Origin: Lachnospiraceae bacterium
GTDB taxonomy: Bacteria; Bacillota; Clostridia; Lachnospirales; Lachnospiraceae
Assembly: GCA_024693135.1 (NCBI GenBank)
Contig: JAILLN010000001.1
Coordinates: forward strand, 1-64,000
Reading direction: 5' to 3'
DNA: 64,000 nt
Both the position numbers and the translations under genes were made by a program. Below the pieces are notes generated by a model, which worked only from the letters and a program-made list of their open reading frames with translations, made no database searches and was not told the DNA's origin. Positions 1 through 64,000 of this stretch are shown piece after piece; position 1 is the first letter of the stretch; each line of letters opens with the position of its first letter.

Positions 1-1
1 C

Positions 2-1102
2 GGCCTTTTAGGGCTTCCCTCCATCCTGATGATTTTCATGGGGATCGAAATGCTGATGAGCACCTCCACCCAGCTCTGGATGGGCAGGGCAAGGTTTGAA
101 TACCGGTATAAGAGCTTTGTCACGGTAACCCTCGTGACTGCTGTCCTTTCCTCCGCCCTCTCTGTCCTGGCCGTCCTCTTCCTTCCCAATAAAGGCATAT
201 CCAAGATCGCCGCCAACACGTTGGTGGTCTCCGTGACCGGGCTGGTGCTTTATGTCCGCTCCATTTCCCGGGGCAGGCAGTGCTTCAACCGGACATATTG
301 GCATTACGCACTTTCGTTTAACATCCCCCTCATTCCGTATTATCTTTCCCAGATCATCTTCAACCATTCGGACCGCCTGATGATCAACAAAATGTGCGGA
401 AGGGGAGACGCGGCCCTCTATGACGTGGCCTATTCCCTTGCCTTCATGCTTACCTTCGTCCTGAATGCCGCCAACAATTCCTTCGTTCCCTGGCTGTACC
501 GGAAAATGAAGGAAGGAAGGCTCCGGGAAAGCCGGACGGTAACCATCGTGATCGCGGCCTTGATGGCCCTTCTCCTTTCCGGCGTCATCGCCCTGGCTCC
601 CGAGATCATCCTGGTCATGGCCGGACGGCAGTATACCCGGGCGGTATGGGTGGTCCCTCCGGTGGCCATGAGTCTCCTGCTCCTCTTTTACTCCCAGCTT
701 TTCATCAATGTGGAATTCTATTTTGAAGAAAAATACAAGCTCGTTGCCGCCTCCATCGCCGCCGCGGCCTCCAATATCATCCTCAATTATTTCGGCATTA
801 TCCGGTTTGGGTTTGTGGCCGCAGGATATACCACGCTGATCAGCTATATCCTTTTTGCCGGTTGCAACTATCTGTCCATGAAAAAGATCTGCCGGGAACG
901 GAATATGGACAGCCATGTCTATGATGTGAAGGCACTATCACTCCTTTTTGCCGGCTTCCTGGCCGTATCCTGCCTGCTGATGGCCTTATATCCCTTTCCC
1001 ATCGCAAGATACTGCCTGATCGCAGCTGTCCTGGTCCTCTGCATCGTCTTCCGGAACCGGCTTCTCCGGTTGCTGCCCGCTTCCTTCAAGGAACTGTTCT
1101 GA
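2..1102 (+). CDS. Polysaccharide flippase (Wzx-like), 5' end cut by window edge
   Basis: The frame is open from base 2, so the gene starts left of the window and the ATG at 29 is internal. About 366 residues remain, rich in hydrophobic helices, and match the later part of MOP-superfamily oligosaccharide flippases that move lipid-linked repeat units across the cytoplasmic membrane. The motifs FEYRY, WVVPPVAMS and FGFVAAGYTTLISY are shared in the same order with the flippase at 42092-43516 (FEYRY, WVVPPVALG, YGYIVAAYTTLAGY), so the two are paralogues of one subfamily. It is the only plus-strand gene of this type here and probably belongs to another polysaccharide locus to the left. The family call is firm; the substrate is unknown. 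Confidence 0.9.
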   Translation, partial: GLLGLPSILMIFMGIEMLMSTSTQLWMGRARFEYRYKSFVTVTLVTAVLSSALSVLAVLFLPNKGISKIAANTLVVSVTGLVLYVRSISRGRQCFNRTYWHYALSFNIPLIPYYLSQIIFNHSDRLMINKMCGRGDAALYDVAYSLAFMLTFVLNAANNSFVPWLYRKMKEGRLRESRTVTIVIAALMALLLSGVIALAPEIILVMAGRQYTRAVWVVPPVAMSLLLLFYSQLFINVEFYFEEKYKLVAASIAAAASNIILNYFGIIRFGFVAAGYTTLISYILFAGCNYLSMKKICRERNMDSHVYDVKALSLLFAGFLAVSCLLMALYPFPIARYCLIAAVLVLCIVFRNRLLRLLPASFKELF

Positions 1103-1160
1103 TCACGGCAGGCCTTGACCGCAAGCTCGAGCCATGTCTTCCGTTTCCTCTATGGATTGT

Positions 1161-1589
1161 TCAAATACCTGTCTGGACGTCAGAAAAATTACCTTCATAT
1201 CCTGCGATGACTTCCTCTAAGATGTCAGCCGCCGCCTCGATGGTATTCTTACAGCGGTACTCCTTCAAGAAGGATTGGGGCTTGATGTCCTTGCATAAAA
1301 CCGAGCCGTACTTTTTGTTGAATTCACGGATCAAGGCCACCGTCACCGGCTTGATGTCTTCACTTTCATGCGCCTTTTTCTCCACATATTTCATGGAAAG
1401 GATCGCGACCGCGGCCAGGATCGCACCACAGGTATTTCCGGTCTGGATCCCGGCTCCGTAGCCGCCCAGCATGATCATGTCCCTGTCGTGAAGCCCCAGC
1501 TCATAGTAATCATTTCCTGCCCGAATGACGGATTCGGCACAGTTATAGTTTCCCTCAAAATAATACTTTGCCAGACAATCCTTTAACAT
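1161..1589 (-). CDS. C_GCAxxG_C_C family protein (putative redox protein)
   Basis: A 142-residue protein with the four spaced cysteines of the C_GCAxxG_C_C family: Cys17 (NYNCAES), Cys54 (GNTCGAI), Cys99 and Cys113. Family members are small cytoplasmic proteins thought to bind metal or to take part in redox chemistry; no reaction is established. A strong GGAGGAG site precedes the ATG. It is the last gene of a four-gene minus-strand set, 23 bases after the polyferredoxin-thioredoxin fusion, which supports a redox role. No terminator was recognised in the short gap to the convergent flippase. Confidence 0.85.
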   Translation of the reverse strand: MLKDCLAKYYFEGNYNCAESVIRAGNDYYELGLHDRDMIMLGGYGAGIQTGNTCGAILAAVAILSMKYVEKKAHESEDIKPVTVALIREFNKKYGSVLCKDIKPQSFLKEYRCKNTIEAAADILEEVIAGYEGNFSDVQTGI

Positions 1590-1612
1590 ATCTCCTCCTT
1601 CAGTAAAAAACC

Positions 1613-3268
1613 TTAATCCTCCGCTGCCTGCTCATAGAGCTTTTCCAGCATCTCCGGGGTCACGGAGCGGATCTCGTTATAGATGACCTCGCCTTTTTTA
1701 TTGAGCACGATGGTCTGCGGAAGGGTATTGGAACCTCCGGTTATCCTGTACACTCCCTCACCGTCTTCATCGATGGTAAAGGGGATCTCCCAGCCCTTGT
1801 CCTGAAGAAACTCTTCCACATCATCGGTAACAAAGGGCGAATGACATGCAAGTACCGCCGCGTCATCCTTATGGGCGGCATAAAATTCGTTAAAATACGG
1901 AAGCTCCTCGACACAGGGACCGCACCAGGTAGCCCAAAGGTTGATCACGACCACCTTTCCCCTGTATTCATCCAGGATGAAATCTGTACCGTCCAGGCAT
2001 TTTGCTGAGAAACCCTCCAGCTTTTCCCCTACCTTATTGCCAACCGGCGCATCACTGACATATTGATCCGCCCCGCTTTCCTGCGTCGTGTCCTGGTCTG
2101 CCGGTGTAGCGGCTGCATCCTCCATGTCCTGTTCTTGCAAAGCCTCGGCTGGTTCCTCCGTGTCCTCCTCTGCCGGTACCTCGGTTGTATCCTCTGGTTC
2201 CTTTTCTGCCGATACCTCGGTTGTATCCTCTGTTTCCTTTATTCCTCTCTTTTTTTCTGTGGCCGAAAGGACGTTATACCACAAAAGGGCAAAGGCAAGC
2301 ACGATCACCGCTAAGGTCCATCCGAACTTTTCCACCTTTTTCCGCTTTTCGACCGACTGCGCCGGTTCATCGGCGCATCCCCTCAAAGGAGCCTTTAGCG
2401 TAAACTCACCCGCTTTTAGAGAAAGCGCTCCCTGAGAGCAGGTATCGATACAATGCCCGCAGTGGATGCATTCATGGTCGCCCACCCTTTTCACATCCAT
2501 CTTACACTTGCTCACACAAAGCCCGCAGCCATTACATCTGCCGGTGTCGACCTTGACCCCGATGATGGCAAGCCTGCTAAACATCCCGTACATAGCCCCC
2601 AAAGGGCAGAGGAAGCGGCAGAAGGAACGATAGCAGAATACGCAGGCCAGCCCGATGAAGAGCATGATCACGAATTTCCTTGTAAATAAAATACCCAGCA
2701 TTCCAAAGAAACCGCTGTTGTTTTTATTTGACAGAAGCGCCATGGCTCCCTCGAAGGTTCCGGCAGGACAGATATACTTGCAGAAGCCCGGCACCGCCAT
2801 ACTGTGTTTGAGCCCGTACCACAGGGGAATAAGGAAGGCGAACCCTGCAAGCATCCCATACTTAAGGTAAGAAAGTGCTCTCGTTATCCTGCTTTTTTTT
2901 ATCTTTGGGGTAGGGATCTTATGCAGCAGCTCCTGGATAAGCCCCATCGGGCAGAACCATCCGCAGATCGTACGGCCGGCGATCAGTCCATATAACAGGA
3001 TGATCCCGATGATATAGAAGCCAATATTCTTTCCGGCGGCCGCCACCGAGGCCTGAAGAGAGCCCAGGGGACAAGCCCCTATTGCTCCGGGGCAGGAATA
3101 ACAGTTAAACCCGGGCACGCACAAGGCCTTTGTTTTTCCCGTATATATCTGGCCGGTTACAAAGCCCTTAAGATTAGCGTTATAAAGAAGAGCACTATAT
3201 AGCTGTATCAAACGGCGCTTCGTGGGCTTATATCTATCCCACCAGCTAATCCCAGCATTGTTGTTCAT
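1613..3268 (-). CDS. Membrane polyferredoxin (NapH/NosR-like) fused to TlpA-type thioredoxin
   Basis: About 551 residues. The N-terminal half is a polytopic 4Fe-4S membrane protein of the NapH/RdxA type, with repeated CxxxCP motifs between helices (CGWFCP, CKYICP, CRFLCP) and two ferredoxin clusters near residues 245-280 (CNGCGLCVSKC, CIHCGHCIDTC). A further helix is followed by an acidic low-complexity linker of Glu/Thr/Asp repeats, then a thioredoxin-like TlpA/ResA domain with the active site WCGPC near residue 450. Electrons could pass from the iron-sulfur part to the external thioredoxin, replacing CcdA; that is inference. The frame opens at a TTG (3277), but AGGA sits better before the ATG at 3268. 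It directly follows the CXXC membrane protein. Confidence 0.85.
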   Translation of the reverse strand: MNNNAGISWWDRYKPTKRRLIQLYSALLYNANLKGFVTGQIYTGKTKALCVPGFNCYSCPGAIGACPLGSLQASVAAAGKNIGFYIIGIILLYGLIAGRTICGWFCPMGLIQELLHKIPTPKIKKSRITRALSYLKYGMLAGFAFLIPLWYGLKHSMAVPGFCKYICPAGTFEGAMALLSNKNNSGFFGMLGILFTRKFVIMLFIGLACVFCYRSFCRFLCPLGAMYGMFSRLAIIGVKVDTGRCNGCGLCVSKCKMDVKRVGDHECIHCGHCIDTCSQGALSLKAGEFTLKAPLRGCADEPAQSVEKRKKVEKFGWTLAVIVLAFALLWYNVLSATEKKRGIKETEDTTEVSAEKEPEDTTEVPAEEDTEEPAEALQEQDMEDAAATPADQDTTQESGADQYVSDAPVGNKVGEKLEGFSAKCLDGTDFILDEYRGKVVVINLWATWCGPCVEELPYFNEFYAAHKDDAAVLACHSPFVTDDVEEFLQDKGWEIPFTIDEDGEGVYRITGGSNTLPQTIVLNKKGEVIYNEIRSVTPEMLEKLYEQAAED

Positions 3269-3269
3269 C

Positions 3270-3746
3270 TCATCCAAGTCCTATGCATTCTGTGCAGATA
3301 TTTGTCGCCTTGATCAGGATATCTCTCATATTGCCGTTTGCCATGCCTGCGATTATGCAGATCACGGCGGCAAGGAGAAAGGCAAGCCTTATCCTGTTCA
3401 TCCTGCTCTTTGGGGAAGGATCGCTCTCCCCTCCCGCAGCAGCGGGCTTTAACTGCTCCTTCATCGAGCCGGCAAACTCCGGGATCATCACGGGTTTATC
3501 CTCATTTTCATCATGTATGCCCATTGCCCGGCCCGCTATGGCAAAGCAGAGTCCCAGAAGCAGAACGGCGGCTCCGGGAGCGGCCGCCTTTCCGGCCTCC
3601 TCCCTTGTGTAGATATATGCCGTAGGATCCTCCGCCTTTCGCTGCTTACCCTCACTATATGTGCCTATGGCCGCGCCGGCCAGCAGGATCACCGAAAGGA
3701 TGCACAGCAGGGATTGTATCATCATAAAGACCCTTGTCTTTCCCAT
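3270..3746 (-). CDS. Membrane protein ending in a CD1871A-type CXXC motif
   Basis: About 158 residues. The N-terminal part has two hydrophobic segments around a short loop. A charged stretch follows, then a last hydrophobic segment and the ending NICTECIGLG. That ending is the hallmark of the very small CD1871A-type CXXC proteins of Clostridia, which usually stand alone; here the motif is the tail of a larger protein. An ATG at 3770 overlaps the stop of the gene before it, but the ATG at 3746 has a well-spaced GAGGT site and was chosen. The stop lies right at the start of the polyferredoxin fusion, so the two are probably translationally coupled. Function unknown; a redox partner role is inferred. 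Confidence 0.7.
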   Translation of the reverse strand: MGKTRVFMMIQSLLCILSVILLAGAAIGTYSEGKQRKAEDPTAYIYTREEAGKAAAPGAAVLLLGLCFAIAGRAMGIHDENEDKPVMIPEFAGSMKEQLKPAAAGGESDPSPKSRMNRIRLAFLLAAVICIIAGMANGNMRDILIKATNICTECIGLG

Positions 3747-3766
3747 ACGTTTACCTCGTAAACCGT

Positions 3767-5221
3767 TCATTCCTTCTCAAGGGTGATATGCAGGTCGCTG
3801 TATTCATCCGGCAGCTTATATTCCGTATTGTCCTCTTTATAACCCTGGGGCTGCTTCAGAACATGCACCGTATAATCCCCTTTATCTGCCTTGAATGCGG
3901 CAAGTCCCGTATCGTCTGTCATCTCCACCTTGCATGTGCTGTCGTCACAGAACTGTATCATGGCACCGCTTACGCCATTTCCGTCGGTATCCGATACATA
4001 TATCCTGTACTGGCCTGCATTATTTTCCGTGACCGGCGACGGATCCTCCGCCTTACCCTCCGCCTTTCCGTTCTCCAGGATCTGGTCGATCGCTTCCTCA
4101 TACGTATCGATCGCCGCGCCCACAACCGGGGTGCCTACGATCCTTCCTTCCCTGTCAACAAAAAAGCTTGTGGGCCAGCCGGAATCCATCGGGAAGTCCT
4201 CGGTAAGGGCACCGTCCCAGGGAAGGATATTAAGATACTCATCCCCGTTTTCTTTAAGCATCTTCTTCGCCTCTTTAATGGTTGCCTCATCCGTTCCGTC
4301 GCCCACGAGACCGACTATGGCGCAGTTCTTCTCCGCCAGCCTTTTATTTACCTCATTAAGCTCCGGGAGCTCATAAACGCACCAGTAACACCAGGTCGCC
4401 CAGACATTTACCATGGTAATCTCGTTTTGGGAAAAGATCTCCTCGCTGGTGACCGCATTGCCGTCTATGTCGGTGGTCTCAAACTCCACCTTCTTTCCGG
4501 CCAGGTGCTCAAATGGGGATACCGGCTCAAAGTAATCCACATTTTCAAGAAGGTCATCGATCTTGCCATACAACGTTTCAAATTCCTCCTTAAAGCCCTC
4601 CTCAAGGTTTTCAGCTCCGTGCCGGTCATACTTATCCATTCTGAAGAAGGTACATTCCCCTACCTTTTTAAGCTCCTTAAAGCTTGCCTTTTCCACCTTT
4701 TCATCCGACCCCAGCTCAGTTTCATTGTCGGATATATATTCATTTATGGCATCGACCAGGTCATCGAGGCTTCTGTTTCCGTTAATTGTGATCACCTCGG
4801 TAAAGGTTGCTAAAGCTTTGGAATATGTTTCCTGATCCTCCTCGGAGGGGTCTTCCGTCCCACCGAATGCTTTCTCCAGCCATTCCTCAGTGACTCCTGC
4901 ATAATCAAAATCTGTGATGAAAATGCCTGTACCGGGGTCCAGCTCATATGAACGGATCTTAAATATACCCTTTGTATTTTTGAATTCATCCGGACAGACG
5001 ACCCTGAGTCCCCCATCATATTCATCCACATCGTTTTCCGAAGTGTCCGATGTACTATCCTCTGAAGTCCCGGCTTCCTCCCCGGGTCCTTCCGCCTGCT
5101 CTGTCTCCTCTGCAGAAGCCGTGTCGGATGATGGATCGTAATCTATGTCCGAAACTCCCGCACAGCCCGTAAGGACAGCCAGTACTCCCGCAGTCAGCAG
5201 CGCAACGATGTTTTTCTTCAT
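3767..5221 (-). CDS. TlpA-type thioredoxin lipoprotein with C-terminal Cna-B-like domain
   Basis: A 484-residue lipoprotein: MKKN-type signal peptide, lipobox LTGC with the lipidated Cys at residue 20, then an acidic Ser/Thr/Glu spacer. A region of no clear family follows, then a TlpA/ResA-like thioredoxin domain with WATWCYWC (Cys278 and Cys281). The last 80 residues (YRIYVSDTDGNGVSGAMIQF onward) resemble a Cna-B/SpaA-type beta-sandwich. The open frame reaches GTG at 5335, but ATG 5221 is preceded by AAGGAG and begins a clean signal peptide. It is the first gene of the redox set and probably an extracytoplasmic disulfide reductase supplied by the downstream membrane fusion protein (inference). 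Confidence 0.85.
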   Translation of the reverse strand: MKKNIVALLTAGVLAVLTGCAGVSDIDYDPSSDTASAEETEQAEGPGEEAGTSEDSTSDTSENDVDEYDGGLRVVCPDEFKNTKGIFKIRSYELDPGTGIFITDFDYAGVTEEWLEKAFGGTEDPSEEDQETYSKALATFTEVITINGNRSLDDLVDAINEYISDNETELGSDEKVEKASFKELKKVGECTFFRMDKYDRHGAENLEEGFKEEFETLYGKIDDLLENVDYFEPVSPFEHLAGKKVEFETTDIDGNAVTSEEIFSQNEITMVNVWATWCYWCVYELPELNEVNKRLAEKNCAIVGLVGDGTDEATIKEAKKMLKENGDEYLNILPWDGALTEDFPMDSGWPTSFFVDREGRIVGTPVVGAAIDTYEEAIDQILENGKAEGKAEDPSPVTENNAGQYRIYVSDTDGNGVSGAMIQFCDDSTCKVEMTDDTGLAAFKADKGDYTVHVLKQPQGYKEDNTEYKLPDEYSDLHITLEKE

Positions 5222-5403
5222 ACTTTTCTCCTTTCCAAGCCAATTCCGAACGACCCATGCGATAACGATTTCCCCGCAGGCTTCCTTCCAGACCGGCCTT
5301 TCCTGCTTTAGGGATTTCATGCCGTGCCTATTCACTTCCCTTTGGCGCTTTCACATCCCCCCGTCATCGCATGGATCTCCTTTGTGTCTGGATCCTGAGC
5401 GTT

Positions 5404-5541
5404 CTATGCCCCTGGATCCTGAAAATTATCGTAACATATTTTGCATGCCAATGCCATCACCGGATCCATGTCTTCTATTGTCAACTCCGTCCTCTCTCCC
5501 GTGAAGAAAAAGAGCCTTCGGATCCCACTGTCATCCTCCAT
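5404..5541 (-). CDS. Possible small ORF, 45 aa, after the esterase
   Basis: An ATG lies one base after the TGA of the esterase gene and opens a 45-codon frame. The product is acidic and has a CKIC pair near its end (ALACKICYDNF). There is no convincing ribosome site, although reading from the preceding stop could load it. I recognise no family. It is given because it fills most of the otherwise gene-free stretch 5222-5542. It may be chance. Confidence 0.25.
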   Translation of the reverse strand: MEDDSGIRRLFFFTGERTELTIEDMDPVMALACKICYDNFQDPGA

Positions 5542-5542
5542 T

Positions 5543-6193
5543 TCAATATGGCTGAGAAGACCTGTGCCGGCGCTCTTCCATGACCCATGCGAATGCCTTT
5601 CCCGTCCGGATAGGCGCATCCTTGAAATGATTCCCGGGATTCCACTCCAACGTGCAGGAAACCCCCTGGTCTTCCAACACCCTGCAGGCTTCCCGGATCC
5701 TTTCCCCCACAGAAGCCAGTACGGGATTCTTGGATCTCTCTTCCCGGTCCCCGAGGCTCAGATAAACCACACCGGTCCGGATCTCATTTTCCTTCATATA
5801 GTCCGCAAATCCCGGAAACCAGACGGAGGGCGATGCGGCGGCCACCCCCCGAAACATGTCTGTCTGATATGCCGCCCATAGTGCAAACAGCCCGGCCAGG
5901 GAATAGCCGCCGATGTAATACGTTTTTCCCTTTTCCCGGCACAGGCTTCGTACCTCTTCCAGGGTATGGGCCGCCCCTCCGCCGAAGCCATCCTTGCCGA
6001 ATACAGCCGATGCCTCCCAAGGTGAAAGGTCCAGGTTCCAGTCTGCTGTTTCCATGACCAGCAGGCGGAATTCTTCCTCTGTCCTCTCCCGGACCGCCCT
6101 CACCTCATCTTCTATCGATTCCAGATCGTGTCCATCCACCATCTGCACCAGGACGGTTTCCGCCCCTGGATTTCCTAGATCATGTACTTTCAT
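5543..6193 (-). CDS. Alpha/beta-hydrolase, putative esterase
   Basis: A 216-residue cytoplasmic protein without a signal peptide. The nucleophile elbow GGYSLAG lies near residue 95, and the C-terminal GNHFKD can supply the catalytic His; an Asp in between (LSLGDREE) would complete the triad. This fits the small esterase / predicted-hydrolase branch of the alpha/beta fold. The substrate cannot be read from the sequence. A GAGGGGA site precedes the ATG. It is divergent from the acyltransferase, with a 170-base gap that holds the acyltransferase promoter. Confidence 0.7.
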   Translation of the reverse strand: MKVHDLGNPGAETVLVQMVDGHDLESIEDEVRAVRERTEEEFRLLVMETADWNLDLSPWEASAVFGKDGFGGGAAHTLEEVRSLCREKGKTYYIGGYSLAGLFALWAAYQTDMFRGVAAASPSVWFPGFADYMKENEIRTGVVYLSLGDREERSKNPVLASVGERIREACRVLEDQGVSCTLEWNPGNHFKDAPIRTGKAFAWVMEERRHRSSQPY

Positions 6194-6260
6194 TCATCCG
6201 ATCCCCTCTTCCCCTCTTTATTGGATCAAAAACCCTTTCCTGCTCCTTATTCTCCTTTGA

Positions 6261-6290
6261 TTGACATCCTTCCCCAAAAATGATGATATT
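6261..6290 (+). promoter_or_regulatory. Promoter of the acyltransferase gene
   Basis: A perfect -35 TTGACA at 6261-6266 and a -10 GATATT at 6285-6290 are 18 bases apart. The TTG of this -35 box is also the first codon of the longest reading frame, which argues that translation starts downstream at 6366. Confidence 0.6.
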
Positions 6291-6365
6291 ATGATCAGGA
6301 GAAGTCGAAAATCATCCCTCAAAAACCGGGCATCCTCCGACAAAGGAAAAAGAAAAAAAAGAAAC

Positions 6366-7454
6366 ATGACAGATCAAAAGAAAAACGAAATCATAGACTC
6401 CTTACAGGCCATCCGGACCATCGCCTTTTTGGCTATTTTCCTATTCCATGACGCGGATATCTTTCCGGGGGAGGGAGCATTTTTTTCCTTCCTGAAAAAA
6501 ACTCCGGGCCGGTGGGGCGTTTCCGTTTTCTTTGTTTTATCCGGCTTCGTAATGACATACTCCTATTGGAACCGGCCACCCAAAACCCGCCTTAAGGATG
6601 CCCTGGCATTTTCTCTCAAAAAAATAAAAAAGCTGTATCCCCTGCATCTTTTGATGCTCCTCATTGGAGCCGTATATCTTTTTCTTCACCATGATCCATT
6701 GACTTTGATCCTGGCGCAATTAAGCGTGACCGTACCGTTGATCCAGACCTGGCTTCCGATCTTTTATCAATCGGTCAATTCGGTCTCCTGGTATCTTTCC
6801 GTATGCGTTTTTCTATACTTTTGTTTTCCCTGCTTATTGATGCAGATCAAAAAAGAACGGAGCCGGATCCTTTCTCTTTTGATGATAACCGCAATTTTCC
6901 TTGCCCAATTAGCCGTCGGCTTTTTTGTTTTTCATTTTACAGACATCGATATCAAATGGATCACCTACTGCCATCCGGTTTTCCGGCTTGGGGATTTTGC
7001 TGTCGGCAGTATTTTGGCATCGATCTATTTGAAAAGACCGCTGAAGGAAGGATCCGCACAGACCCCGCGGCAGCTCTATTCGGCCATGGAGATTACCGTC
7101 CTCATGATAAACATTCTGGTATGTATAACCCATTGGACACTTTCCAAGGATGCGAAATGGTTTTCCTATACCAGCCTGTTTCTTCCTTCCACCGCCCTGC
7201 TGATCTATGTTTTTTCCCTGAATAAAGGGATCCTCTCCCAATTGCTGGCAAACCGGTTTGTTTTATGGCTCGCAAAGATCAGCCCTTACACCTATCTGAT
7301 CCATAAGCTTCTTATGTATTACTTCCGCGATTTCTGCACATATGTCCTTCATGATGAAGAGGTCAGCCATATCCTTGCCATCATAGTTCCCTTCGGATTA
7401 ACGATCCTTGCCACTTATGCATATCTGGCCTTGGAAAGAAATCATTGTGGATGA
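6366..7454 (+). CDS. Membrane acyltransferase, acyltransferase-3 family
   Basis: A 362-residue polytopic protein of the acyltransferase-3 family, which moves acyl groups (often acetyl) onto surface glycans from inside the membrane. Early motifs are IRTIAFLAIFLFHD, with the conserved Arg and His near residues 17 and 28, and VFFVLSGFVMTY around residue 60. About ten hydrophobic segments follow, as is usual. The in-frame TTG at 6261 lies in a promoter, so the ATG at 6366 (MTDQKKN) is preferred although its purine-rich upstream region is only a weak ribosome site. It points the same way as the EamA gene 65 bases on. The substrate is unknown. Confidence 0.8.
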   Translation: MTDQKKNEIIDSLQAIRTIAFLAIFLFHDADIFPGEGAFFSFLKKTPGRWGVSVFFVLSGFVMTYSYWNRPPKTRLKDALAFSLKKIKKLYPLHLLMLLIGAVYLFLHHDPLTLILAQLSVTVPLIQTWLPIFYQSVNSVSWYLSVCVFLYFCFPCLLMQIKKERSRILSLLMITAIFLAQLAVGFFVFHFTDIDIKWITYCHPVFRLGDFAVGSILASIYLKRPLKEGSAQTPRQLYSAMEITVLMINILVCITHWTLSKDAKWFSYTSLFLPSTALLIYVFSLNKGILSQLLANRFVLWLAKISPYTYLIHKLLMYYFRDFCTYVLHDEEVSHILAIIVPFGLTILATYAYLALERNHCG

Positions 7455-7518
7455 CGGATGTTAGTGCTATTGTATTCCATGAAAAATAAAAGGGGATAAG
7501 TTAAAGGGATCCACAAAA

Positions 7519-8391
7519 ATGAGCAGGACGAAGGCAAGCTTATTATTAATATTGGTATTTATGGCAAGGGGAACGTCATTTTTGTTTTCCAAATCCTTGC
7601 TGCGTGATCTTTCTCCTATGAGCATCCTTGCGGTCCGGTTTGTGATGTCCTTTACCATCCTTGCCGTATTGTTTCATAAGAAGCTCTTTCATTCCGACAG
7701 CAAATGCATAAGGCATGGCATGATGCTCGGCCTGCTGTATTCCATCTGCATGGCTTTTGAGATGTACGGCCTCCGGTTTGTGGATACGGGGGTAAGCGCA
7801 TTGATCGAAAACATGGCGATCATCCTTGTCCCGCTGTATGTAGCCGCCCTGACCCGATCCCTGCCAAAAGCCAGGACCATGGCGTTTGCATTCCTGGCCA
7901 TTATCGGCGTGGGTTTCCTTTCGGTCGATCAGATAAGAAATGATGGGAACGGCTTAGGCATTCTTCTTGTGATCCTGGCCGCCATGACATATGCCGTATG
8001 CATACTCTATACGGAAAGGATCAGCCACGATTCCGATCCTCTCTCCATCGGGATCATCCAGCTGGGAACCATGGGACTCATCAGCCTGTCTGCCTCCTTC
8101 TTTACCGGAGGTTTGGGCATGCCGCAGAATGGAGAACAATGGGGAATGATGCTCATCCTTGTACTTTTGTGCAGCTGCTTCGGCTTTGCATTCCAGCCCC
8201 TGGGACAGAAATATCTTCCGGCAGAAAGCGCGGCCGTCCTTACGGTGGTAAACCCCCTTACGGCCAGCGTCCTGGGCGTCCTGGCTGCCGGCGAAAGGCT
8301 TACCGTCCTAAAGCTTTGCGGATATGTGATCATATTATCGGTTTTGGTGCTTTATAACATCCACTCCTATCCGCATAAAACAAAGACATGA
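7519..8391 (+). CDS. EamA/DMT family transporter
   Basis: A 290-residue protein with ten predicted hydrophobic helices in two related halves, the layout of EamA (drug/metabolite transporter) exporters. The first half starts with a helix carrying MARGTSFLFSKSLL, the second with ILLVILAAMTYAVCILYTERI. The ending VLTVVNPLTASVLGVLAAGE is typical of the last EamA repeat. It is a permease of the cytoplasmic membrane, probably for a small metabolite; the substrate cannot be told. AAAGGGA lies 12 bases before the ATG. It probably shares the transcript of the acyltransferase gene. Confidence 0.85.
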   Translation: MSRTKASLLLILVFMARGTSFLFSKSLLRDLSPMSILAVRFVMSFTILAVLFHKKLFHSDSKCIRHGMMLGLLYSICMAFEMYGLRFVDTGVSALIENMAIILVPLYVAALTRSLPKARTMAFAFLAIIGVGFLSVDQIRNDGNGLGILLVILAAMTYAVCILYTERISHDSDPLSIGIIQLGTMGLISLSASFFTGGLGMPQNGEQWGMMLILVLLCSCFGFAFQPLGQKYLPAESAAVLTVVNPLTASVLGVLAAGERLTVLKLCGYVIILSVLVLYNIHSYPHKTKT

Positions 8392-8424
8392 TCCACAAAA
8401 AAGGGCTGAGCCAGTTCTGCCGGC

Positions 8425-8907
8425 TTATTGGCGGTTTGTGAGGATATCCGAAGCCTCCTGTATGGAACGAAACATCCCGTATCCTTTCATGGCTTTTCTG
8501 GCCTGTTGGAGCATATGGGGATCCGGCTTATGTCCGGATTCTATTTCTTTGATCAGAAGATCGATATGGAAGCGCATCGTCATCATGGTGGAGGCCATGT
8601 TACGCATGATATCGATCACATTTTTCTGATTTTCCTTGACAAAATCAAACATATCCTCCCGATTTATCCTTAAGGCAAGCAGATCCGAGTATGCCCTGAC
8701 CGTATATATCGAAGGTTTGTCCAATAGCATCCCGAGCTCGCCAAAGCAGCACTGGGGTCCGATTATTTTGATCAGCGTCTCCTGCTTTGATCCAAATCCC
8801 ACATATACCTCGGCATGGCCGGAAATGATCTTAAACATATCGGCATTTAGTTCACCCTCCCTGACTATGACCGTCTCCTGCGGATACTTGACCATCTTCG
8901 CATTCAT
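8425..8907 (-). CDS. Cyclic-nucleotide-binding domain protein without DNA-binding domain
   Basis: A 160-residue protein. Residues 8-110 form a cNMP-binding (Crp/PKA-type) beta-roll with motifs REGELNADMFKIISGHAEVY and GELGMLLDKPSIYTVRA. The C-terminal part is helical and has no Crp-type helix-turn-helix, so it is unlikely to bind DNA by itself. Such single-domain proteins may act as effector modules in protein complexes. The GGAGG site is well placed before the ATG. It is a single gene, downstream of mntP on the same strand, with a possible terminator between them. Confidence 0.8.
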   Translation of the reverse strand: MNAKMVKYPQETVIVREGELNADMFKIISGHAEVYVGFGSKQETLIKIIGPQCCFGELGMLLDKPSIYTVRAYSDLLALRINREDMFDFVKENQKNVIDIMRNMASTMMTMRFHIDLLIKEIESGHKPDPHMLQQARKAMKGYGMFRSIQEASDILTNRQ

Positions 8908-8945
8908 ATATTGTTGAACCTCCTGTAAAACCGGCTATGCCCGTG

Positions 8946-8992
8946 AAAAGCAGGGACTCCGACGGGGAGAAATCCGTATTCCGGCTGCTTTT
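8946..8992 (-). terminator. Possible terminator after mntP
   Basis: The arms AAAAGCAG (8946-8953) and CTGCTTTT (8985-8992) can pair around a 31-base loop that holds further short complements. Read on the minus strand the stem ends in four T. It sits just after the mntP stop codon. Confidence 0.4.
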
Positions 8993-8998
8993 GAGCTG

Positions 8999-9646
8999 TC
9001 AAAAGCTTAAAAATACCATAAACATCACGACCGCAAAACCCGCAATGAATGCCGGTAAGGTTTGAGATCTGTCCAGATAGGTAATCAATGACCGGAAGCC
9101 AATAAAGATCAATATCGTTCCGCCCATGATCTCGGAACCTGACTTATACCGGTCGCCAAAGACGCTGCCGATCCTGACGCCGGCAGCAGAGATGATAAAG
9201 GTGATGATCCCGATCATGATGACCGCAAAGACGACATTGAAGAGCCGGCTTGTATCCAAAACCTCGACAGGAACGGCAACAAAAGTAATGCCTACCGCCA
9301 GAGCATCTATACTGGTCGCCACCGCCATCATGAACATGGTCTTTCCATCAAAACCCGGTTTGGTCTCCTCCTCCGGCGACAGCGCTTCCTTGATCATATT
9401 TCCTCCGATCAGGGAAAGAAGCCCGAATGCTACCCAGGGGGCGATCATGTTGATATATTTCTCGAAACCAGACCCGATCAGATAGCCGATAAACGGCATG
9501 ATCCCCTGGAAGGCTCCAAACCAGGCGCCACATAAAAAGTATTCTTTTTTTGTGGTCTTTCCGGCCGCAAGTCCTTTGCATATGGAAACAGCAAACGCAT
9601 CCATAGCCAGGCCGACCGATAAAAGAAAAAGTTCAAATAATCCCAT
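8999..9646 (-). CDS. mntP: MntP-type manganese efflux pump
   Basis: A 215-residue membrane protein with six hydrophobic helices in two halves, each with the conserved acidic motif of the family: GLAMDAFAVSICKGL in helix 1 and ATSIDALAVGITF in the second half. MntP exports Mn(II) across the cytoplasmic membrane. The frame opens at TTG 9694, but MGLFELFLLSVG at 9646 matches the usual start of the family, although no good ribosome site precedes either. The 87-base gap upstream is too short, and lacks the conserved core, for the yybP-ykoY manganese riboswitch often found before mntP. Confidence 0.88.
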   Translation of the reverse strand: MGLFELFLLSVGLAMDAFAVSICKGLAAGKTTKKEYFLCGAWFGAFQGIMPFIGYLIGSGFEKYINMIAPWVAFGLLSLIGGNMIKEALSPEEETKPGFDGKTMFMMAVATSIDALAVGITFVAVPVEVLDTSRLFNVVFAVIMIGIITFIISAAGVRIGSVFGDRYKSGSEIMGGTILIFIGFRSLITYLDRSQTLPAFIAGFAVVMFMVFLSF

Positions 9647-9733
9647 GATCCATTGTTGTATGATCCGGTTCCTGACAGTTTTTAAGAAAAACAACCCCGC
9701 TGCCTGCCGGAGGTCCTGCCTGGATTTCTCCTA

Positions 9734-11296
9734 TCAATCTGTCTTCTGTGTATATGCTTCCGAATACTTCTCTGTGATCTCTGTCGGCAGTTCAAAATGC
9801 TGGTAGTCTTTCGTGTCTGTCCAGTCCCCTCCCCACTCGAAGCCTTTTTCGGTAAAGAGCTTATAGCACAGATCATCCTTTTCTATCTTGTAATCAAATT
9901 CCTTTGTTCTGTCCAGATAAGGTGCCCCTGTAGCAGGTTCTATCACTTCTTCCGCAGTCCCGTCTTCCTTCGTCACGACCTTGTGATAGGGATTGTACAG
10001 CGTATTGATATCCACCGCCATTCCCAGTCCGTGTTTTGAAATTTTATTGGTATGTGATATGAATCTGAAGTTAAAGCAGGACGAGTTATTATCACGCATC
10101 ATCGTCTCATCGTCAGCCAGGTAGTTGTCCGGAAGCACCATGCGCTCTATCGGATAGCCCGCATCATACAGTTTCTCAAAAATCTCCAAAACATCCTCTG
10201 CGATCTGTTTATGCACGACCATTTCTCCCTGATGGGTATTGCCGTCCTTATCTTTGTGCAGGACCAGCAGATAACGCAGATCTTCCCTTGGCACAATGCA
10301 ATCCTCTTTATAAGTATTTCCCTTTTTCATTCTATCAAATAGATCGTCTGGGATTTCCTGAATAGAAAAGCCCTCCCTGCTTTCCATGAAAAGTGCCTCC
10401 CCGCCTTCTGCAGCCTCTTTCTCATCGTCTGTCCCATTACCCGTTTCCACCTTCTTTATCTCTTCGCTCTGGTCTATGGTCAGGTCAAAGTTCTGAAACA
10501 TCTCATTATCCGGCAGTGCCATGGAAAAGGAATCGCTTCTGTCTATGCTTACATCAAGCTCATCCGCGCTGAGGTCAAGCACATGGCCTCCGGCCTTTCT
10601 TTCATCTGAGATAAAATGGAAGTGCCATCCAACGGCATTGATATCCCCCATATACTCAGGACAGTACAGGCCTACCACGGTTCCCTTTATGTTTTCGTAA
10701 TCAAAAAAGGTCTGATCGGTTTCCAATACCTCCGCCAATGGTTTATACGGCTTCGTTTGGGGAAGTTCGCTTCGCACATTCATCTGACGGAAGGTTCCTT
10801 CCGCCCGGATCATGTAAAGCCGGTTTACCCCCATGCTGCTGACCTTTCGGTCAAGCTCAGCCTTCAGAGTATTCATGTTGTCTATCCCGGTAAGCTGTAT
10901 CACCTCATCGGCATCAAAAAATGTCACATTCGAAAAAGGGATCGTCTCTTCATCCGAAACCACCTCGACCGTGCCATCATAAGCGGCTCGGTAAACTGTC
11001 CCCTCAAGCATGATGAGTTCGCCGTCAAGCGCATCAAATGTGCCGATCCCCGTGTCCCCAAGCTCCTTCAGCCGGCTCACGGAAACGCTTCCATTATAAT
11101 CGCCAAAGGTAAGCCCCTGCAGAAGAGATACCTGATGGATCACATCCCTCCCGCCTGCACTGGCGCCTGAAGCACTGCCGTCTAAGGCATTGCTGTTTAT
11201 ATTAATGTCAATATTGGCGCAGGCCGTTAATAATACAGACGACATCAATAAAATCCCACTTACCAGACAATGCTTCCTCTGTTTCGAATCCTTCAT
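9734..11296 (-). CDS. Lipoprotein: alpha-acetolactate decarboxylase domain fused to M15 peptidase
   Basis: A 520-residue protein of two enzymes in one chain. A signal peptide ends in the lipobox LLTAC (Cys26). Residues about 50-270 match alpha-acetolactate decarboxylase: GTFDALDGELIML with Glu93, RSELPQTKPYKPL with Arg175, and the zinc motif WHFHF...GGHVLDL with His225, His227 and His238. All key residues of that family are present. After an acidic linker, residues about 325-510 match M15 (VanY/CwlK-like) peptidases: KHGLGMAVDIN with zinc ligands His422 and Asp429, then GFEWGGDW and QHFELP with His500. Acetolactate decarboxylases are normally free cytoplasmic enzymes, so an exported copy on a cell-wall peptidase is odd. 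The ATG has GGAGGA upstream, and the leader is about 270 bases. Confidence 0.88.
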   Translation of the reverse strand: MKDSKQRKHCLVSGILLMSSVLLTACANIDININSNALDGSASGASAGGRDVIHQVSLLQGLTFGDYNGSVSVSRLKELGDTGIGTFDALDGELIMLEGTVYRAAYDGTVEVVSDEETIPFSNVTFFDADEVIQLTGIDNMNTLKAELDRKVSSMGVNRLYMIRAEGTFRQMNVRSELPQTKPYKPLAEVLETDQTFFDYENIKGTVVGLYCPEYMGDINAVGWHFHFISDERKAGGHVLDLSADELDVSIDRSDSFSMALPDNEMFQNFDLTIDQSEEIKKVETGNGTDDEKEAAEGGEALFMESREGFSIQEIPDDLFDRMKKGNTYKEDCIVPREDLRYLLVLHKDKDGNTHQGEMVVHKQIAEDVLEIFEKLYDAGYPIERMVLPDNYLADDETMMRDNNSSCFNFRFISHTNKISKHGLGMAVDINTLYNPYHKVVTKEDGTAEEVIEPATGAPYLDRTKEFDYKIEKDDLCYKLFTEKGFEWGGDWTDTKDYQHFELPTEITEKYSEAYTQKTD

Positions 11297-11583
11297 TTCG
11301 TCCTCCTCTATAAACGCATATTTATATCTGACTTACACCGGCCGGATGCGAAACCCGTAACCGGACAAAAACGCATCGCTTTACCGCCGCCTTAATTCTG
11401 TTTTCCCGTTCATCTGATCCACCGAAAATGCCCGTCTTCTGTTACCATGACCGCAGCGGATGCAATCCGGTGTATTCTTTTCAAGCCAAGAGGCCCTGCG
11501 GATACACTTCCATGTCCCTGCGCTTCTTCACTGTGGGATACTTTTTTCATAAACGCTTATAACGTATCGCAACAATTATAGCA
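11297..11583 (-). promoter_or_regulatory. Long 5' leader and promoter of the decarboxylase-peptidase gene
   Basis: This gene-free stretch (to 11690) has an extended -10 promoter TGCTATAAT on the minus strand at 11575-11583, which would give a 5' leader of about 270 bases. Its last 35 bases (11301-11335) repeat almost exactly before the gene at 35952. A shorter related copy, with ATAAACGC and TTATA, lies at 11549-11563 close to the expected transcript start. A 44-codon frame starting MKKVSHSEEAQG opens about 20 bases after the -10 box, without a ribosome site. I could not match the leader to a known riboswitch. Bases 11584-11690 show nothing clear. Confidence 0.5.
11301..11335 (-). repeat. Copy 1 of a 35-bp leader repeat
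   Basis: Read on the minus strand it contains GTCAGATATAA, two variable bases, ATGCGTTTAT, then GAGGAGGA and the start codon region. The copy at 35955-35990 has the same order and spacing and differs at a few positions only. The two genes behind them are unrelated. Confidence 0.7.
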
Positions 11584-11690
11584 GACAACATCCGTTAAAG
11601 ATAGATGGCACTTTCGTTTCTTATCCATAAACCCATACAGGACGGTCATCCGGTTCTCCCGGCTTATACAAAGCAAATACTGTCAGGCAT

Positions 11691-13457
11691 TTATGCGATC
11701 TGCCAGTTTTCCGCCTCCTGTCTTAACCTGACAAATCCGGCGTATTTGCCGCCAAGGCTTATCAGCTCCCTGTGCTTTCCTCTTTCAATGATCCTGCCGT
11801 CATCCACCACGAGTATCTGATCTGCCGCTTCTATCGTTGCCAGCCTGTGGGCGATTATGATCACCGTCTTGCCTCTTGACAGCTCCGTAAGGGCACCCTG
11901 GATCAGGTGCTCGTTTTCCGGATCTATGCTGGCGGTAGACTCATCAAGGATGATTATGGGCGCATCCTTCAGTATCGCTCTGGCTATGGAGATCCTCTGT
12001 TTCTGCCCTCCAGACAGCGTGCCTCCACCTTCACCGATCACTGTATCATACCCATTCGGAAGCTCCATGATAAAGTCATGGCATCTCGCTTTCTTTGCCG
12101 CCTCTATCATCTCCTCCTCGGTCACGTTTTCCCTTCCAAAGCAGATGTTCGCCCGTACGGTATCATTGAACAGATATACATTCTGGAAGACCATCGAGAT
12201 ATTTGACAGCAGGCTGTCCAGGCTGTACTCCTTTACATCCCTGCCGCCCAGTGTGACCGATCCTTTACTCACATCATAAAATCTTGCGATCAGATTGCAG
12301 ATCGTAGTCTTGCCGCTTCCCGAAGGTCCTACGATCGCTGTGGTAGTCCCTTCCGGGATCGTAAAGGAAATATCTTTAAGAACCTTTCTATCCTCCGTCG
12401 ACGAAGCATTGTAATATGAGAAATCCACATGATCGAATCCTATGTCATAATCTTCGCATTGAATGTCGGAACCTTTGACATCCAACAGGTTATTCTCGGA
12501 GAACATCTCCATTTTGTTAAATGCATTATCGATCACCGACAGGACGTGCGCACTGTCCGCAATGGGCTCTACGGAGTTAAATATGGACATCGACAGGAAG
12601 GATACGATGAGTACCATGGATAATCCCAGCCTGCCCGCGATCCCTGCGTACATTACCGCCATGATCATCCAAACGCTTGCCGCTTTGAGCGCGAATATAT
12701 GCAGGCAGTTGTATGGAATGAAACCCCATTCGATCTTAAGGGCTATCTCTTTTGCACTTCGGCACGCATCCTTAAAGTCCTTTGATGAAGCCCCCTCCAT
12801 CCCAAAGGATTTCACGACAGGCAGTCCTCTCGTATATTCCAGGGCCGCTCTGGTAAGCCGCTCATTCTCCTCATTCAGTACCTTCGTATTGTCTTTGCTG
12901 TGCCTTGATATCATCAGAAGAAAAATGAATGATCCCGCCGCTCCGCATATTGCGATCAGGGCACATTCCGGAATGGTGAATGCGAGGAATAAAAGCACGC
13001 ATAAGAAATTCAGATATCCTCCGATAAATCCGTCCACCATACGTATCCCCATGTTTTCCAGCGTTGCCAGTCCGGTCGTAATGGCATTTAAGATCCTGCC
13101 GGTATCGTTTGTCTGGAAATATCCCAAGGATACTCTTTTGAGTGCCTCGCCCACCTTCAGCCGGTCTCTGGCCACTAGTTCATAGCCTATCTTTTCATGA
13201 AACCTTGCCTTCAGATAGTCAAACAGGAATCTCGCGCAGACCATCAGCAAGATCATGAAAAAGCTCTTCCAGGCCAGCATCGGATCGATGCTCTTTTTAT
13301 TCCCGGCGGCATCGATGATCTGCCCGATCACATATCCTGAATAAGCCACGGGAGCCGCCACCGCCCATGATGAAAGAAAAGAAAATACAAATCCGATAAA
13401 AAGACTTGCTTTGAATCCTTCGCACCAGTCTATGATCCGCTTTACCGTTCTGAACAT
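11691..13457 (-). CDS. ABC exporter half-transporter (permease-ATPase), second subunit
   Basis: A 588-residue type-I exporter half: six membrane helices (residues about 20-310) and a nucleotide-binding domain with Walker A GPSGSGKTT, signature LSGGQKQR and Walker B IIILDEST, all intact. It starts one base after the stop of the companion half at 13459, with AAGGAGG in the end of that gene, so both subunits are made together and should form a heterodimer. The TetR gene just upstream suggests an inducible exporter or a siderophore/peptide transporter like IrtAB or YbtPQ. The substrate is not shown by sequence. No clear terminator follows. Confidence 0.88.
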   Translation of the reverse strand: MFRTVKRIIDWCEGFKASLFIGFVFSFLSSWAVAAPVAYSGYVIGQIIDAAGNKKSIDPMLAWKSFFMILLMVCARFLFDYLKARFHEKIGYELVARDRLKVGEALKRVSLGYFQTNDTGRILNAITTGLATLENMGIRMVDGFIGGYLNFLCVLLFLAFTIPECALIAICGAAGSFIFLLMISRHSKDNTKVLNEENERLTRAALEYTRGLPVVKSFGMEGASSKDFKDACRSAKEIALKIEWGFIPYNCLHIFALKAASVWMIMAVMYAGIAGRLGLSMVLIVSFLSMSIFNSVEPIADSAHVLSVIDNAFNKMEMFSENNLLDVKGSDIQCEDYDIGFDHVDFSYYNASSTEDRKVLKDISFTIPEGTTTAIVGPSGSGKTTICNLIARFYDVSKGSVTLGGRDVKEYSLDSLLSNISMVFQNVYLFNDTVRANICFGRENVTEEEMIEAAKKARCHDFIMELPNGYDTVIGEGGGTLSGGQKQRISIARAILKDAPIIILDESTASIDPENEHLIQGALTELSRGKTVIIIAHRLATIEAADQILVVDDGRIIERGKHRELISLGGKYAGFVRLRQEAENWQIA

Positions 13458-13458
13458 C

Positions 13459-15252
13459 TCACGCCTCCTTTACCTGTCCGGCCGCCGCATTTCCTGCGGC
13501 CCAGTTTTTTGCACCTATATGAGCCTGCCACATTCTTTCGTAGAGAGGACATGCCCTGATCAGCTCTTCCTGTCTTCCCTGCGCCTTTATCCGGCCGTTA
13601 TCCAGTACCACAATATTGTCTGCATTCTTTATCGTTGAAAGCCTGTGGGCGATGACCAGCAATGTCTTGCCCTTTGTCAGATTGGCAATGGATTCCTGGA
13701 GCTTCGTTTCATTTTCGGGATCCGTAAACGCTGTCGCCTCATCCAGTATCACGATCGGGGCATCCTTCAGCATCATACGCGCGATCGCTATCCTCTGCCT
13801 CTCACCGCCCGACAGGCGCTTTCCTGCTTCTCCTGCTGACGTATCATATCCATTGGGAAGCTTTCTGATGAACTCATCACAACAGGCCGCCTTTGCCGCC
13901 TCCACTACTTCTTCATCTGTGGCCTCGGGTCTGCCCAGCCTGATATTTTCTTTTATCGATCTCGAAAACAGGAAATTATCCTGGGTCACGAAGCTGACGA
14001 TATTTGCCAGCGATGTTACCTTCATGTCCTTAATGTCGATCCCGCCGATCTTTATCGTGCCCCCAGTCACATCCCAGAACCTTGCGATCAGCTTTGCGAC
14101 CGTAGATTTTCCTCCCCCGCTCGGTCCAACCAGTGCCGTAAAGCTGCCCTCGTGCAAGGTGAGGTCTATCCCATGGAGCACCTCACCTTCTTCGTCATCG
14201 TAAGAAAAGTGGACATCTCTCAGCTCGATGCCGTAACGATCCGGGAGCTTTTCAAAAGCAGGTTCCGGCAGGCTTTCTATCTTCAGGAGCTTTTGGATCT
14301 CTAAAACCGTATACTGCATCTGTCTGAGCCCGTTTGAAAAGACCTCTATCTTGGCCATGCTTATCACCATGGACATGGCGAGCATCACGGCGAGTGCCAT
14401 TTCCGATATCGTCATGCTGCCTTTTTGCACAAGCAGTATGCATACAGGAACTGTTCCCAGCAATGTCGCAGGCATGAAAGCAAAGGCCAGTTTCATCGTG
14501 ATCCATGTGGATTCCAGCCATTCGATGACAAAATCCCGGTAGTCTCTGATCGCTCCGGCAAACTTCTCATAGCTTACTCCTGCCTTTCCGAAGGCTTTGA
14601 TCACCTCGATACCCTCTACATATTCCACGATCATGCTGCTCATGCCTGCGTTTGCTTCCTGATACTTCGTCATATTTTTTCCGCTGAGTTTGAATGTGAG
14701 CACCATAAAGATCATTCCGAGGGGCAGGGAAAGAAGTGATGCGAAAGCAGCTCGTATATCCACCATCATGAGCGCGGCGAAGCAGACGATCGGAAGCAGT
14801 ATATGCCCCGCTCCCTCCGGAACCACATGCGCAAGGGGCGGCTCGATGTCTTCGATCTTATCTATGATCACGCTTTTGATCTCGCCGATGGAATGGGAAT
14901 AGACTTCACCGAGCGGAGCCATTAAAAAGGTATCCGCCACCTTAAGCCTTAGGCCTTCCAGGACATTAAACGCCACATAATGCGATATCCCTGTAGAGAT
15001 CCCGAAGCAGACGACTTTAACAAGATAAGCAAATAGAGCGATCATACAGAAATGCATAACCAGCGTTTTGTCTGCATTTCCGCTGATATATCCATCCAGG
15101 ATCCGGTAAACGCAGTAATACGGCACGATGCCGGCTACAAGACTTGCCATGGAAAAGACAACCGATATCCCCAGTCGTCCCCCGCTGCCCTTCGCATAAG
15201 AGAGCAATGTGCCAAACCATCTCTTTTCTTCTTTGGTTACCTCTTCATTCAT
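13459..15252 (-). CDS. ABC exporter half-transporter (permease-ATPase), first subunit
   Basis: A 597-residue exporter half with six membrane helices and an ATPase domain: Walker A GPSGGGKST, signature LSGGERQR, Walker B IVILDEAT. Both ATP sites of the predicted heterodimer look competent. The frame can be read from 15282, but AAAGGAAGG lies just before the ATG at 15252 (MNEEVTKEEK), which was chosen. Its leader holds a hairpin and a GTTAGC motif also found in the TetR promoter, so it is probably controlled by that repressor. Confidence 0.88.
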   Translation of the reverse strand: MNEEVTKEEKRWFGTLLSYAKGSGGRLGISVVFSMASLVAGIVPYYCVYRILDGYISGNADKTLVMHFCMIALFAYLVKVVCFGISTGISHYVAFNVLEGLRLKVADTFLMAPLGEVYSHSIGEIKSVIIDKIEDIEPPLAHVVPEGAGHILLPIVCFAALMMVDIRAAFASLLSLPLGMIFMVLTFKLSGKNMTKYQEANAGMSSMIVEYVEGIEVIKAFGKAGVSYEKFAGAIRDYRDFVIEWLESTWITMKLAFAFMPATLLGTVPVCILLVQKGSMTISEMALAVMLAMSMVISMAKIEVFSNGLRQMQYTVLEIQKLLKIESLPEPAFEKLPDRYGIELRDVHFSYDDEEGEVLHGIDLTLHEGSFTALVGPSGGGKSTVAKLIARFWDVTGGTIKIGGIDIKDMKVTSLANIVSFVTQDNFLFSRSIKENIRLGRPEATDEEVVEAAKAACCDEFIRKLPNGYDTSAGEAGKRLSGGERQRIAIARMMLKDAPIVILDEATAFTDPENETKLQESIANLTKGKTLLVIAHRLSTIKNADNIVVLDNGRIKAQGRQEELIRACPLYERMWQAHIGAKNWAAGNAAAGQVKEA

Positions 15253-15293
15253 AATGCCTTCCTTTCTTTTGTTTGTTAACATTTCATGATCCT

Positions 15294-15304
15294 TGTTCGC
15301 TAAC
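15294..15304. promoter_or_regulatory. Possible TetR operator before the ABC genes
   Basis: The sequence TGTTCGCTAAC shares CGCTAAC with the repeated sites over the TetR promoter at 16028-16045. It lies in the leader of the ABC transporter genes. A palindrome TGTTAACA is nearby. Confidence 0.35.
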
Positions 15305-15307
15305 CCC

Positions 15308-15354
15308 TAAAACGGCCTCACCGCCTGATCCTGTTACCGGACCAGACGGTGAGG
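15308..15354 (-). terminator. Hairpin between TetR and ABC genes, possible terminator
   Basis: An inverted repeat CCTCACCG (15316-15323) and CGGTGAGG (15347-15354) has a 23-base loop. On the minus strand the stem is followed by CCGTTTTA, only four T. It may end or attenuate the TetR transcript. Confidence 0.45.
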
Positions 15355-15382
15355 TTGTAATGTGATTCAATTTTATTGAGGA

Positions 15383-16021
15383 TCAGACACCCATCATTTT
15401 CTTCCATCCCGGCAGGAAAAACTTCTCCAGCGTTGCCAGCGCCTCGTCTGCTTCCTCTCTGGGATAATTGTGTACCACCGGCTCAAACAAAGCCGTGAGA
15501 TATGCCGTCAGCAGGAGATGCAGCTGCTGCGCTGATATTTCCGGCACCTTGATCCCGGACTTTCCCAGTTCACCCAGGTAGGCCAGAAACTTATCCTGTG
15601 CCATTTCCGTCAAATGATGTAGATAATCCTCGTATTTGCTGCCCTTCGACTTCGCGATCAGGAGATGATAATCCTCCATATTCGGATAGACCACCTCACG
15701 CATCATATCGATAAAGGAATCCTGCCAGACGACCTGCCGGCTTTTCTTCACCGGCTCATCATATCTTCGCATATGCGCCACTGCCCAGGCCATCAGCTTA
15801 TCCTCCGCAGGAGAGACCAGCTGATAAAAGAGATCCCCTTTATCCTTACAGTGACGATAGATCCCTGCAGCGGTCATGCCAGAGCGGCCAGCAATGCTAC
15901 GCATGGAAGCCTTTTCAAACCCCATTTCCATGAATTCTGCTTTGGCCGCCGCCATGATCTTTATATGACTGGCCGACTTATCTCTGGGCAATTCCACGAT
16001 CCTTTCTTTTATCGCTAACAT
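15383..16021 (-). CDS. TetR/AcrR family transcriptional regulator
   Basis: A 212-residue protein. The N-terminal 65 residues form the TetR helix-turn-helix (AAKAEFMEMGFEKASMRSIA, then GRSGMTAAGIYRHCKDKGDL). The rest is a helical ligand-binding and dimer domain with no family-wide signature. It lies directly upstream of, and on the same strand as, the two ABC exporter genes and probably represses them and itself: repeated GCTAAC motifs overlap its own transcript start. The ligand is unknown. Confidence 0.88.
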   Translation of the reverse strand: MLAIKERIVELPRDKSASHIKIMAAAKAEFMEMGFEKASMRSIAGRSGMTAAGIYRHCKDKGDLFYQLVSPAEDKLMAWAVAHMRRYDEPVKKSRQVVWQDSFIDMMREVVYPNMEDYHLLIAKSKGSKYEDYLHHLTEMAQDKFLAYLGELGKSGIKVPEISAQQLHLLLTAYLTALFEPVVHNYPREEADEALATLEKFFLPGWKKMMGV

Positions 16022-16027
16022 CGTACG

Positions 16028-16045
16028 CTAACAAGATTAGCTAAC
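16028..16045. promoter_or_regulatory. Probable TetR autoregulatory operator
   Basis: Two direct GCTAAC copies (16028-16033 and 16040-16045) lie 12 bases apart, the second inside the palindrome TTAGCTAA. They sit just downstream of the -10 box of the TetR gene, where a bound repressor would block transcription. Confidence 0.5.
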
Positions 16046-16051
16046 ATAAGT

Positions 16052-16080
16052 ATATTAACAATCCTTCTGCGAAAAGTCAA
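16052..16080 (-). promoter_or_regulatory. Promoter of the TetR gene
   Basis: On the minus strand TTGACT (16075-16080) and TAATAT (16052-16057) are separated by exactly 17 bases, close to the sigma-A consensus. The expected start is near 16045, inside the operator-like repeats. Confidence 0.7.
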
Positions 16081-16108
16081 GCTGTTTTGGAAAGGGATGT
16101 TCTGGTAC

Positions 16109-17587
16109 TCAGAATTGGAAATAGATAAACTGCTGGGCGTCGTATTCCGGCCCGTAAATCCCAAAAATAAGGATTCCCGCCACTGCGGCATAGCATAAAA
16201 GCCACCTGAACCAGAGTCCCTGGCCTTTAAGCCATTCACGGAAGCGGATCCCCTTTAAGCTAAGCAGGTCGGCAATAAAAAGGATCAACATGGACAGCAA
16301 AAGCACATTCAGCTTCTCCCCGCCCTCAAGACCGAGCTTGGAGAGATTGTCTCCCCAGGTAAGCCACTCTCCTCCGGTAAGCCCAAGACACCGGCTGAGC
16401 ACCCCGATGCCTTCCCGTACAGACTGTGCCCTAAAAAAGATCCAGCTGATATCCACAAGGAAAAAGGTACAGACTACACGGGCCAGCTTATGGCTGAAGG
16501 CCTCTGTTCTTATGCCCGCCTTTTTGCACAGACCCTCCCGGAGGGGAGCCGTCCATTCTGAAACGATCTGGTACAACCCGTTCAGCCCGCCCCAGGCCAC
16601 GAAATGCAGGCTCGCCCCATGCCATAAGCCGCTAAGCAGAAATACCGTCATGCAATTGATCCATTTGCGGATCCTGCCTTTGCGGTTTCCTCCCAGGGGG
16701 ATATAGAGATAATCCCGAAACCAGCTGGTCAGGGAGATATGCCATCTCCTCCAGAAATCCGCCACGGATACGGAAAAATACGGCTTATTGAAATTATCCA
16801 TCAGACGGAATCCGAGGATCTCGGCAGCTCCTACCGCGATATTGGAATAGCCCCCAAAATCACAGTAGATCTGGAAGGCAAAGCACACCGATGCCCAAAA
16901 AAGCTGGTATCCGGTACACTGTTCCCATTGGTCATAAGCCGAATCCACGACAATGGCCAGATAAGAAGCCAGAACCACCTTCTGGAAATACCCATACAGC
17001 ATCAAAAGCAATCCGGATCTCACCCTGTCCCACGCAAAGGGATGGTCTTCATCCACCTGGTGGAGCAGGTTTTTGGACCGCTCGATGGGACCCGCCACAA
17101 GCTGGGGGAAAAAGCTGACAAATAGCGCATATTTGAAGAAGTTTTTTTCCGGCTCCACCTCTCCCCTATATACATCCATGGTATAGCTCAATGCCTGGAA
17201 GGTATAAAACGAGATCCCCACCGGAAGCAGCACGTCAAAGGCCGGTTTATGGAAAGCCAGTCCGAAAAAGCCCAAAAACCCTTCCAGCAGATCTGCCGCA
17301 AAGCCAAAATACTTAAAGAAAAAGAGAATGCCAAGATTAATGGCAAAGGATAGAGCCACCACGGCCTTCTTCCGTTTTTCTGTGGAGGAACGGGCGATCC
17401 CTATGCCGGAAAGGTAGGTGATCAGGGTGGATGCAAGGAGAAGCAGAGCGTATTCTGCCTCCCAGCACATATAGAAAAAATAGCTGCAGCCAAGCAGCCA
17501 AATGGTCTTTAGGCGCCGGGGCATGATAAAATATGCCAAGCAAACCGCCGGGAAAAAAAGCAGAAAATCGATCGAATTAAAAAGCAT
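16109..17587 (-). CDS. MBOAT family O-acyltransferase (AlgI/DltB-like)
   Basis: A 492-residue polytopic membrane protein that starts MLFNSIDFLLFFPAVCLAY, typical of AlgI/DltB-type MBOAT enzymes. The family motifs are DFWRRWHISLTSWFRDYLYI with His283 and LSGLWHGAS with the catalytic His323. Such enzymes pass acyl groups through the membrane to a partner that acylates a surface polymer. The partner is probably the SGNH protein encoded five bases upstream. The polymer is unknown; the capsule of this locus is a candidate. Confidence 0.9.
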   Translation of the reverse strand: MLFNSIDFLLFFPAVCLAYFIMPRRLKTIWLLGCSYFFYMCWEAEYALLLLASTLITYLSGIGIARSSTEKRKKAVVALSFAINLGILFFFKYFGFAADLLEGFLGFFGLAFHKPAFDVLLPVGISFYTFQALSYTMDVYRGEVEPEKNFFKYALFVSFFPQLVAGPIERSKNLLHQVDEDHPFAWDRVRSGLLLMLYGYFQKVVLASYLAIVVDSAYDQWEQCTGYQLFWASVCFAFQIYCDFGGYSNIAVGAAEILGFRLMDNFNKPYFSVSVADFWRRWHISLTSWFRDYLYIPLGGNRKGRIRKWINCMTVFLLSGLWHGASLHFVAWGGLNGLYQIVSEWTAPLREGLCKKAGIRTEAFSHKLARVVCTFFLVDISWIFFRAQSVREGIGVLSRCLGLTGGEWLTWGDNLSKLGLEGGEKLNVLLLSMLILFIADLLSLKGIRFREWLKGQGLWFRWLLCYAAVAGILIFGIYGPEYDAQQFIYFQF

Positions 17588-17592
17588 GATCC

Positions 17593-18627
17593 CTATTCCT
17601 TCGAATGGAGTTCCACATAGTTTCTATATTCCTCATAATCCCTATCCCAGGAAGCAAAAGAGGCTTCTTTTTTGTGTCCTTTCAAGCCGAAATCCGAAGC
17701 CAGCCGGTCTCCAAGGTATTTTGTGACCTTCCCTGCCCCCCAGACATTCGGATGCTCATAGTCTTCAAAATCATGCGCGAAGTCCAGATCCTCCATCTCC
17801 CTCTGGCAGTAATAGAGCGGAATGCCCCGGTCCCTGAGATATCCCTCGGCTTTCCGGTTTCTGCCCTGGGTCTCCTCATACCATTCCCTTTCCTCCCCGT
17901 CCAGATCACTGAAGGGACTGAAATATACGGCAAGGGCGATCCCGTTTTCCGCACAAAGCGTCCGGATCCTTTCAAAATAATCCAATGCCATTTCCGGAAT
18001 ATCGGCTTCTTCCACATCCAAGCCCGGATCCCTTTGCGGATCGATCTCAAAATTGATATTTGAGCCCTTATTCCACTCCTTGGCATAAAAGTCCTTTGTC
18101 TGAAGCTCATTCCACCGGGAATGATAAAGCAGAAAAGGAAAATAAAATTCCAGCCTGTCCTTTAAGGAATAGTCGGAAAGCTCATCATCCAGCATTTCCT
18201 TTTTTACCTTCCCCAGTCTCATGCCGTCAATGGATGCATGCAGGCGTTCCTCACTGGCAAAGGCATGGTATGTACGGAAATAATATCCCTCCAGCAGCAC
18301 GACCTTTGGTTTCTGGTACTGCAGCGCATCCTTGAGCATATAATAGGACGTAACAAAGGTCTGGGAGGGTCCCCCGATCACATAGGAAGTGATCCCCTGC
18401 TCATGCCAGAGCACGTTGGGCTGAAAGGATGTAAATGCATGGCTGCTTCCTATGCATAATACATCCAGGGTATTCTTTTCGAGATGATAATAGGAGCTGC
18501 TCAAAATGGACAGATCCCCATCCCCTTCTTTTCGCATAAAAATCCGGGATAATTCTGCAAAAAGCATCAGCAGCCCCGCAAGAAAAATCCCGAAAAGGAT
18601 CAGCCTTCCCGGCCATTTCTGTTTCAT
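17593..18627 (-). CDS. SGNH/GDSL-like membrane-anchored acyltransferase partner
   Basis: A 344-residue protein with one N-terminal membrane helix (residues 8-28) and an extracytoplasmic SGNH-hydrolase-like domain. The nucleophile motif is CIGSSHAF (Ser61/Ser62) and the C-terminal block is FEDYEHPN with His292. It resembles the DltD/AlgX class that works next to an MBOAT protein. GGGGAGG precedes the ATG. It is the first gene of the pair, with the MBOAT gene following at once, so the two form an O-acylation module for a cell-surface glycan (inference from family and context). Confidence 0.8.
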   Translation of the reverse strand: MKQKWPGRLILFGIFLAGLLMLFAELSRIFMRKEGDGDLSILSSSYYHLEKNTLDVLCIGSSHAFTSFQPNVLWHEQGITSYVIGGPSQTFVTSYYMLKDALQYQKPKVVLLEGYYFRTYHAFASEERLHASIDGMRLGKVKKEMLDDELSDYSLKDRLEFYFPFLLYHSRWNELQTKDFYAKEWNKGSNINFEIDPQRDPGLDVEEADIPEMALDYFERIRTLCAENGIALAVYFSPFSDLDGEEREWYEETQGRNRKAEGYLRDRGIPLYYCQREMEDLDFAHDFEDYEHPNVWGAGKVTKYLGDRLASDFGLKGHKKEASFASWDRDYEEYRNYVELHSKE

Positions 18628-18692
18628 GATGCCTCCCCTGCTTCAAACATTGATATATTATCCCGAATTCATGCCATCGTCAACGAATGAAA

Positions 18693-18715
18693 AAAAGAGG
18701 ACGGCATTGCCGTCC
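18693..18715 (-). terminator. Terminator of the NlpC/P60 gene
   Basis: A GGACGGC-ATT-GCCGTCC stem (18699-18715) is followed on the minus strand by TCTTTTTTT, a standard Rho-independent terminator just after the NlpC/P60 stop codon. Confidence 0.85.
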
Positions 18716-18738
18716 CCTTTCGTAATGGCTCTTTTGTT

Positions 18739-20250
18739 TTAGAAGATCCGGCGTACAGCCAGCACGGAACGATAGGATACCGGTGAGACCTTGATCCCTG
18801 TCCTTGCAGTAGAAGCATGGACGATCTGGCCATTCCCGAGATAGATCCCCACATGTCCGGAATAGCAGACGATATCTCCCGCCTGGGCATTTGCAATGCC
18901 GCCGCTGACTCCATAGCCTACTCCTCGGTCAGCACCAGAACTGTGAGGAAGAGACACGCCGAAGTTGCGGTATACGCTCATGACAAATCCGGAGCAGTCC
19001 GTTCCATTTGTCAGAGATGACCCGCCATAAACATAGGGATTGCCCACAAACTGGAGTGCAAACTTAGCAACCTCTGCACCGGTGCCGCCTCCTGCTACTC
19101 CATAGCTTGCTGAAGGTGCCGCGCCCTGTCCGGACTGCTTCTTCGACGAAGATTTCTTCTTTCCGGCCTCTTCTGCTGCCTTGCGTGCGGCCTCCCTGGC
19201 GGCCTCTTCCTTAGCCAGCCTGGCCTCCTCTTCTTCCTTAGATTCAGCTCTTACAAAGTCTGTATAAAGCCGTACAAACTCTGAAGAGACAAAACCGTCA
19301 CCTTCCTCGATGGAGACCTTGACCCAGCCGTCCAGCTCGTCTAAGACCTCCAGCTCGTCCTCGATGGGTACCATGCCCAGCACCTCTGCTTCCTTCGAGG
19401 GCTCACTCCGTACATATAACGTCGTGGTCGTAACCACTGCCATCCTTTTTCCAACTTCCTTGGCAAGAGCCTGGGCGTCTTCGCCGGTCACGCAATATTC
19501 GCCCTTCACATATCCGGTCACGCTTCCGGACTTGATCTTGTACCATTCTCCTTCTTCTTCGATGAGGTCGCCGGCAGATTTGTCATACAGCTTGCCGATG
19601 ATATTGGCGCTTTCCGATGCCGCATCCCTTACATTCACATAATCGCTGACATGGGCAATGACCAGATTGGTAAAATCCTCTTCTTCATTCTTTTTATTAC
19701 GTGTCACCACATCCACCAGATTCAGGATCTCGCCTTCCCCCTCCTCGGATGTGGTCAGGAGGGCTGCCGCCCCTACGCCGGCTCCTACCGATTCCTCCAC
19801 GGAAGCTGCTGCTGTGACGCCGCTTCCGGCTGTCGACCCGGCTCCTACCGTGATCAGCTCCGGCTCTGAGCTGTCTGCTGTACTGACAGACGGCTCTGTC
19901 ACGGCTACCATCTTTGCCTTCACCGCTGAAGACTCATCTTCTGCCGGCTGTGAGATCACCGTTTTTGCAGAAAGGACAATACTCTCGCCTGCTCCTGAGA
20001 GCACGGAATTGATCTTTGCATCCTTTACGGTATGAGAAACAACACTTGTATCATCCACGATCCCACGGTCGCTCTTTATCTTCTCTGCCTGTACTGCTGT
20101 AACAGATATCCCCTCATTTAATACTCTCGCTGTACCTGCTGCAGGAAGGATGGAGCTCAGACCGTCCGCTGCAAACACAGCGGTAGTTTCTGAAACCATC
20201 ATTACCGTGATCAGTCCGGCAGTGATAAATCGAATGAGATTGTTTTTCAT
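18739..20250 (-). CDS. Secreted NlpC/P60 cell-wall hydrolase with two SH3 domains
   Basis: A 503-residue exported protein. The signal peptide ends near TAVFAADG (residue 28). A Ser/Ala/Val-rich region follows, then two bacterial SH3 domains (about 192-255 and 268-328), a charged Glu/Ala/Lys coiled region (335-370), and the C40 peptidase domain (390-503). The catalytic set is visible: TDCSGFV with Cys419, SGHVGIY with His466, and IVHAS with His478. Members cut the D-Glu-diamino-acid bond of wall peptides. It has its own consensus promoter and terminator, so it is a single-gene unit. Confidence 0.9.
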   Translation of the reverse strand: MKNNLIRFITAGLITVMMVSETTAVFAADGLSSILPAAGTARVLNEGISVTAVQAEKIKSDRGIVDDTSVVSHTVKDAKINSVLSGAGESIVLSAKTVISQPAEDESSAVKAKMVAVTEPSVSTADSSEPELITVGAGSTAGSGVTAAASVEESVGAGVGAAALLTTSEEGEGEILNLVDVVTRNKKNEEEDFTNLVIAHVSDYVNVRDAASESANIIGKLYDKSAGDLIEEEGEWYKIKSGSVTGYVKGEYCVTGEDAQALAKEVGKRMAVVTTTTLYVRSEPSKEAEVLGMVPIEDELEVLDELDGWVKVSIEEGDGFVSSEFVRLYTDFVRAESKEEEEARLAKEEAAREAARKAAEEAGKKKSSSKKQSGQGAAPSASYGVAGGGTGAEVAKFALQFVGNPYVYGGSSLTNGTDCSGFVMSVYRNFGVSLPHSSGADRGVGYGVSGGIANAQAGDIVCYSGHVGIYLGNGQIVHASTARTGIKVSPVSYRSVLAVRRIF

Positions 20251-20303
20251 ATAGGAATTCTCTCCAGTTTAAATTGTTACAAATTTGTTAAAATCCGAGT
20301 ATC

Positions 20304-20332
20304 AATATAGCACCGAAAAAAATCCTTGTCAA
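20304..20332 (-). promoter_or_regulatory. Promoter of the NlpC/P60 gene
   Basis: On the minus strand a perfect TTGACA (20327-20332) and TATATT (20304-20309) are spaced by 17 bases. The leader would be about 47 bases with GGAGAG before the ATG. Confidence 0.8.
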
Positions 20333-20417
20333 CCCCCAAGACCGCGATTTTACTCTATTTTAATATTACCAAATTGTTACGGTCGGTATACATAAATCAC
20401 AAGATGCTGCGATCCGA

Positions 20418-20446
20418 TTTACATAATTGTATAATTATGGTATACC
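20418..20446 (+). promoter_or_regulatory. Promoter of the SDR gene
   Basis: TTTACA (20418-20423) and TATACC (20441-20446) are 17 bases apart, and the -10 box is extended by TGG. The spacing to the ATG at 20506 leaves a normal leader with AAGAGGAGA. Confidence 0.6.
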
Positions 20447-20505
20447 ATTTACTGTATCATCTCTGTCTGATGTACTAAAAAAAATACAAAATCAAGAGGA
20501 GAATT

Positions 20506-21198
20506 ATGTCAACTAAATATGCTCTTGTGACCGGCGCATCCCGCGGGATCGGCCGTGCCATCGCAGAAAAACTGGCTGCCGAGAACTACATCCTATATAC
20601 GATCTGTCGTTCAGACCCTGACCGGATCCGCGACTTTCCGGGACGCTGCTACGCAGGAGATGTGGGCGACTTCGATTTTATCTCTGAAGTATTCCATGAC
20701 ATCGAAAGACTCGACGTGCTGGTCAACAATGCCGGCATCTCCCGGTTCGGCCTTTTGCAGGACATAAGCAGAACGGAGTGGGATGAGATCCTCTCCGTCA
20801 ACCTTTCTTCCATATATAATACCTGCCATTTTGCCATTCCCCTGATGGTAAGACGGCATTCCGGCCGGATCATCAATATCTCCTCTCAGTGGGGGGTCGT
20901 AGGCGCTTCCATGGAAGCGGCATATTCCGCCTCCAAAGGCGGAGTCAACGCCCTGACAAAAGCCCTGGCAAAAGAGCTTTCCCCAAGCGGCATCCAGGTG
21001 AATGCCATTGCCTGCGGCGTGATCGATACCGATATGAATCAATCCTTAACTCCAGAAGACCGCCAGGTTCTTTCCCAGCAGATCCCCGCCGGCCGCTTTG
21101 GGACTTCGGAGGAAGTCGCCGACATGGCATGGCAGCTGATCCAGGCACCTCCCTATCTTACCGGCCAGGTCATCGGACTGGACGGGGGCTGGATCTAA
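20506..21198 (+). CDS. SDR-family oxidoreductase (FabG-like)
   Basis: A 230-residue short-chain dehydrogenase. It has the cofactor motif TGASRGIG (residues 9-16), NNAG (74-77), and the catalytic Ser127, Tyr140 and Lys144 in NISSQ and YSASKGG. The PG-type ending LTGQVIGLDGGW is that of FabG-like NADP reductases. Candidates include 3-oxoacyl-ACP reductase or the EF-P 5-aminopentanone reductase YmfI; without neighbours of either pathway I leave it open. It is the only plus-strand gene in this part and its stop overlaps that of the convergent FkbH gene. Confidence 0.8.
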   Translation: MSTKYALVTGASRGIGRAIAEKLAAENYILYTICRSDPDRIRDFPGRCYAGDVGDFDFISEVFHDIERLDVLVNNAGISRFGLLQDISRTEWDEILSVNLSSIYNTCHFAIPLMVRRHSGRIINISSQWGVVGASMEAAYSASKGGVNALTKALAKELSPSGIQVNAIACGVIDTDMNQSLTPEDRQVLSQQIPAGRFGTSEEVADMAWQLIQAPPYLTGQVIGLDGGWI

Positions 21199-22919
21199 TG
21201 GATAAAGGTGGGAAAAGGACGATAATCCTTAACCTCTAAAAGATATCTTCCCTCCCCCTCATTCGTAAAGCCAAGCCGGTCATAAAGCCCGGATACCATG
21301 TCATTCTTGCTTGTACGGAGGTACTCCCCTATGATCTGTCCGATCCCTTCCTTCCGGCACAGGCTTACGATCTCATTCATGATATACTCTTCCATGCCCC
21401 TCTTCAGCACACGGCAGCTCATAAACCAGGTATCGATAAAGGCCCGGCCGCCCTCCAGCTTTTTTAATATGACGGCACTGATCAGTCCATAGTCTCCAAA
21501 CCGGTCCCGGAGCATAAAATACCTGGTCAGGTATCCTTCATCCTCTGCCAGATGCCGGATCTCGTCCTCTAAATAACGTACCGTCCGGAGATTAAACTGG
21601 TTGGATCTTTGGGACAGCTCCGCGATCCTGGGATAATGAAACGCATCAAAGGGCTTTGCCTCGGCAGTCATTTCAAGGGACTGCAGGTATTCTTCTATCG
21701 ATACGCTGGCGGATTCCGCTTCCCTCCTCTTTGCCTCCGCATGATACAGCCCGGTGCGGTCTGCGCCCTTAAGCGCAAAGGAAGCAGTTTCAAATAAATG
21801 CAGCGGTTGAAGGAAGGAAAGATATTCCGCCGGATCCTCAGGAAGCTCCGGCACCGTCACCTCCGGGATCAGCTCCCTGACCAGATTTCTTTCATATGGG
21901 TTGTCATCCAGAAACACCATGCTGTCAAAGCCGATATTCAATACAGACTGGATCCACCGGATATTCGAAGCCTTATCCTCCCAATTTGCCACAAAAACAG
22001 CAAAATCATCTAAATGAAGGATCATGTCCGGATGCTTTTCAAAGGGTTCCTTCGCCTGATCTTCGTCATTTTTCGAACATACTGCAAGAAGGATCCCTCT
22101 CTTCTTTAATTCCAGGCACCACCTTTGAAGGTCGCTGAACGCCCTCCCCGCGCCCAGCTCCCCGATCTCGATCCCGTTCAGGCCGTCTTCCCCGACGATC
22201 CCTCCCCAAAGCGTATTATCCAGATCCAGGATCAGGCATTTCCGGATCCTTCCCCGCACGGCAAATATCACATCATAGATCTCCTCCGTGCTGCGGACCA
22301 CTGCCTCAAACCCAAGAGACATCCTTGCCTGATAGTAATATTTGCGATCAGAAAACTCCCTCTTTCCGTATTCTGCCTGGATCATGTCCAGATCGATCAG
22401 AAACACGGACTGAGCCTGCGAGGCTTTTTCGGCAAGGAGATAATTCAGCTTAAACAGCTGATAAGAAAAAGAGGAAGGCTCCCTAAGGGCATAATTTCCG
22501 AGAACCCCCTCATCCATCCGGTTAAAATTAAACTGCAGGATCACTGCCCTGGTGTTTCTTTTCAGCCCGTCCCAGCAGGATAAGATCCGGTCCAGATATT
22601 GTTCGGCAAAATCCTGCCTGGTATTTTCCGGGGTCCTCTGGTATTCCTCATAGGCGCGTTCCACGGAAAAATAGAGCACGACAAAATCGCGCTCTTCCTG
22701 ATAAAGCTCTGAGGCCTCATCAAATATGCTGGTTTCAATGCTGTCATACTCTGCATCATATACCTCGGCACGGATCTGATGTTCATAACCCATCCCCCGG
22801 ATCGCATTGGCCAGAAACTGTGTCGCGGAATCTCCCAGCACAGCCAGGCTGATCCGTTCTTTTTCCGGTGTATCCCGGAATTTTTTGATATTCTTTTTTA
22901 ATTCATTATAGGTTTTCAT
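21195..22919 (-). CDS. FkbH-like HAD-IIIC protein with C-terminal acetyltransferase-like domain
   Basis: About 574 residues in the three-part FkbH layout: an N-terminal domain (1-220), a HAD-IIIC phosphatase-like core with ILDLDNTLWGG (Asp233 and Asp235) and FLDDNPYERNLV, and a C-terminal GNAT-like part (RFGDYGLISAVIL, DTWFMSCRVLKRGME). FkbH proteins take the glyceryl group of 1,3-bisphosphoglycerate and load it on a carrier protein. No acyl-carrier gene is next to it, so a role in decorating the surface glycan is only inferred. A GTG at 22922 directly precedes the chosen ATG. It is the last gene of a GT8-GT2-FkbH unit. Confidence 0.82.
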   Translation of the reverse strand: MKTYNELKKNIKKFRDTPEKERISLAVLGDSATQFLANAIRGMGYEHQIRAEVYDAEYDSIETSIFDEASELYQEERDFVVLYFSVERAYEEYQRTPENTRQDFAEQYLDRILSCWDGLKRNTRAVILQFNFNRMDEGVLGNYALREPSSFSYQLFKLNYLLAEKASQAQSVFLIDLDMIQAEYGKREFSDRKYYYQARMSLGFEAVVRSTEEIYDVIFAVRGRIRKCLILDLDNTLWGGIVGEDGLNGIEIGELGAGRAFSDLQRWCLELKKRGILLAVCSKNDEDQAKEPFEKHPDMILHLDDFAVFVANWEDKASNIRWIQSVLNIGFDSMVFLDDNPYERNLVRELIPEVTVPELPEDPAEYLSFLQPLHLFETASFALKGADRTGLYHAEAKRREAESASVSIEEYLQSLEMTAEAKPFDAFHYPRIAELSQRSNQFNLRTVRYLEDEIRHLAEDEGYLTRYFMLRDRFGDYGLISAVILKKLEGGRAFIDTWFMSCRVLKRGMEEYIMNEIVSLCRKEGIGQIIGEYLRTSKNDMVSGLYDRLGFTNEGEGRYLLEVKDYRPFPTFIH

Positions 22920-22932
22920 CACGCAAGACCCG

Positions 22933-23904
22933 TCAGCTTAAAAATCCATGATCCCTGTCCAAAAACTGTTCAACGGTATACCTCGGCCTCCTTTTCGTCT
23001 CCAGATAGATCTTGCCGATATACTCCCCTATGACCCCCAGGGAAAGCAGGATCAGGCCGCCGATGGCCCAGACGGACACATTCAGGTAGGTCCAGCCCGG
23101 AACCGTCTCTCCCCTGGCATGACGGACAACCGAATAGATCATGATGCAGATGGATATCAGGAAGATAAAGACGCCCATGCCCGTGATCAGACGGATCGGC
23201 TGGACAGAAAAGGAAGTGATCCCTTCAAGGGCAAATGCGATCATCTTTTTTAGCGGATATTTGCTGCTGCCCGCAAACCGCTCCTTTCTTTCATAATAGA
23301 CGACATCAGAGGAAAAACCCACCAGAGGGATCAATCCCCTCAGGAAAAGATTCACCTCCTGGTATTCCGACAGTGCTTTGACGGCTCTTTGGCTCATCAA
23401 CCGGAAATCCGCATGATCATAGACCGTTTTCACTCCCATGCCCTGCATGAGCTTATAAAACGAATGCGCGGTGAAGCGCTTGAAAAAGGAATCCGTATTC
23501 CGGTCTGAGCGCACGCCGTATACCACGTCCACGCCGGATGCATATTTTTCAAGCATCAAGTCGATGGCATCCATATCATCCTGGAGATCCGCATCCATGG
23601 AGATCACGGCATCCGCATAGGGATATACGGTCATCAGCCCGGCTAAAAGCGCATTTTGATGTCCCCGGTTTCCGGACAGGCTGATGCCGGAAAATAAACT
23701 ATCCTTTTCGTGCAGGGCTGAGATCACGCTCCAGGTTCCGTCAGAAGAGCCGTCATTGATAAAGCAGATCCGGCTGTCCTCCCGCAGGATCCCTTCCCCC
23801 ATCAGCCCCTGCATTTTGTCCTTCAGCCTGCGGGCTGTCTCCGGCAGGACCTCTTCCTCATTAAAGCAGGGAAGCACCACATAAAGCGTCAGAGCCTGTC
23901 CCAT
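22933..23904 (-). CDS. GtrB-like family 2 glycosyltransferase (polyprenyl-phosphate sugar synthase)
   Basis: A 323-residue protein. The GT2 catalytic domain has VVLPCFNEEEVLPET at the start and SMDADLQDD as the metal-binding motif. Two C-terminal membrane helices (about 235-255 and 270-295) come with the ending EYIGKIYLETKRRP, as in GtrB and DPM1-like enzymes that put glucose or a similar sugar on undecaprenyl phosphate. The lipid-linked sugar may feed the YfhO proteins encoded upstream, as known for YfhO with its GtrB-like partners. Its start overlaps the end of the GT8 gene. Confidence 0.88.
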   Translation of the reverse strand: MGQALTLYVVLPCFNEEEVLPETARRLKDKMQGLMGEGILREDSRICFINDGSSDGTWSVISALHEKDSLFSGISLSGNRGHQNALLAGLMTVYPYADAVISMDADLQDDMDAIDLMLEKYASGVDVVYGVRSDRNTDSFFKRFTAHSFYKLMQGMGVKTVYDHADFRLMSQRAVKALSEYQEVNLFLRGLIPLVGFSSDVVYYERKERFAGSSKYPLKKMIAFALEGITSFSVQPIRLITGMGVFIFLISICIMIYSVVRHARGETVPGWTYLNVSVWAIGGLILLSLGVIGEYIGKIYLETKRRPRYTVEQFLDRDHGFLS

Positions 23905-24920
23905 ATATAATCCTTTCTGCTTCCGTTTTTCAAGGAATCGCTGTTTGCCCTGCGGATGGAACGTTCATACGCGGCGCGGAACAGCCGGATAAAGAGCTGC
24001 TCCGGCACCCTCCGGTAAAGCAGTTTCTCGATCCGAAAAACCAATCCCCGCCTGGCCTTCTTTTTCACATAGCCCGACCAGGGAGATTCTGTCAGGTACC
24101 GGTTAAAGAGGTCATTATCCGGATGGACATTGCCCTTATGCCAGGGGTACTCGCCGGCAAACCGGGAGGACAGAAAGATGACCGGGGCTTCTTCTGCCCG
24201 GGAAAGCTCTTCCTCGGTATAAAATCCGCGAAGGCTGAACACCTTCCGGTAATTCTTTTCGGAAAAGATCCTCAAGACAGGCTGCATGCTGTATTCCGGG
24301 TAAAGCTTCAGGATCTCCCCCTTCAGCACCACATTCAGAAGATCCTGCTCCGGAAGCGGATACCTGGCCCGCACGTTTTTGATATGATTTATGATCCGTT
24401 CCGTGCACCGCTCCCTGCGCCAGGCCTGCATATCAAACAGGATCACGCCGGCATTATAATAGTAATCATCCCTGGCAAAGCCCAGCTGCCTCTTATGCTT
24501 CCGTACCAGCGCATCCAGCACCATTGCGGCCGGATGCCCTTCCAGATCCATGTCTATAAGCCCCATAAGTCCCGATACAATGATGGTATTTACCTGAAGG
24601 TATAAGAGCCGCTTCACATCGGCATCCAATATCAGGCTCAGGTACATTCTCAGATCAAAGGAAAATTGCCCGCGGTATGCGGGAAGCTTCAGCTTCTTCA
24701 ATATGTGGAGAAGGCGCTCCCTGTCTAAGAAGGTCAGCTGCCGGCGGTATTTGGCTACAAGGGTACGGAGCCGGTCCTCTGATTCCCGGGAAAGGACGTC
24801 TCCCAGGATATAAATCCGGATCTCTTCAAAATCCCGGTTATTCTCCAGAAGAGACAGGATGGACACTCCGGCCGCCGCGATATGCTTTTCTCCAAATTCG
24901 TACAAGACGTCGATCTTCAT
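23889..24920 (-). CDS. Family 8 glycosyltransferase-like protein with altered DXD motif
   Basis: A 343-residue GT8-like protein. The fold signature is clear: AGVSILSLLENN, FDLRMYLSLILDADVKRLLYL, YYYNAGVILFDMQAW and PLPEQDLLN. However, at residues 109-111, where GT8 enzymes have the metal- and UDP-sugar-binding DXD, this protein reads QVN (LLYLQVNTIIV). It may be inactive, or use another metal site. It heads the GT8-GT2-FkbH unit; its own promoter should lie between it and the tandem repeat. Family call good, activity uncertain. Confidence 0.8.
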   Translation of the reverse strand: MKIDVLYEFGEKHIAAAGVSILSLLENNRDFEEIRIYILGDVLSRESEDRLRTLVAKYRRQLTFLDRERLLHILKKLKLPAYRGQFSFDLRMYLSLILDADVKRLLYLQVNTIIVSGLMGLIDMDLEGHPAAMVLDALVRKHKRQLGFARDDYYYNAGVILFDMQAWRRERCTERIINHIKNVRARYPLPEQDLLNVVLKGEILKLYPEYSMQPVLRIFSEKNYRKVFSLRGFYTEEELSRAEEAPVIFLSSRFAGEYPWHKGNVHPDNDLFNRYLTESPWSGYVKKKARRGLVFRIEKLLYRRVPEQLFIRLFRAAYERSIRRANSDSLKNGSRKDYIWDRL

Positions 24921-24960
24921 CCGTGATTCCTGTCTGCCGCCATAACAAAATAAAACCGAT

Positions 24961-25063
24961 AAAACATGCCAAAGGGCATACTACGCTGCCAGCGGGATAA
25001 AACATGCCAAAGGGCATACTACGCTGCCAGCGGGATAAAACATGCCAAAGGGCATGTTTTATT
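24961..25063. repeat. 38-bp tandem repeat (2.7 copies) ending in a terminator hairpin
   Basis: Units start at 24961, 24999 and 25037, each beginning AAAACATGCCAAAGGGCAT. The first two complete units are identical (38 bases each); the third is cut after the hairpin and continues GTTTTATT. Each unit holds the small hairpin ATGCC-AAAG-GGCAT. The array lies between the second YfhO gene and the GT8 gene. Confidence 0.9.
25037..25063 (-). terminator. Terminator at the end of the polysaccharide operon
   Basis: AAAACATGCC-AAAG-GGCATGTTTT pairs fully and is flanked by T on both strands, so it could work in both directions. It begins six bases after the stop of the YfhO gene. The two upstream repeat units keep the inner stem but lack the outer T-run side. 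Confidence 0.75.
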
Positions 25064-25069
25064 ATACCA

Positions 25070-27682
25070 TCAGGGGATATGCTTTACAATTTCATGGATG
25101 ATGAAGGCAATGATCGGGATCACATAGATCAGGAGCACAGACATGCCCCATACCGCCTTCAGCAAAGGCCCTGCGATCCGATCCAGCAGGGCATGCCCTG
25201 CCTTCCTCCATTCACAGAAAAACAGGATAAGAACGGAAAGCAGGGAGATCAAAGCCCCTGTCTGCATCCCCTCAGGCAGGAAGGAGATCTCTACCCGGTT
25301 TTCTCCTTCCCCGATGGGTATCCCGGTAAAGAGCTCTGCCACATTCACTGCCTCTTTTTTCTCCCCATTCACCATCACCTTAAACCCGGGATTGTAGCAT
25401 ACGGGGATCATGGCCAGGTTTCTTTCCGGGTCTCCCTCCACGGTAAAGCTCAGGCTCCTGTTTCCCTCTTTTACCCTCTGCTCCATACCCTGGTATTTTT
25501 CACACAATCTCTCCAGCGCGTTCAGATCCAGCAGATATGCTTTTCCCTTCTCCAGGCCCTCGATCCCGATCTCTTCATCCTGGAATATCCCTGCAAAGAC
25601 CAGCCCGTGATTGAAATTGGCCGGATATGCCGTATTATCCATATCCCCTATGGTGGGGACGGGAACAGGCTTTCCGTTGACCCTGATGCAGTCTGCTTTC
25701 CCGCCAAAAAGGTACAGTGCCTTTTTTCCGGAGGCCATTCCCTGCATGCCCTCCATCCGTTCCATGATAAGGCTGTCTGTTCCTGTCATTGCCTGGAAAA
25801 AAAGATTATGGACATCCGCAGGATCCTTATCCCCGATCTCCGCCGCGGAAAGCTCCGGCGATACCGCCATCGCAAAGGGGAGCCGGTACACATGGTCATA
25901 CAGGCCATACCCATCCGACATTGCGGATCGCCGGTAGCTCTCATTCTCACAATAAAAGGGTTCGCAGGTCACTGTCTGGGTCACATGAAACAGCGCATCG
26001 GAAAAAAGAGTTCCCCCCGAATCCAGCATTCTCAGGAAATCCGTGTTCCCACCAAAACCCCTGAGCGCCGAAAGCTGCCCTGCCGTAGCCGTATGGCACC
26101 AGCCGGAAACACTTGCCCTTTCCACCAGCCAGCTGTAATCCACATTCATGGAGGTGTCCGGGTTTTTGATCCGGTCCAGCCTGTCCTTTGGGATCGGAAG
26201 GCCCTTACGTATGGCGTTTACCGTAGGAATATATGCCGTCTTCTGCTGGGGCTCCTCAAAGAAGCGGTCGCTGAAATGGGGATCCCCGAAGCCGATATAG
26301 GAAGCCGTACAGAGCTCCAGGGCCATCAATATCATAAGGCACGGGATCCTTCTTCTTATCCCGCATAAAAAGAGGGAGAGCAGAAACAAGACAGTGGCAA
26401 AAAGGATCCAGGCCCTGAAGAGCAGCTCGACAGGCCATACATCATGCAGGCGGTAGATTGTCAGGAGACCGATGAGAGCCAGTGCGGCCGCAAGTCCAAG
26501 AGCCGCCAAAAGTCCTGCCGGAGTCCTTTCCGTGGCGTCCTCTTTTATCCTCCCTGCATAGTAGGCGGCAGAGCTCAGTAGCACAAAGGCGATGATATAG
26601 CCACAGCGGATCGGATACTGGGTATAGGTTCCTGCATGCCAGATAAGGTCGATGGATTCAAAGGGGATCATGGCGCAGGGGAAAAAGCAGAAAAGCATGA
26701 TGAAAAGGGTCTGCCTTTTTTCTTTCCGGTAGATCCACAATCCGGATAAGATCACGGCCATCGCCGCCACTGCCCCAGACAGCTGCCAGCCCTTGATATA
26801 ATATTGATCCGTACCGATAGCCCTTAAGATCATCTTGACGGTTTCCATGAGCCCCATGGCCTGATTGTCCGAAAGCCTGGCCGAATTGGACATTTGCCTG
26901 ACCGCCGGAAGCAGCCAGAATGAAGCGAGCGCAAAGCCCCCCATTGTCCCCAGCCCAAGCCTTGAGGCTGTAGCACCCTGCTTTTCTTTTTCACAGAGCA
27001 GAAGAAGATATGCGCCGGATGAAAGCAGCACAAAGATCAGATTGATGCAGCCCGTATAATAGCTCAGCACCAAAAGATACCCCAGGCAGAGGGCATAGGC
27101 TCCCGTGCTGCTGATATGCCTGGTTTTCCGGCCGGAAAGCATGCGGTATAAAAACAGCATCAAAAGAGGAAAATAAACCGCCATATCCAGGTTTTCCGGT
27201 ACGGTGGAATGGGTCAGGGTATAGCCGCAAAGCCCGTAGGCCGTGCTGAACGCCGTGCGCAGGGAATGATCAGCAGGCACTGCCTCCCTTAGGAAAAGAC
27301 ACATATGGACGGACATGAAAAAAAGCTTCAGCCCCAGGATAAAGGTCATTGCGGGATAGATCACATCCCTGGGGATCAGCAGCAGGAAGAGGTTTAAGAG
27401 GGACAGGTTCCACTGGGTCGTGCTGGCCATGACCATATTCTGGCCCAGGTTGACATACCAGGAATATACCGCAGAACTCCTGCCATGCAGGATGTCCCAG
27501 ATATGATGGTACAGGGGCACATTCTGCTGCCCCATGTCATAATAATCCAGGCGGTTCGGCCCAAAGGGCATGATGCCCTTGAGCACCATGACGCTTAAGA
27601 ATAGAAACAGGGCGATGAACCCGGGAAGCAGGATCCATCCCGCCGTCTTCCAAAGCTCCCCGCCTTTCTTCTGCAATGCCAT
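25070..27682 (-). CDS. YfhO family membrane protein (putative glycosyltransferase)
   Basis: An 870-residue protein of the YfhO family: many membrane helices in the first half (GT-C-like layout), then a large extracytoplasmic domain, and helices near the C-terminus. Typical family blocks are NRLDYYDMGQQNVPLYHHIW, NLGQNMVMASTTQWNLSLLN and, near the end, VCYNPGFKVMVNGEKKEAV. Characterised members glycosylate lipoteichoic or wall teichoic acid outside the cell, using lipid-linked sugars. It is the last gene before the operon terminator and follows a second YfhO gene after 110 bases. The acceptor here is unknown. Confidence 0.87.
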   Translation of the reverse strand: MALQKKGGELWKTAGWILLPGFIALFLFLSVMVLKGIMPFGPNRLDYYDMGQQNVPLYHHIWDILHGRSSAVYSWYVNLGQNMVMASTTQWNLSLLNLFLLLIPRDVIYPAMTFILGLKLFFMSVHMCLFLREAVPADHSLRTAFSTAYGLCGYTLTHSTVPENLDMAVYFPLLMLFLYRMLSGRKTRHISSTGAYALCLGYLLVLSYYTGCINLIFVLLSSGAYLLLLCEKEKQGATASRLGLGTMGGFALASFWLLPAVRQMSNSARLSDNQAMGLMETVKMILRAIGTDQYYIKGWQLSGAVAAMAVILSGLWIYRKEKRQTLFIMLFCFFPCAMIPFESIDLIWHAGTYTQYPIRCGYIIAFVLLSSAAYYAGRIKEDATERTPAGLLAALGLAAALALIGLLTIYRLHDVWPVELLFRAWILFATVLFLLSLFLCGIRRRIPCLMILMALELCTASYIGFGDPHFSDRFFEEPQQKTAYIPTVNAIRKGLPIPKDRLDRIKNPDTSMNVDYSWLVERASVSGWCHTATAGQLSALRGFGGNTDFLRMLDSGGTLFSDALFHVTQTVTCEPFYCENESYRRSAMSDGYGLYDHVYRLPFAMAVSPELSAAEIGDKDPADVHNLFFQAMTGTDSLIMERMEGMQGMASGKKALYLFGGKADCIRVNGKPVPVPTIGDMDNTAYPANFNHGLVFAGIFQDEEIGIEGLEKGKAYLLDLNALERLCEKYQGMEQRVKEGNRSLSFTVEGDPERNLAMIPVCYNPGFKVMVNGEKKEAVNVAELFTGIPIGEGENRVEISFLPEGMQTGALISLLSVLILFFCEWRKAGHALLDRIAGPLLKAVWGMSVLLIYVIPIIAFIIHEIVKHIP

Positions 27683-27792
27683 GCCTATACCCTTTTATCC
27701 ACTACGGCTCTTCCGACGCTGTCATATCCGGTTTCGGATACTGCTGTTTTCATTTTGCGCTTCCCTCCCCGCACCGGGCAAAAAGCCCTTGT

Positions 27793-29910
27793 TTAAGACG
27801 TTTTTTTCTTCCTGATTATACAATGCAGGCGGATCTTTTTCCAGCTTATGAACAGCATGAGGGATGCCAAAAAGACCACCAATCCGGCTGAAAGCCCCGG
27901 AGTATGATACCGAAGGACCACCTCATGGGAGCCGCGGGGCAGGTCCAGCTTCATGCCCATGAGATCCGCCTCCTGAAGCGAAGCCTCCTGCCCGTCCACA
28001 TAAGCCTTCCAGCCCGGAGAAAAACCGAGCACGATAAAGGCTTCGCAATCCTTCTTTGCTTCTGCATGAAAACGGAAGCCGTTGGTCTCCATCCGGATAT
28101 CCGAGGCCTCCCCGGCGCTCTTCTCCCTTCCCTCCTGTAGTACTCCCGCATAATATTCCCGGTCTGCCGTGCCATCCTCCAAAAGAGGCTCTCCCTTTGG
28201 CGGCTCACGCAGATAAGCCATCCCGACAAAGTCCGGATTTTCAAATACCTGCCAGGCTTCCCCGTCATATTCCAGGGTTTCCTTCAGCTCATAGGATCCC
28301 GGCACATTCTCCGGATGCTTCGTCAAATGATATTTCACCCCGGACGCCGTTTCAAATACGCTGTCCCGTCCAAGTCCATAGCAGCGCCATCTGTCGTTTT
28401 CCTCATCGATCGCCCTGGCATAGCGCTGGACATAGCCGTTGATCATGCTGATCCAATAGACTGTGCCATGGTATCCGTTCAGCATGGCAGTATTCTCCGG
28501 CCGCTCATTCAACACCATGGTATTCTCCTTGGAGATCCGGAAAAGAGCGGGATCAGACCGAATGACCCGGGAAGCATTCACCGGGGAATCAATATAAGCC
28601 TCTACCGTCTTCAGGGGAAGAAACTCCTTTTCCCAGTCTGTGCCCGGCTTAGAAAAAAGCCAGCTCAGATTCAGGATGATATTCCCACATACGGCCAGTG
28701 CCGTAAGGATCCAGATGCCCTTTGCCAAAAATCCCTTCCCCGCAGATCCTGCCTTCCGGCAGAGCATCCCCAGTCCCTCTTCAAATACCGCGGCAAATAT
28801 GACCCCTAAGGAAAAGTGGATCAGGAAGACCCATCGGTTATAGGTATCCGCAAAAGCATTGAAAAGACAAGTGATGATGGGGAAGTGAAGGGAGATCAGG
28901 ACCACCGCAAAAAGCAGGAGCAGCTGGTTTTTGCGCCTTCCCTTTTTCAGGAAAAATACCCCGAAGAAGCCAAGGATCTCTAAGAGCGTCAATCCGCCCA
29001 GATAGCTCATCTGGCTGTCCCTTGGGTGAAGGAGGGACGCCATGAGTTCTTCATTCACCCTGGGGATATAATTATGATAATTGAATACGACATAATAGAT
29101 CGGAAAGCCTGTCCGGTCGCTGTTTCCCACGATAAGAAGGCTCGGCAGGAGGATCGGTGCAGAAAGCCCCAGGCCCAAAAGGAAGGGCCAGAGACATTTC
29201 AGGCATCCATCAAGGATCTCCTTCCATTTCAAGCCATGGATAAAATACAGCCGGACCAGGCAGTATACCGCAAGGGAGATCCCGCACATATACAGATAAT
29301 AAAAGCCGCACAGCGCTCCGTATGCCACAGATAAAGACATGACCGGCATTGCCCTGGAGTCCCTGTGAAAAACCATTTCCGCTCCCAAAAGCAGGAGAGG
29401 GAAATAGATCAGCACCGTAACCCATGCCGCATACATTCCCCCGCCGTAAACGGGAAATCCGGAAAAAACAAACATCAGGGCTCCGAAAACGGAAAGTCTC
29501 CGGTCAAGCCTCATATAGTTTGCGTAGCAAAGGAAGGAGATCCCCCCGAGATAAAGGCGGACAAAAAAGAGCAGGGTATACCAAACTGTCCCGTTCCCCT
29601 TATTCGCAAATACAGCCAGGAGATTCAGCGGTTCGCCCAGGCCGTAATAATTCATGCTGCCGATGATATCCTCCCCGAAGGCAATGCTCAGATCATACAT
29701 GGGAAGGACCGGCCTGCCGCTTAAGATCCCTTCCAGGAGCTCCCTGAGATACTGTCCCACATATAATAACCCCGGCAGATATTGATCCGCCCCATCCCGG
29801 TACCAGACATAGGTCCTGCCGTTCTGCCAAAGGCCGGCATAGCCCAGTATCCCGCAAAGGGAAAAAAGGATCGTATACAGCAGGATCTGTTTCCCGGTTT
29901 CCTTCTTCAA
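27793..29910 (-). CDS. YfhO family membrane protein, second copy, TTG start
   Basis: A 705-residue YfhO-type protein. The N-terminal half has many helices with YVWYRDGADQYLPGLLYVGQ and FGEDIIGSMNYYGLGEP, equivalent to the blocks of the neighbouring copy. The extracytoplasmic part ends with FSPGWKAYVDGQEA and a final membrane helix. It starts with TTG: the ribosome site AGGAGGT is well placed before it and the start overlaps the TGA of the previous gene (TTGA), so the two are coupled. The copy is shorter than its neighbour and clearly divergent, so this is not a recent duplication. Confidence 0.87.
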   Translation of the reverse strand: MKKETGKQILLYTILFSLCGILGYAGLWQNGRTYVWYRDGADQYLPGLLYVGQYLRELLEGILSGRPVLPMYDLSIAFGEDIIGSMNYYGLGEPLNLLAVFANKGNGTVWYTLLFFVRLYLGGISFLCYANYMRLDRRLSVFGALMFVFSGFPVYGGGMYAAWVTVLIYFPLLLLGAEMVFHRDSRAMPVMSLSVAYGALCGFYYLYMCGISLAVYCLVRLYFIHGLKWKEILDGCLKCLWPFLLGLGLSAPILLPSLLIVGNSDRTGFPIYYVVFNYHNYIPRVNEELMASLLHPRDSQMSYLGGLTLLEILGFFGVFFLKKGRRKNQLLLLFAVVLISLHFPIITCLFNAFADTYNRWVFLIHFSLGVIFAAVFEEGLGMLCRKAGSAGKGFLAKGIWILTALAVCGNIILNLSWLFSKPGTDWEKEFLPLKTVEAYIDSPVNASRVIRSDPALFRISKENTMVLNERPENTAMLNGYHGTVYWISMINGYVQRYARAIDEENDRWRCYGLGRDSVFETASGVKYHLTKHPENVPGSYELKETLEYDGEAWQVFENPDFVGMAYLREPPKGEPLLEDGTADREYYAGVLQEGREKSAGEASDIRMETNGFRFHAEAKKDCEAFIVLGFSPGWKAYVDGQEASLQEADLMGMKLDLPRGSHEVVLRYHTPGLSAGLVVFLASLMLFISWKKIRLHCIIRKKKTS

Positions 29911-31403
29911 GAGCGTACCTCCTTCCTATCCTGTGCATCCGTTGGGGCAAACAGCCTTACGAGCATGGCATATACCACCATCGGCACCGCCGTAAGCATC
30001 AGCCGGTTGCCGGAATCCCCGATGCCCAGCTGCAGAGCATCCTCCCTGGCAAAGCATGCCGCAAGCACCGCAAGCAGAAAGGAAAGCAGCACTGCATCCG
30101 AGAGCAGGAAGCCGATGCTCCGGCTTTGGATCATCCGGAAAAGAACCAGGCAGAGGGCAAGAAATGCCATGATTCCAAAATATCCCCATCCGTTTCTCTG
30201 CCATATATTCAGAACCAGGGCATGCAGGTTTGCCAGATAAAGATGGGGATTCAGAAACAGCATCAGGATATTCCCCATAAAAAGAAGCAGGACCGGAAGG
30301 AGAAGGGCAAGCCTTCTTCTTTTTGGCAAAAGGATCTTCTGCACGGCCAGGACATAGATCCCCGAAGCGATGCACATGGCGAGGATCATGGAGGCCTTAG
30401 CCGGCGTCAGGAAGGTCTTTTCCGGACGGATCCCAAGGATCAGATAGATCCTGGCATAATAAAGAAAAAGCATCAGAAGGGAGGGCAGCACCATGAGTCC
30501 CATCAGCTGCCGGGAGGTAAAATAAAGTGCCGAGAAGCATACCGCCAAAAGCATCACGAAAAGAGAGCCCTCCTGCCTCACTAAAGAAAGCACGCAGGAA
30601 AACAGGACCAGAGACAGGCCCCGGTCAGCCCCGAAGGGCTTCCTTTCCTTCCCGCCCGCCTCTTCCCCTGCTGCAAAAAGCAGGAAAAAAAAGATCATGA
30701 AATAATCCCCCGCCATTACCCACTTTGCGGTGACCAAAAAGGCCGGGAGCGTAGCCAGGTATAGGACGGCAGAAAGGCCAAGCAGCCGGCTTTCGGTTTT
30801 TTCCTTTAAGCAGAAGCCAAAAACCAGCAGGAAATTCAGATTCAGGAAATGCTGTATGCCAAAGGTCTGGGAAAATCCGAATAAAAAGGGCAGGGTATTG
30901 ATGATGGCGGCCACCGGCCCCACATTGGTCAGATACATATCAAACTGCGGCCTCCATGCGCCCTCCTTTGCCAGGATCTGGGGATAGGACGAATAAAAGA
31001 AGACCGAATCGTTATCAATGCCTACGGAAAGGATCCCCGAGCAGCAGACCAGCGCCCCCAGTACCACGGCCGGCAGAAAAAAAGCCAGCTGCTTAAGGCA
31101 GGATTCCCCGCTTTCCTTCCCCCTCCGGATAAAGAGCAGGAAGGCTATGGCAATGCCGGCTCCGGCCAGCACCGACACGGATACCGGGCTGAACCGGATC
31201 CCTGTGCCAAGCAGGATAAAGCTCAATACGGCAAAATACGAAAGGCCTGCCGGAAATGCCAGAAGCCCCCGAAAGAACGCAGAATAGCCTCCCCTTAAAA
31301 GCCACAAGAGAAGCCATCCTGCAAGGGACAGAATGATTATGGCCAGAACCTGCCTTGCATAATAGCCGGCAGATAATGTACCCATCAGGTCATTGATATT
31401 CAT
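29907..31403 (-). CDS. Polytopic membrane protein of the polysaccharide locus, unknown
   Basis: A 498-residue protein with roughly a dozen hydrophobic segments and few charged loops. A larger loop follows the early helices (GIDNDSVFFYSSYPQILAKE). The layout and position suggest a GT-C-like glycosyltransferase or a polymerase for the second half of the locus, which otherwise has a flippase but no Wzy. I see no diagnostic motif, so this stays inference. It overlaps both neighbours by 4 and 14 bases. Confidence 0.55.
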   Translation of the reverse strand: MNINDLMGTLSAGYYARQVLAIIILSLAGWLLLWLLRGGYSAFFRGLLAFPAGLSYFAVLSFILLGTGIRFSPVSVSVLAGAGIAIAFLLFIRRGKESGESCLKQLAFFLPAVVLGALVCCSGILSVGIDNDSVFFYSSYPQILAKEGAWRPQFDMYLTNVGPVAAIINTLPFLFGFSQTFGIQHFLNLNFLLVFGFCLKEKTESRLLGLSAVLYLATLPAFLVTAKWVMAGDYFMIFFFLLFAAGEEAGGKERKPFGADRGLSLVLFSCVLSLVRQEGSLFVMLLAVCFSALYFTSRQLMGLMVLPSLLMLFLYYARIYLILGIRPEKTFLTPAKASMILAMCIASGIYVLAVQKILLPKRRRLALLLPVLLLFMGNILMLFLNPHLYLANLHALVLNIWQRNGWGYFGIMAFLALCLVLFRMIQSRSIGFLLSDAVLLSFLLAVLAACFAREDALQLGIGDSGNRLMLTAVPMVVYAMLVRLFAPTDAQDRKEVRS

Positions 31404-32115
31404 GGATATCCTTAAAGAACTCCTCCATATGCTCCCGGTAATAATCCCGGCTCATCAGAAACAGATTTTCCTGCCTGTCCCAAAAGGCCACCAGCTCCCC
31501 CGCCCCGGACAGATCCTCCAGCCTGGCATAACCCATGATGCCGCTTTTCAGATAATGATAATACCACATATACATGAAGTAAGAGGTTTTGTAATACCCG
31601 CTCCAATCCGCGTCCCGGTCGTCGTTGGCGGCAAAGACATAGCGGAGCATGTCATTCACGGAGCCCAGCTCGGTAAAATATTCCCCCGCCCTTTCCTTTA
31701 TTCCCGCCTCCTTCACGACAGCCGGACGGGGCAGGGACGGATCCGTCTCAAATTCACCTGCAAACTCCCGGAAAAAGTACTTGCTGTTATCCATATAATA
31801 CTCTTTGTTAACCAGTGCCAGAGCCGGTTCGATGTCCTTCACATAGGTCCAGTAGGGGCGGAAATCCGCATTGACACATACTTTTTTATTCCGCGATACC
31901 TCCCGGAAAAACACATCCGGATACCTTCCCTCTTCCAGAAAATCCGGATGATACAGGGTCTGATTATGAAAGCCATACCGGTAGAGCCTGAATTTACCCG
32001 CAAGCTCCCCCGGAAGGGAGGCTACGTTTCCTGCCGCAAGCAGGATAAAAAGCCCTGCGATGATCCAGCTATTCCGTTTTTTTCTTTTTTCCAGATCGGA
32101 TGAATTTTTTCCCAT
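31390..32115 (-). CDS. Hypothetical protein with one N-terminal membrane anchor
   Basis: A 241-residue protein: a positively charged start, a single membrane helix at about residues 17-36, and a hydrophilic, Tyr-rich remainder that should face outside (for example YYKTSYFMYMWYYHYLKSG). No family is recognised. The gene overlaps the flippase before it by 47 bases in another frame and the membrane protein behind it by 14, so it is embedded in the operon and probably works with the 498-residue protein. Confidence 0.6.
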   Translation of the reverse strand: MGKNSSDLEKRKKRNSWIIAGLFILLAAGNVASLPGELAGKFRLYRYGFHNQTLYHPDFLEEGRYPDVFFREVSRNKKVCVNADFRPYWTYVKDIEPALALVNKEYYMDNSKYFFREFAGEFETDPSLPRPAVVKEAGIKERAGEYFTELGSVNDMLRYVFAANDDRDADWSGYYKTSYFMYMWYYHYLKSGIMGYARLEDLSGAGELVAFWDRQENLFLMSRDYYREHMEEFFKDIHEYQ

Positions 32116-33547
32116 ATTCGATCATCCCCTTTGCCGCATCCCGGTTCATGAGGCAGGCCGTAAAGCAGAGAAGGATGCCTCCGAGGAGATCGAGGATCCA
32201 GGCTCCGTAAAAGGATGCCTCTGCACAGTAAGCCGTCATGACCAGCGCCAGAAAGAACGTCTTTTTTACCGGATATCCCACGGGGATGCAGCGCTCCCCG
32301 GCCAAAGTGCCGATCATAAAGTAAATGAGATACGAGCAGCCCGTAGCCGCCGCGGCCCCAAGTCCCCCAAGCTTCGGGACAAGAAGCGCATTTCCCGCTA
32401 CATTGCAAAGGATCGTGAAGAGGGATGCGGCGTTCAGATACCAGTTCTTTTTTGAAAACTTGATGCTCTGGTTCGTGATCTCAAAAAGGATCGCAAATAC
32501 AGGCATCAGGGTAAGGAAGGGGATCATGCTCTCTGCTCCCCGGTAGTCCTTTCCCAAAATAAGCACCACGGCCCTGCGCGTGACGATCAGCCCCGATGAA
32601 AGAAAAACGCACAGGATCTGTACCGTGCCATATATCCTTTGAAAAAAAGGCCGGTTCTCCTCAATGTCCCTTGTCTCAAACCGCTCCATCGCGATGGGGG
32701 ACCAGTATGCCACAAAGGTATTCTTTACGGTAAGGAGCAGCACAATGATCCTCATGGCAGAGGTATAGAGCCCAAGCTCCTCAAAGGAAGACCAAAGCCT
32801 TAAGGCGAACCGGTCTGCAGAGGACAAAAGCCACTCCATCAGAAGCACGGCGATAAAAGGAAGGCCGTACCGGATGAGCTCCATCTCAGGGACCCGCTTC
32901 GTCCTTCCCTCCTCCTCTCCTGCCCGGCCCTGCTTCAGATACCGTATGATGAGAAAGAACGTCGTCCCACCCCAGGAAAGGGTCATGGCATAAAGCCCAA
33001 CCCGGAAGTTATCCCCAAAGACATGCCATGCCCCGATGATGATAAGGATAGACAGCACCTTCTGGGCGATATTGACATTGGAATACAGCTTTCCATTCTG
33101 CTGCATCCGGACATCCAGGAAAAAATACCTTTCCAGCACGGAGATCATGGTATATGCGATCACCAGCAGCGTGATGTCTGTCCCAGTTTCCCCAAATAGA
33201 AAGACGTTGGCCTGCCCGGAAAAAAAGACATAAACCACGGAAAGCACCGATACGATGCCCAGTGCCGGCAGGAGACAGGAAAAAAGAAGGTTCCTCCGGC
33301 TTACTCCTTCCCGGTAATAATACCGGATATAGGACTGGTCCATTCCCAGGATCGAAAAAATATAAATGATCGTGACCGCGATCTCAAACATGCCGGTCTT
33401 TCCGAAATCCGCCCTGCCCAAAAGCCTGGTCAGGATCGGGGTCTGGATGAACCCCAAAAGGAGCACCACAAAGTTTCCGTAGAAAAAGTCAAGGAAGCTC
33501 TTGACTAATCCGGATTGTCCTTCAGAGCCTCCAGAAGCAGTACCCAA
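32069..33547 (-). CDS. Oligosaccharide flippase (Wzx-like), second half of the locus
   Basis: A 492-residue membrane protein with about 12-14 helices. The start FVVLLLGFIQTPILTRLLGRADFGKTG is characteristic of Wzx-type PST flippases, which move undecaprenyl-linked repeat units outward. It differs clearly from the flippase at 42092-43516. Its start lies 26 bases inside the dehydrogenase gene, and no later in-frame Met is plausible before the first helix. It is the export step of the pathway encoded from 40.4 to 25 kb. Confidence 0.9.
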   Translation of the reverse strand: MGTASGGSEGQSGLVKSFLDFFYGNFVVLLLGFIQTPILTRLLGRADFGKTGMFEIAVTIIYIFSILGMDQSYIRYYYREGVSRRNLLFSCLLPALGIVSVLSVVYVFFSGQANVFLFGETGTDITLLVIAYTMISVLERYFFLDVRMQQNGKLYSNVNIAQKVLSILIIIGAWHVFGDNFRVGLYAMTLSWGGTTFFLIIRYLKQGRAGEEEGRTKRVPEMELIRYGLPFIAVLLMEWLLSSADRFALRLWSSFEELGLYTSAMRIIVLLLTVKNTFVAYWSPIAMERFETRDIEENRPFFQRIYGTVQILCVFLSSGLIVTRRAVVLILGKDYRGAESMIPFLTLMPVFAILFEITNQSIKFSKKNWYLNAASLFTILCNVAGNALLVPKLGGLGAAAATGCSYLIYFMIGTLAGERCIPVGYPVKKTFFLALVMTAYCAEASFYGAWILDLLGGILLCFTACLMNRDAAKGMIEYGKKFIRSGKKKKTE

Positions 33548-34844
33548 TTTTTTCTACCTCATCCTTATCCAGTATGCTCTTGATATCGATGATGACCCTC
33601 TCCCCATAGGGCAGGGACGGATCAAACAATCCGTCGAAGCTCTCCCATGGCGTATTCTTATATTCCTCGTGTGCCACGGCAAAGACCAGGCAGTCCGCAT
33701 CCTTGATCCCTTCGATGGGCGTAAGCTCCATGCCGTAGACCAGCCTGACCTCCTCCGGGTCTGCCTTCGGATCCGTGATCACCGGGACGATCCCGTATTC
33801 CTTCAGGGCCTGGGCCACCTCCATGATCTTGGAATTCCGTACATCCGGGCAGTTTTCCTTAAACGTCGCCCCGAGAAGGACTACCCTGGCATCCCTTACC
33901 TTCTTCCCGGCCAGCACCAGCTGGCGTATGATCTTTTCTGCCACAAACTGGGGCATGTCATCATTGATCCTCCGGCCGGAGGAAATGATCTGGGAATGAT
34001 AGCCAAGCTTTTCTGCTTCATATACAAAGTAATAAGGATCTACGCCGATGCAATGCCCTCCCACAAGGCCGGGCCTGAATCCCAGGGCATTCCACTTCGT
34101 ATTCATGGCCTCGATCACCTCCGTGGTATCGATCCCCATGCGGTCAAATGCCATGGCAAGCTCATTGATGAAGGCGATATTGATGTCCCTTTGGGAATTT
34201 TCCACCACCTTGGCGGCCTCTGCCACCTTGATGGAGCCTGCTCTGTGGACACCCGCTTCGATCACCAGCTCGTAAACGGCGGCAATGATATCCAGGGATT
34301 CCTGATCCATGCCCGATACGATCTTTTTTATCGTGGAAAGCCGGTGCACCTTGTCGCCGGGATTGATCCGTTCCGGTGAATAGCCTACCTTAAAATCCCT
34401 GCCGCAGACAAGCCCGGACTCCTGCTCCAGGATCGGCACGCAGATATCCTCCGTGACTCCGGGATAGACCGTAGATTCATAGACCACCACCGAGCCCTTT
34501 TTCAGATTTCTTCCCACCGTCCGGCTGGCCTGCTCCACCGGCTTCAGATCCGGGGTCTTATCCTGGTTTACCGGGGTAGGCACGGCGACGATGATGAAGG
34601 CCGCCTCCCGGAGGCTTTCCTCCCGGTCGGTGAATTCCACCTTGGAAAGCCGTACCTCCTCATCCCCGATCTCTCCGGTGGGATCCTGCCCTTCCCTGTA
34701 TCTGGCTATCTTATCGCTGTTTTTGTCAAACCCGATGACCTGTACCTTTTTTGAAAAGGCCACGGCGATGGGCAGTCCCACATATCCCAGCCCTACCAGG
34801 GCAAGCTTTTCCTTTTTTGCCACCAGCTCATCATATAATCTCAT
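33522..34844 (-). CDS. UDP-sugar 6-dehydrogenase (WbpO/TviB-like)
   Basis: A 440-residue nucleotide-sugar dehydrogenase. The NAD motif is ALVGLGYVGLPIAVAFSKK (GxGxxG), with the family blocks VAVPTPVNQDKTPDL and YESTVYPGVTE. The catalytic Cys lies in GGHCIGVDPYYF, and the C-terminal UDP-binding domain has GATFKENCPDVRNSK. The wording of these blocks resembles the WbpO/TviB group, which oxidises UDP-GlcNAc or UDP-GalNAc to the uronic acid, more than UDP-glucose dehydrogenase. A HexNAcA residue in the polymer is thus predicted. It overlaps both neighbours. Confidence 0.88.
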   Translation of the reverse strand: MRLYDELVAKKEKLALVGLGYVGLPIAVAFSKKVQVIGFDKNSDKIARYREGQDPTGEIGDEEVRLSKVEFTDREESLREAAFIIVAVPTPVNQDKTPDLKPVEQASRTVGRNLKKGSVVVYESTVYPGVTEDICVPILEQESGLVCGRDFKVGYSPERINPGDKVHRLSTIKKIVSGMDQESLDIIAAVYELVIEAGVHRAGSIKVAEAAKVVENSQRDINIAFINELAMAFDRMGIDTTEVIEAMNTKWNALGFRPGLVGGHCIGVDPYYFVYEAEKLGYHSQIISSGRRINDDMPQFVAEKIIRQLVLAGKKVRDARVVLLGATFKENCPDVRNSKIMEVAQALKEYGIVPVITDPKADPEEVRLVYGMELTPIEGIKDADCLVFAVAHEEYKNTPWESFDGLFDPSLPYGERVIIDIKSILDKDEVEKIGYCFWRL

Positions 34845-35952
34845 CGTACAATCTCCTATGTCTTTCTATATATTTTTCTTCGGTATAAAGGCTCCTGTAC
34901 CGGTTGTAGAAAAACTCCCGGTCTTTTTCAAGCTTCTCCGGGTTTTCCGCAAGCATTTTAACATAACGGACGCCTTTTTCAAAACCCTGCCGGTCGTACA
35001 GGTTTTCTTCCTTTCCGATCACCTCCGGAAGCCCTCCGGCCCTGCTTGAGACCACGGCACATTTCCGGCTCATGGCCTCAAGGGCCGCCTTGCCGAAGGA
35101 TTCAAAGCTGCTGGTCATCAAAAAGACATCCACGTCATAATAATAATCCGCCATCTGCTCCTGGGTATGATTCAGGTGGACCTCCAGGTTTCCTTCCCCC
35201 ACAGCCTCCCGGATCCCTTCCGTGATCTGCCTTACCTTCTCGTCGTCCCCCTTTTCAAAGGTAGACAGCACCAGATCCACACGGAAATCCAGGCCCGCTG
35301 TTTTAAGGGCCTTCACAAATTCCACCGCAAAGGGCCAGTCCTTTTCCACACAGATCCTGCCCGCAAGCCCCAGGGTGAATCCGGCATGCTTCCTGCCTCT
35401 CCTCCTTTGCTCATCGTAGCTGCCAAAAAGCTTATCATTGATGGTATTGGGGATCACGGAGATGGGACGGATCTTCGAGCCCTCCTCCCAGAGCCTCCGG
35501 TTGAAATCCGTGGTCGTAACCAGCATCCGGCTCCGCTTCAGCGCCGGCAGCATAAAGAAAAGGCTCCGCTTCCGGTATCCGAAAAAAAGCCCCCTGTCCG
35601 TATAGATATATGGCAGCTTTCCAAAAAACCGGCGGATGAATCCGTAGGTGATCAGAGATTCCGACATCTGGATATGGATAAGGGAATAGTCCCCCTCCTG
35701 AAGGTATTTCTTAAAATACCGGATCCTCTTCCATAAATTGGGGATCCTCTTTTCGCCCATGGGATAAGTCAGGATCCGGAAAGCATAATCTTCCTTCCTG
35801 CGGCTTAAAAGCTCCGGGCAGATGACCACCGGCTCATATCCATATTCGGGATGGGCGGACAGGCCCTCGCAGATGCTCAAGGTGGACATCTGCGCTCCCC
35901 CCGGCAGATCGATGGGATACTCCAGGAGATAAACCACCTTTTTAAGAGCCAT
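34831..35952 (-). CDS. Family 4 glycosyltransferase (GT-B)
   Basis: A 373-residue GT4-type enzyme. The acceptor-binding start is LLEYPIDLPGGAQMSTL; the nucleotide-sugar part has GLAGRICVEKDWPFAVEF, then SSFESFGKAALEAMSRKCAVV with the conserved E-x7-E. Cytoplasmic, adds one sugar to the growing lipid-linked unit. Its 42-base upstream gap holds the second copy of the leader repeat, with GAGGAGG before the ATG. Confidence 0.88.
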   Translation of the reverse strand: MALKKVVYLLEYPIDLPGGAQMSTLSICEGLSAHPEYGYEPVVICPELLSRRKEDYAFRILTYPMGEKRIPNLWKRIRYFKKYLQEGDYSLIHIQMSESLITYGFIRRFFGKLPYIYTDRGLFFGYRKRSLFFMLPALKRSRMLVTTTDFNRRLWEEGSKIRPISVIPNTINDKLFGSYDEQRRRGRKHAGFTLGLAGRICVEKDWPFAVEFVKALKTAGLDFRVDLVLSTFEKGDDEKVRQITEGIREAVGEGNLEVHLNHTQEQMADYYYDVDVFLMTSSFESFGKAALEAMSRKCAVVSSRAGGLPEVIGKEENLYDRQGFEKGVRYVKMLAENPEKLEKDREFFYNRYRSLYTEEKYIERHRRLYDEII

Positions 35953-35954
35953 GC

Positions 35955-35990
35955 TTCCTCCTCGATAAACGCATGCTTATATCTGACCTA
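35955..35990 (-). repeat. Copy 2 of the 35-bp leader repeat
   Basis: Read on the minus strand: GTCAGATATAA, two bases, ATGCGTTTAT, then GAGGAGGA and the ATG of the GT4 gene at 35952. It nearly equals 11301-11335. It fills almost the whole gap between two operon genes. Confidence 0.7.
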
Positions 35991-35994
35991 CTAT

Positions 35995-37167
35995 TCAGCT
36001 CCTATACCAGCCTTCCTTCATCTCCTGCGCATAACTTAAGGGACCCTCCTCAAAAAAGAAATGCTCTCCGGAAAGAAGCCGTTCCGACACGGCAAGAAGG
36101 CGTTTTGCGGCCTCTTCGGGATTCCAGTGCCTTTGCATATTGTCATAGGCATTTTGGCCCAAACGGCGGGCTTCCTCGGGAGCATGCAGGAGGATCATGA
36201 GCTTTTCGGCAAGATCTGCGGCATTTCCACTTTCAAAGACAAGCCCCGTCTTCCCCTCCCTGATGAGAAACGGGGTCGCCCCGGCCTTGGAAGTGGCAAT
36301 GACGGCCAGCCCTGCCGAAAGCGCCTCATAAATGACAGACCCCCATCCCTCCAGCTTATTGCTGGTGCAGACAAAGATATCCGCCTCTTCCATTTCCCGC
36401 CGGGTGTCTTCCGGGCTTAAGAATCCGGTGAAGGAAGCCACATCCGAAAGCCTCAGCTTTTTTACCAGGCCCTTCAGCCTCTTTTCTTCCTCTCCATCTC
36501 CCACAAACCTCAGTTCAAAATCTGCTCCGTTATCCCTGCAGCTTTTTGCCGCCCGGATCAAAAGATCTGCCCTTTTCAGCTTGAGAAATCTCCCGGCCCA
36601 CAGGATCCTGGCCTTATCATGCCCTGCCCTTGATTGTTGAAGCTCCTCAAAGCTCTTTTCCTCTGCTTTGGGAAAGTAGCCGAATTTATAGCATTTCCCG
36701 ATATAGGAATGCAGAAACCGGTAATCCGAAGACACGAAGGCTCCCGCTGCCAGAATGTAAAGCTCCTTCTTCCGCTTGCTGATATGATTGACTACAAATT
36801 TCTTTGCCAGCCTCGGAATGAAGATCTTGAACCTTCCCTCCTTCAGGGGGCGCTCTGAATACCGGAAGGTCAGCCGGTTTTCTTCCATCCTTCTGCTGAT
36901 CAGCTCCTCCGGTGCTGTGCCGATGATCACGACATCGCTTGACAGGGCCAGCTCGAAGGCCTTCTTCCTCTCTTCTTCCCCCCTATGGCTTTTCAGCACA
37001 TAGGAAGGGATGTCTTCCTTCCCCCATCCCATGCGGCTGCGGAATTCCTCCATCGGCTCCGTTTCCACAAAGGTGAACCCCTCTCCCAGAAGGCTTTCCA
37101 GGCTGTCGCAAAAAGCCTTTTGGTGGTGGTTGAAATAATTGGAATAAAATGTCAGTGTCTTGATCAT
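35995..37167 (-). CDS. Family 4 glycosyltransferase (GT-B)
   Basis: A 390-residue GT4-like enzyme. The start YSNYFNHHQKAFCDSLESLL is unusual for the family, but the C-terminal half is standard: ILWAGRFLKLKRADLLIRAA, LRFVGDGEEEKRLK, and STSNKLEGWGSVIYEALSAG-type (CTSNKLEGWGSVIYEAL) sugar-nucleotide site. Cytoplasmic transferase for one linkage of the repeat unit. Three bases separate it from the GT2 gene before it. Confidence 0.85.
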   Translation of the reverse strand: MIKTLTFYSNYFNHHQKAFCDSLESLLGEGFTFVETEPMEEFRSRMGWGKEDIPSYVLKSHRGEEERKKAFELALSSDVVIIGTAPEELISRRMEENRLTFRYSERPLKEGRFKIFIPRLAKKFVVNHISKRKKELYILAAGAFVSSDYRFLHSYIGKCYKFGYFPKAEEKSFEELQQSRAGHDKARILWAGRFLKLKRADLLIRAAKSCRDNGADFELRFVGDGEEEKRLKGLVKKLRLSDVASFTGFLSPEDTRREMEEADIFVCTSNKLEGWGSVIYEALSAGLAVIATSKAGATPFLIREGKTGLVFESGNAADLAEKLMILLHAPEEARRLGQNAYDNMQRHWNPEEAAKRLLAVSERLLSGEHFFFEEGPLSYAQEMKEGWYRS

Positions 37168-37170
37168 GAT

Positions 37171-37926
37171 TTATCCGAATTTCGCTCCCAGATATTTGAC
37201 CAGCTCAAAGGATATGCATTCCAAAAAATACAGCCGGCTGTAGCCATTCTGCCGGTAGATCCGGTATCTGCGCATGACCCTCTCCGGCACCTGCCTTAAA
37301 GGAATGCTGCTGCTGACTCCCCCCATGGTAAACTCCGCCAATACCTCATGGACCACCGCTATGGGATAGCCTGCCTTTTTGACCCGGAAGTAAAAGTCCA
37401 TGTCATCGCTGATATTTTCACAGCGGTACTGAAACCTCTCATATACATCCCGCCTCACAAACTGGGTGGGATGGTTCCAGTCCCGGCTGGTGGTATAAGC
37501 CCGGAGCCTGGCTTTCTTTACAAAGGTCTTTCCGGAGGGCAGCACCATCCGGATATCCGCATAAGCCAGGGCAAAGGGGCTTTTCCGGTATTCCCGGCAC
37601 ATGGCCTCCACTGCCGGCTTCTCGTAGATATCATCGCTGTTCAGGATCCCGATGAGCGTCCCGGAGGCCTTTTTGATCCCCTTATTCATGGCATCATATA
37701 TGCCCCTGTCCGGCTCGGAATAGATCCTGAAATCGATCCCCGCATCCTTGAATTCACTCCTGAGTCCTTCGCAGACCGAAACCGTCCCATCCTCCGATGC
37801 CCCGTCGATGATCAGGTATTCCTTCGGCTTTACGGTCTGAGAAAGCACCGACCTTAAGGTCCGTTCGATGGTCTTCTCGCTGTTTCTGCAGACCGTGATG
37901 ATGCTGACCGTAACCTCTCCATCCAT
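37171..37926 (-). CDS. Family 2 glycosyltransferase
   Basis: A 251-residue GT2 enzyme of the short WcaA-like type: VSIITVCRNSEKTIERTLRS at the start, IDGASEDGT as the nucleotide-binding motif, and GILNSDDIY as the DXD-like metal motif. A C-terminal RxxxW-type region follows (TSRDWNHPTQFVRRDVYE). It lies four bases after the phosphoglycosyl transferase gene and may add the second sugar of this pathway; the order is inferred from position. Confidence 0.88.
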   Translation of the reverse strand: MDGEVTVSIITVCRNSEKTIERTLRSVLSQTVKPKEYLIIDGASEDGTVSVCEGLRSEFKDAGIDFRIYSEPDRGIYDAMNKGIKKASGTLIGILNSDDIYEKPAVEAMCREYRKSPFALAYADIRMVLPSGKTFVKKARLRAYTTSRDWNHPTQFVRRDVYERFQYRCENISDDMDFYFRVKKAGYPIAVVHEVLAEFTMGGVSSSIPLRQVPERVMRRYRIYRQNGYSRLYFLECISFELVKYLGAKFG

Positions 37927-37930
37927 CCGC

Positions 37931-39265
37931 CTAAAACCCTTCCGTCGATTCCTCTGCCGTAAAGAGCACGGTCAGGGTCTGAAGCAGGATCCGGATGTCT
38001 GTCATGATGCTGAAGCTTTCGATATACATGAGATCCAGCATCAGCTTATCCCTGGAGGAGGTATTGTATTTCCCCACCACCTGGGCATAGCCGGTAAGCC
38101 CCGCCTTGACCCTTAACCGATACTCGAATTCCGGCAGCTCCTTCGTATATTCCCTAACATTTTCAAGCATTTCAGGCCTTGGGCCGACCAGAGACATCTC
38201 TCCCCGGATGATATTGATCAGCTGCGGAAGCTCATCGATCCGGTATTTCCGAAGGATCCTTCCCACCGGGGTGATCCTGTCGTCGTCCTTTGTCACGGAC
38301 CGGTTTTCGATATTCTCCTGCATGGTGCGGAATTTATAGATCCGGAAGGATCTCCCCCGGATCGTAGCCCTCTCCTGGGTAAAAAAGACCGTCCCCCCGT
38401 CCTGCTTTTTAATGGCAATGGCGCTGACTAAGAGAATGGGGCTTGTAAGGATCAAAAGCAGCCCGGAGATCACGATATCCATCAACCGCTTGATGACCCT
38501 CTGCTCAAAGGTCTTGCCCTCAAAGCCGCTGCAGTAAAAAGGCAGGTCTGAAAACATGATCTGCTCGGAATTATGGATCAGGATGTCCTCGATATCGGGG
38601 AAGCAGTATACGCTGATCCTCCTGCGGTAGCATAGATCCACGATCCCCGCTCTGCTGTCCCGGGGTACGTCATATAAAAAAACCGCATCCGACCGGCTGA
38701 TCTTTTCCGTAAGGGCAGGATCTCCGGGAAGAGCGCGGTCCAGGATGGCATAACGCCTGTGGAATATCCCCACCGCCTTTTCGACGCTGGCAAGCTCCTC
38801 CTCCTTCCCTGCGATCACCAGAGTCTTTTCCGGCTCCGTCACGTAAAAGAAAAACCGGTTGCCCAGATGAGTCAGGACAGAAACAAGGATGACCTGCAGC
38901 AGCATGGAAAGGACAAGAAATCCCAGAGAGATCGGACGGAACAGCCGCCCGTTCTCGTCATTTGTATTCATGATGAGCAGCACCATATACGTGATGATGT
39001 CATCCAGTACCGTGGCCAGTGAGAGGGATATCACGATGGGCCGGCTTTTTCTGACGCCCACATCAAAGCCGCCATAGGTCCTCGCCATGAAAAAGCCGAA
39101 CAGTACATAGGTGAAGGCCATGACCACTGAAGTACGGCTGAGCTCCAGGACCTGCCAGTTGTCTATGCCAAGGAGTCCAAAGAGTATGGCCATGCACCCC
39201 AGATACAGGACGAGAGCCATCAGCGCGATGATGCTGTTTTTAAACCGAATGCAGAATTTCCTCAT
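37931..39265 (-). CDS. Polyprenyl-phosphate sugar-1-phosphate transferase (long, WbaP/WcaJ type)
   Basis: About 444 residues. Four or five N-terminal membrane helices and a Rossmann-like middle region (TLVIAGKEEELASVEKAV) precede the bacterial sugar-transferase domain with KRLMDIVISGLLLILTSPIL, IYKFRTM, and DELPQLINIIRGEMSLVGPR. Such enzymes start a repeat unit by putting a sugar phosphate on undecaprenyl phosphate. The longest frame begins 31 codons earlier, inside the GT4 gene; the ATG at 39265 just before the first helix is more likely. It is the second initiating enzyme of the locus. Confidence 0.85.
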   Translation of the reverse strand: MRKFCIRFKNSIIALMALVLYLGCMAILFGLLGIDNWQVLELSRTSVVMAFTYVLFGFFMARTYGGFDVGVRKSRPIVISLSLATVLDDIITYMVLLIMNTNDENGRLFRPISLGFLVLSMLLQVILVSVLTHLGNRFFFYVTEPEKTLVIAGKEEELASVEKAVGIFHRRYAILDRALPGDPALTEKISRSDAVFLYDVPRDSRAGIVDLCYRRRISVYCFPDIEDILIHNSEQIMFSDLPFYCSGFEGKTFEQRVIKRLMDIVISGLLLILTSPILLVSAIAIKKQDGGTVFFTQERATIRGRSFRIYKFRTMQENIENRSVTKDDDRITPVGRILRKYRIDELPQLINIIRGEMSLVGPRPEMLENVREYTKELPEFEYRLRVKAGLTGYAQVVGKYNTSSRDKLMLDLMYIESFSIMTDIRILLQTLTVLFTAEESTEGF

Positions 39266-40454
39266 ATTTTGCCATATACTCCCGGAACCGGAGATTTCTG
39301 TCGTATTCCTTTGCCCGGCTGAGACATTCCCCGGATAGATCCTGCCCCTTCCGGCCAAACCGGGTTATGGAAGAAAGGACGGCATCCAGATCGTCCACCT
39401 CCAAAACCTCTCCCGTGGAATGGGTCACGGACTCCGGGCTTCCTCCCGCACGATATGTGATGACCGGGGTTCCGCAGGCAAGGGCCTCCAGATTGGTGGT
39501 GGGAAAGGTATCCTCCCTGGTCAGATTGACATACTGGTCTGCCAAAGTATACCACATTGCCATTTCCGAAACGCTGTCTGTCTTTTCCATTCCGATGATC
39601 TTTGAAGGGATCCGGGCCAGCTGCTTTTTTTTCAGTCCGATCATGACGATGGCATAGCCTTCCGGAAGCCTTTCGGCAAGGCTTATGAAATCGTCAAGGC
39701 CCTTCCGCTCCCTCCAGGGATTTGCCACGCCCAGAAGCACGGTTTTCCCCTGAAGCCCATAGCGTTCCCGCAGGTCGGAGGCTGTAGGCCGGAATTGGTC
39801 CAGATCGATCCCCGTAGGGATCACGGTGGCCGGATAGTCCTTCAGAAATGAACGGGACACCTGCTTCTTAAGCCATTCCGAGGGCGTTACCAGCTGAAGC
39901 TTTTCGATTCCCGTAAACAGGTTTTTTTTGAGCCTGTAATTCGAGGCAGATGCATCCGCAAAGAAGGATCTGGGGTATTCCCGAAGCTGGGGGCAGTCAT
40001 GGCACTGCTTCATCCACCGGGTGCATTTCACATATTCATAATGCGTACAATGGCCGGTAAAAGACCAGCAGTCATGCAATGTCCAAAGCACCGGCCTCCC
40101 ATATTCCCTTAAAAAGCGGAACAGGATGGGGATATTCAGATAATAGCCGTGCACATTATGCAGATGGATGAGATCCGGGGCATATTCCCTGATCCGCCGG
40201 ACCAGCTTCTTCGTGGCGTGGGAGGAATAAAGCCCATGCCGGTCGGTCAGCCGGCTTAAGGCTCCGTGCAGGTATACTCCAGGATCATTCCCGATCCGGT
40301 AAGATAAGGCTCCCCCCTGAAAGCTTTTCCTGCCATAGCAGATGAGGCTCTCATTTCCCTCCTCTTGAAGCATTGCGGCAAGGCCCGTAAGGATCCTGCC
40401 AGTGCTCCCGGTACCCGCTATGGAATTGAGAAGCAGTATCTTTTTATTCTTCAT
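39240..40454 (-). CDS. Family 4 glycosyltransferase (GT-B)
   Basis: A 404-residue GT4 protein. Motifs: LLNSIAGTGSTGRILTGLA at the start, LIHLHNVHGYYLNIPILF, WTLHDCWSFTGHC, and the donor site TFPTTNLEALACGTPVITY. The WTLHDCWSFTGHC block, followed by a Cys-rich segment (CTRWMKQCHDCPQL), marks a widespread exopolysaccharide GT4 group. It overlaps the start of the phosphoglycosyl transferase by some 26 bases and the end of the CMP-sugar gene by 11. Confidence 0.87.
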   Translation of the reverse strand: MKNKKILLLNSIAGTGSTGRILTGLAAMLQEEGNESLICYGRKSFQGGALSYRIGNDPGVYLHGALSRLTDRHGLYSSHATKKLVRRIREYAPDLIHLHNVHGYYLNIPILFRFLREYGRPVLWTLHDCWSFTGHCTHYEYVKCTRWMKQCHDCPQLREYPRSFFADASASNYRLKKNLFTGIEKLQLVTPSEWLKKQVSRSFLKDYPATVIPTGIDLDQFRPTASDLRERYGLQGKTVLLGVANPWRERKGLDDFISLAERLPEGYAIVMIGLKKKQLARIPSKIIGMEKTDSVSEMAMWYTLADQYVNLTREDTFPTTNLEALACGTPVITYRAGGSPESVTHSTGEVLEVDDLDAVLSSITRFGRKGQDLSGECLSRAKEYDRNLRFREYMAKYEEILHSV

Positions 40455-42081
40455 TCAATATCAGCTTGATGACCCTTTCCTGACCCTTTTCGAATTCCTT
40501 GGAAAGCTGCAGATCCCGCATCTCCTGCCTCACCCTCGGCACCTCCGCCAGGTATTGGATCGTGCGGATGATGGTGATGGCGTCTGTTTCCGATCCGATG
40601 CCAAGATTGATGAAGCCGTTTCCCATCCCGGCAAAGACATGCTCCGCCTCTCTCTCATTCTGCGCCAGCACGATGGCGGGCACCCCCATGGAGGCCAGCT
40701 CGAATACCGTCCTTCCCTGGGATGTGATGCACAGATCCGCCTTCTTCATATATGCACTGACCCTCTTTGCATCATGATGCACATAAATATTATGCTCCGG
40801 ATCGTCTTTTATGTCTTCCTTATTGCCATATGCAAATCCCGTGAGGAAATGAAATTCGGCCTGCTTCATCTTCGGCTGCAGCACCTTGCAGATCTCATAC
40901 AGCTTGCCCGTCAGGTTGCTGGGGTCGGCCCCGCCGAACATGATCATGATGTTTTTGCACTCCGGGGAAAATTCCTTGGGGGATTCCTCCAGGAACTCGT
41001 CCCGTATGAAATAATAATCCGCGCCCTCATATACATTAGCCGGTTTGTTGGGGCGGTTCTCATACAGGGCATTGATCACGGCATCCGCATGCCAGGCGCC
41101 GGGTCCCATGTCCTCAAAATTAACGATCCTCCTGGTATAGCGGCGCTCCATTTTAACGAAGGCTTCCTCCGTATCCAGCACATCGTTGATCACGATATCC
41201 GGGGAGTATTCCTTCAGCACCTCTTCAAACTCCGCATCATCCGAGACGACCCGGAGCGGGAAATACGACTCCCGGAGCTTTTCGATCCCCATCCCGCTTT
41301 CCGCATCCGTCACAAAGAGCAGATCATGGCCGATGAGCTTATAAGCGATGGTAAGGCAGCGGTAGATATGGCCCATCCCAAGCTTCTGCTGTCCCACGCA
41401 GCGAAGCAGGATCTTTTTTCTTTTGAGGATGCTCTCCGCGGCGATCCAGTCCTCCTCCGTGTCGATGTCAATGGCCTCGGAGGCATCGGTTTCATAAACG
41501 GTGATCCTTTCCCCGATCCGGCTTTCCTTCGTCACCAGACTGCGGCGGGTAATAAGAAAGGCTCCTGTTTCCAGGTAATTGCTGGGAAGCTCCTGGGAAT
41601 TCAGCCTGCGTTCATAATTCTTCACGATGACCCCGTCCTTTTCCGACCAGGACAGATGTGGCTTATTGACGCAGCTGATCATGGTATCAAAATCCCCTGC
41701 CGTAAAGGCCTTCAGCGCCTCCCTCAGGGTTTCCGCCTTCAGGGTGGGGGATGTGGCCTGCATCGTGATCACAATGTCATATCTCCCGCCCGTTTCCGCC
41801 TCTTTTTTCGTCAATGCATCAAAAATGACCGGATCCAAGGTCACCCGGTCGGAAGACAGCGTCTCATCCCGCTCGATGACCTCCACCCCGAAGTTCTGGA
41901 CGATGCTTTTCACCTCTTCATCATCCGTGGAGACCACTACGTCTGCGCCTTCCTTCCCGGCAAGCGCCATGGCATTTTCCACGGAATATAGGATCAGGGG
42001 CTTTCCGTTCATGATCCTTACGTTTTTTCTTGGGATTCGTTTTGATCCGCCCCTGGCGGGGATCACAATGAGTGTCTTCAT
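40444..42081 (-). CDS. CMP-nonulosonate cytidylyltransferase fused to PseG-like UDP-sugar hydrolase
   Basis: A 545-residue two-domain protein. Residues 1-230 are a NeuA/PseF-type cytidylyltransferase: LIVIPARGGSKRIPRKN, TDDEEVKSIV and MQATSPTLKAETL. Residues about 235-545 are PseG-like: LGMGHIYRCLTIA with the conserved His of the active site, and MIMFGGADPSN and LASMGVPAIVLAQN of the donor half. So the release of UDP from the precursor sugar and the final CMP activation are in one chain, with NeuB encoded nearby for the step between. The ATG at 42081 has AGAGGAAAG before it; a longer frame from 42132 overlaps the flippase. Confidence 0.88.
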   Translation of the reverse strand: MKTLIVIPARGGSKRIPRKNVRIMNGKPLILYSVENAMALAGKEGADVVVSTDDEEVKSIVQNFGVEVIERDETLSSDRVTLDPVIFDALTKKEAETGGRYDIVITMQATSPTLKAETLREALKAFTAGDFDTMISCVNKPHLSWSEKDGVIVKNYERRLNSQELPSNYLETGAFLITRRSLVTKESRIGERITVYETDASEAIDIDTEEDWIAAESILKRKKILLRCVGQQKLGMGHIYRCLTIAYKLIGHDLLFVTDAESGMGIEKLRESYFPLRVVSDDAEFEEVLKEYSPDIVINDVLDTEEAFVKMERRYTRRIVNFEDMGPGAWHADAVINALYENRPNKPANVYEGADYYFIRDEFLEESPKEFSPECKNIMIMFGGADPSNLTGKLYEICKVLQPKMKQAEFHFLTGFAYGNKEDIKDDPEHNIYVHHDAKRVSAYMKKADLCITSQGRTVFELASMGVPAIVLAQNEREAEHVFAGMGNGFINLGIGSETDAITIIRTIQYLAEVPRVRQEMRDLQLSKEFEKGQERVIKLILNEE

Positions 42082-42091
42082 CTTTCCTCTT

Positions 42092-43516
42092 TCAAGCCTG
42101 CCGCTGATGGCGGTTTTTAAGCCAAAAAACAAGTTTCATTATATCATGTTTCCATAGAAAAACCAAAAATCCAAGCACCAAAAGCCCCATCCCAAGCCGG
42201 ATCAGGAACCGGTTATAGGCCAGGGTGAAAGCAAGCCCGGCAAGGATCGTAAGCAAGACCATGAGAAAATACTTCCCATTCTGATAAAGGGACTGCTTCA
42301 GGATCAGCCTGGTGCTCAGATAATGCAGGAGCATCAGGAGCAGGTATCCGGCCAGGGTCGTATAGGCCGCCACGATATATCCATATCTCGGGATGAAGAT
42401 GGCATTCAGTCCCAGGTTGGCAAGAGCCGCCACAATGGAATTCCCTGCGATCAGGGCCGTCTTCTTTTCAAAAAGCTCCTGGTTCACGTAGTTCGTATAG
42501 AAATACTGGCAGAGGGTTCCCAGGGCAACGGGGGGCACCACCCACATGCAGTCCCAATAGGTCTTATTGGGATAAAGGAGCTTCACCGCCTCCGGCGCCG
42601 CCGCGATGAAAGCCAGGGTCAGAAAACAGCCGCCCTTCATCAGCAGCATGTTCTTCTCCCGGATCGCTTCCCTGTCCCCTTCCGACAGGCGCTCGTTAAA
42701 CCAGGGAAGCCAGGCCTGCCCTATGGCGTTTGTGATAAACATAAGGAGGGTTCCGATGGTATAGCCCGAGGTATAAAGCCCCACTTCCGCATTGGTGCAG
42801 ATATTCTGGATCATGGAGGTATCGATCCTGGCCAAAGCGATCATGGCAAGCCCATGGGGGATCATGGGAAGTCCGATCTTTAAGGCATAGCTCCAGTATT
42901 CCTTCCGGAAGAGGATCCTCCCCTTCCTCAGGATATTGGCATAGCACCATAGTCCCACCAGGGCGGAAGGAATGACCGTACCCAGGATCTTTGCCAGCCC
43001 CTTTGTCTCCGGCATATTAAGGATCAGGGCTACGGAAAGGATCACCGTGGAAACCGTGATGATCACCGAGATCGCGATATTTTCCCGGTACCGGTACTCA
43101 AAACGGTATTTGTACTGCATATAATCAATGGACGGATAAATGACAAGATAGGCAAAAAGCAGGAAGATGACAAAACGGTCATAGGTCAGCATGCCCTCCT
43201 TCGGCATGAAGAGCATGACCAGGCCGAGGACTATCAGGCCAAACAGGCTGGATAATGTCTGTATGGCAGACATATATCCGTCAAATTCATCCGGATAATC
43301 GATCTTTGCCCGGCCCACACTATAGATCAGGCAGAGACAGGTCACCACGGTAAAAAGAGAGACATAATTATTAAAGCCGTTGGCATAGCCGGCCTCGGAG
43401 GTGGAAAGGAGCATCGAATAAACCGGTGCCGTGATGATCCCCACGGCCCGGAGCATTACGTTGGAGATCACATACCAGATCCCGGACCGGACTGCTTTTT
43501 CGGAATTATCTGCCAT
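42092..43516 (-). CDS. Oligosaccharide flippase (Wzx-like), first half of the locus
   Basis: A 474-residue polytopic membrane protein of the MOP superfamily (starts IWYVISNVMLRAVGIITAPVYS). It is a paralogue of the truncated flippase at the left edge. It lies between NeuB and the CMP-sugar gene, with 11-base overlap to NeuB and 10 bases to the next start, so it is likely the exporter of the nonulosonate-containing unit. Confidence 0.9.
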   Translation of the reverse strand: MADNSEKAVRSGIWYVISNVMLRAVGIITAPVYSMLLSTSEAGYANGFNNYVSLFTVVTCLCLIYSVGRAKIDYPDEFDGYMSAIQTLSSLFGLIVLGLVMLFMPKEGMLTYDRFVIFLLFAYLVIYPSIDYMQYKYRFEYRYRENIAISVIITVSTVILSVALILNMPETKGLAKILGTVIPSALVGLWCYANILRKGRILFRKEYWSYALKIGLPMIPHGLAMIALARIDTSMIQNICTNAEVGLYTSGYTIGTLLMFITNAIGQAWLPWFNERLSEGDREAIREKNMLLMKGGCFLTLAFIAAAPEAVKLLYPNKTYWDCMWVVPPVALGTLCQYFYTNYVNQELFEKKTALIAGNSIVAALANLGLNAIFIPRYGYIVAAYTTLAGYLLLMLLHYLSTRLILKQSLYQNGKYFLMVLLTILAGLAFTLAYNRFLIRLGMGLLVLGFLVFLWKHDIMKLVFWLKNRHQRQA

Positions 43517-44600
43517 CCGGTTCCGGGAATCCTTTCACATGCTCTGCCTGAAGGATGGTATCCTCCGGGATATCCATTGCCGCCTCCCTGCCGATGACCA
43601 ATGCCATGTCTGAAGGCGAGATCCCGCTTGCCGGGCGCTTAAAGGTCAGCATCTCTTCGGTGATGATGGTGCCCTTTTCGATCCTGCAGGCGGCGACGAG
43701 GGAGCGCCTGGCATTCGCCCTGGCGGCGGATTCCGTCTCGAGGCTTATCAGATCCCCTTTCCCGCGGATCAAGTCCATCTTCTCAATGGCCCGGAGGATC
43801 TCCCTTGCATCCGAAGGATCCATGGCATGATAATGATCATTGCCCTGCAGGGTCTTATCCAGGGTGAAATGCTTCTCGATCACCTGGGCTCCCAGATTGT
43901 AGGCTGTCTTCTGGACATCCGCTCCCGCCTCCGGCTTTGTATGGTCGGAATATCCGATGAAGCAGTCCGGAAACTGCTGCTTTAAGGTACGGATCTTTAA
44001 GAGGTTGGCATCCTCTAACGGCGTGGGATACTCCAGGACACAGTGCAGAAGCACCAGCTCCCTTTCGTTCACGCTCCGGATGGCATCCACGGCCCGCTCG
44101 ATCTCATCCAGGTTCGATGCCCCCACCGACAGGAGGATCGGCTTGGACTTGGCGGCCTGATAAAGGATGAAGGGGATATTGCTCAGGTCTGAAGAGGAGA
44201 TCTTATATACATTCATCAGCGGCTCCAGATAGTCCGCGCTTTCCACGTCAAAGGCCGTAGACAGGAATTCGATTCCCTCGCTGTCCGCATATTCCTTTAG
44301 GCTGCGGTATTCCTCCTCCCCAAAGGAATCATATTTCTTAAAAAGCTCATATTGGGAGGCTGTAGGCTCCTCTGTCCGGTCCCAGTAGGACGGTGATTCC
44401 TTCGCGGCCAATGTGCCCGCTTTATAGGTCTGAAATTTCACCGCATGGATCCCGGCAAGAGCCGCCTCCCGGATCATCTTTTTGGCGGCTTCCAGATTCG
44501 AGATCCCCTCCTTTGCGGCAATGTCATAATAATTCACCCCGATCTCCGCGATCAGGATAAACTTTCCCTCCTTAAGCCTGTTTAGGATAATGCTTTCCAT
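43506..44600 (-). CDS. neuB: Nonulosonate synthase (NeuB/PseI/LegI family)
   Basis: A 364-residue protein with a NeuB TIM-barrel: ILIAEIGVNYY, AVKFQTYKAGTL, EFLSTAFDVESADYLE, KISSSDLSNIPFI, and GYSDHTKPE, then VIEKHFTLDKTLQGNDHYHA. A C-terminal SAF (antifreeze-like) domain (about 300-355) completes the usual length. It condenses phosphoenolpyruvate with a six-carbon amino sugar to give a nine-carbon acid. Which one (sialic, legionaminic or pseudaminic) cannot be decided; the fused PseG-like domain downstream points to a 2,4-diamino type. Confidence 0.9.
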   Translation of the reverse strand: MESIILNRLKEGKFILIAEIGVNYYDIAAKEGISNLEAAKKMIREAALAGIHAVKFQTYKAGTLAAKESPSYWDRTEEPTASQYELFKKYDSFGEEEYRSLKEYADSEGIEFLSTAFDVESADYLEPLMNVYKISSSDLSNIPFILYQAAKSKPILLSVGASNLDEIERAVDAIRSVNERELVLLHCVLEYPTPLEDANLLKIRTLKQQFPDCFIGYSDHTKPEAGADVQKTAYNLGAQVIEKHFTLDKTLQGNDHYHAMDPSDAREILRAIEKMDLIRGKGDLISLETESAARANARRSLVAACRIEKGTIITEEMLTFKRPASGISPSDMALVIGREAAMDIPEDTILQAEHVKGFPEPDGR

Positions 44601-46207
44601 TTTTGATAGTTTTCCAATCCTTTCTCATAAAAATCAAGCAGCACAGTGAGTTCCTTCTGAAATTCCTCTGACTCCGGATGTCTTCCGGCAAAAATCTCCT
44701 CTGCCTCATCCATGAGGTAAAAGATCTTCACTTCTTCTCCCGCTTCCCGGACGGCATGCAGATAGGCGGCCGCGGAATGGATATTATCCGTCTCCCCGAA
44801 GGAACGGATAGCCTGCGGCAGGTCTTCAAAGGAACGGATCCTTGTGACCCCTTCGATCAGGGAAAAGGGCACATCCCCAAATACGATGGAGCGCTTGCCC
44901 AATAAAGCCGCCTCATATGCCGCTGTCCCGGTAATGGTGACGACGCCGCGGCATTTCAGGATCCAGGGCTTCGGATCCTTATAGTAATTGATCTGTACCA
45001 CCCTCACATTGGCGATCTCGGCAGCCCTTCGGTAGAAGCTCAAGTCCCGCTCCCCAAGCATGGCCTGATGCTCCTTCACATAGAGCTTCCAGCCCACAGG
45101 CAGGGACTTGGATACCTGCTCGATCAGGTTCATCTCATCCACATAGAAGGAGGCCTTGACAAATACCGAGGATTCCGGGATCAGATGCAGCGGCATATAT
45201 ACATAATCCTCTCCTTCTACCGGATCCTCAAAGTAATCATTCTTTACCAGAAGCTTCCTCTTGATCCTCTCTACATCAAAATAATATTTCAGGTAAGGCC
45301 AGGTGGGGGCATAAAGCATCCCCGACTCCTTTTTGTACTTCGCATTGCCCGCCGTATGGTCCTGATCCCAGAAATAATTCCATTTCCCCCTCATGACCCG
45401 TATGGACCAGAGGATGGAATCCCGCTCATATTGTGTGGTGACGGAGCCGGAAAACTCCTGGTTCATGATGTTGTTTTTCTGCCGGAAATCCCGGATATAA
45501 TCGTATTCCTCCTTAAGCTCCTCAAGAGAAAGGCCAAGGCTCTCCTCATACAGCCTCCGGAAATAGGGATCGATGCCGTAGGCATTTTGAAAGCTGGGAT
45601 ACTTATAATAGCCGTATTTGCTGTATTCTATGGTCAGATACGGGATCTTCTTTTTATAGGCCACCTCGGAAAGGATGGTCCTTTGAAGCTCTGCATTGTC
45701 CAGATCCAGGATCTCATCCGGCTGAAACTCCTCAAGAATGGAAAGGATCTTTCTGTAATTCAGCTCCAGCCAGTATTTATTCTCCTCATCTGTGGTCACC
45801 GGCCAATACTTCCGGAAATGATAATGCCTTGTATTTTCCTGGGAAGCCATGAGCTGGAGCCCGAAGGTCTTGTAATGAGAATACTCCTCCTCCAGCTTTT
45901 GCAGGAATTCCAGATTCGACGGATGGGCAGACCGCTTAAAGTCCTCCGTGAACCGTGCGCAGATATCCGATACGTCATAAAGCTTCACCTCAGGCAGATG
46001 CTCCCGGAACTCATAGATCGTATGCTCATTATAATAGCATTTATTATAGACGCTTTCCGAAGACATGATATAAAAGGCGGCTACCTCATTGCACTTGGAA
46101 AGCTCCCTTGCAAGAAACCACAGGGGCTTGGAATAAGTCTCCCTGCATACAAAAAGTATTCTTTTATTGACGAGCTGTGGATAGCGCTCCGGCGTGATCT
46201 CGATCAT
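44582..46207 (-). CDS. KpsC/KpsS-like capsule biosynthesis protein
   Basis: A 541-residue soluble protein. The second half has the pattern of capsule polysaccharide proteins related to KpsC/KpsS and other CMP-sugar-using GT-B transferases: YVYMPLHLIPESSVFVKA, KEHQAMLGERDLSFYRR and TITGTAAYEAALLGKRSIVF. The N-terminal half is not recognisable. It is located next to neuB and could transfer the CMP-activated sugar made here (inference). The stop overlaps neuB by 19 bases. Confidence 0.7.
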   Translation of the reverse strand: MIEITPERYPQLVNKRILFVCRETYSKPLWFLARELSKCNEVAAFYIMSSESVYNKCYYNEHTIYEFREHLPEVKLYDVSDICARFTEDFKRSAHPSNLEFLQKLEEEYSHYKTFGLQLMASQENTRHYHFRKYWPVTTDEENKYWLELNYRKILSILEEFQPDEILDLDNAELQRTILSEVAYKKKIPYLTIEYSKYGYYKYPSFQNAYGIDPYFRRLYEESLGLSLEELKEEYDYIRDFRQKNNIMNQEFSGSVTTQYERDSILWSIRVMRGKWNYFWDQDHTAGNAKYKKESGMLYAPTWPYLKYYFDVERIKRKLLVKNDYFEDPVEGEDYVYMPLHLIPESSVFVKASFYVDEMNLIEQVSKSLPVGWKLYVKEHQAMLGERDLSFYRRAAEIANVRVVQINYYKDPKPWILKCRGVVTITGTAAYEAALLGKRSIVFGDVPFSLIEGVTRIRSFEDLPQAIRSFGETDNIHSAAAYLHAVREAGEEVKIFYLMDEAEEIFAGRHPESEEFQKELTVLLDFYEKGLENYQKWKALS

Positions 46208-46234
46208 GTCTGTCCTTCATTTCCCGATAATCTT

Positions 46235-47209
46235 CTACAACGAGTGTTTTTTTGTGATCAATAGCAGTACTCCCCTCATATAAAGAGCAAGAAAGGCTTT
46301 GAAGCGGACCTTGAAGGAAAGCTCCGGGTTCTTTCTTTTCAGCTCTTCTCTGAGATACGCTTCATGCTTCTTCTGCCTCTCCCTCATCTCCTCCGTATCC
46401 TCAGCAGTGCCCTTGATGCGGAGATGATAATTCTGGATGCAGGTAATATGATCATAGACCAGGTAGCTTCTTGCAAGGTCACCCAGCCTTGGGCAGAGTC
46501 CTGTCGCATATTCACAGAATTCCGTATCCGCGTCGACATTATATTCCGACATCCTGTCCACCCGGGAAAGGCTGTTGCCCCGTACCCGGTAATGGTAGAG
46601 CGGGCTTTTATCATATACGATATTTTTCGCATTTCCCAATACCCTGCCGATCACATACCGGTCCTCCAGATACCGGTCTGTAGGGAAATGCTCATTTTTG
46701 ATCAGTTCTGCACGGAAAAGCTTATCCCAGCAATGAAAGAAGAAGCCGGTTCCGCGAAGGATCATCTCAAAAGCATCCTCCGGCACCATCTGCCGGATCC
46801 CCTCCGGACCATCCGCCACGGTCCGGTCATCAAATTCACTGAACCTGCCGCATACCGAAATATCCGCATCAAACTGCTTCAGATTTGCCGAAAGCCTCTC
46901 CATCATATCCGGCTCTGCATAATCATCCCCGTCTATGAAGCCGATCAGGCTCCCGCTTGCCGCCCTCAGCCCCTGGTTCCTGGCATCCCCGGTTCCCTTT
47001 GCCGGAGTGGCCACGATGCGGATCCGCGGATCCCTCTCGGCATATTCCTCTGCTATGTCAAGGCTTGCATCGTCCTTTTTCCCCTGCCCGACCACCAGGA
47101 TGATCTCCAGGTTCCGGTAGGTCTGAGCCAGGATGCTGTCCAGGCACTGTCTTAAATACGGCGCCACCTGATAAATGATACAGATTATGCTGATCTTTTC
47201 CTGCTCCAT
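46235..47209 (-). CDS. Family 2 glycosyltransferase
   Basis: A 324-residue GT2 protein: ISIICIIYQVAPYLRQCLDS, IIL/VVG nucleotide part with GDARNQGLRAASGS, and IDGDDYAEPDM as metal motif. A basic C-terminal stretch may lie on the membrane. The TCIQNYHLR-type end is not diagnostic. It is three bases from the WbsX gene. Sugar and linkage unknown. Confidence 0.87.
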   Translation of the reverse strand: MEQEKISIICIIYQVAPYLRQCLDSILAQTYRNLEIILVVGQGKKDDASLDIAEEYAERDPRIRIVATPAKGTGDARNQGLRAASGSLIGFIDGDDYAEPDMMERLSANLKQFDADISVCGRFSEFDDRTVADGPEGIRQMVPEDAFEMILRGTGFFFHCWDKLFRAELIKNEHFPTDRYLEDRYVIGRVLGNAKNIVYDKSPLYHYRVRGNSLSRVDRMSEYNVDADTEFCEYATGLCPRLGDLARSYLVYDHITCIQNYHLRIKGTAEDTEEMRERQKKHEAYLREELKRKNPELSFKVRFKAFLALYMRGVLLLITKKHSL

Positions 47210-47212
47210 GCC

Positions 47213-48298
47213 CTATCCTTCCTCCATCACACGCTTTATCTGCATCAGATAGGCATCTCCCTCCGCCTCATCTGCCTCCAGCATGGCTCCCTCTCCCCAT
47301 TCATTATAGGCGTTCACATAGACGAAATCATTCTCCCTGCCCCGGACCTTATCCCGGAGGATCCGCAAAAGCCCGCCAAACTTCTCCGGCGATGCCCCCG
47401 TATAGACAAGCCCCCGGTAAGATCTTCTGGGCGTATTATCCCATCTTGGAAAAATCCCGGGAAACTCATTTTCGGCATATTCCCTTCTGGCAATGGATCC
47501 ATAGATCCTTTCAATGGGGATCCTCCGCTCCAGGATCTCCGACCCGGTCATCCTATTGCAGGAGCGGATCAGCGCGGTGCGGGCCTGGTCAACAAAGGTA
47601 GGCAGGGCTCCCATGTCATGCTTCAATGTAAAGCCCGGCTCAAAAAAATACGCGGCATCGGTTCCCAGATCCTCCTTCCGGCCAAAGGCCGCCGTCCTTC
47701 CTCCTACGGTAAAGATCCCGTCAAACCCTTCTTCCCTTGCCCTGCGGTCAAAGTAGGAAAACATCTCCTTCCGGTCCCGGATATCCGGAGGCCGGTAGAT
47801 ATGAAGCATCGGCCGGTTTCCGATCCGGATGTGCCGCGGATCCCGAAAGAAGGGCAGGAGATGCCGGAAATGCTCCTCCCATTCCCCCACGCTTCCGTAC
47901 TCCTGCCGCATCAGCACCTCTTCCTCCAGCCCGTACCATGTCCTGGTCCAGCTCTCGTTCGCCCAGCATAAGCAGTAATTCAGGCTGATCTCCGGATGGG
48001 CCAGAAGGATGGAAAGGGGCTTTTCCATCAAGGTCTTTCCGGTGAAGTAGTAATGATAAAAGCAGAAGCCGTAGATGCCATAATCCCGGGCCTCCCTTGC
48101 CTGCCTTTTTAAGGCCTCGGCGTTTTCATCCGACAGATCATAATAATCCCCGCCCTTGGGGATCCTGGGCTCAAGATGGCCGGGATACAAGGGCTTCGCC
48201 CTCTTCACGGCCGTCCATTCCGTATAGCCCTTCCCCCACCATTCATCATTTTCCGCAAATGCATGGAACTGGGGAAGATACAGAGCCAGTACTCTCAT
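47213..48298 (-). CDS. WbsX-like protein (GH99-like TIM-barrel)
   Basis: A 361-residue protein of the WbsX family, common in O-antigen and capsule loci and related to GH99. Typical blocks are LALYLPQFHAFAENDEWWGKG, YGIYGFCFYHYYF, LCWANESWTRTW, NRPMLHIYRP and YVNAYNEWGEGAMLE. The conserved acids (WANES, NEWGEG) are present. It lacks a signal peptide, so it acts in the cytoplasm. Its exact reaction is not known in the family; a role in glycosyl transfer has been proposed. Its ATG overlaps the end of the Wzy gene. Confidence 0.88.
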   Translation of the reverse strand: MRVLALYLPQFHAFAENDEWWGKGYTEWTAVKRAKPLYPGHLEPRIPKGGDYYDLSDENAEALKRQAREARDYGIYGFCFYHYYFTGKTLMEKPLSILLAHPEISLNYCLCWANESWTRTWYGLEEEVLMRQEYGSVGEWEEHFRHLLPFFRDPRHIRIGNRPMLHIYRPPDIRDRKEMFSYFDRRAREEGFDGIFTVGGRTAAFGRKEDLGTDAAYFFEPGFTLKHDMGALPTFVDQARTALIRSCNRMTGSEILERRIPIERIYGSIARREYAENEFPGIFPRWDNTPRRSYRGLVYTGASPEKFGGLLRILRDKVRGRENDFVYVNAYNEWGEGAMLEADEAEGDAYLMQIKRVMEEG

Positions 48299-49500
48299 GG
48301 CGCCTCCCCCGTATTGACGGATACTGCCCTTCCCGCTGCAAAAAATACGATGGGGACAGCCAGCTCAAAGGTCAGCACATTGGAACCGATGGAAAGCAGC
48401 AATGCCCCGGTGATCACCGCCATCTCTGCGCCTGTGCGTTCCAGATTCCGGTATCCCTTCCTAAGGATCAGGAGCATGAAAAAAATGAAAAAGGAGGTGC
48501 CGATGATCCCTGCTTCGCAATACAGCTTCACAAGACCCCCGTCCGCCACCACATGCTCGGCATATCCGGCTGCCCTGTGCCCATGGGATCCTAGGCCGTC
48601 CCCAAGCCACATGTTTTTCATGTTATTGACCGCCCCGACCCACTGCTCCGACCGCTCTCCCACGGCAAGGGGAAGGGAACGGAGCCGGTAATATACCTTG
48701 AGGAAGGCATCCCTCCCGGCTAAGGCCAGGGCAATAAGTCCCAGAAGAAGAGCCCCGCACTCTGCCATAAAGAGCTTCGCCGGCAGGATCCTGCATCGGA
48801 AGAAAACGATGAAATTCAAAAGCAAAAGCATGAAGAGGGCCACCACCATGGCCGCCCTCTGGGAGCTGAAAAAAGCCATGATCAGGAACAGGAAAAAGGA
48901 TGCCGCCCCGAAGATCCGGCTTTTTTTGCTGTCCCTTTCAATGAAATAAATGCTGCTTCCCGCGGCATAGGCCATCATGGTGCCAAAGAGGGTGCTTCCC
49001 ACCACAGACTCCATCCTGACCCTTGCGGTAGCCGCATCTCCCTTGGAAATGAGGGAAGCCCTCACCAGAAAATCGATATAGAACTGAGGAACGAAGATAT
49101 AGAGCAGGAGGCTTACCGCTGCCAGGACTGCCATGGAAAAAAGAAAGATCCGGTAAAAGGCCAGGATATCCTCCTTCTCCGCCTTCCTGCCGGACAGATA
49201 AAAGATCATGGGAAGCACCGTGGTAGATACCTCCCCCAGGTATACGGAAACCGGGATCCCATAGGCTGTGGTCCAGATCCCGGACAGGAGGCTGTAGGCG
49301 AAAAAGACGCAAAAAACGATATCCTCCGTCTTATGACAGGCTATCCGGGCACTGCCGGCCATGATGATCAAAAGCGCCAAAAGCATCCCTGTCAAGATCA
49401 GGCCGGGACGCACCATTTCCGATAAAGGCGTCAGAAGATATGCCAGCACGGAAAGGGGATAAAACCACATATATGCATTTTGTATAGATTTATGCTTCAT
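48295..49500 (-). CDS. O-antigen polymerase/ligase family protein (Wzy-like)
   Basis: A 401-residue membrane protein with about ten helices. The large external loop between late helices carries the pattern LAVGERSEQWVGAVNNMKN then LGDGLGSHGH, typical of the Wzy_C/O-antigen ligase family (RxxxW...G.G). Short helices at the end (LSIGSNVLTFELAVPIVFF) complete it. It should polymerise the repeat units outside the membrane. It is the only clear polymerase in the operon, although two flippases are present. Confidence 0.85.
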   Translation of the reverse strand: MKHKSIQNAYMWFYPLSVLAYLLTPLSEMVRPGLILTGMLLALLIIMAGSARIACHKTEDIVFCVFFAYSLLSGIWTTAYGIPVSVYLGEVSTTVLPMIFYLSGRKAEKEDILAFYRIFLFSMAVLAAVSLLLYIFVPQFYIDFLVRASLISKGDAATARVRMESVVGSTLFGTMMAYAAGSSIYFIERDSKKSRIFGAASFFLFLIMAFFSSQRAAMVVALFMLLLLNFIVFFRCRILPAKLFMAECGALLLGLIALALAGRDAFLKVYYRLRSLPLAVGERSEQWVGAVNNMKNMWLGDGLGSHGHRAAGYAEHVVADGGLVKLYCEAGIIGTSFFIFFMLLILRKGYRNLERTGAEMAVITGALLLSIGSNVLTFELAVPIVFFAAGRAVSVNTGEAP

Positions 49501-50527
49501 GCCTTACGAGTTCCATGATCTTTCCATAGGAGTTTTCTGGTTCTGTATCCCGGCTTTCCCTTTCCGGAGCGGCCGGCAGGATCTTCCCTTCCATCACTTC
49601 CTCCATAAGCCGTGCCAGCTCCTCCGCCCGGAAGGGATGGAAGTAACGGACATTGGGATAGCCCTCGAGGATCTCCCTGGCAAAGGGCGTATCGGCCGCA
49701 AGGATGGGATTCCCGGTCTGGCTCGCCTCCGCCAGGGGAAGTCCGAAGGTTTCGATGTAGGACGGAAAAAGAAGGGTGCTCTCAAAGTAAGTCCGGTATA
49801 CCTCCTCGCGGCTCATGGGCTCATCCCGGGTAAGACGGATCCGGAAACCGGTATGTCCCCTGTCCTTCAGGATCTCCTCTGCCTTCCGGATCAGCTCATG
49901 ATTCTTATAGAGAATATCTCCTGCCGGATAGAAAAAGAAATTCGGGTCAAATCTTTGTCCCTTTCCATAAGCCGAGATATCCCCCACCTCCGGCAGGATC
50001 TGGACCACCCTTTCTGCATCAGCTCCCGTCTTTCTAAGCACGGCGTCCCTCATCCATTTTGTCTGAACGATGGTAAGGTCCGCTTTTTTCACCGAAGCAT
50101 TCACGAGGACCGAATAGAGATGCTGGTATACGGCTAAGGGCCTCTCCTCTTTTTTCCAGAAGGAAAAATTCCTTATTTCCTGATACCCCAGAGGCTGATG
50201 CACATACAGAACGCTTTTTTTGGCGCTTTTGCCTCTGGGAAGGGTATTCTGCAGGGAAAAAAGGACATCCGCCCCCAATGACCGGATATATCCGGCTCCC
50301 GTCACAAGGTCAAACCAAAGCCTTGCCTTTGACGAGGCCTTTACATCGCTCCGGACAAACACCCGGATCCGGCTTTCCGGACAATCCTCCAGGATCCCCT
50401 CCGCTCCCGTGATGAAGATCCATTCGTTCCCGTCCGGATGTCCCTTCACCTGATCATAAAAGTCCCGCAGGATGGACAGGGCGCCGGTCTTGCTTGCCGC
50501 GATATCCAGTACCGCTATTTTAGCCAT
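49490..50527 (-). CDS. Family 4 glycosyltransferase (GT-B)
   Basis: A 345-residue GT4-like enzyme with the short N-terminal part IAVLDIAASKTGALSILRDF and SVLYVHQPLGYQEIRNFSF. The donor-site motif is ESTLLFPSYIETFGLPLAEA. It overlaps CapG by 13 bases and the polymerase by 11. Placed right behind the UDP-FucNAc genes, it may use that donor or the next sugar; this is open. Confidence 0.85.
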   Translation of the reverse strand: MAKIAVLDIAASKTGALSILRDFYDQVKGHPDGNEWIFITGAEGILEDCPESRIRVFVRSDVKASSKARLWFDLVTGAGYIRSLGADVLFSLQNTLPRGKSAKKSVLYVHQPLGYQEIRNFSFWKKEERPLAVYQHLYSVLVNASVKKADLTIVQTKWMRDAVLRKTGADAERVVQILPEVGDISAYGKGQRFDPNFFFYPAGDILYKNHELIRKAEEILKDRGHTGFRIRLTRDEPMSREEVYRTYFESTLLFPSYIETFGLPLAEASQTGNPILAADTPFAREILEGYPNVRYFHPFRAEELARLMEEVMEGKILPAAPERESRDTEPENSYGKIMELVRHEA

Positions 50528-51645
50528 GTCACCTCATTTACGATCTTCGTATAGCTCTGAATGATCTTGATGACCTTCACCGACACATTGCTGTCTGCAT
50601 AATCCTCCGCTTCCACATAGGGCTCCCCATTTGCATGCATGGAGACCGCCAGCTCTGCCGCCTGCTCCACATCCGGAGCATTGATCCCGCCGATGACCAC
50701 CGAGCCCTTATCCAGGACCTCCGGCCTTTCCGTGGAGGTCCGGATCAGTACCCCCGGGAATCCCAGCATGGCTGACTCCTCCGAAAGTGTCCCGGAGTCG
50801 GAAAGGACACAATGGGCGTTTTTCTGCAGTTTATTGTAATCAAAATAGCCGAAGGGTTCCAGGCTCCGCACCCGGCTGTCAAAATGGAAATTCCTTTTCT
50901 CTATGAATTTCCTGGTCCTGGGATGGGTTGAATAGATCACCGGAAGATCCATGGTCCTTGCAATATGGTTTATGGCCTCCATCAATGCCATGAAATTATG
51001 CTCCAGATCGATATTCTCCTCCCGATGCGCCGATACCAGGATATATTTTCCGGCTTCAAGACCCAGCTTTTCCAGGATGGGGGAGGCCTCGATCTCCTCC
51101 TTGTGGGCAAGGAGCACCTCCTTCATGGGAGATCCCGTCACAAAGATCGTTTTCCCGTCGATGCCCTCATTCAAAAGATATCTCCTGGAATGCTCGGTAT
51201 AAGGCAGGTTGATGTCAGAGATATGGTCTACGATCTTGCGGTTGATCATCTCCGACACATTCCAGTCCCAGCATCGGTTGCCCGCCTCCATATGAAAGAT
51301 CGGGATCTTCAGTCTTTTGGCAGAGATGGCGGAAAGTGCGGAATTTGTATCCCCCAGGATCAGCACCGCATCCGGCATTTCCTTTTGCAGGAGGGCATAT
51401 GACCTGGCGATGATATTTCCCATGGTCTCCCCCAGGTCCTTTCCCACACTGTCCAGGTAATGATCCGGCTCTCTCAGCTTCAGCTCCTCAAAAAACACCT
51501 GATTCAGCTTATAGTCATAATTCTGGCCGGTATGTACGATCTGATGGTCAAAATACCGGTCTGCACATTTCATGACCTCGGACAGGCGGATGATCTCCGG
51601 CCTGGTACCAAGGATCGTCATCAATCTTAGTTTTTCCATGCTCAC
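50515..51645 (-). CDS. capG: UDP-GlcNAc 2-epimerase family, CapG/FnlC type
   Basis: A 376-residue epimerase: MTILGTRPEIIRLSEV, HTGQNYDYKLNQVFFEEL, LGDTNSALSAISAKRLKIPI, HMEAGNRCWDWNVSEM and SDSGTLSEESAMLGFP. The wording HMEAGNRCWDWNVSEMINRK fits the CapG/FnlC group. Together with CapE and CapF just upstream it completes the known route from UDP-GlcNAc to UDP-N-acetyl-L-fucosamine, performing the last C2 inversion. Confidence 0.9.
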   Translation of the reverse strand: MSMEKLRLMTILGTRPEIIRLSEVMKCADRYFDHQIVHTGQNYDYKLNQVFFEELKLREPDHYLDSVGKDLGETMGNIIARSYALLQKEMPDAVLILGDTNSALSAISAKRLKIPIFHMEAGNRCWDWNVSEMINRKIVDHISDINLPYTEHSRRYLLNEGIDGKTIFVTGSPMKEVLLAHKEEIEASPILEKLGLEAGKYILVSAHREENIDLEHNFMALMEAINHIARTMDLPVIYSTHPRTRKFIEKRNFHFDSRVRSLEPFGYFDYNKLQKNAHCVLSDSGTLSEESAMLGFPGVLIRTSTERPEVLDKGSVVIGGINAPDVEQAAELAVSMHANGEPYVEAEDYADSNVSVKVIKIIQSYTKIVNEVTWLK

Positions 51646-51665
51646 ATCCTTATTCCTTGCTCTGC

Positions 51666-52787
51666 CTATACTTCTTCCCGCCAGGTATCCGGCTTTTGGG
51701 GGTCAAAGGCCTCATTAGCCCACATGATCGTCACCAGATCCTCATCGCCTTCATTAATGATGCAATGCACATATCCCGTCGGGATCTCCACCACCTGAAG
51801 CTTTTCCCCGCTCACATGATAATCGATGATCTCTTCTTCTCCCACCCTCCGGAAGCGGATCAGGGCCTTCCCCCTTGCCACCAGAAACTTTTCATTTTTG
51901 GAATCATGCCAATGCTGGCCTTTTATGATCCCCGGATGGCTGATATTCACCGATACCTGCCCCCTTTCCGGGGTGCGGATGAATTCGGTGAAGGAGCCCC
52001 TTTCATCCACCTTCATGTCGAGGGGATAGGAAAAACCCTCCGGAGGAAGGAAGCTCAGATACGTGCTGTATAGCTTTGATACAAAGGGATCGTCAAGCCG
52101 CGGTACGGTAAGATCCCTGCGATGCCCCGGGAAGGACCGGATCAGCTCTGCTACCTCCCCCAGGGTCTTATGGTATATGGGACTTTTCAAGGCTATCCTG
52201 CCATTGGGCAGTTCCTCATTCTTTTCTAAGGCCTCAGCATAGCCTGCAAATTCCTCCGTCAGGTCATCAATATACAAAAGATCCATTTCATGGGCCGGAT
52301 CATTGACCCGGATCGGCTTGGATCTTGCGATTTTATAACAGAAAGTCGCCACCGCGGAATTATACTCCGGACGGCTCCATTTGCCAAATACATTGGGCAT
52401 CCGAAAGATCATGACCTTTGACTGGTTCCGGTTCCCGTAGCTTTCCAGGATCTGCTCCGCCCCGTATTTTGAAACGCCGTAGGGATTTTCCAGGACCGCC
52501 TGGGTGGAGGAGGTAAAAAGGATGGGCGCCGGATTATTCGCAGCCTCCAGATACTCCGTAAGCCTCCGGGTCAATTCCACATTTCCTCGGGCAAATTCCT
52601 CCTCGCTTTCAGGACGGTTGACCCCGGCCAGATGAAAAACGATATCACAGTCCGCGCAATACTCCTTAAGGCATCCTTCCCCGCTTTCCCTGCCGTATTC
52701 ATAGATCTGGTCCCGTCCTGCATTCTTTAGCCTGTAGGCCAGATTCTTCCCAATGAATCCCTTTGCTCCCGTGATCAGTATCTTCAT
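51666..52787 (-). CDS. capF: Capsular polysaccharide synthesis enzyme CapF (SDR reductase plus cupin)
   Basis: A 373-residue bifunctional protein. The N-terminal SDR domain has ITGAKGFIGKNL and YGVSKYGAEQIL (catalytic Tyr and Lys). The C-terminal cupin (about 260-370) has KGQHWHDSKNEKFLV with the metal-binding His, as in CapF of Staphylococcus aureus. The cupin inverts C3 and the SDR domain reduces C4 with NADPH, giving the talose-type intermediate of the UDP-FucNAc pathway. Its start overlaps the CapE stop (ATGA). Confidence 0.92.
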   Translation of the reverse strand: MKILITGAKGFIGKNLAYRLKNAGRDQIYEYGRESGEGCLKEYCADCDIVFHLAGVNRPESEEEFARGNVELTRRLTEYLEAANNPAPILFTSSTQAVLENPYGVSKYGAEQILESYGNRNQSKVMIFRMPNVFGKWSRPEYNSAVATFCYKIARSKPIRVNDPAHEMDLLYIDDLTEEFAGYAEALEKNEELPNGRIALKSPIYHKTLGEVAELIRSFPGHRRDLTVPRLDDPFVSKLYSTYLSFLPPEGFSYPLDMKVDERGSFTEFIRTPERGQVSVNISHPGIIKGQHWHDSKNEKFLVARGKALIRFRRVGEEEIIDYHVSGEKLQVVEIPTGYVHCIINEGDEDLVTIMWANEAFDPQKPDTWREEV

Positions 52788-53830
52788 TTTGCATTCAGCT
52801 CCATGGCCTCAAGCCTCTCATGAATATAATCCAGCTTCAGAAGCTTTTCCTTCACCTGCTCGCAGTTCAGTATCGTGGTATTGTCCGAATTAAAGGTGGA
52901 AAGCTCCACCGGCTTCTGTTTTCCCTGGGTGAAATACTGGTCGTAATTTAAATCCCGGTTATCTGCCGGCACCCGGAAGAAATCTCCCTCATCCGCGGCT
53001 CTTAAGCATTCTTCCGCCGTCAGGAGGGTCTCTGCCATTTTTTCGCCATGGCGGATCCCGATGACCCGGATCTCGCTCTGCCCATGAAACAGCTCCAGTA
53101 CCGCTTGTGCCAGGGTGCCGATGGTGCAGGCCGGCGCCTTCTGCACGAAGATGTCCCCCGTATGGGCATGCTCAAAGGCATAGAGGACCAGCTCCACCGC
53201 TTCCTCCAGCGACATGATGAAGCGGGTCATATTGGGATCGGTGACGGTAATGGGCTTCTTCTGCTCGATCTGGTCGATAAAAAGCGGGATCACCGAGCCC
53301 CTGGAGCACATGACGTTTCCATATCTCGTCCCGCAGATCAGGGTCTTGTCCTCGTCCACGGTCCGGCTTTTTGCGACAAATACCTTTTCCATCATGGCCT
53401 TTGAGGTTCCCATGGCATTAATGGGATACGCCGCCTTATCCGTAGAAAGGCAGATGACCTTTTTGACTCCCTGGCGGATGGCGGCGGTCAGCACATTATC
53501 CGTGCCGATCACATTGGTCCTTACCGCCTCCATGGGGAAGAACTCACAGCTGGGCACCTGCTTTAAGGCGGCGGCGGAGAAGACATAATCCACGCCATAC
53601 AGTGCTTCCTCGATGGATCCCAGGGAGCGGACATCCCCGATATAATATTTGATCTTATCATTATGGTAGAAATGCCGCATGTCATCCTGTTTCTTTTCGT
53701 CCCGGGAAAAGATCCGGATCTCTCCGATCGAGGTCTTGAGGAACCTCTTCAGGACAGCATTCCCAAAGGAGCCTGTGCCTCCGGTGATCAGCAGTGTCTT
53801 GCCCGCAAAAAGATCGTCACTCATATTCAT
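52784..53830 (-). CDS. capE: UDP-GlcNAc 4,6-dehydratase/5-epimerase CapE
   Basis: A 348-residue SDR dehydratase. Motifs are LITGGTGSFGNAVLKRFL, SAAALKQVPSCEFFPMEAV and LSTDKAAYPINAMGTSKAMM. The residue where most SDR enzymes have the catalytic Tyr is Met in the block NAMGTSK, as in CapE/FnlA types, while PseB enzymes have Tyr. This favours the FucNAc pathway over pseudaminic acid. It makes the keto sugar that CapF uses. Confidence 0.92.
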   Translation of the reverse strand: MNMSDDLFAGKTLLITGGTGSFGNAVLKRFLKTSIGEIRIFSRDEKKQDDMRHFYHNDKIKYYIGDVRSLGSIEEALYGVDYVFSAAALKQVPSCEFFPMEAVRTNVIGTDNVLTAAIRQGVKKVICLSTDKAAYPINAMGTSKAMMEKVFVAKSRTVDEDKTLICGTRYGNVMCSRGSVIPLFIDQIEQKKPITVTDPNMTRFIMSLEEAVELVLYAFEHAHTGDIFVQKAPACTIGTLAQAVLELFHGQSEIRVIGIRHGEKMAETLLTAEECLRAADEGDFFRVPADNRDLNYDQYFTQGKQKPVELSTFNSDNTTILNCEQVKEKLLKLDYIHERLEAMELNAK

Positions 53831-53869
53831 TCCTTTCTCGATTTTGTGATATGTCCCTGTTTTCTCTTC

Positions 53870-55051
53870 TCAGCCCCGATAGGCTCTTTCCAATATGTCC
53901 GCGGAGACGCCCACGGAAAAATACCGCTCGAGGTACCTCCTCCCCCGAAGGCCCATTTCGGGAAGCCCTTCCCTTTGATGGAGTATCTCACGGAAGGCCT
54001 CCGAAAGCATTTCCGGATTTCCGGACTCAGCCCAGTATCCGCAGCGGGCTTCCTCTGTCACCAGCTGCCTCATGTCGGTATGCGGATCCGTGACACAGAG
54101 CACCGGCTTGGCGATCTGCATATAGGAGAGGATCCTGGAGGGATAATTCGGGATGGTAAATTCCGGTGAAAGGGATACGATCCCTATGTCTGTGGCGGAA
54201 AGCAGCTGCTCATATTCCTCCCTGGGGCAGGAATGCCGGTAAGTTATATTCTCCAGGCCATGCTTCCGGATATAATCCTCGATCATCCTGCTTTCTGTCC
54301 CGTCTCCCACAAAAGAAAAGCGGATGGCTGAAAGCTCCGGATCCTTCGATGCGATCCGTACCGCCTCCAAGAGATACGGGATCCCCTGCGGCCGGCCCAT
54401 GTTTCCCCCGAACATGAAATGAAGGGCCTCCCCCGGCCTGAATGTGCCCGGATCATATTCCTTTATCCGGACCGTATTGGGGAAATATTCCAGCTTCCTG
54501 TCCGGGATCTCCGGATTATGCTCCTTCACATACTGCACATTTGCTTCTGACATGCAGCCGATCCGGTCGGATGCCGCATACAGCTTTTTTTCCATCCTCC
54601 GGAAATAACGGTGAAGCAGCCCGTTTTCCTTCATCATCCCCAGATCCACCGCATTCTGGGGGAAGATGTCCTTCAGCATCAGATAGGTGATGCATCGATA
54701 ATGCTTATGGCATTTCTCCACGACCCCTGCTAAAGTCACCGGAGGCGTGGGATAGGCGATCAGGTCGAACTTCCGTTTCCAGAGCAGGTCTTTGATCATG
54801 AGCTTCATCTGAAGACCGATGGTAAGCTGGATCAGGCCTTTTTTGATCCTTCCCTTCCCGAATTGGTCCGGCAGCTGCAGGAATAAGACCTCCATGTCCT
54901 CCACGGTCTGTATCCCGCTTCCATCCGATACATCCGAGGTGCCGGCGATCAACGTCACCTCATGGCCCCTGTCCCTCATCTCCCGGATCAGATCCAGGTA
55001 GATCGTGGAATGCTTAAAGCTGAAGGTCTGAAACAAAAACAACACTCTCAT
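53870..55051 (-). CDS. Family 4 glycosyltransferase, WbuB-like (probable L-FucNAc transferase)
   Basis: A 393-residue GT4 enzyme. It has the WbuB wording: IAYPTPPVTLAGVVEKCHKH, YLMLKDIFPQNAVDLGMM, FMFGGNMGRPQGIPYLLEA and SLSPEFTIPNYPSRILSYMQ. WbuB-group enzymes are L-fucosamine transferases in several O-antigens, which agrees with the CapEFG genes 39 bases downstream. The start overlaps the HAD gene stop by four bases (ATGA). Confidence 0.85.
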   Translation of the reverse strand: MRVLFLFQTFSFKHSTIYLDLIREMRDRGHEVTLIAGTSDVSDGSGIQTVEDMEVLFLQLPDQFGKGRIKKGLIQLTIGLQMKLMIKDLLWKRKFDLIAYPTPPVTLAGVVEKCHKHYRCITYLMLKDIFPQNAVDLGMMKENGLLHRYFRRMEKKLYAASDRIGCMSEANVQYVKEHNPEIPDRKLEYFPNTVRIKEYDPGTFRPGEALHFMFGGNMGRPQGIPYLLEAVRIASKDPELSAIRFSFVGDGTESRMIEDYIRKHGLENITYRHSCPREEYEQLLSATDIGIVSLSPEFTIPNYPSRILSYMQIAKPVLCVTDPHTDMRQLVTEEARCGYWAESGNPEMLSEAFREILHQREGLPEMGLRGRRYLERYFSVGVSADILERAYRG

Positions 55052-55725
55052 GGCAGCATAAGCTCCGTAAGCTGGGCAAGGCTCTCTATCCTCATATCCT
55101 CGCGGATGCCCTCCCGGTATTCCCTGTCCTGATAGATCCCATATGGCCTTACGATCCGCACCGTCCGGATCGGATAGATCCTTTTGATATAAAAATCCTT
55201 TGCGGGATTATCCCCCACATAAGCCATCTCCTCATAGGTACTCCCGAGAGCCTCTGCCATGATCTCAAAGCTCCGGGGATCCGGCTTTCTGTAGGACAGG
55301 TCTCCCAGCTCGTCCGTGATGATGATCCGGTCAAAAAGCTCCTCTCCCCCGCAGGCCTTAAGCTTATTATGCTGCCTTAAAGGATCTCCGTCGGATATGA
55401 TCCCAAGGCGCATGCCGCCTTCCTTCAGGGCCTTCAGGGCAGGAAGCACATCCCCGTAGAAATGGATCTCGGGCTCATGATGAGAATAGAGCGCAGACAG
55501 CTCCGCGATCCGCCCTTCCCCCGGCTTCAGCCCCAGGCTTTCATACAGCCGGTCAAAGATCCTTGCATATCCATCCCCGGAAAGCTTAATGAGCCTTTCT
55601 GCGATCTCCTGATCGGGAAGCCCCATTTCCTCTGAAAGGGAACGGGATACGGCACGGTAGCCGCTATATACAAAATCCCTTTCGCTGACCAGCGTATCAT
55701 CAATGTCAAAAATGACCGCCTTCAT
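55048..55725 (-). CDS. HAD-family phosphatase
   Basis: A 225-residue HAD hydrolase with all four motifs: FDIDDTL (nucleophile Asp), LGIISDGD, KPDPRSF and YVGDNPAKDF. A small helical cap lies between motifs 1 and 2. An upstream in-frame ATG at 55740 exists, but GAGGAT is better placed for the ATG at 55725. It overlaps the ATP-grasp gene by 20 bases, so the two are produced together and probably act in one step series. The substrate is unknown. Confidence 0.82.
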   Translation of the reverse strand: MKAVIFDIDDTLVSERDFVYSGYRAVSRSLSEEMGLPDQEIAERLIKLSGDGYARIFDRLYESLGLKPGEGRIAELSALYSHHEPEIHFYGDVLPALKALKEGGMRLGIISDGDPLRQHNKLKACGGEELFDRIIITDELGDLSYRKPDPRSFEIMAEALGSTYEEMAYVGDNPAKDFYIKRIYPIRTVRIVRPYGIYQDREYREGIREDMRIESLAQLTELMLP

Positions 55726-56695
55726 ATTCCATATCCTCATTCAGCATGATGCTCGAATCAAACCGCAGGAAGGTGATATTATCCCGGTATCCATCCTGGA
55801 ATGACAGCTTTTCGCCCCGAAGCAGGCGGTACAGGTTTTCACAGGAATCCGCCCCGGCCATGATGGACATGGGCGCACCGCCTCCGAAGCGGGGATTGAC
55901 CTCGATATATTCGATCCCCTTTTTCGTACGCATGCACTGGACCGTGATATGCCCGATGGGCTTTAGGATGCCAAGAAGCCTTGTCACGCTGTCGGTGATC
56001 TCCTTATCCCTCACGATCTTTCCTTTGGCGATCTCTCCGCTCCGGGTGGCGATCCGGATCCTGGGAACCACGGAGATCAGGCGGGATTCAAAGTCCAGGA
56101 AGGCATCTACCGTATATTCCGTGCCTTCCATATAATCCTGGATGATATAGTTTTCGATCATCTCGCGGAAGGCATCCAGCTCTTCTCTGGTATCGGCACG
56201 GTACGCATTGATGGAAGAGCTGCCGTCCAGCGGCTTGATGAATACAGGATAAACCACCTTGCCATCCTGGATCTCCTCATCCGTGATCATTCTCGGCACG
56301 CCGAAATGATGCTCCTCCAGAAACTTCTGGGTATTTGTCTTATTCCTGCAGATGTTGATGACATTCTGATCTGAGATCAATACCCTGGCCCCGGTCTTAT
56401 CCTCGATCTCCTTTTTCCTCTCCGACAGCAATATCAGCTCTGTATCGATGGTGGGAACCACCAGCTTGATCTTGCATTCCTCGCAGATCTCGATGATGAA
56501 CCGGATGTAGGCATCGTTTTCGGATATCCTCGGCACGATCCTTCTTTCATCCGCAAAATACAGGGCCGGAGCCAGCTCGGAGCAGTCCGCCGCCACGACG
56601 CTTCCCTTGATTTTAAGCCTGTCCCTTGCCGCCTGGAAGCATTTTACCAGCTCTACCCTTCGTCCGGCAGATAAGATCAACACATTAATTTCCAT
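55706..56695 (-). CDS. ATP-grasp enzyme (carbamoyl-phosphate-synthase-like)
   Basis: A 329-residue ATP-grasp protein: N-terminal VLILSAGRRVELVKCFQAA, nucleotide-binding KTNTQKFLEEHHFGVPRMI and VFIKPLDGSSSINAYRA, and the metal-binding VNPRFGGGAPMSIMAGAD. ATP-grasp enzymes form an acyl-phosphate and join it to an amine. The place between PglC-like and HAD genes, where the pathway for amino sugars lacks an acetyltransferase, makes an amino-sugar acylation possible (inference). The start overlaps the PglC gene by 11 bases. Confidence 0.85.
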   Translation of the reverse strand: MEINVLILSAGRRVELVKCFQAARDRLKIKGSVVAADCSELAPALYFADERRIVPRISENDAYIRFIIEICEECKIKLVVPTIDTELILLSERKKEIEDKTGARVLISDQNVINICRNKTNTQKFLEEHHFGVPRMITDEEIQDGKVVYPVFIKPLDGSSSINAYRADTREELDAFREMIENYIIQDYMEGTEYTVDAFLDFESRLISVVPRIRIATRSGEIAKGKIVRDKEITDSVTRLLGILKPIGHITVQCMRTKKGIEYIEVNPRFGGGAPMSIMAGADSCENLYRLLRGEKLSFQDGYRDNITFLRFDSSIMLNEDMEYEGGHF

Positions 56696-57290
56696 GGAAC
56701 TCCTCCATCGTCGCTGAATTCTCCGAACTGATGCCCTCTCTTTTCAATACGCTCCTTATCGTCATCATGACGATCTTCACATCCATGGCAAAGGAGACTG
56801 ACCGGACATATTCCAGATCATACTGGAATTTCTCCTGCCATGTGATGGCATTTCTTCCATTGACCTGAGCCCATCCGGTAAGCCCCGGCAGCACATCGTG
56901 CCGGTGGGCCTGCTCCGGGCTGTAAAGTGGCAGGTACCGCACGAGCAAAGGCCTTGGCCCCACAAAAGACATATCCCCCTTCAGGATATTCCAAAACTCC
57001 GGGAGCTCATCCAAAGACAGGGCTCTGAGCTTTTTCCCAAAGGGAGTGATCCTTACCTCATCCGGCAGAAGCTCTCCGTTTTCGTCCTTCCGGTCCGTCA
57101 TGGTACGGAATTTAACCAGCTGAAATACCTTTCCATGAAGCCCCGGCCTGTCCTGCCGGAAGATCACCGGCGAGCCGAGCTTCAGCCGCACCAGGATGGC
57201 CAAAAGGAGCAGCAGAGGGGACAGGAGCAGCAGGGCAAGGAAGGAGATCAGCACATCCAAAAGCCTCTTCACCACCCTCCGGTAGATCAT
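56685..57290 (-). CDS. PglC-like small phosphoglycosyl transferase
   Basis: A 201-residue enzyme: a hydrophobic re-entrant helix (LDVLISFLALLLLSPLLLLL), then VIFRQDRPGLHGKVF, VKFRTMTDRKD and LDELPEFWNILKGDMSFVGPR. This is the minimal monotopic PGT type that starts repeat units with diacetamido-bacillosamine or a related sugar phosphate. It follows the PglE-like and PglF-like genes with overlaps, as in the Campylobacter pgl order. Confidence 0.9.
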   Translation of the reverse strand: MIYRRVVKRLLDVLISFLALLLLSPLLLLLAILVRLKLGSPVIFRQDRPGLHGKVFQLVKFRTMTDRKDENGELLPDEVRITPFGKKLRALSLDELPEFWNILKGDMSFVGPRPLLVRYLPLYSPEQAHRHDVLPGLTGWAQVNGRNAITWQEKFQYDLEYVRSVSFAMDVKIVMMTIRSVLKREGISSENSATMEEFHGN

Positions 57291-58417
57291 TTTCCAAAGA
57301 CCCCTCTGACCGTGCGGATGATAAGCTCCATGTCTTCCTTGGTATTCTTGATATCGGATGGAAGGCAGAGCCCCCGGTTAAAGATATCTTCTGCCACAGA
57401 CATCCCATCCTTTACCTGGATAAAATCCGCATCCCGGTATACCGGCTGCAGATGCATGGGCTTCCAGATGGGCCGGGTCTCGATATTAAGCCTCTCCAAG
57501 GCTTCCATTATCTGAAGCGGCTTTACGTCACTATCCGGGCGGATCAGCATACAGGTAAGCCACTCGTTGGGCTCAGCCCCTTCCTCATGGGGATTCAGGC
57601 TCACCTCCGGCAGATCCCGGAATGCCTCCTCATACTGCCTGCGGATCTGCCTCTTGAGCCTTACATGCTCGTCCAGATACTGCATCTGTCCCCTTCCGAT
57701 CCCCGCCACGATATTGGACATCCGGTAATTAAACCCGATCTCCTTATGCTCATAATGCCTCGCCGGCTCCCTGGCCTGGGTGGACAGGAACCGGGCCTTC
57801 TTTACCACATCCTCATTTTTGGACACAAGCATGCCTCCGCCGGATGTGGTAATAATCTTATTTCCGTTGAAGGAGAGGATCCCGATATCCCCGAATCTTC
57901 CCGTCTTTTCCCCATGATATAAAGACCCCAGGGACTCCGCCGCATCCTCTAAAAGGGGAATGCCTTTTTCCCTGCAGATCTCCTGGATCTCCTGAAGCTT
58001 AGCCGGCACTCCGTAAAGATTGACGGCAACCACCGCCTTTGCCTGGGGATGCTCTTCAAGGGCTTTCCTAAGGGCTTTAGGATCCATATTCCAGGTATCT
58101 TCTTCACTGTCCACCAATACCGGCTTTGCTCCCAGATAGGTGATGGGATTCACGGAAGCCGCGAAGGTCAGGCTGGAAGCGATGACCTCATCATCCCTCT
58201 TTACCCCCAGGATGATCAGCCCCAGATGGATCGCCGCCGTTCCCGCAGAGAGAGCCGCCACATACACATCCCCTCCCAGGTATCTCTGCATGTCCTCCTC
58301 AAATCCATCTACATTTTTCCCTAAGGGCGCGACCCAGTTGGTATCAAAGGCCTCCTGTACAAATCGCATTTCGCCGTCATGCATGGTAGGCGAAGACAGG
58401 TAAATTCGTTTATTCAT
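57287..58417 (-). CDS. DegT/DnrJ/EryC1 aminotransferase (PglE-like)
   Basis: A 376-residue PLP-dependent sugar aminotransferase. The start IYLSSPTMHDGEMRFVQEAF and TNWVAPLGKNVDGFE is that of PglE/DegT enzymes; the PLP-Lys is in SFNGNKIITTSGGGML, and LSAGTAAIHLGL binds phosphate. It would add the 4-amino group to the keto sugar made by the PglF-like protein. A GGAGGAG site fits the ATG at 58417; a longer frame from 58462 lies within the pglF gene. Confidence 0.9.
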   Translation of the reverse strand: MNKRIYLSSPTMHDGEMRFVQEAFDTNWVAPLGKNVDGFEEDMQRYLGGDVYVAALSAGTAAIHLGLIILGVKRDDEVIASSLTFAASVNPITYLGAKPVLVDSEEDTWNMDPKALRKALEEHPQAKAVVAVNLYGVPAKLQEIQEICREKGIPLLEDAAESLGSLYHGEKTGRFGDIGILSFNGNKIITTSGGGMLVSKNEDVVKKARFLSTQAREPARHYEHKEIGFNYRMSNIVAGIGRGQMQYLDEHVRLKRQIRRQYEEAFRDLPEVSLNPHEEGAEPNEWLTCMLIRPDSDVKPLQIMEALERLNIETRPIWKPMHLQPVYRDADFIQVKDGMSVAEDIFNRGLCLPSDIKNTKEDMELIIRTVRGVFGK

Positions 58418-60296
58418 GGCTCTCCTCCGGGACGGTGCATTGATAAGTGGGTACCAGGTCACGGATCCACTCCCTCACGTCCGCCTTTTCTTCCTTCGAT
58501 TCTTCCTTCAATTCTTCCAGCTTCTTATAAAACTCTTCTTCATCAAACTCGATCGGCCTCCCGATGTGGATCATCCGGTTTTCCGTTTCCTGCAGGCCTT
58601 CTTCCTTCATCAGCATTTCCTCATACAGCTTTTCCCCGGGACGAAGTCCGATGAATTTGATGTCGATGTCCTCTCCCGGCACATATCCGGAAAGCCGGAT
58701 CAGGTTTTCCGCCAGATCCAGGATCCGGACCGGCGCTCCCATGTCCAGCACAAAGATCTCTCCGCCCTTTGCATAAGCCCCGGCCTGCAGCACCAGGGAT
58801 ACTGCCTCCGGGATCGTCATGAAATACCGGATGATATTGGGATCCGTGACGGTCACCGGCCCTCCTTCCGCGATCTGCTTTTTGAAAAGCGGTATCACGG
58901 AGCCATTGGAGCCGAGCACATTTCCGAACCTGACCGCAACAAAATCCGTTTTCCCCCGATGGTCGTAGGACTGGACGATCATTTCGCAGATCCGCTTGGT
59001 GGCGCCCATGATGTTGGTGGGGTTCACGGCTTTGTCTGTGGAGATCAGCACGAATTTTTCCGTCCCGTAGGTGAGGGCCGCCTGGGACAGCTTCCATGTG
59101 CCCATCACATTATTCTTGATGGCCTCATTCGGGCTTTCTTCCATGAGGGGCACATGCTTGTGAGCCGCCGCATGGTATACGATATCCGGATGATAGGTAC
59201 GGAAGATATCCTCCACCCTTGCCGTATTCCGCACCGATCCGATGAGCACCTTGAGGGTCAGCTCGGGATGCTTCCGCAAAAGCTCCTGCTGTATGTCATA
59301 GGCGCTGTTCTCATAAATATCAAAGATGATCAGCATCTTCGGTTTATGGGTCGCGATCTGCCGGCACAGCTCCGAACCGATGGAGCCGCCTCCTCCCGTG
59401 ACCAATACGGTCTTATCCTGTACATATTCCATGATGGAATCCAGATCCACCTGGATGGGATCCCTGCCCAGAAGGTCCATGACGTCCACCTTCCGAAGCT
59501 GGGATACGTTAACCTCCCCGTTCACTAGCTGATAGACTCCCGGCAGGGTCTTCAGCTCACAGGTGGTCTGCTTGCAGATATCCAAGATCTCTTTGATCTG
59601 TTTGCCCTTAGCCGAAGGCATGGCGATGATGATCTCATCGATATCATACTCCGCGGCGGCCTCAATGATGTCTTCCCTGCCGCCCACCACCTTGACCCCA
59701 TGGATATAATTTCCGATCTTTCTCCGGTCGTCGTCGATGACACACATGGCGCTCTTCTGGATATACCGGCTGGTATTCATCTCACGGATCAGCGTATTCC
59801 CGGCCTCCCCGGCTCCGATCACCATGACATTGACGCTTTTCGCCTTTTCCGTCCTCTTTTGCACGAAGGTCCTGAAAAGCCGGTAGGCAAAGCGGCTGGC
59901 ACCCACAAAAAGAATGAGCCACATGGCATACATAAAGAAAAAGCTCCTGGGTACGCTGAGCTTGAGCAGAAGCATGCCGGCCGCCTGCATCAGTGCGCTG
60001 ATCACGCAGGCCGAGAGCAGGGCCGACATCTCCGGCACGCCGGCATAGGTCCAGAGGCTTGTATATAAATGAAAGAGATAAAAGATAAAAATCGTGCTGA
60101 TGATCCCGGCCGGCAGGTACTTCCATATGTTCTCGATCCAGATCTCACTGCCGGGAGTGCCCTTAAGCTCCGCATAGCTCATGTCAAAGCGCATCAGCAG
60201 CCCGAGCGCATCCGAAGCCAGGATCGCCAGGATGTCATATGTGATCAGCGCCGCCCTGCGAAGCAGCAGCTGCTTATTGGTAATCAGCCCCTTCAT
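58410..60296 (-). CDS. pglF: PglF-like UDP-GlcNAc 4,6-dehydratase (membrane)
   Basis: A 628-residue protein: four membrane helices (about 15-130), a first Rossmann part (VMVIGAGEAGNTLIREM), and the SDR dehydratase domain with VLVTGGGGSIGSELCRQI, HAAAHKHVPLME and ISTDKAVNPTNIMGATKR. Met stands at the usual Tyr position, as in PglF. The protein makes UDP-4-keto-6-deoxy-GlcNAc. It is the first gene of the operon. The ATG has no Shine-Dalgarno site, and the promoter lies so close that the mRNA would be nearly leaderless. Confidence 0.92.
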   Translation of the reverse strand: MKGLITNKQLLLRRAALITYDILAILASDALGLLMRFDMSYAELKGTPGSEIWIENIWKYLPAGIISTIFIFYLFHLYTSLWTYAGVPEMSALLSACVISALMQAAGMLLLKLSVPRSFFFMYAMWLILFVGASRFAYRLFRTFVQKRTEKAKSVNVMVIGAGEAGNTLIREMNTSRYIQKSAMCVIDDDRRKIGNYIHGVKVVGGREDIIEAAAEYDIDEIIIAMPSAKGKQIKEILDICKQTTCELKTLPGVYQLVNGEVNVSQLRKVDVMDLLGRDPIQVDLDSIMEYVQDKTVLVTGGGGSIGSELCRQIATHKPKMLIIFDIYENSAYDIQQELLRKHPELTLKVLIGSVRNTARVEDIFRTYHPDIVYHAAAHKHVPLMEESPNEAIKNNVMGTWKLSQAALTYGTEKFVLISTDKAVNPTNIMGATKRICEMIVQSYDHRGKTDFVAVRFGNVLGSNGSVIPLFKKQIAEGGPVTVTDPNIIRYFMTIPEAVSLVLQAGAYAKGGEIFVLDMGAPVRILDLAENLIRLSGYVPGEDIDIKFIGLRPGEKLYEEMLMKEEGLQETENRMIHIGRPIEFDEEEFYKKLEELKEESKEEKADVREWIRDLVPTYQCTVPEESHE

Positions 60297-60305
60297 AACT
60301 ATGAT

Positions 60306-60334
60306 ATTGTATCATACGGGTGTTATAGATACAA
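60306..60334 (-). promoter_or_regulatory. Promoter of the large polysaccharide operon
   Basis: On the minus strand TTGTAT (60329-60334) and TACAAT (60306-60311) are 17 bases apart. The expected start falls about three bases before the ATG of the PglF-like gene. A TCCCTGT/ACAGGGA hairpin (60354-60376) lies upstream, without a T-run. Confidence 0.6.
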
Positions 60335-60422
60335 GATTTAGTGGCCAGCGGCTTTCCCTGTGTTCTGAGACAGGGATATGAAAAATCATCATCTCCATCG
60401 TCGCATGAAAAACGGCATTTCC

Positions 60423-61574
60423 CTATTCGCCCAAAAGCGGCTGTTTATGCTCAAAAAGAGCCAGGTTTATGGTATAGGTATCATAAACCTCCTGCCCAAT
60501 GAAATACTCTATGATCAGATCAAACCTGCTGCTCGGAGACAGGGCATAACCTGCCCGTCCCAAAAGATCCTTGGTTTCATCAAGACTCAGCCTGAGCGCA
60601 AGGGCAAATGCCACCGCCGTGATCTTCTTCGGCTGATACCCTGCATTGCTCCGGATCTTTGAAAAAAGCTTTCGGTCAACATTCGCACGCTTATAAACCT
60701 CTGTATCCGTATATCCTTTTTCATCGATCAGTCTGAAGAGGCTCTCCTGCCAGGTTTCACTTACATTCGCCATGAGATCATCCAAGGATCGTCCTGCTTT
60801 CTCAGTACCGGACACCGCCATGGGCGCCGCCATCATCGGCTCAGCATCGCATCCTTCATCAAAAGGCTCTTCCGTCGCAGCATCTGCTTTTATCGACCCT
60901 GTCCTTGCAGAATCCTTCCGTCTCGGAAGATGTAACGCATCTCCGAACAGCCGCCTCCCCCTGCGTTTTTCATCAGGAAGGTTATTCCCGTAAGGGATCG
61001 CTGCCGCTGATGCACCCAGGCTGTATTCCGAGCCCATTTTCTCTGAAACATAGTTTTCATCAATGAACACATCCACGCCCGAGAAGATCTTTCCGGAAAG
61101 AACAAATGAGGCCTCGTCGAATACGACAAGGATGATCTCCATATCCGTGCCGGAAAGAAACGCACTGAATACGGAAACCGCGATCTGAAGAGCGTCCGCC
61201 TTGGGAAAACCATAGACTCCCGTAGCGATCAGGGGAAACGCAATGCTTTCACACCCCAGGTCCTTTGCCAGACGGAGGCTGTTCTCATAGCAGCTGCGGA
61301 CCGCCTCCCTCTCTCCATGCTCACCATCAACCCACGCAGGACCAACCGTATGGATGATATACTTCGCGCTTAAAGCGAAGGCAGGCGTAACCGCCGCCTG
61401 CCCTTCTTCTATGTTTCCGATCTTCTGTCTTTCTTTAAGAAGCTTGTCTGCTCCCGCCGCCATATAGATGGCATAATCCGTCCCACTCACATATTGCGGC
61501 TTCGGATTTGCCGTATTCACAATGGCATCCGCGGACACCTTCGTTATGTCATTTCTGATGATCTGGAAAGCCAT
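60423..61574 (-). CDS. Macro-domain protein with C-terminal helical domain
   Basis: A 383-residue protein. Residues 1-165 are a macro domain: AFQIIRNDITKVSADAIVNTAN, AKYIIHTVGPAWVDGEHG and IAFPLIATGVYGFP, all ADP-ribose-binding blocks. A variable, charged middle follows. The last 110 residues (LFRLIDEKGYTDTEVYKRAN to FEHKQPLLGE) form a helical module, seen in Firmicutes with several signalling or stress domains; its function is not known to me. GGGAGGGAAAG precedes the ATG at 61574. It is not part of the capsule operon. Confidence 0.82.
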   Translation of the reverse strand: MAFQIIRNDITKVSADAIVNTANPKPQYVSGTDYAIYMAAGADKLLKERQKIGNIEEGQAAVTPAFALSAKYIIHTVGPAWVDGEHGEREAVRSCYENSLRLAKDLGCESIAFPLIATGVYGFPKADALQIAVSVFSAFLSGTDMEIILVVFDEASFVLSGKIFSGVDVFIDENYVSEKMGSEYSLGASAAAIPYGNNLPDEKRRGRRLFGDALHLPRRKDSARTGSIKADAATEEPFDEGCDAEPMMAAPMAVSGTEKAGRSLDDLMANVSETWQESLFRLIDEKGYTDTEVYKRANVDRKLFSKIRSNAGYQPKKITAVAFALALRLSLDETKDLLGRAGYALSPSSRFDLIIEYFIGQEVYDTYTINLALFEHKQPLLGE

Positions 61575-61645
61575 TCTTTCCCTCCCGTGTCTGTTTGGTA
61601 AGCCTTTAAGCAGAATTGCGGCCATTTTCCGGCTATGTTAAGCTT

Positions 61646-61677
61646 AGAGCTCACCCGATGAAGGTGAGCTCTTTTTT
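61646..61677 (+). terminator. Terminator-like hairpin, T-run on plus strand
   Basis: AGAGCTCACC (61646-61655) and GGTGAGCTCT (61663-61672) pair perfectly around seven bases and are followed by TTTTT on the plus strand. Both flanking genes are on the minus strand, where only an A-run precedes it, so its orientation is unexpected. Confidence 0.5.
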
Positions 61678-61688
61678 AAATCCTTCGT

Positions 61689-62318
61689 TTAGTCAAAGAT
61701 CTGTCCGGGCAGCTTCTGCTTTTCCTTTGGAGGAAAGCCCTTGTCGAACTCTTCCACATCCTCATCTTTCACATAATATCCCTGTGGAGTCTGATACACC
61801 CCGGTAATGCCGTCAAGGTATCCGGGAATCAGTTCCTTGCAGAGAAAGAAGGATGTATCTGCATCCTCCGGCAGGTCGTGATACCGGATGCCAAACCTGC
61901 TGGCATAGTCGAAACCACTCTTACCGTAGAATCCGATGTTCCCCTCAAACAGAACTGCACCAAAGCCCATCTCCATAGCCTTTTCCAGAGAATAGTCCAG
62001 CATTGCCTTCCCATATCCCTTTCTTTTAAGCTCCGGTGTGATACCGATCGGCCCCATTGTCAGGACATCGATCACTCTGCCGTCATCGCCCTCGATGATT
62101 GTCTTCATGAACATATTCTGTCCGATCAGACGGCCATCCTTCTCCATCACAAAGTCAAGCTCCGGTATAAAAGCCGGATCATCCCTCAGTACATGGATTA
62201 CATAATGCTCAGCGCATCCCGGCTTGTACACGTTCCAGAATGACTCCCTGACAAGATTTTCAACTGCTCTGTAATCTTTCCTTTCTTCTAAACGAATCCT
62301 GTAGTCATTTTTATTCAA
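61689..62318 (-). CDS. GNAT-family N-acetyltransferase, TTG start
   Basis: A 209-residue acetyltransferase: IRLEERKDYRAVENLVRESF at the start, GPIGITPELKRKGYGKAML as the acetyl-CoA-binding motif A, and GFGAVLFEGNIGFYGKSGF. This is the type with a C-terminal extension often annotated as predicted N-acetyltransferase YhbS-like. It begins with TTG; GCAGGAGGT lies nine bases upstream and no ATG is near, so the start is well supported. Cytoplasmic. The substrate is unknown. Confidence 0.87.
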   Translation of the reverse strand: MNKNDYRIRLEERKDYRAVENLVRESFWNVYKPGCAEHYVIHVLRDDPAFIPELDFVMEKDGRLIGQNMFMKTIIEGDDGRVIDVLTMGPIGITPELKRKGYGKAMLDYSLEKAMEMGFGAVLFEGNIGFYGKSGFDYASRFGIRYHDLPEDADTSFFLCKELIPGYLDGITGVYQTPQGYYVKDEDVEEFDKGFPPKEKQKLPGQIFD

Positions 62319-62451
62319 TGTTTTTTACCTCCTGCAAACTTATGACCCAAAGCTGCTTTTCAGCGGGAGGCTTGTTCCATTGTCGGCAAACCTCCCGGTC
62401 AGCCCACAATCTCCAGTGTGTTGTACTTTTTCAAACAGCACTCTCCTTTAA

Positions 62452-62467
62452 ATGATTATATAATCAT
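62452..62467. repeat. Perfect 16-bp palindrome after the XRE gene
   Basis: ATGATTATATAATCAT is its own reverse complement. It lies 24 bases after the XRE stop codon. It has no T-run, so it is not a typical terminator; it could be a protein-binding site. Confidence 0.5.
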
Positions 62468-62491
62468 GCCTGACGGCTTGATTTCTGGGTT

Positions 62492-63100
62492 CTATTGTTG
62501 CTTCACTTTGGTAATCAGAAAGCCTTTTATGACCAAAAACGCGAAGCAGACAATGCCTGCATACGGCTGCCTCGTTGTTATAAACACGACGACCGTAAGT
62601 ATTGACAAGACTACTCCTGTAATGAGTCGGTGCCTGTTCCAAACCGGTTTATCGAAATTGGTAATGATCACGCCACAGATTCCGTTCAGGATCGTAACAC
62701 CTATGATCACAACAAATACGATTTTCACCCAAGGATTTATCCCGCTAAGGCCCAACAAGGGTACTGTCTCGGAAGACGCATTTCCATTTCCGAACGCGGG
62801 TATAAAAACCAATATCGCCAGAAGAATGTCTAACGCATTACATATAAGCGAGACATACTTGTCGGCAAACTCTTTCTTTTCATTTTCCGCTACCGTGATC
62901 ATCTCGTCTGAACAGATCAGATCGTCGATTGTTACAGAAAAATAACGGGATATTTCTTTTAATGAGTCAATACTAGGATACCCTCTTCCAGACTCCCACT
63001 TCGAAATAGCCGTTCTTGAAACAAACAGAGCTTCGGCAAGCTCTTCTTGCGTCATTGATCTGCTCTTTCGTAATTCCTGTAATTTCTCACTGAACTCCAT
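62492..63100 (-). CDS. XRE-family regulator with membrane-anchored C-terminus
   Basis: A 202-residue protein. Residues 5-60 form an XRE helix-turn-helix (LQELRKSRSMTQEELAEALF then VSRTAISKWESGRGYPSIDS). After a short linker, three or four hydrophobic helices cover residues 85-200. Such membrane-bound XRE regulators of Firmicutes often control the gene next to them. It overlaps the end of the PAP2 gene by 14 bases and shares its transcript. The region is visibly more AT-rich than the capsule genes. Confidence 0.85.
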   Translation of the reverse strand: MEFSEKLQELRKSRSMTQEELAEALFVSRTAISKWESGRGYPSIDSLKEISRYFSVTIDDLICSDEMITVAENEKKEFADKYVSLICNALDILLAILVFIPAFGNGNASSETVPLLGLSGINPWVKIVFVVIIGVTILNGICGVIITNFDKPVWNRHRLITGVVLSILTVVVFITTRQPYAGIVCFAFLVIKGFLITKVKQQ

Positions 63101-63779
63101 TTGATGCCTCCGACTCTATGTGCATTCTCTTTAGGACGGTATAATCTGCCAGGAACTGATAGATCAAAAACAGGCCGGAACTCAGAAAAACGGAACCAAT
63201 AATATCTGTTGCCCAGTGGACACCTGAAACCAGTCTACCAATAACCATAAACGCAGAGAACACAATAACAGAAATAGTAATCACATTTTGGATCATAGGA
63301 TTTGCCATCCTTCGATCGACCTGATATTTCAGCGTCGGCATTACGCTCAACACCAACAGCGTTGTTGATGAGGGATAGGATGCTTCTAAGTTCCCTTCTA
63401 TCAGAATCGGTCTGTAATTGATTGGGATCATCTCAAACAGCAGATATCCCAGAATAACCAGCACATAATAGACTCCTAACAAAAGGATATCAGGATCGAC
63501 TCTCAGCAAGCTTCTCCTCTTTACCAACTGGACAAATCCCAAAAGCCCAAAACACATACATATTAAGATAGGTACGAGGCCAAGCCAATCTGTAATCGTA
63601 TAAATCAACATATGTACGCCTGTCATCCGATGAAACCATGTATTGAAGGTTGCAAAACCGATATCTGTTTCATGATGTCCCACTCTCTGCACATCGATAT
63701 GCTGGATCAATATAGTCCACAAGACGAACGCTGCCAACAACATGATCCCAAACAATACTCTTTTTCTGTTATCTTTCAT
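63087..63779 (-). CDS. PAP2-family membrane phosphatase
   Basis: A 230-residue membrane protein with six helices and the phosphatase motifs of the PAP2 superfamily: INYRPIL (a reduced first motif), PSSTT (second) and GRLVSGVHWATDIIGS (third, with the catalytic His and Asp). It may dephosphorylate undecaprenyl-pyrophosphate or a phospholipid; the start of motif 1 differs from the usual KxxxxxxRP. The frame opens at TTG 63785, but the ATG at 63779 is better placed behind AAAGGATGG. Confidence 0.8.
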   Translation of the reverse strand: MKDNRKRVLFGIMLLAAFVLWTILIQHIDVQRVGHHETDIGFATFNTWFHRMTGVHMLIYTITDWLGLVPILICMCFGLLGFVQLVKRRSLLRVDPDILLLGVYYVLVILGYLLFEMIPINYRPILIEGNLEASYPSSTTLLVLSVMPTLKYQVDRRMANPMIQNVITISVIVFSAFMVIGRLVSGVHWATDIIGSVFLSSGLFLIYQFLADYTVLKRMHIESEASNGVQ

Positions 63780-64000
63780 TTTCAATCCATCCTTTCATTT
63801 TGCCTTGCGGTCAAAGAAATCGTAATGGATTAATGCGAAGAATGAAAGAATCGCTCCGTCACATCGCTGATACGAATCGTGTCATCGTGTTATCAGCTCC
63901 AAAAACTTAGTGTCATGCATATTAATTGCGTGTAGCAAAATGCCGCGCTACGAACTATATCGTCATAGCACGGCTCTATATTTATACCACAAAATCCTGC
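63780..64000. other. Right-edge stretch without a recognised gene
   Basis: Some 220 bases to the window end are AT-rich and hold no frame I can support. A short GTAGC/GCTAC inverted repeat lies near 63930-63950. It should include the promoter of the PAP2-XRE genes, but I find no convincing box. Confidence 0.4.

Follow-up and report, generated by a model that had tools for sequence, protein, structure and literature searches.

Alpha-acetolactate decarboxylase (ALDC) is usually treated as a cytoplasmic fermentation enzyme. The locus studied here raises the question of how such a domain came to be joined to an M15 peptidase on a putative lipoprotein, and what the joined protein may do. The gene is located at 9734..11296 on the minus strand of the window, a 64,000-nucleotide stretch of DNA from a Lachnospiraceae bacterium whose relatives dwell in animal guts. 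Defined by a single open frame and by Pfam and NCBIfam matches, it encodes 520 residues with zero internal stops, and inspection of the sequence showed a likely ribosome-binding site AGGAGG (11302..11307, minus strand) 5 bp before the ATG. The leader, which comprises residues 1-37 (11186..11296, minus strand), contains a signal peptide with the basic start MKDSKQRK followed by LVSGILLMSSVLLTAC, the lipobox LTAC with Cys26, and an ININ stretch; a test of hydropathy and lipobox classified the protein as a lipoprotein. The ALDC domain extends over residues 53-286, including the C-terminal Glu284 (10439..11140, minus strand), as delimited by PF03306, the fold match to 4bt2, the active-site comparison and DNA homology. 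It is followed by an acidic linker, residues 287-305 (10382..10438, minus strand), which is mostly disordered in the model, with pLDDT under 50 at 289-304, and by the M15 peptidase region, residues 306-518 (9743..10381, minus strand), which was assigned from PF13539, its invariant residues and a profile match to L-Ala-D-Glu peptidases, and which has its Pfam core at residues 415-503 (9788-10054, minus strand). The AlphaFold2 model of the full protein had a mean pLDDT of 80.7 and a pTM of 0.54, with residues 51-260 in blocks of 87-98. The initial annotation had proposed one lipoprotein with full ALDC and M15 domains, and it had named a frameshift merging two genes as one danger to this reading; the single unbroken frame, the lipobox and the two domain matches bear the proposal out.

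The gene is flanked by an MntP-type manganese efflux pump gene (8999..9694, minus strand; PF02659, E 2e-44), which lies 39 bp downstream on the same strand and is possibly co-transcribed with it, and upstream by two ABC transporter genes assigned with Pfam (11691-13457 and 13459-15282, together 11691..15282, minus strand); intergenic gaps were measured from first start codons. This setting is different from that of alsSD-type operons, where the synthase stands beside ALDC, and no acetolactate synthase was found among the scanned neighbors in the window. Metal transporters were seen next to ALDC genes twice, namely MntP at 8999-9694 of the window and a ZIP zinc transporter beside a cytosolic ALDC (L195:7708-8496), which may reflect metal supply or chance.

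The AAL_decarboxy model (PF03306) matched residues 53-273 of the fusion protein with E 3e-71 and 239.7 bits against a Pfam cut-off of 25, so that the fear of an absent ALDC profile match, raised together with the initial annotation, gave way to a strong match. The NCBIfam equivalog acetolac_decarb (TIGR01252) scored 205 bits, where the cut-off is 181. Eight solved sequences were matched by the fusion, of which six are named alpha-acetolactate decarboxylase, one is similar, and one, an L-Ala-D-Glu peptidase, corresponds to the other half. The active site was compared in a 66-row alignment made of 64 rows from loci and two references, 4bt2, which we take to be the Brevibacillus brevis ALDC, and 6j3d from Bacillus subtilis. 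Glu93, Arg175, His225, His227 and His238 aligned with 4bt2 positions 65, 145, 194, 196 and 207, respectively. At nine 4bt2 positions chosen after the B. brevis work (T58, L62, E65, T97, R145, H194, H196, H207 and E253) the window residue was the same as in both references in 9/9 cases; H194, H196, H207, E65, R145 and E253 are presumably the zinc-binding and catalytic positions. The structure-prediction check that had been suggested also came out in favor of ALDC, as 4bt2 was the top Foldseek match of this part of the model (E 3e-29, TM 0.95 by target length, rmsd 1.3). Judging from sequence and model, the domain is a full acetolactate decarboxylase with the known fold and intact active-site residues, and its activity is predicted. 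It shares the fold, the zinc ligands, the catalytic Glu and Arg, and the C-terminal Glu with AlsD, BudA and AldB (PF03306, TIGR01252; 4bt2, 5xne, 6j3d), and the fusion differs from these enzymes by its lipoprotein leader and its C-terminal M15 domain.

The second domain matched Peptidase_M15_4 (PF13539) at residues 415-503 with E 4e-21 in Pfam, and it has the HxxxxxxD and DxxH motifs, in which His422, Asp429, Asp497 and His500 were invariant in 36/36 aligned M15 rows. The alignments placed all the residues named in the initial annotation, which for this domain were His422, Asp429 and His500. By profile, the M15 part was nearest to the L-Ala-D-Glu peptidase 2vo9 (E 1.9e-8, best stretch 39 residues), followed by LysB4 (6akv; E 1.7e-5, best stretch 25 residues), and a separate M15 model with pLDDT 90.9 had the endolysin LysB4 as its best, weak PDB match (Foldseek, E 0.048). 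The profile matches point to an M15C-like domain with predicted cleavage of the L-Ala-D-Glu endopeptidase type. The description of the Peptidase_M15_4 model in Pfam is D-alanyl-D-alanine carboxypeptidase, and this label makes D-Ala-D-Ala carboxypeptidase the other candidate activity. The motif HxxxxxxD...DxxH and a WGGDW..kDyqHFE segment are common to the fusion and to M15C endopeptidases, namely 2vo9 and CwlK, of which we take the former to be Ply500 and the latter to be a member of this group, LysB4 (6akv) and ChiX. The fusion differs from them by a conserved N-terminal part of about 100 residues, by the lipoprotein leader and by the inserted ALDC domain.

The initial annotation considered ALDC to be normally a free cytoplasmic enzyme, the export of which would make little sense for the acetoin pathway. 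Neither premise agreed with the distribution of ALDC leaders. Matches to PF03306 were present in 14/48 genomes of the genus (13 over the cut-off), 16/397 of the family, 15/295 of the order, 17/391 of the class and 23/398 of the phylum, where the samples at successive ranks overlap and some matches are fragments. A tree was computed by a quick method from 62 of the 66 rows (rows up to L140), with pieces shorter than 150 residues left out, the divergent L096, L097, L102 and L120 dropped, and long branches flagged by the program. An export leader, either lipoprotein or Sec, was found on 26 of its 60 non-reference rows by a crude leader test with four labels altered by eye, and therefore the export of ALDC is not new. 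An exported-only group of 16 rows, including the window, had an SH-aLRT of 86 and contained a lipoprotein subgroup of ten with support 99, and the remaining ten exported rows fell outside this group. The second ALDC of the window genome, which is leaderless and hence labeled cytosolic, was placed in a 28-row group with 27 members without a leader. Lachnospirales also have free exported ALDC lipoproteins (L022, L024, L065, L162-L166, L190-L193), which possess a lipobox and an ALDC domain as in the fusion and, unlike it, consist of a single domain; over the aligned parts, L022, L024, L065 and L162-L166 share 44-78% identity with the window protein. Judged by predicted leaders, exported ALDC is an established and common type, often predicted in Firmicutes, including gut and rumen lineages. 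The B. brevis ALDC was reportedly described by Diderichsen and co-workers in 1990 as a secreted exoenzyme. One report lists AlsD among the proteins present in cell-free liquid from a Bacillus (PMC12020853), where lysis may be the cause. At one locus an exported and a cytosolic ALDC gene were found in tandem, 31 bp apart (L190:7259-8867; G1309:C193), and the ALDC carried by each of two Selenomonas ruminantium plasmids (NC_017076.1 and NC_017078.1) shares 45% identity with the window domain.

The origin of the fusion was traced by comparison with other genomes of the genus. In a sister species (G007) the two halves are separate lipoprotein genes on two contigs, with 82% identity for ALDC and 83% for M15. 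Another genome (G017) has the ALDC lipoprotein gene, and four incomplete genomes (G003, G004, G016, G059) carry the M15 lipoprotein, with no close counterpart to the ALDC half. The fusion leader matched the leader of the G007 M15 protein with a protein score of 93, compared to 21-67 for seven other M15 leaders and 24-47 for seven ALDC leaders, and at the DNA level with a score of 48 over 46 columns, where the shuffled maximum was 24; only the G007 leader gives a clear match, and some of the remaining M15 leaders score no better than ALDC leaders. On the other side, DNA homology to the free ALDC genes of G007 and G017 reaches codon 286 of the fusion, two codons short of their stop. Since the leader is M15-like and the ALDC homology ends at this codon, the alignments indicate that the fusion arose when an exported ALDC domain was placed behind the leader of an M15 lipoprotein and ahead of its peptidase domain.

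A survey of this domain pair had been proposed. The exact ALDC-M15_4 fusion was seen in one species only, as no second full copy was found in the 48 genomes of the genus or in a scan of genome contigs (24 loci, domains checked), no relatives were found in viral contigs, and among 183 matching plasmid records none had one place covering at least 80% of the fusion. M15 was fused or adjacent to ALDC at 5/78 loci, as described below. The upstream ABC genes, present in whole or part in G051, G003 and G008, were used to look for the locus as it was before the fusion; the resemblance to the window breaks off at 11695, and the stretches compared from these three genomes gave no ALDC-M15 match above 45% identity, and therefore the fusion event is not dated. 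The M15_4 lipoprotein type was present at 20 loci (L043, L045-L063) with 72-89% identity to the window M15 half. Its carriers beyond Lachnospiraceae include an Olsenella intestinalis isolate (L055), a Coriobacteriaceae MAG (L054) and a Spirochaetales MAG (L062), and in Olsenella the G+C content of the gene equals that of its flanks. This distribution looks like horizontal spread with amelioration.

Two other ALDC fusions belong to the same lipoprotein subgroup of the tree. In L064 (CADBMW010000106.1) an exported ALDC is fused to a VanX-type M15 peptidase (PF01427, E 8e-40), and in L031, from the same genus as the window (G061), to an amino-acid-binding SBP_bac_3 domain (PF00497, E 2e-31). In both, as in the window, an exported ALDC is joined to an extracytoplasmic domain, while the partner is PF01427 or PF00497 rather than PF13539. 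Because the free ALDCs L003, L004 and L070 are nearer in the tree to the window domain than L064 or L031, and because the partners differ, the three fusions look independent. The origin of the L064 leader from a VanX lipoprotein was also considered; its protein score was 80 with L261, compared to 22-44 for seven other VanX leaders and 58 for the best of six ALDC leaders, which is suggestive, but there was no support at the DNA level and this origin is not claimed. The fused VanX of L064 grouped loosely (support 85-87) with leader-bearing VanX proteins. A Cu_amine_oxidN1 domain precedes ALDC in L106 and L113. In one other family, an ALDC-like domain ends a long exported DD-carboxypeptidase-like frame in 3/3 genomes (L097, G480:C252; L098, G539:C37; L099, G513:C482, cut at the contig end). 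Pfam, which was run on L097 of these three, gave Peptidase_S11 and AAL_decarboxy; the zinc ligands and the arginine of ALDC are lost in L097, and therefore it is probably a non-catalytic binding domain. A further single frame of 411 aa combines a GNAT acetyltransferase with a leaderless ALDC (L078:979-2211; G278:C46).

The association of ALDC with M15 peptidases was then compared across loci with two home-made profiles, for the M15_4 and the VanX type. The scan covered 80 stretches, many of them short, of which 78 contained ALDC (counting one duplicate, L212, which repeats L065). M15 was fused or directly adjacent on the same strand at five of the 78 ALDC loci (the window, L064, L194, L191 and L203), with domain identity backed by Pfam; at the other 73 there was no M15 match, and none was found farther from ALDC in the scanned stretches. 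In L194 a VanX gene follows 41 bp after an exported-type ALDC, which is cut at its 5' end and the export of which was assumed from 78% identity to an exported ALDC. In L191 an M15_4 lipoprotein gene is followed by a cytosolic ALDC (which, according to the start chosen, overlaps it by 26 bp or begins about 30 bp behind it) and by CstA, and an exported ALDC lies 3.5 kb from this set. In L203 a VanX gene is located about 50 bp before a cytosolic ALDC. Thus, two of the three adjacent pairs contain a cytosolic ALDC, and the VanX proteins of L194 and L203 fall within a set of six without a visible leader (support 99). With the fusions, including the window as starting case, left out of the count, three adjacent pairs were seen in 65 genomes where 0.075 would be expected (P about 7e-5), in a post hoc estimate that assumed random gene order and one gene per 1.05 kb, ignored contig ends and accessory-gene clustering, and used about 80 ALDC and 78 M15 genes tabulated by hand, with some ALDC entries partial and fragment-only genomes left out. 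For comparison, a gene that we take from its sequence to be acetolactate-synthase-like adjoins ALDC at four loci of the same set (L222, L223, L224, L226); acetolactate synthase is the textbook partner of ALDC. Judged by gene order and domain content, ALDC and M15 peptidases have been joined repeatedly, which is the new observation here. At L270:2219-4466 (G142:C22), an M15_4 lipoprotein gene is preceded, at a distance of 64 bp, by the gene of an exported VanX-type protein that has a YkuD L,D-transpeptidase domain at its C-terminus.

Besides the M15 pairing, no conserved context of exported ALDC stood out, and the contexts vary. Among 90 immediate neighbors of clostridial ALDCs, Cu_amine_oxidN1 occurred three times and several families, including Peptidase_M15 and SBP_bac_3, twice, within the 25 of 106 families listed. 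The following neighbors of exported ALDCs carry no background count, and only some were scanned singly: a subtilase with ChW repeats directly upstream (L169), a papain-like protease at about 30 bp (L164), an M20 peptidase at about 40 bp (L163), an NlpC/P60 protein with SLH at about 80 bp (L220), a peptide-binding protein and ABC genes at a distance of a few genes (L024), and pyruvate:ferredoxin oxidoreductase at about 25 bp in two genomes of one genus (L219, L221). No peptidases were found among the close neighbors of ALDC in L065, L170 and L246. In the Spirochaetales MAG, CstA lies two genes before the M15_4 lipoprotein (L062:1947-4545), which can be compared with the M15_4-ALDC-CstA order of L191; CstA near M15_4 may mark a carbon-starvation setting, and no link between CstA and acetolactate was found in the open-access literature. 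In Enterobacter hormaechei, colistin, which targets the envelope, is reported to divert pyruvate to acetoin (PMC10434160). A connection of envelope stress with acetoin would fit this report, which is no evidence for the fusion protein itself.

The leader, the two domains with intact active-site residues and the mosaic origin are established at the level of sequence, and on this basis we favor, with a probability of roughly 60%, a surface-anchored bifunctional lipoprotein in which an ALDC and an L-Ala-D-Glu-type endopeptidase are coupled via a shared condition. The protein would be lipidated at Cys26 and located outside the membrane. Its ALDC domain would turn alpha-acetolactate that leaves its own or neighboring cells into acetoin and CO2 and so dispose of an acid and of a diacetyl precursor, and the M15 domain, on its flexible acidic linker, would cut the L-Ala-D-Glu bond in wall stem peptides. 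The reason for the coupling could be that pyruvate overflow coincides with wall turnover or peptide scavenging, so that a shared site and shared expression would pay off without a common substrate. A pyruvate setting is seen at other loci, with pyruvate:ferredoxin oxidoreductase close to exported ALDC in L219 and L221 and CstA beside cytosolic ALDC in L191. A wider version of this proposal, which we put forward tentatively and with clearly less confidence, is that pyruvate overflow to acetoin and the scavenging of muropeptides or peptides form an unrecognized ALDC-M15 module in Lachnospirales and their kin, encoded by neighboring genes (M15-ALDC-CstA, VanX-ALDC, exported ALDC-VanX) and, in two or more independent cases, by one surface protein with ALDC before M15.

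The coupled function has to be weighed against a neutral fusion, in which two unrelated lipoprotein genes recombined and the joined product carries on both former jobs without any functional link. Leaders and linkers of lipoproteins are interchangeable and chance joins can persist, the ALDC-M15_4 fusion occurs in one species only, the exported ALDC of L031 in the same genus has a different partner, and the M15 lipoprotein is widespread, from Lachnospiraceae to Olsenella and a Spirochaetales MAG. Nevertheless, we regard a neutral origin as unlikely, since M15 stands beside ALDC more often than a simple chance estimate predicts, in two M15 subfamilies and with both cytosolic and exported ALDCs, and since both active sites are intact. 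The idea of the initial annotation that the exported ALDC domain has taken a new cell-wall substrate, such as a keto or lactyl compound freed by the peptidase, is more doubtful still. ALDC or ALDC-like domains do occur on three kinds of wall enzymes, the M15_4 type in the window, the VanX type in L064 and the S11 DD-carboxypeptidase in L097, but the last probably has no catalytic ALDC, the nine compared positions and the fold are unchanged in the window domain, cytosolic ALDC pairs with M15 as well (L191, L203), and free exported ALDCs stand in varied contexts, some of them pyruvate-related. It is very improbable that two genes were wrongly joined by assembly or sequencing. The assembly is fragmentary, with 67 contigs and 88% completeness, and the sister species has two genes; however, an M15-like leader before an ALDC middle would require two in-frame junctions, which makes a contig chimera unlikely, the gene is internal to a contig of 64,160 bases, and neither another M15_4 gene nor another close copy of the ALDC half was found in the window genome, its other ALDC being 37% identical.

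Both domains of the protein belong to known families, and what is new is their architecture and the recurrent ALDC-M15 pairing. In agreement with the initial annotation, which knew of no such protein, no description of an exported or fused ALDC, of the ALDC-M15 architecture or of the recurrent pairing was found in the open-access literature. If the pairing is functional, it would link acetoin overflow metabolism with the hydrolysis of wall peptides, two parts of physiology that are normally unconnected. The predicted export of ALDC would also bear on the fate of acetolactate, diacetyl and acetoin in gut and rumen communities.
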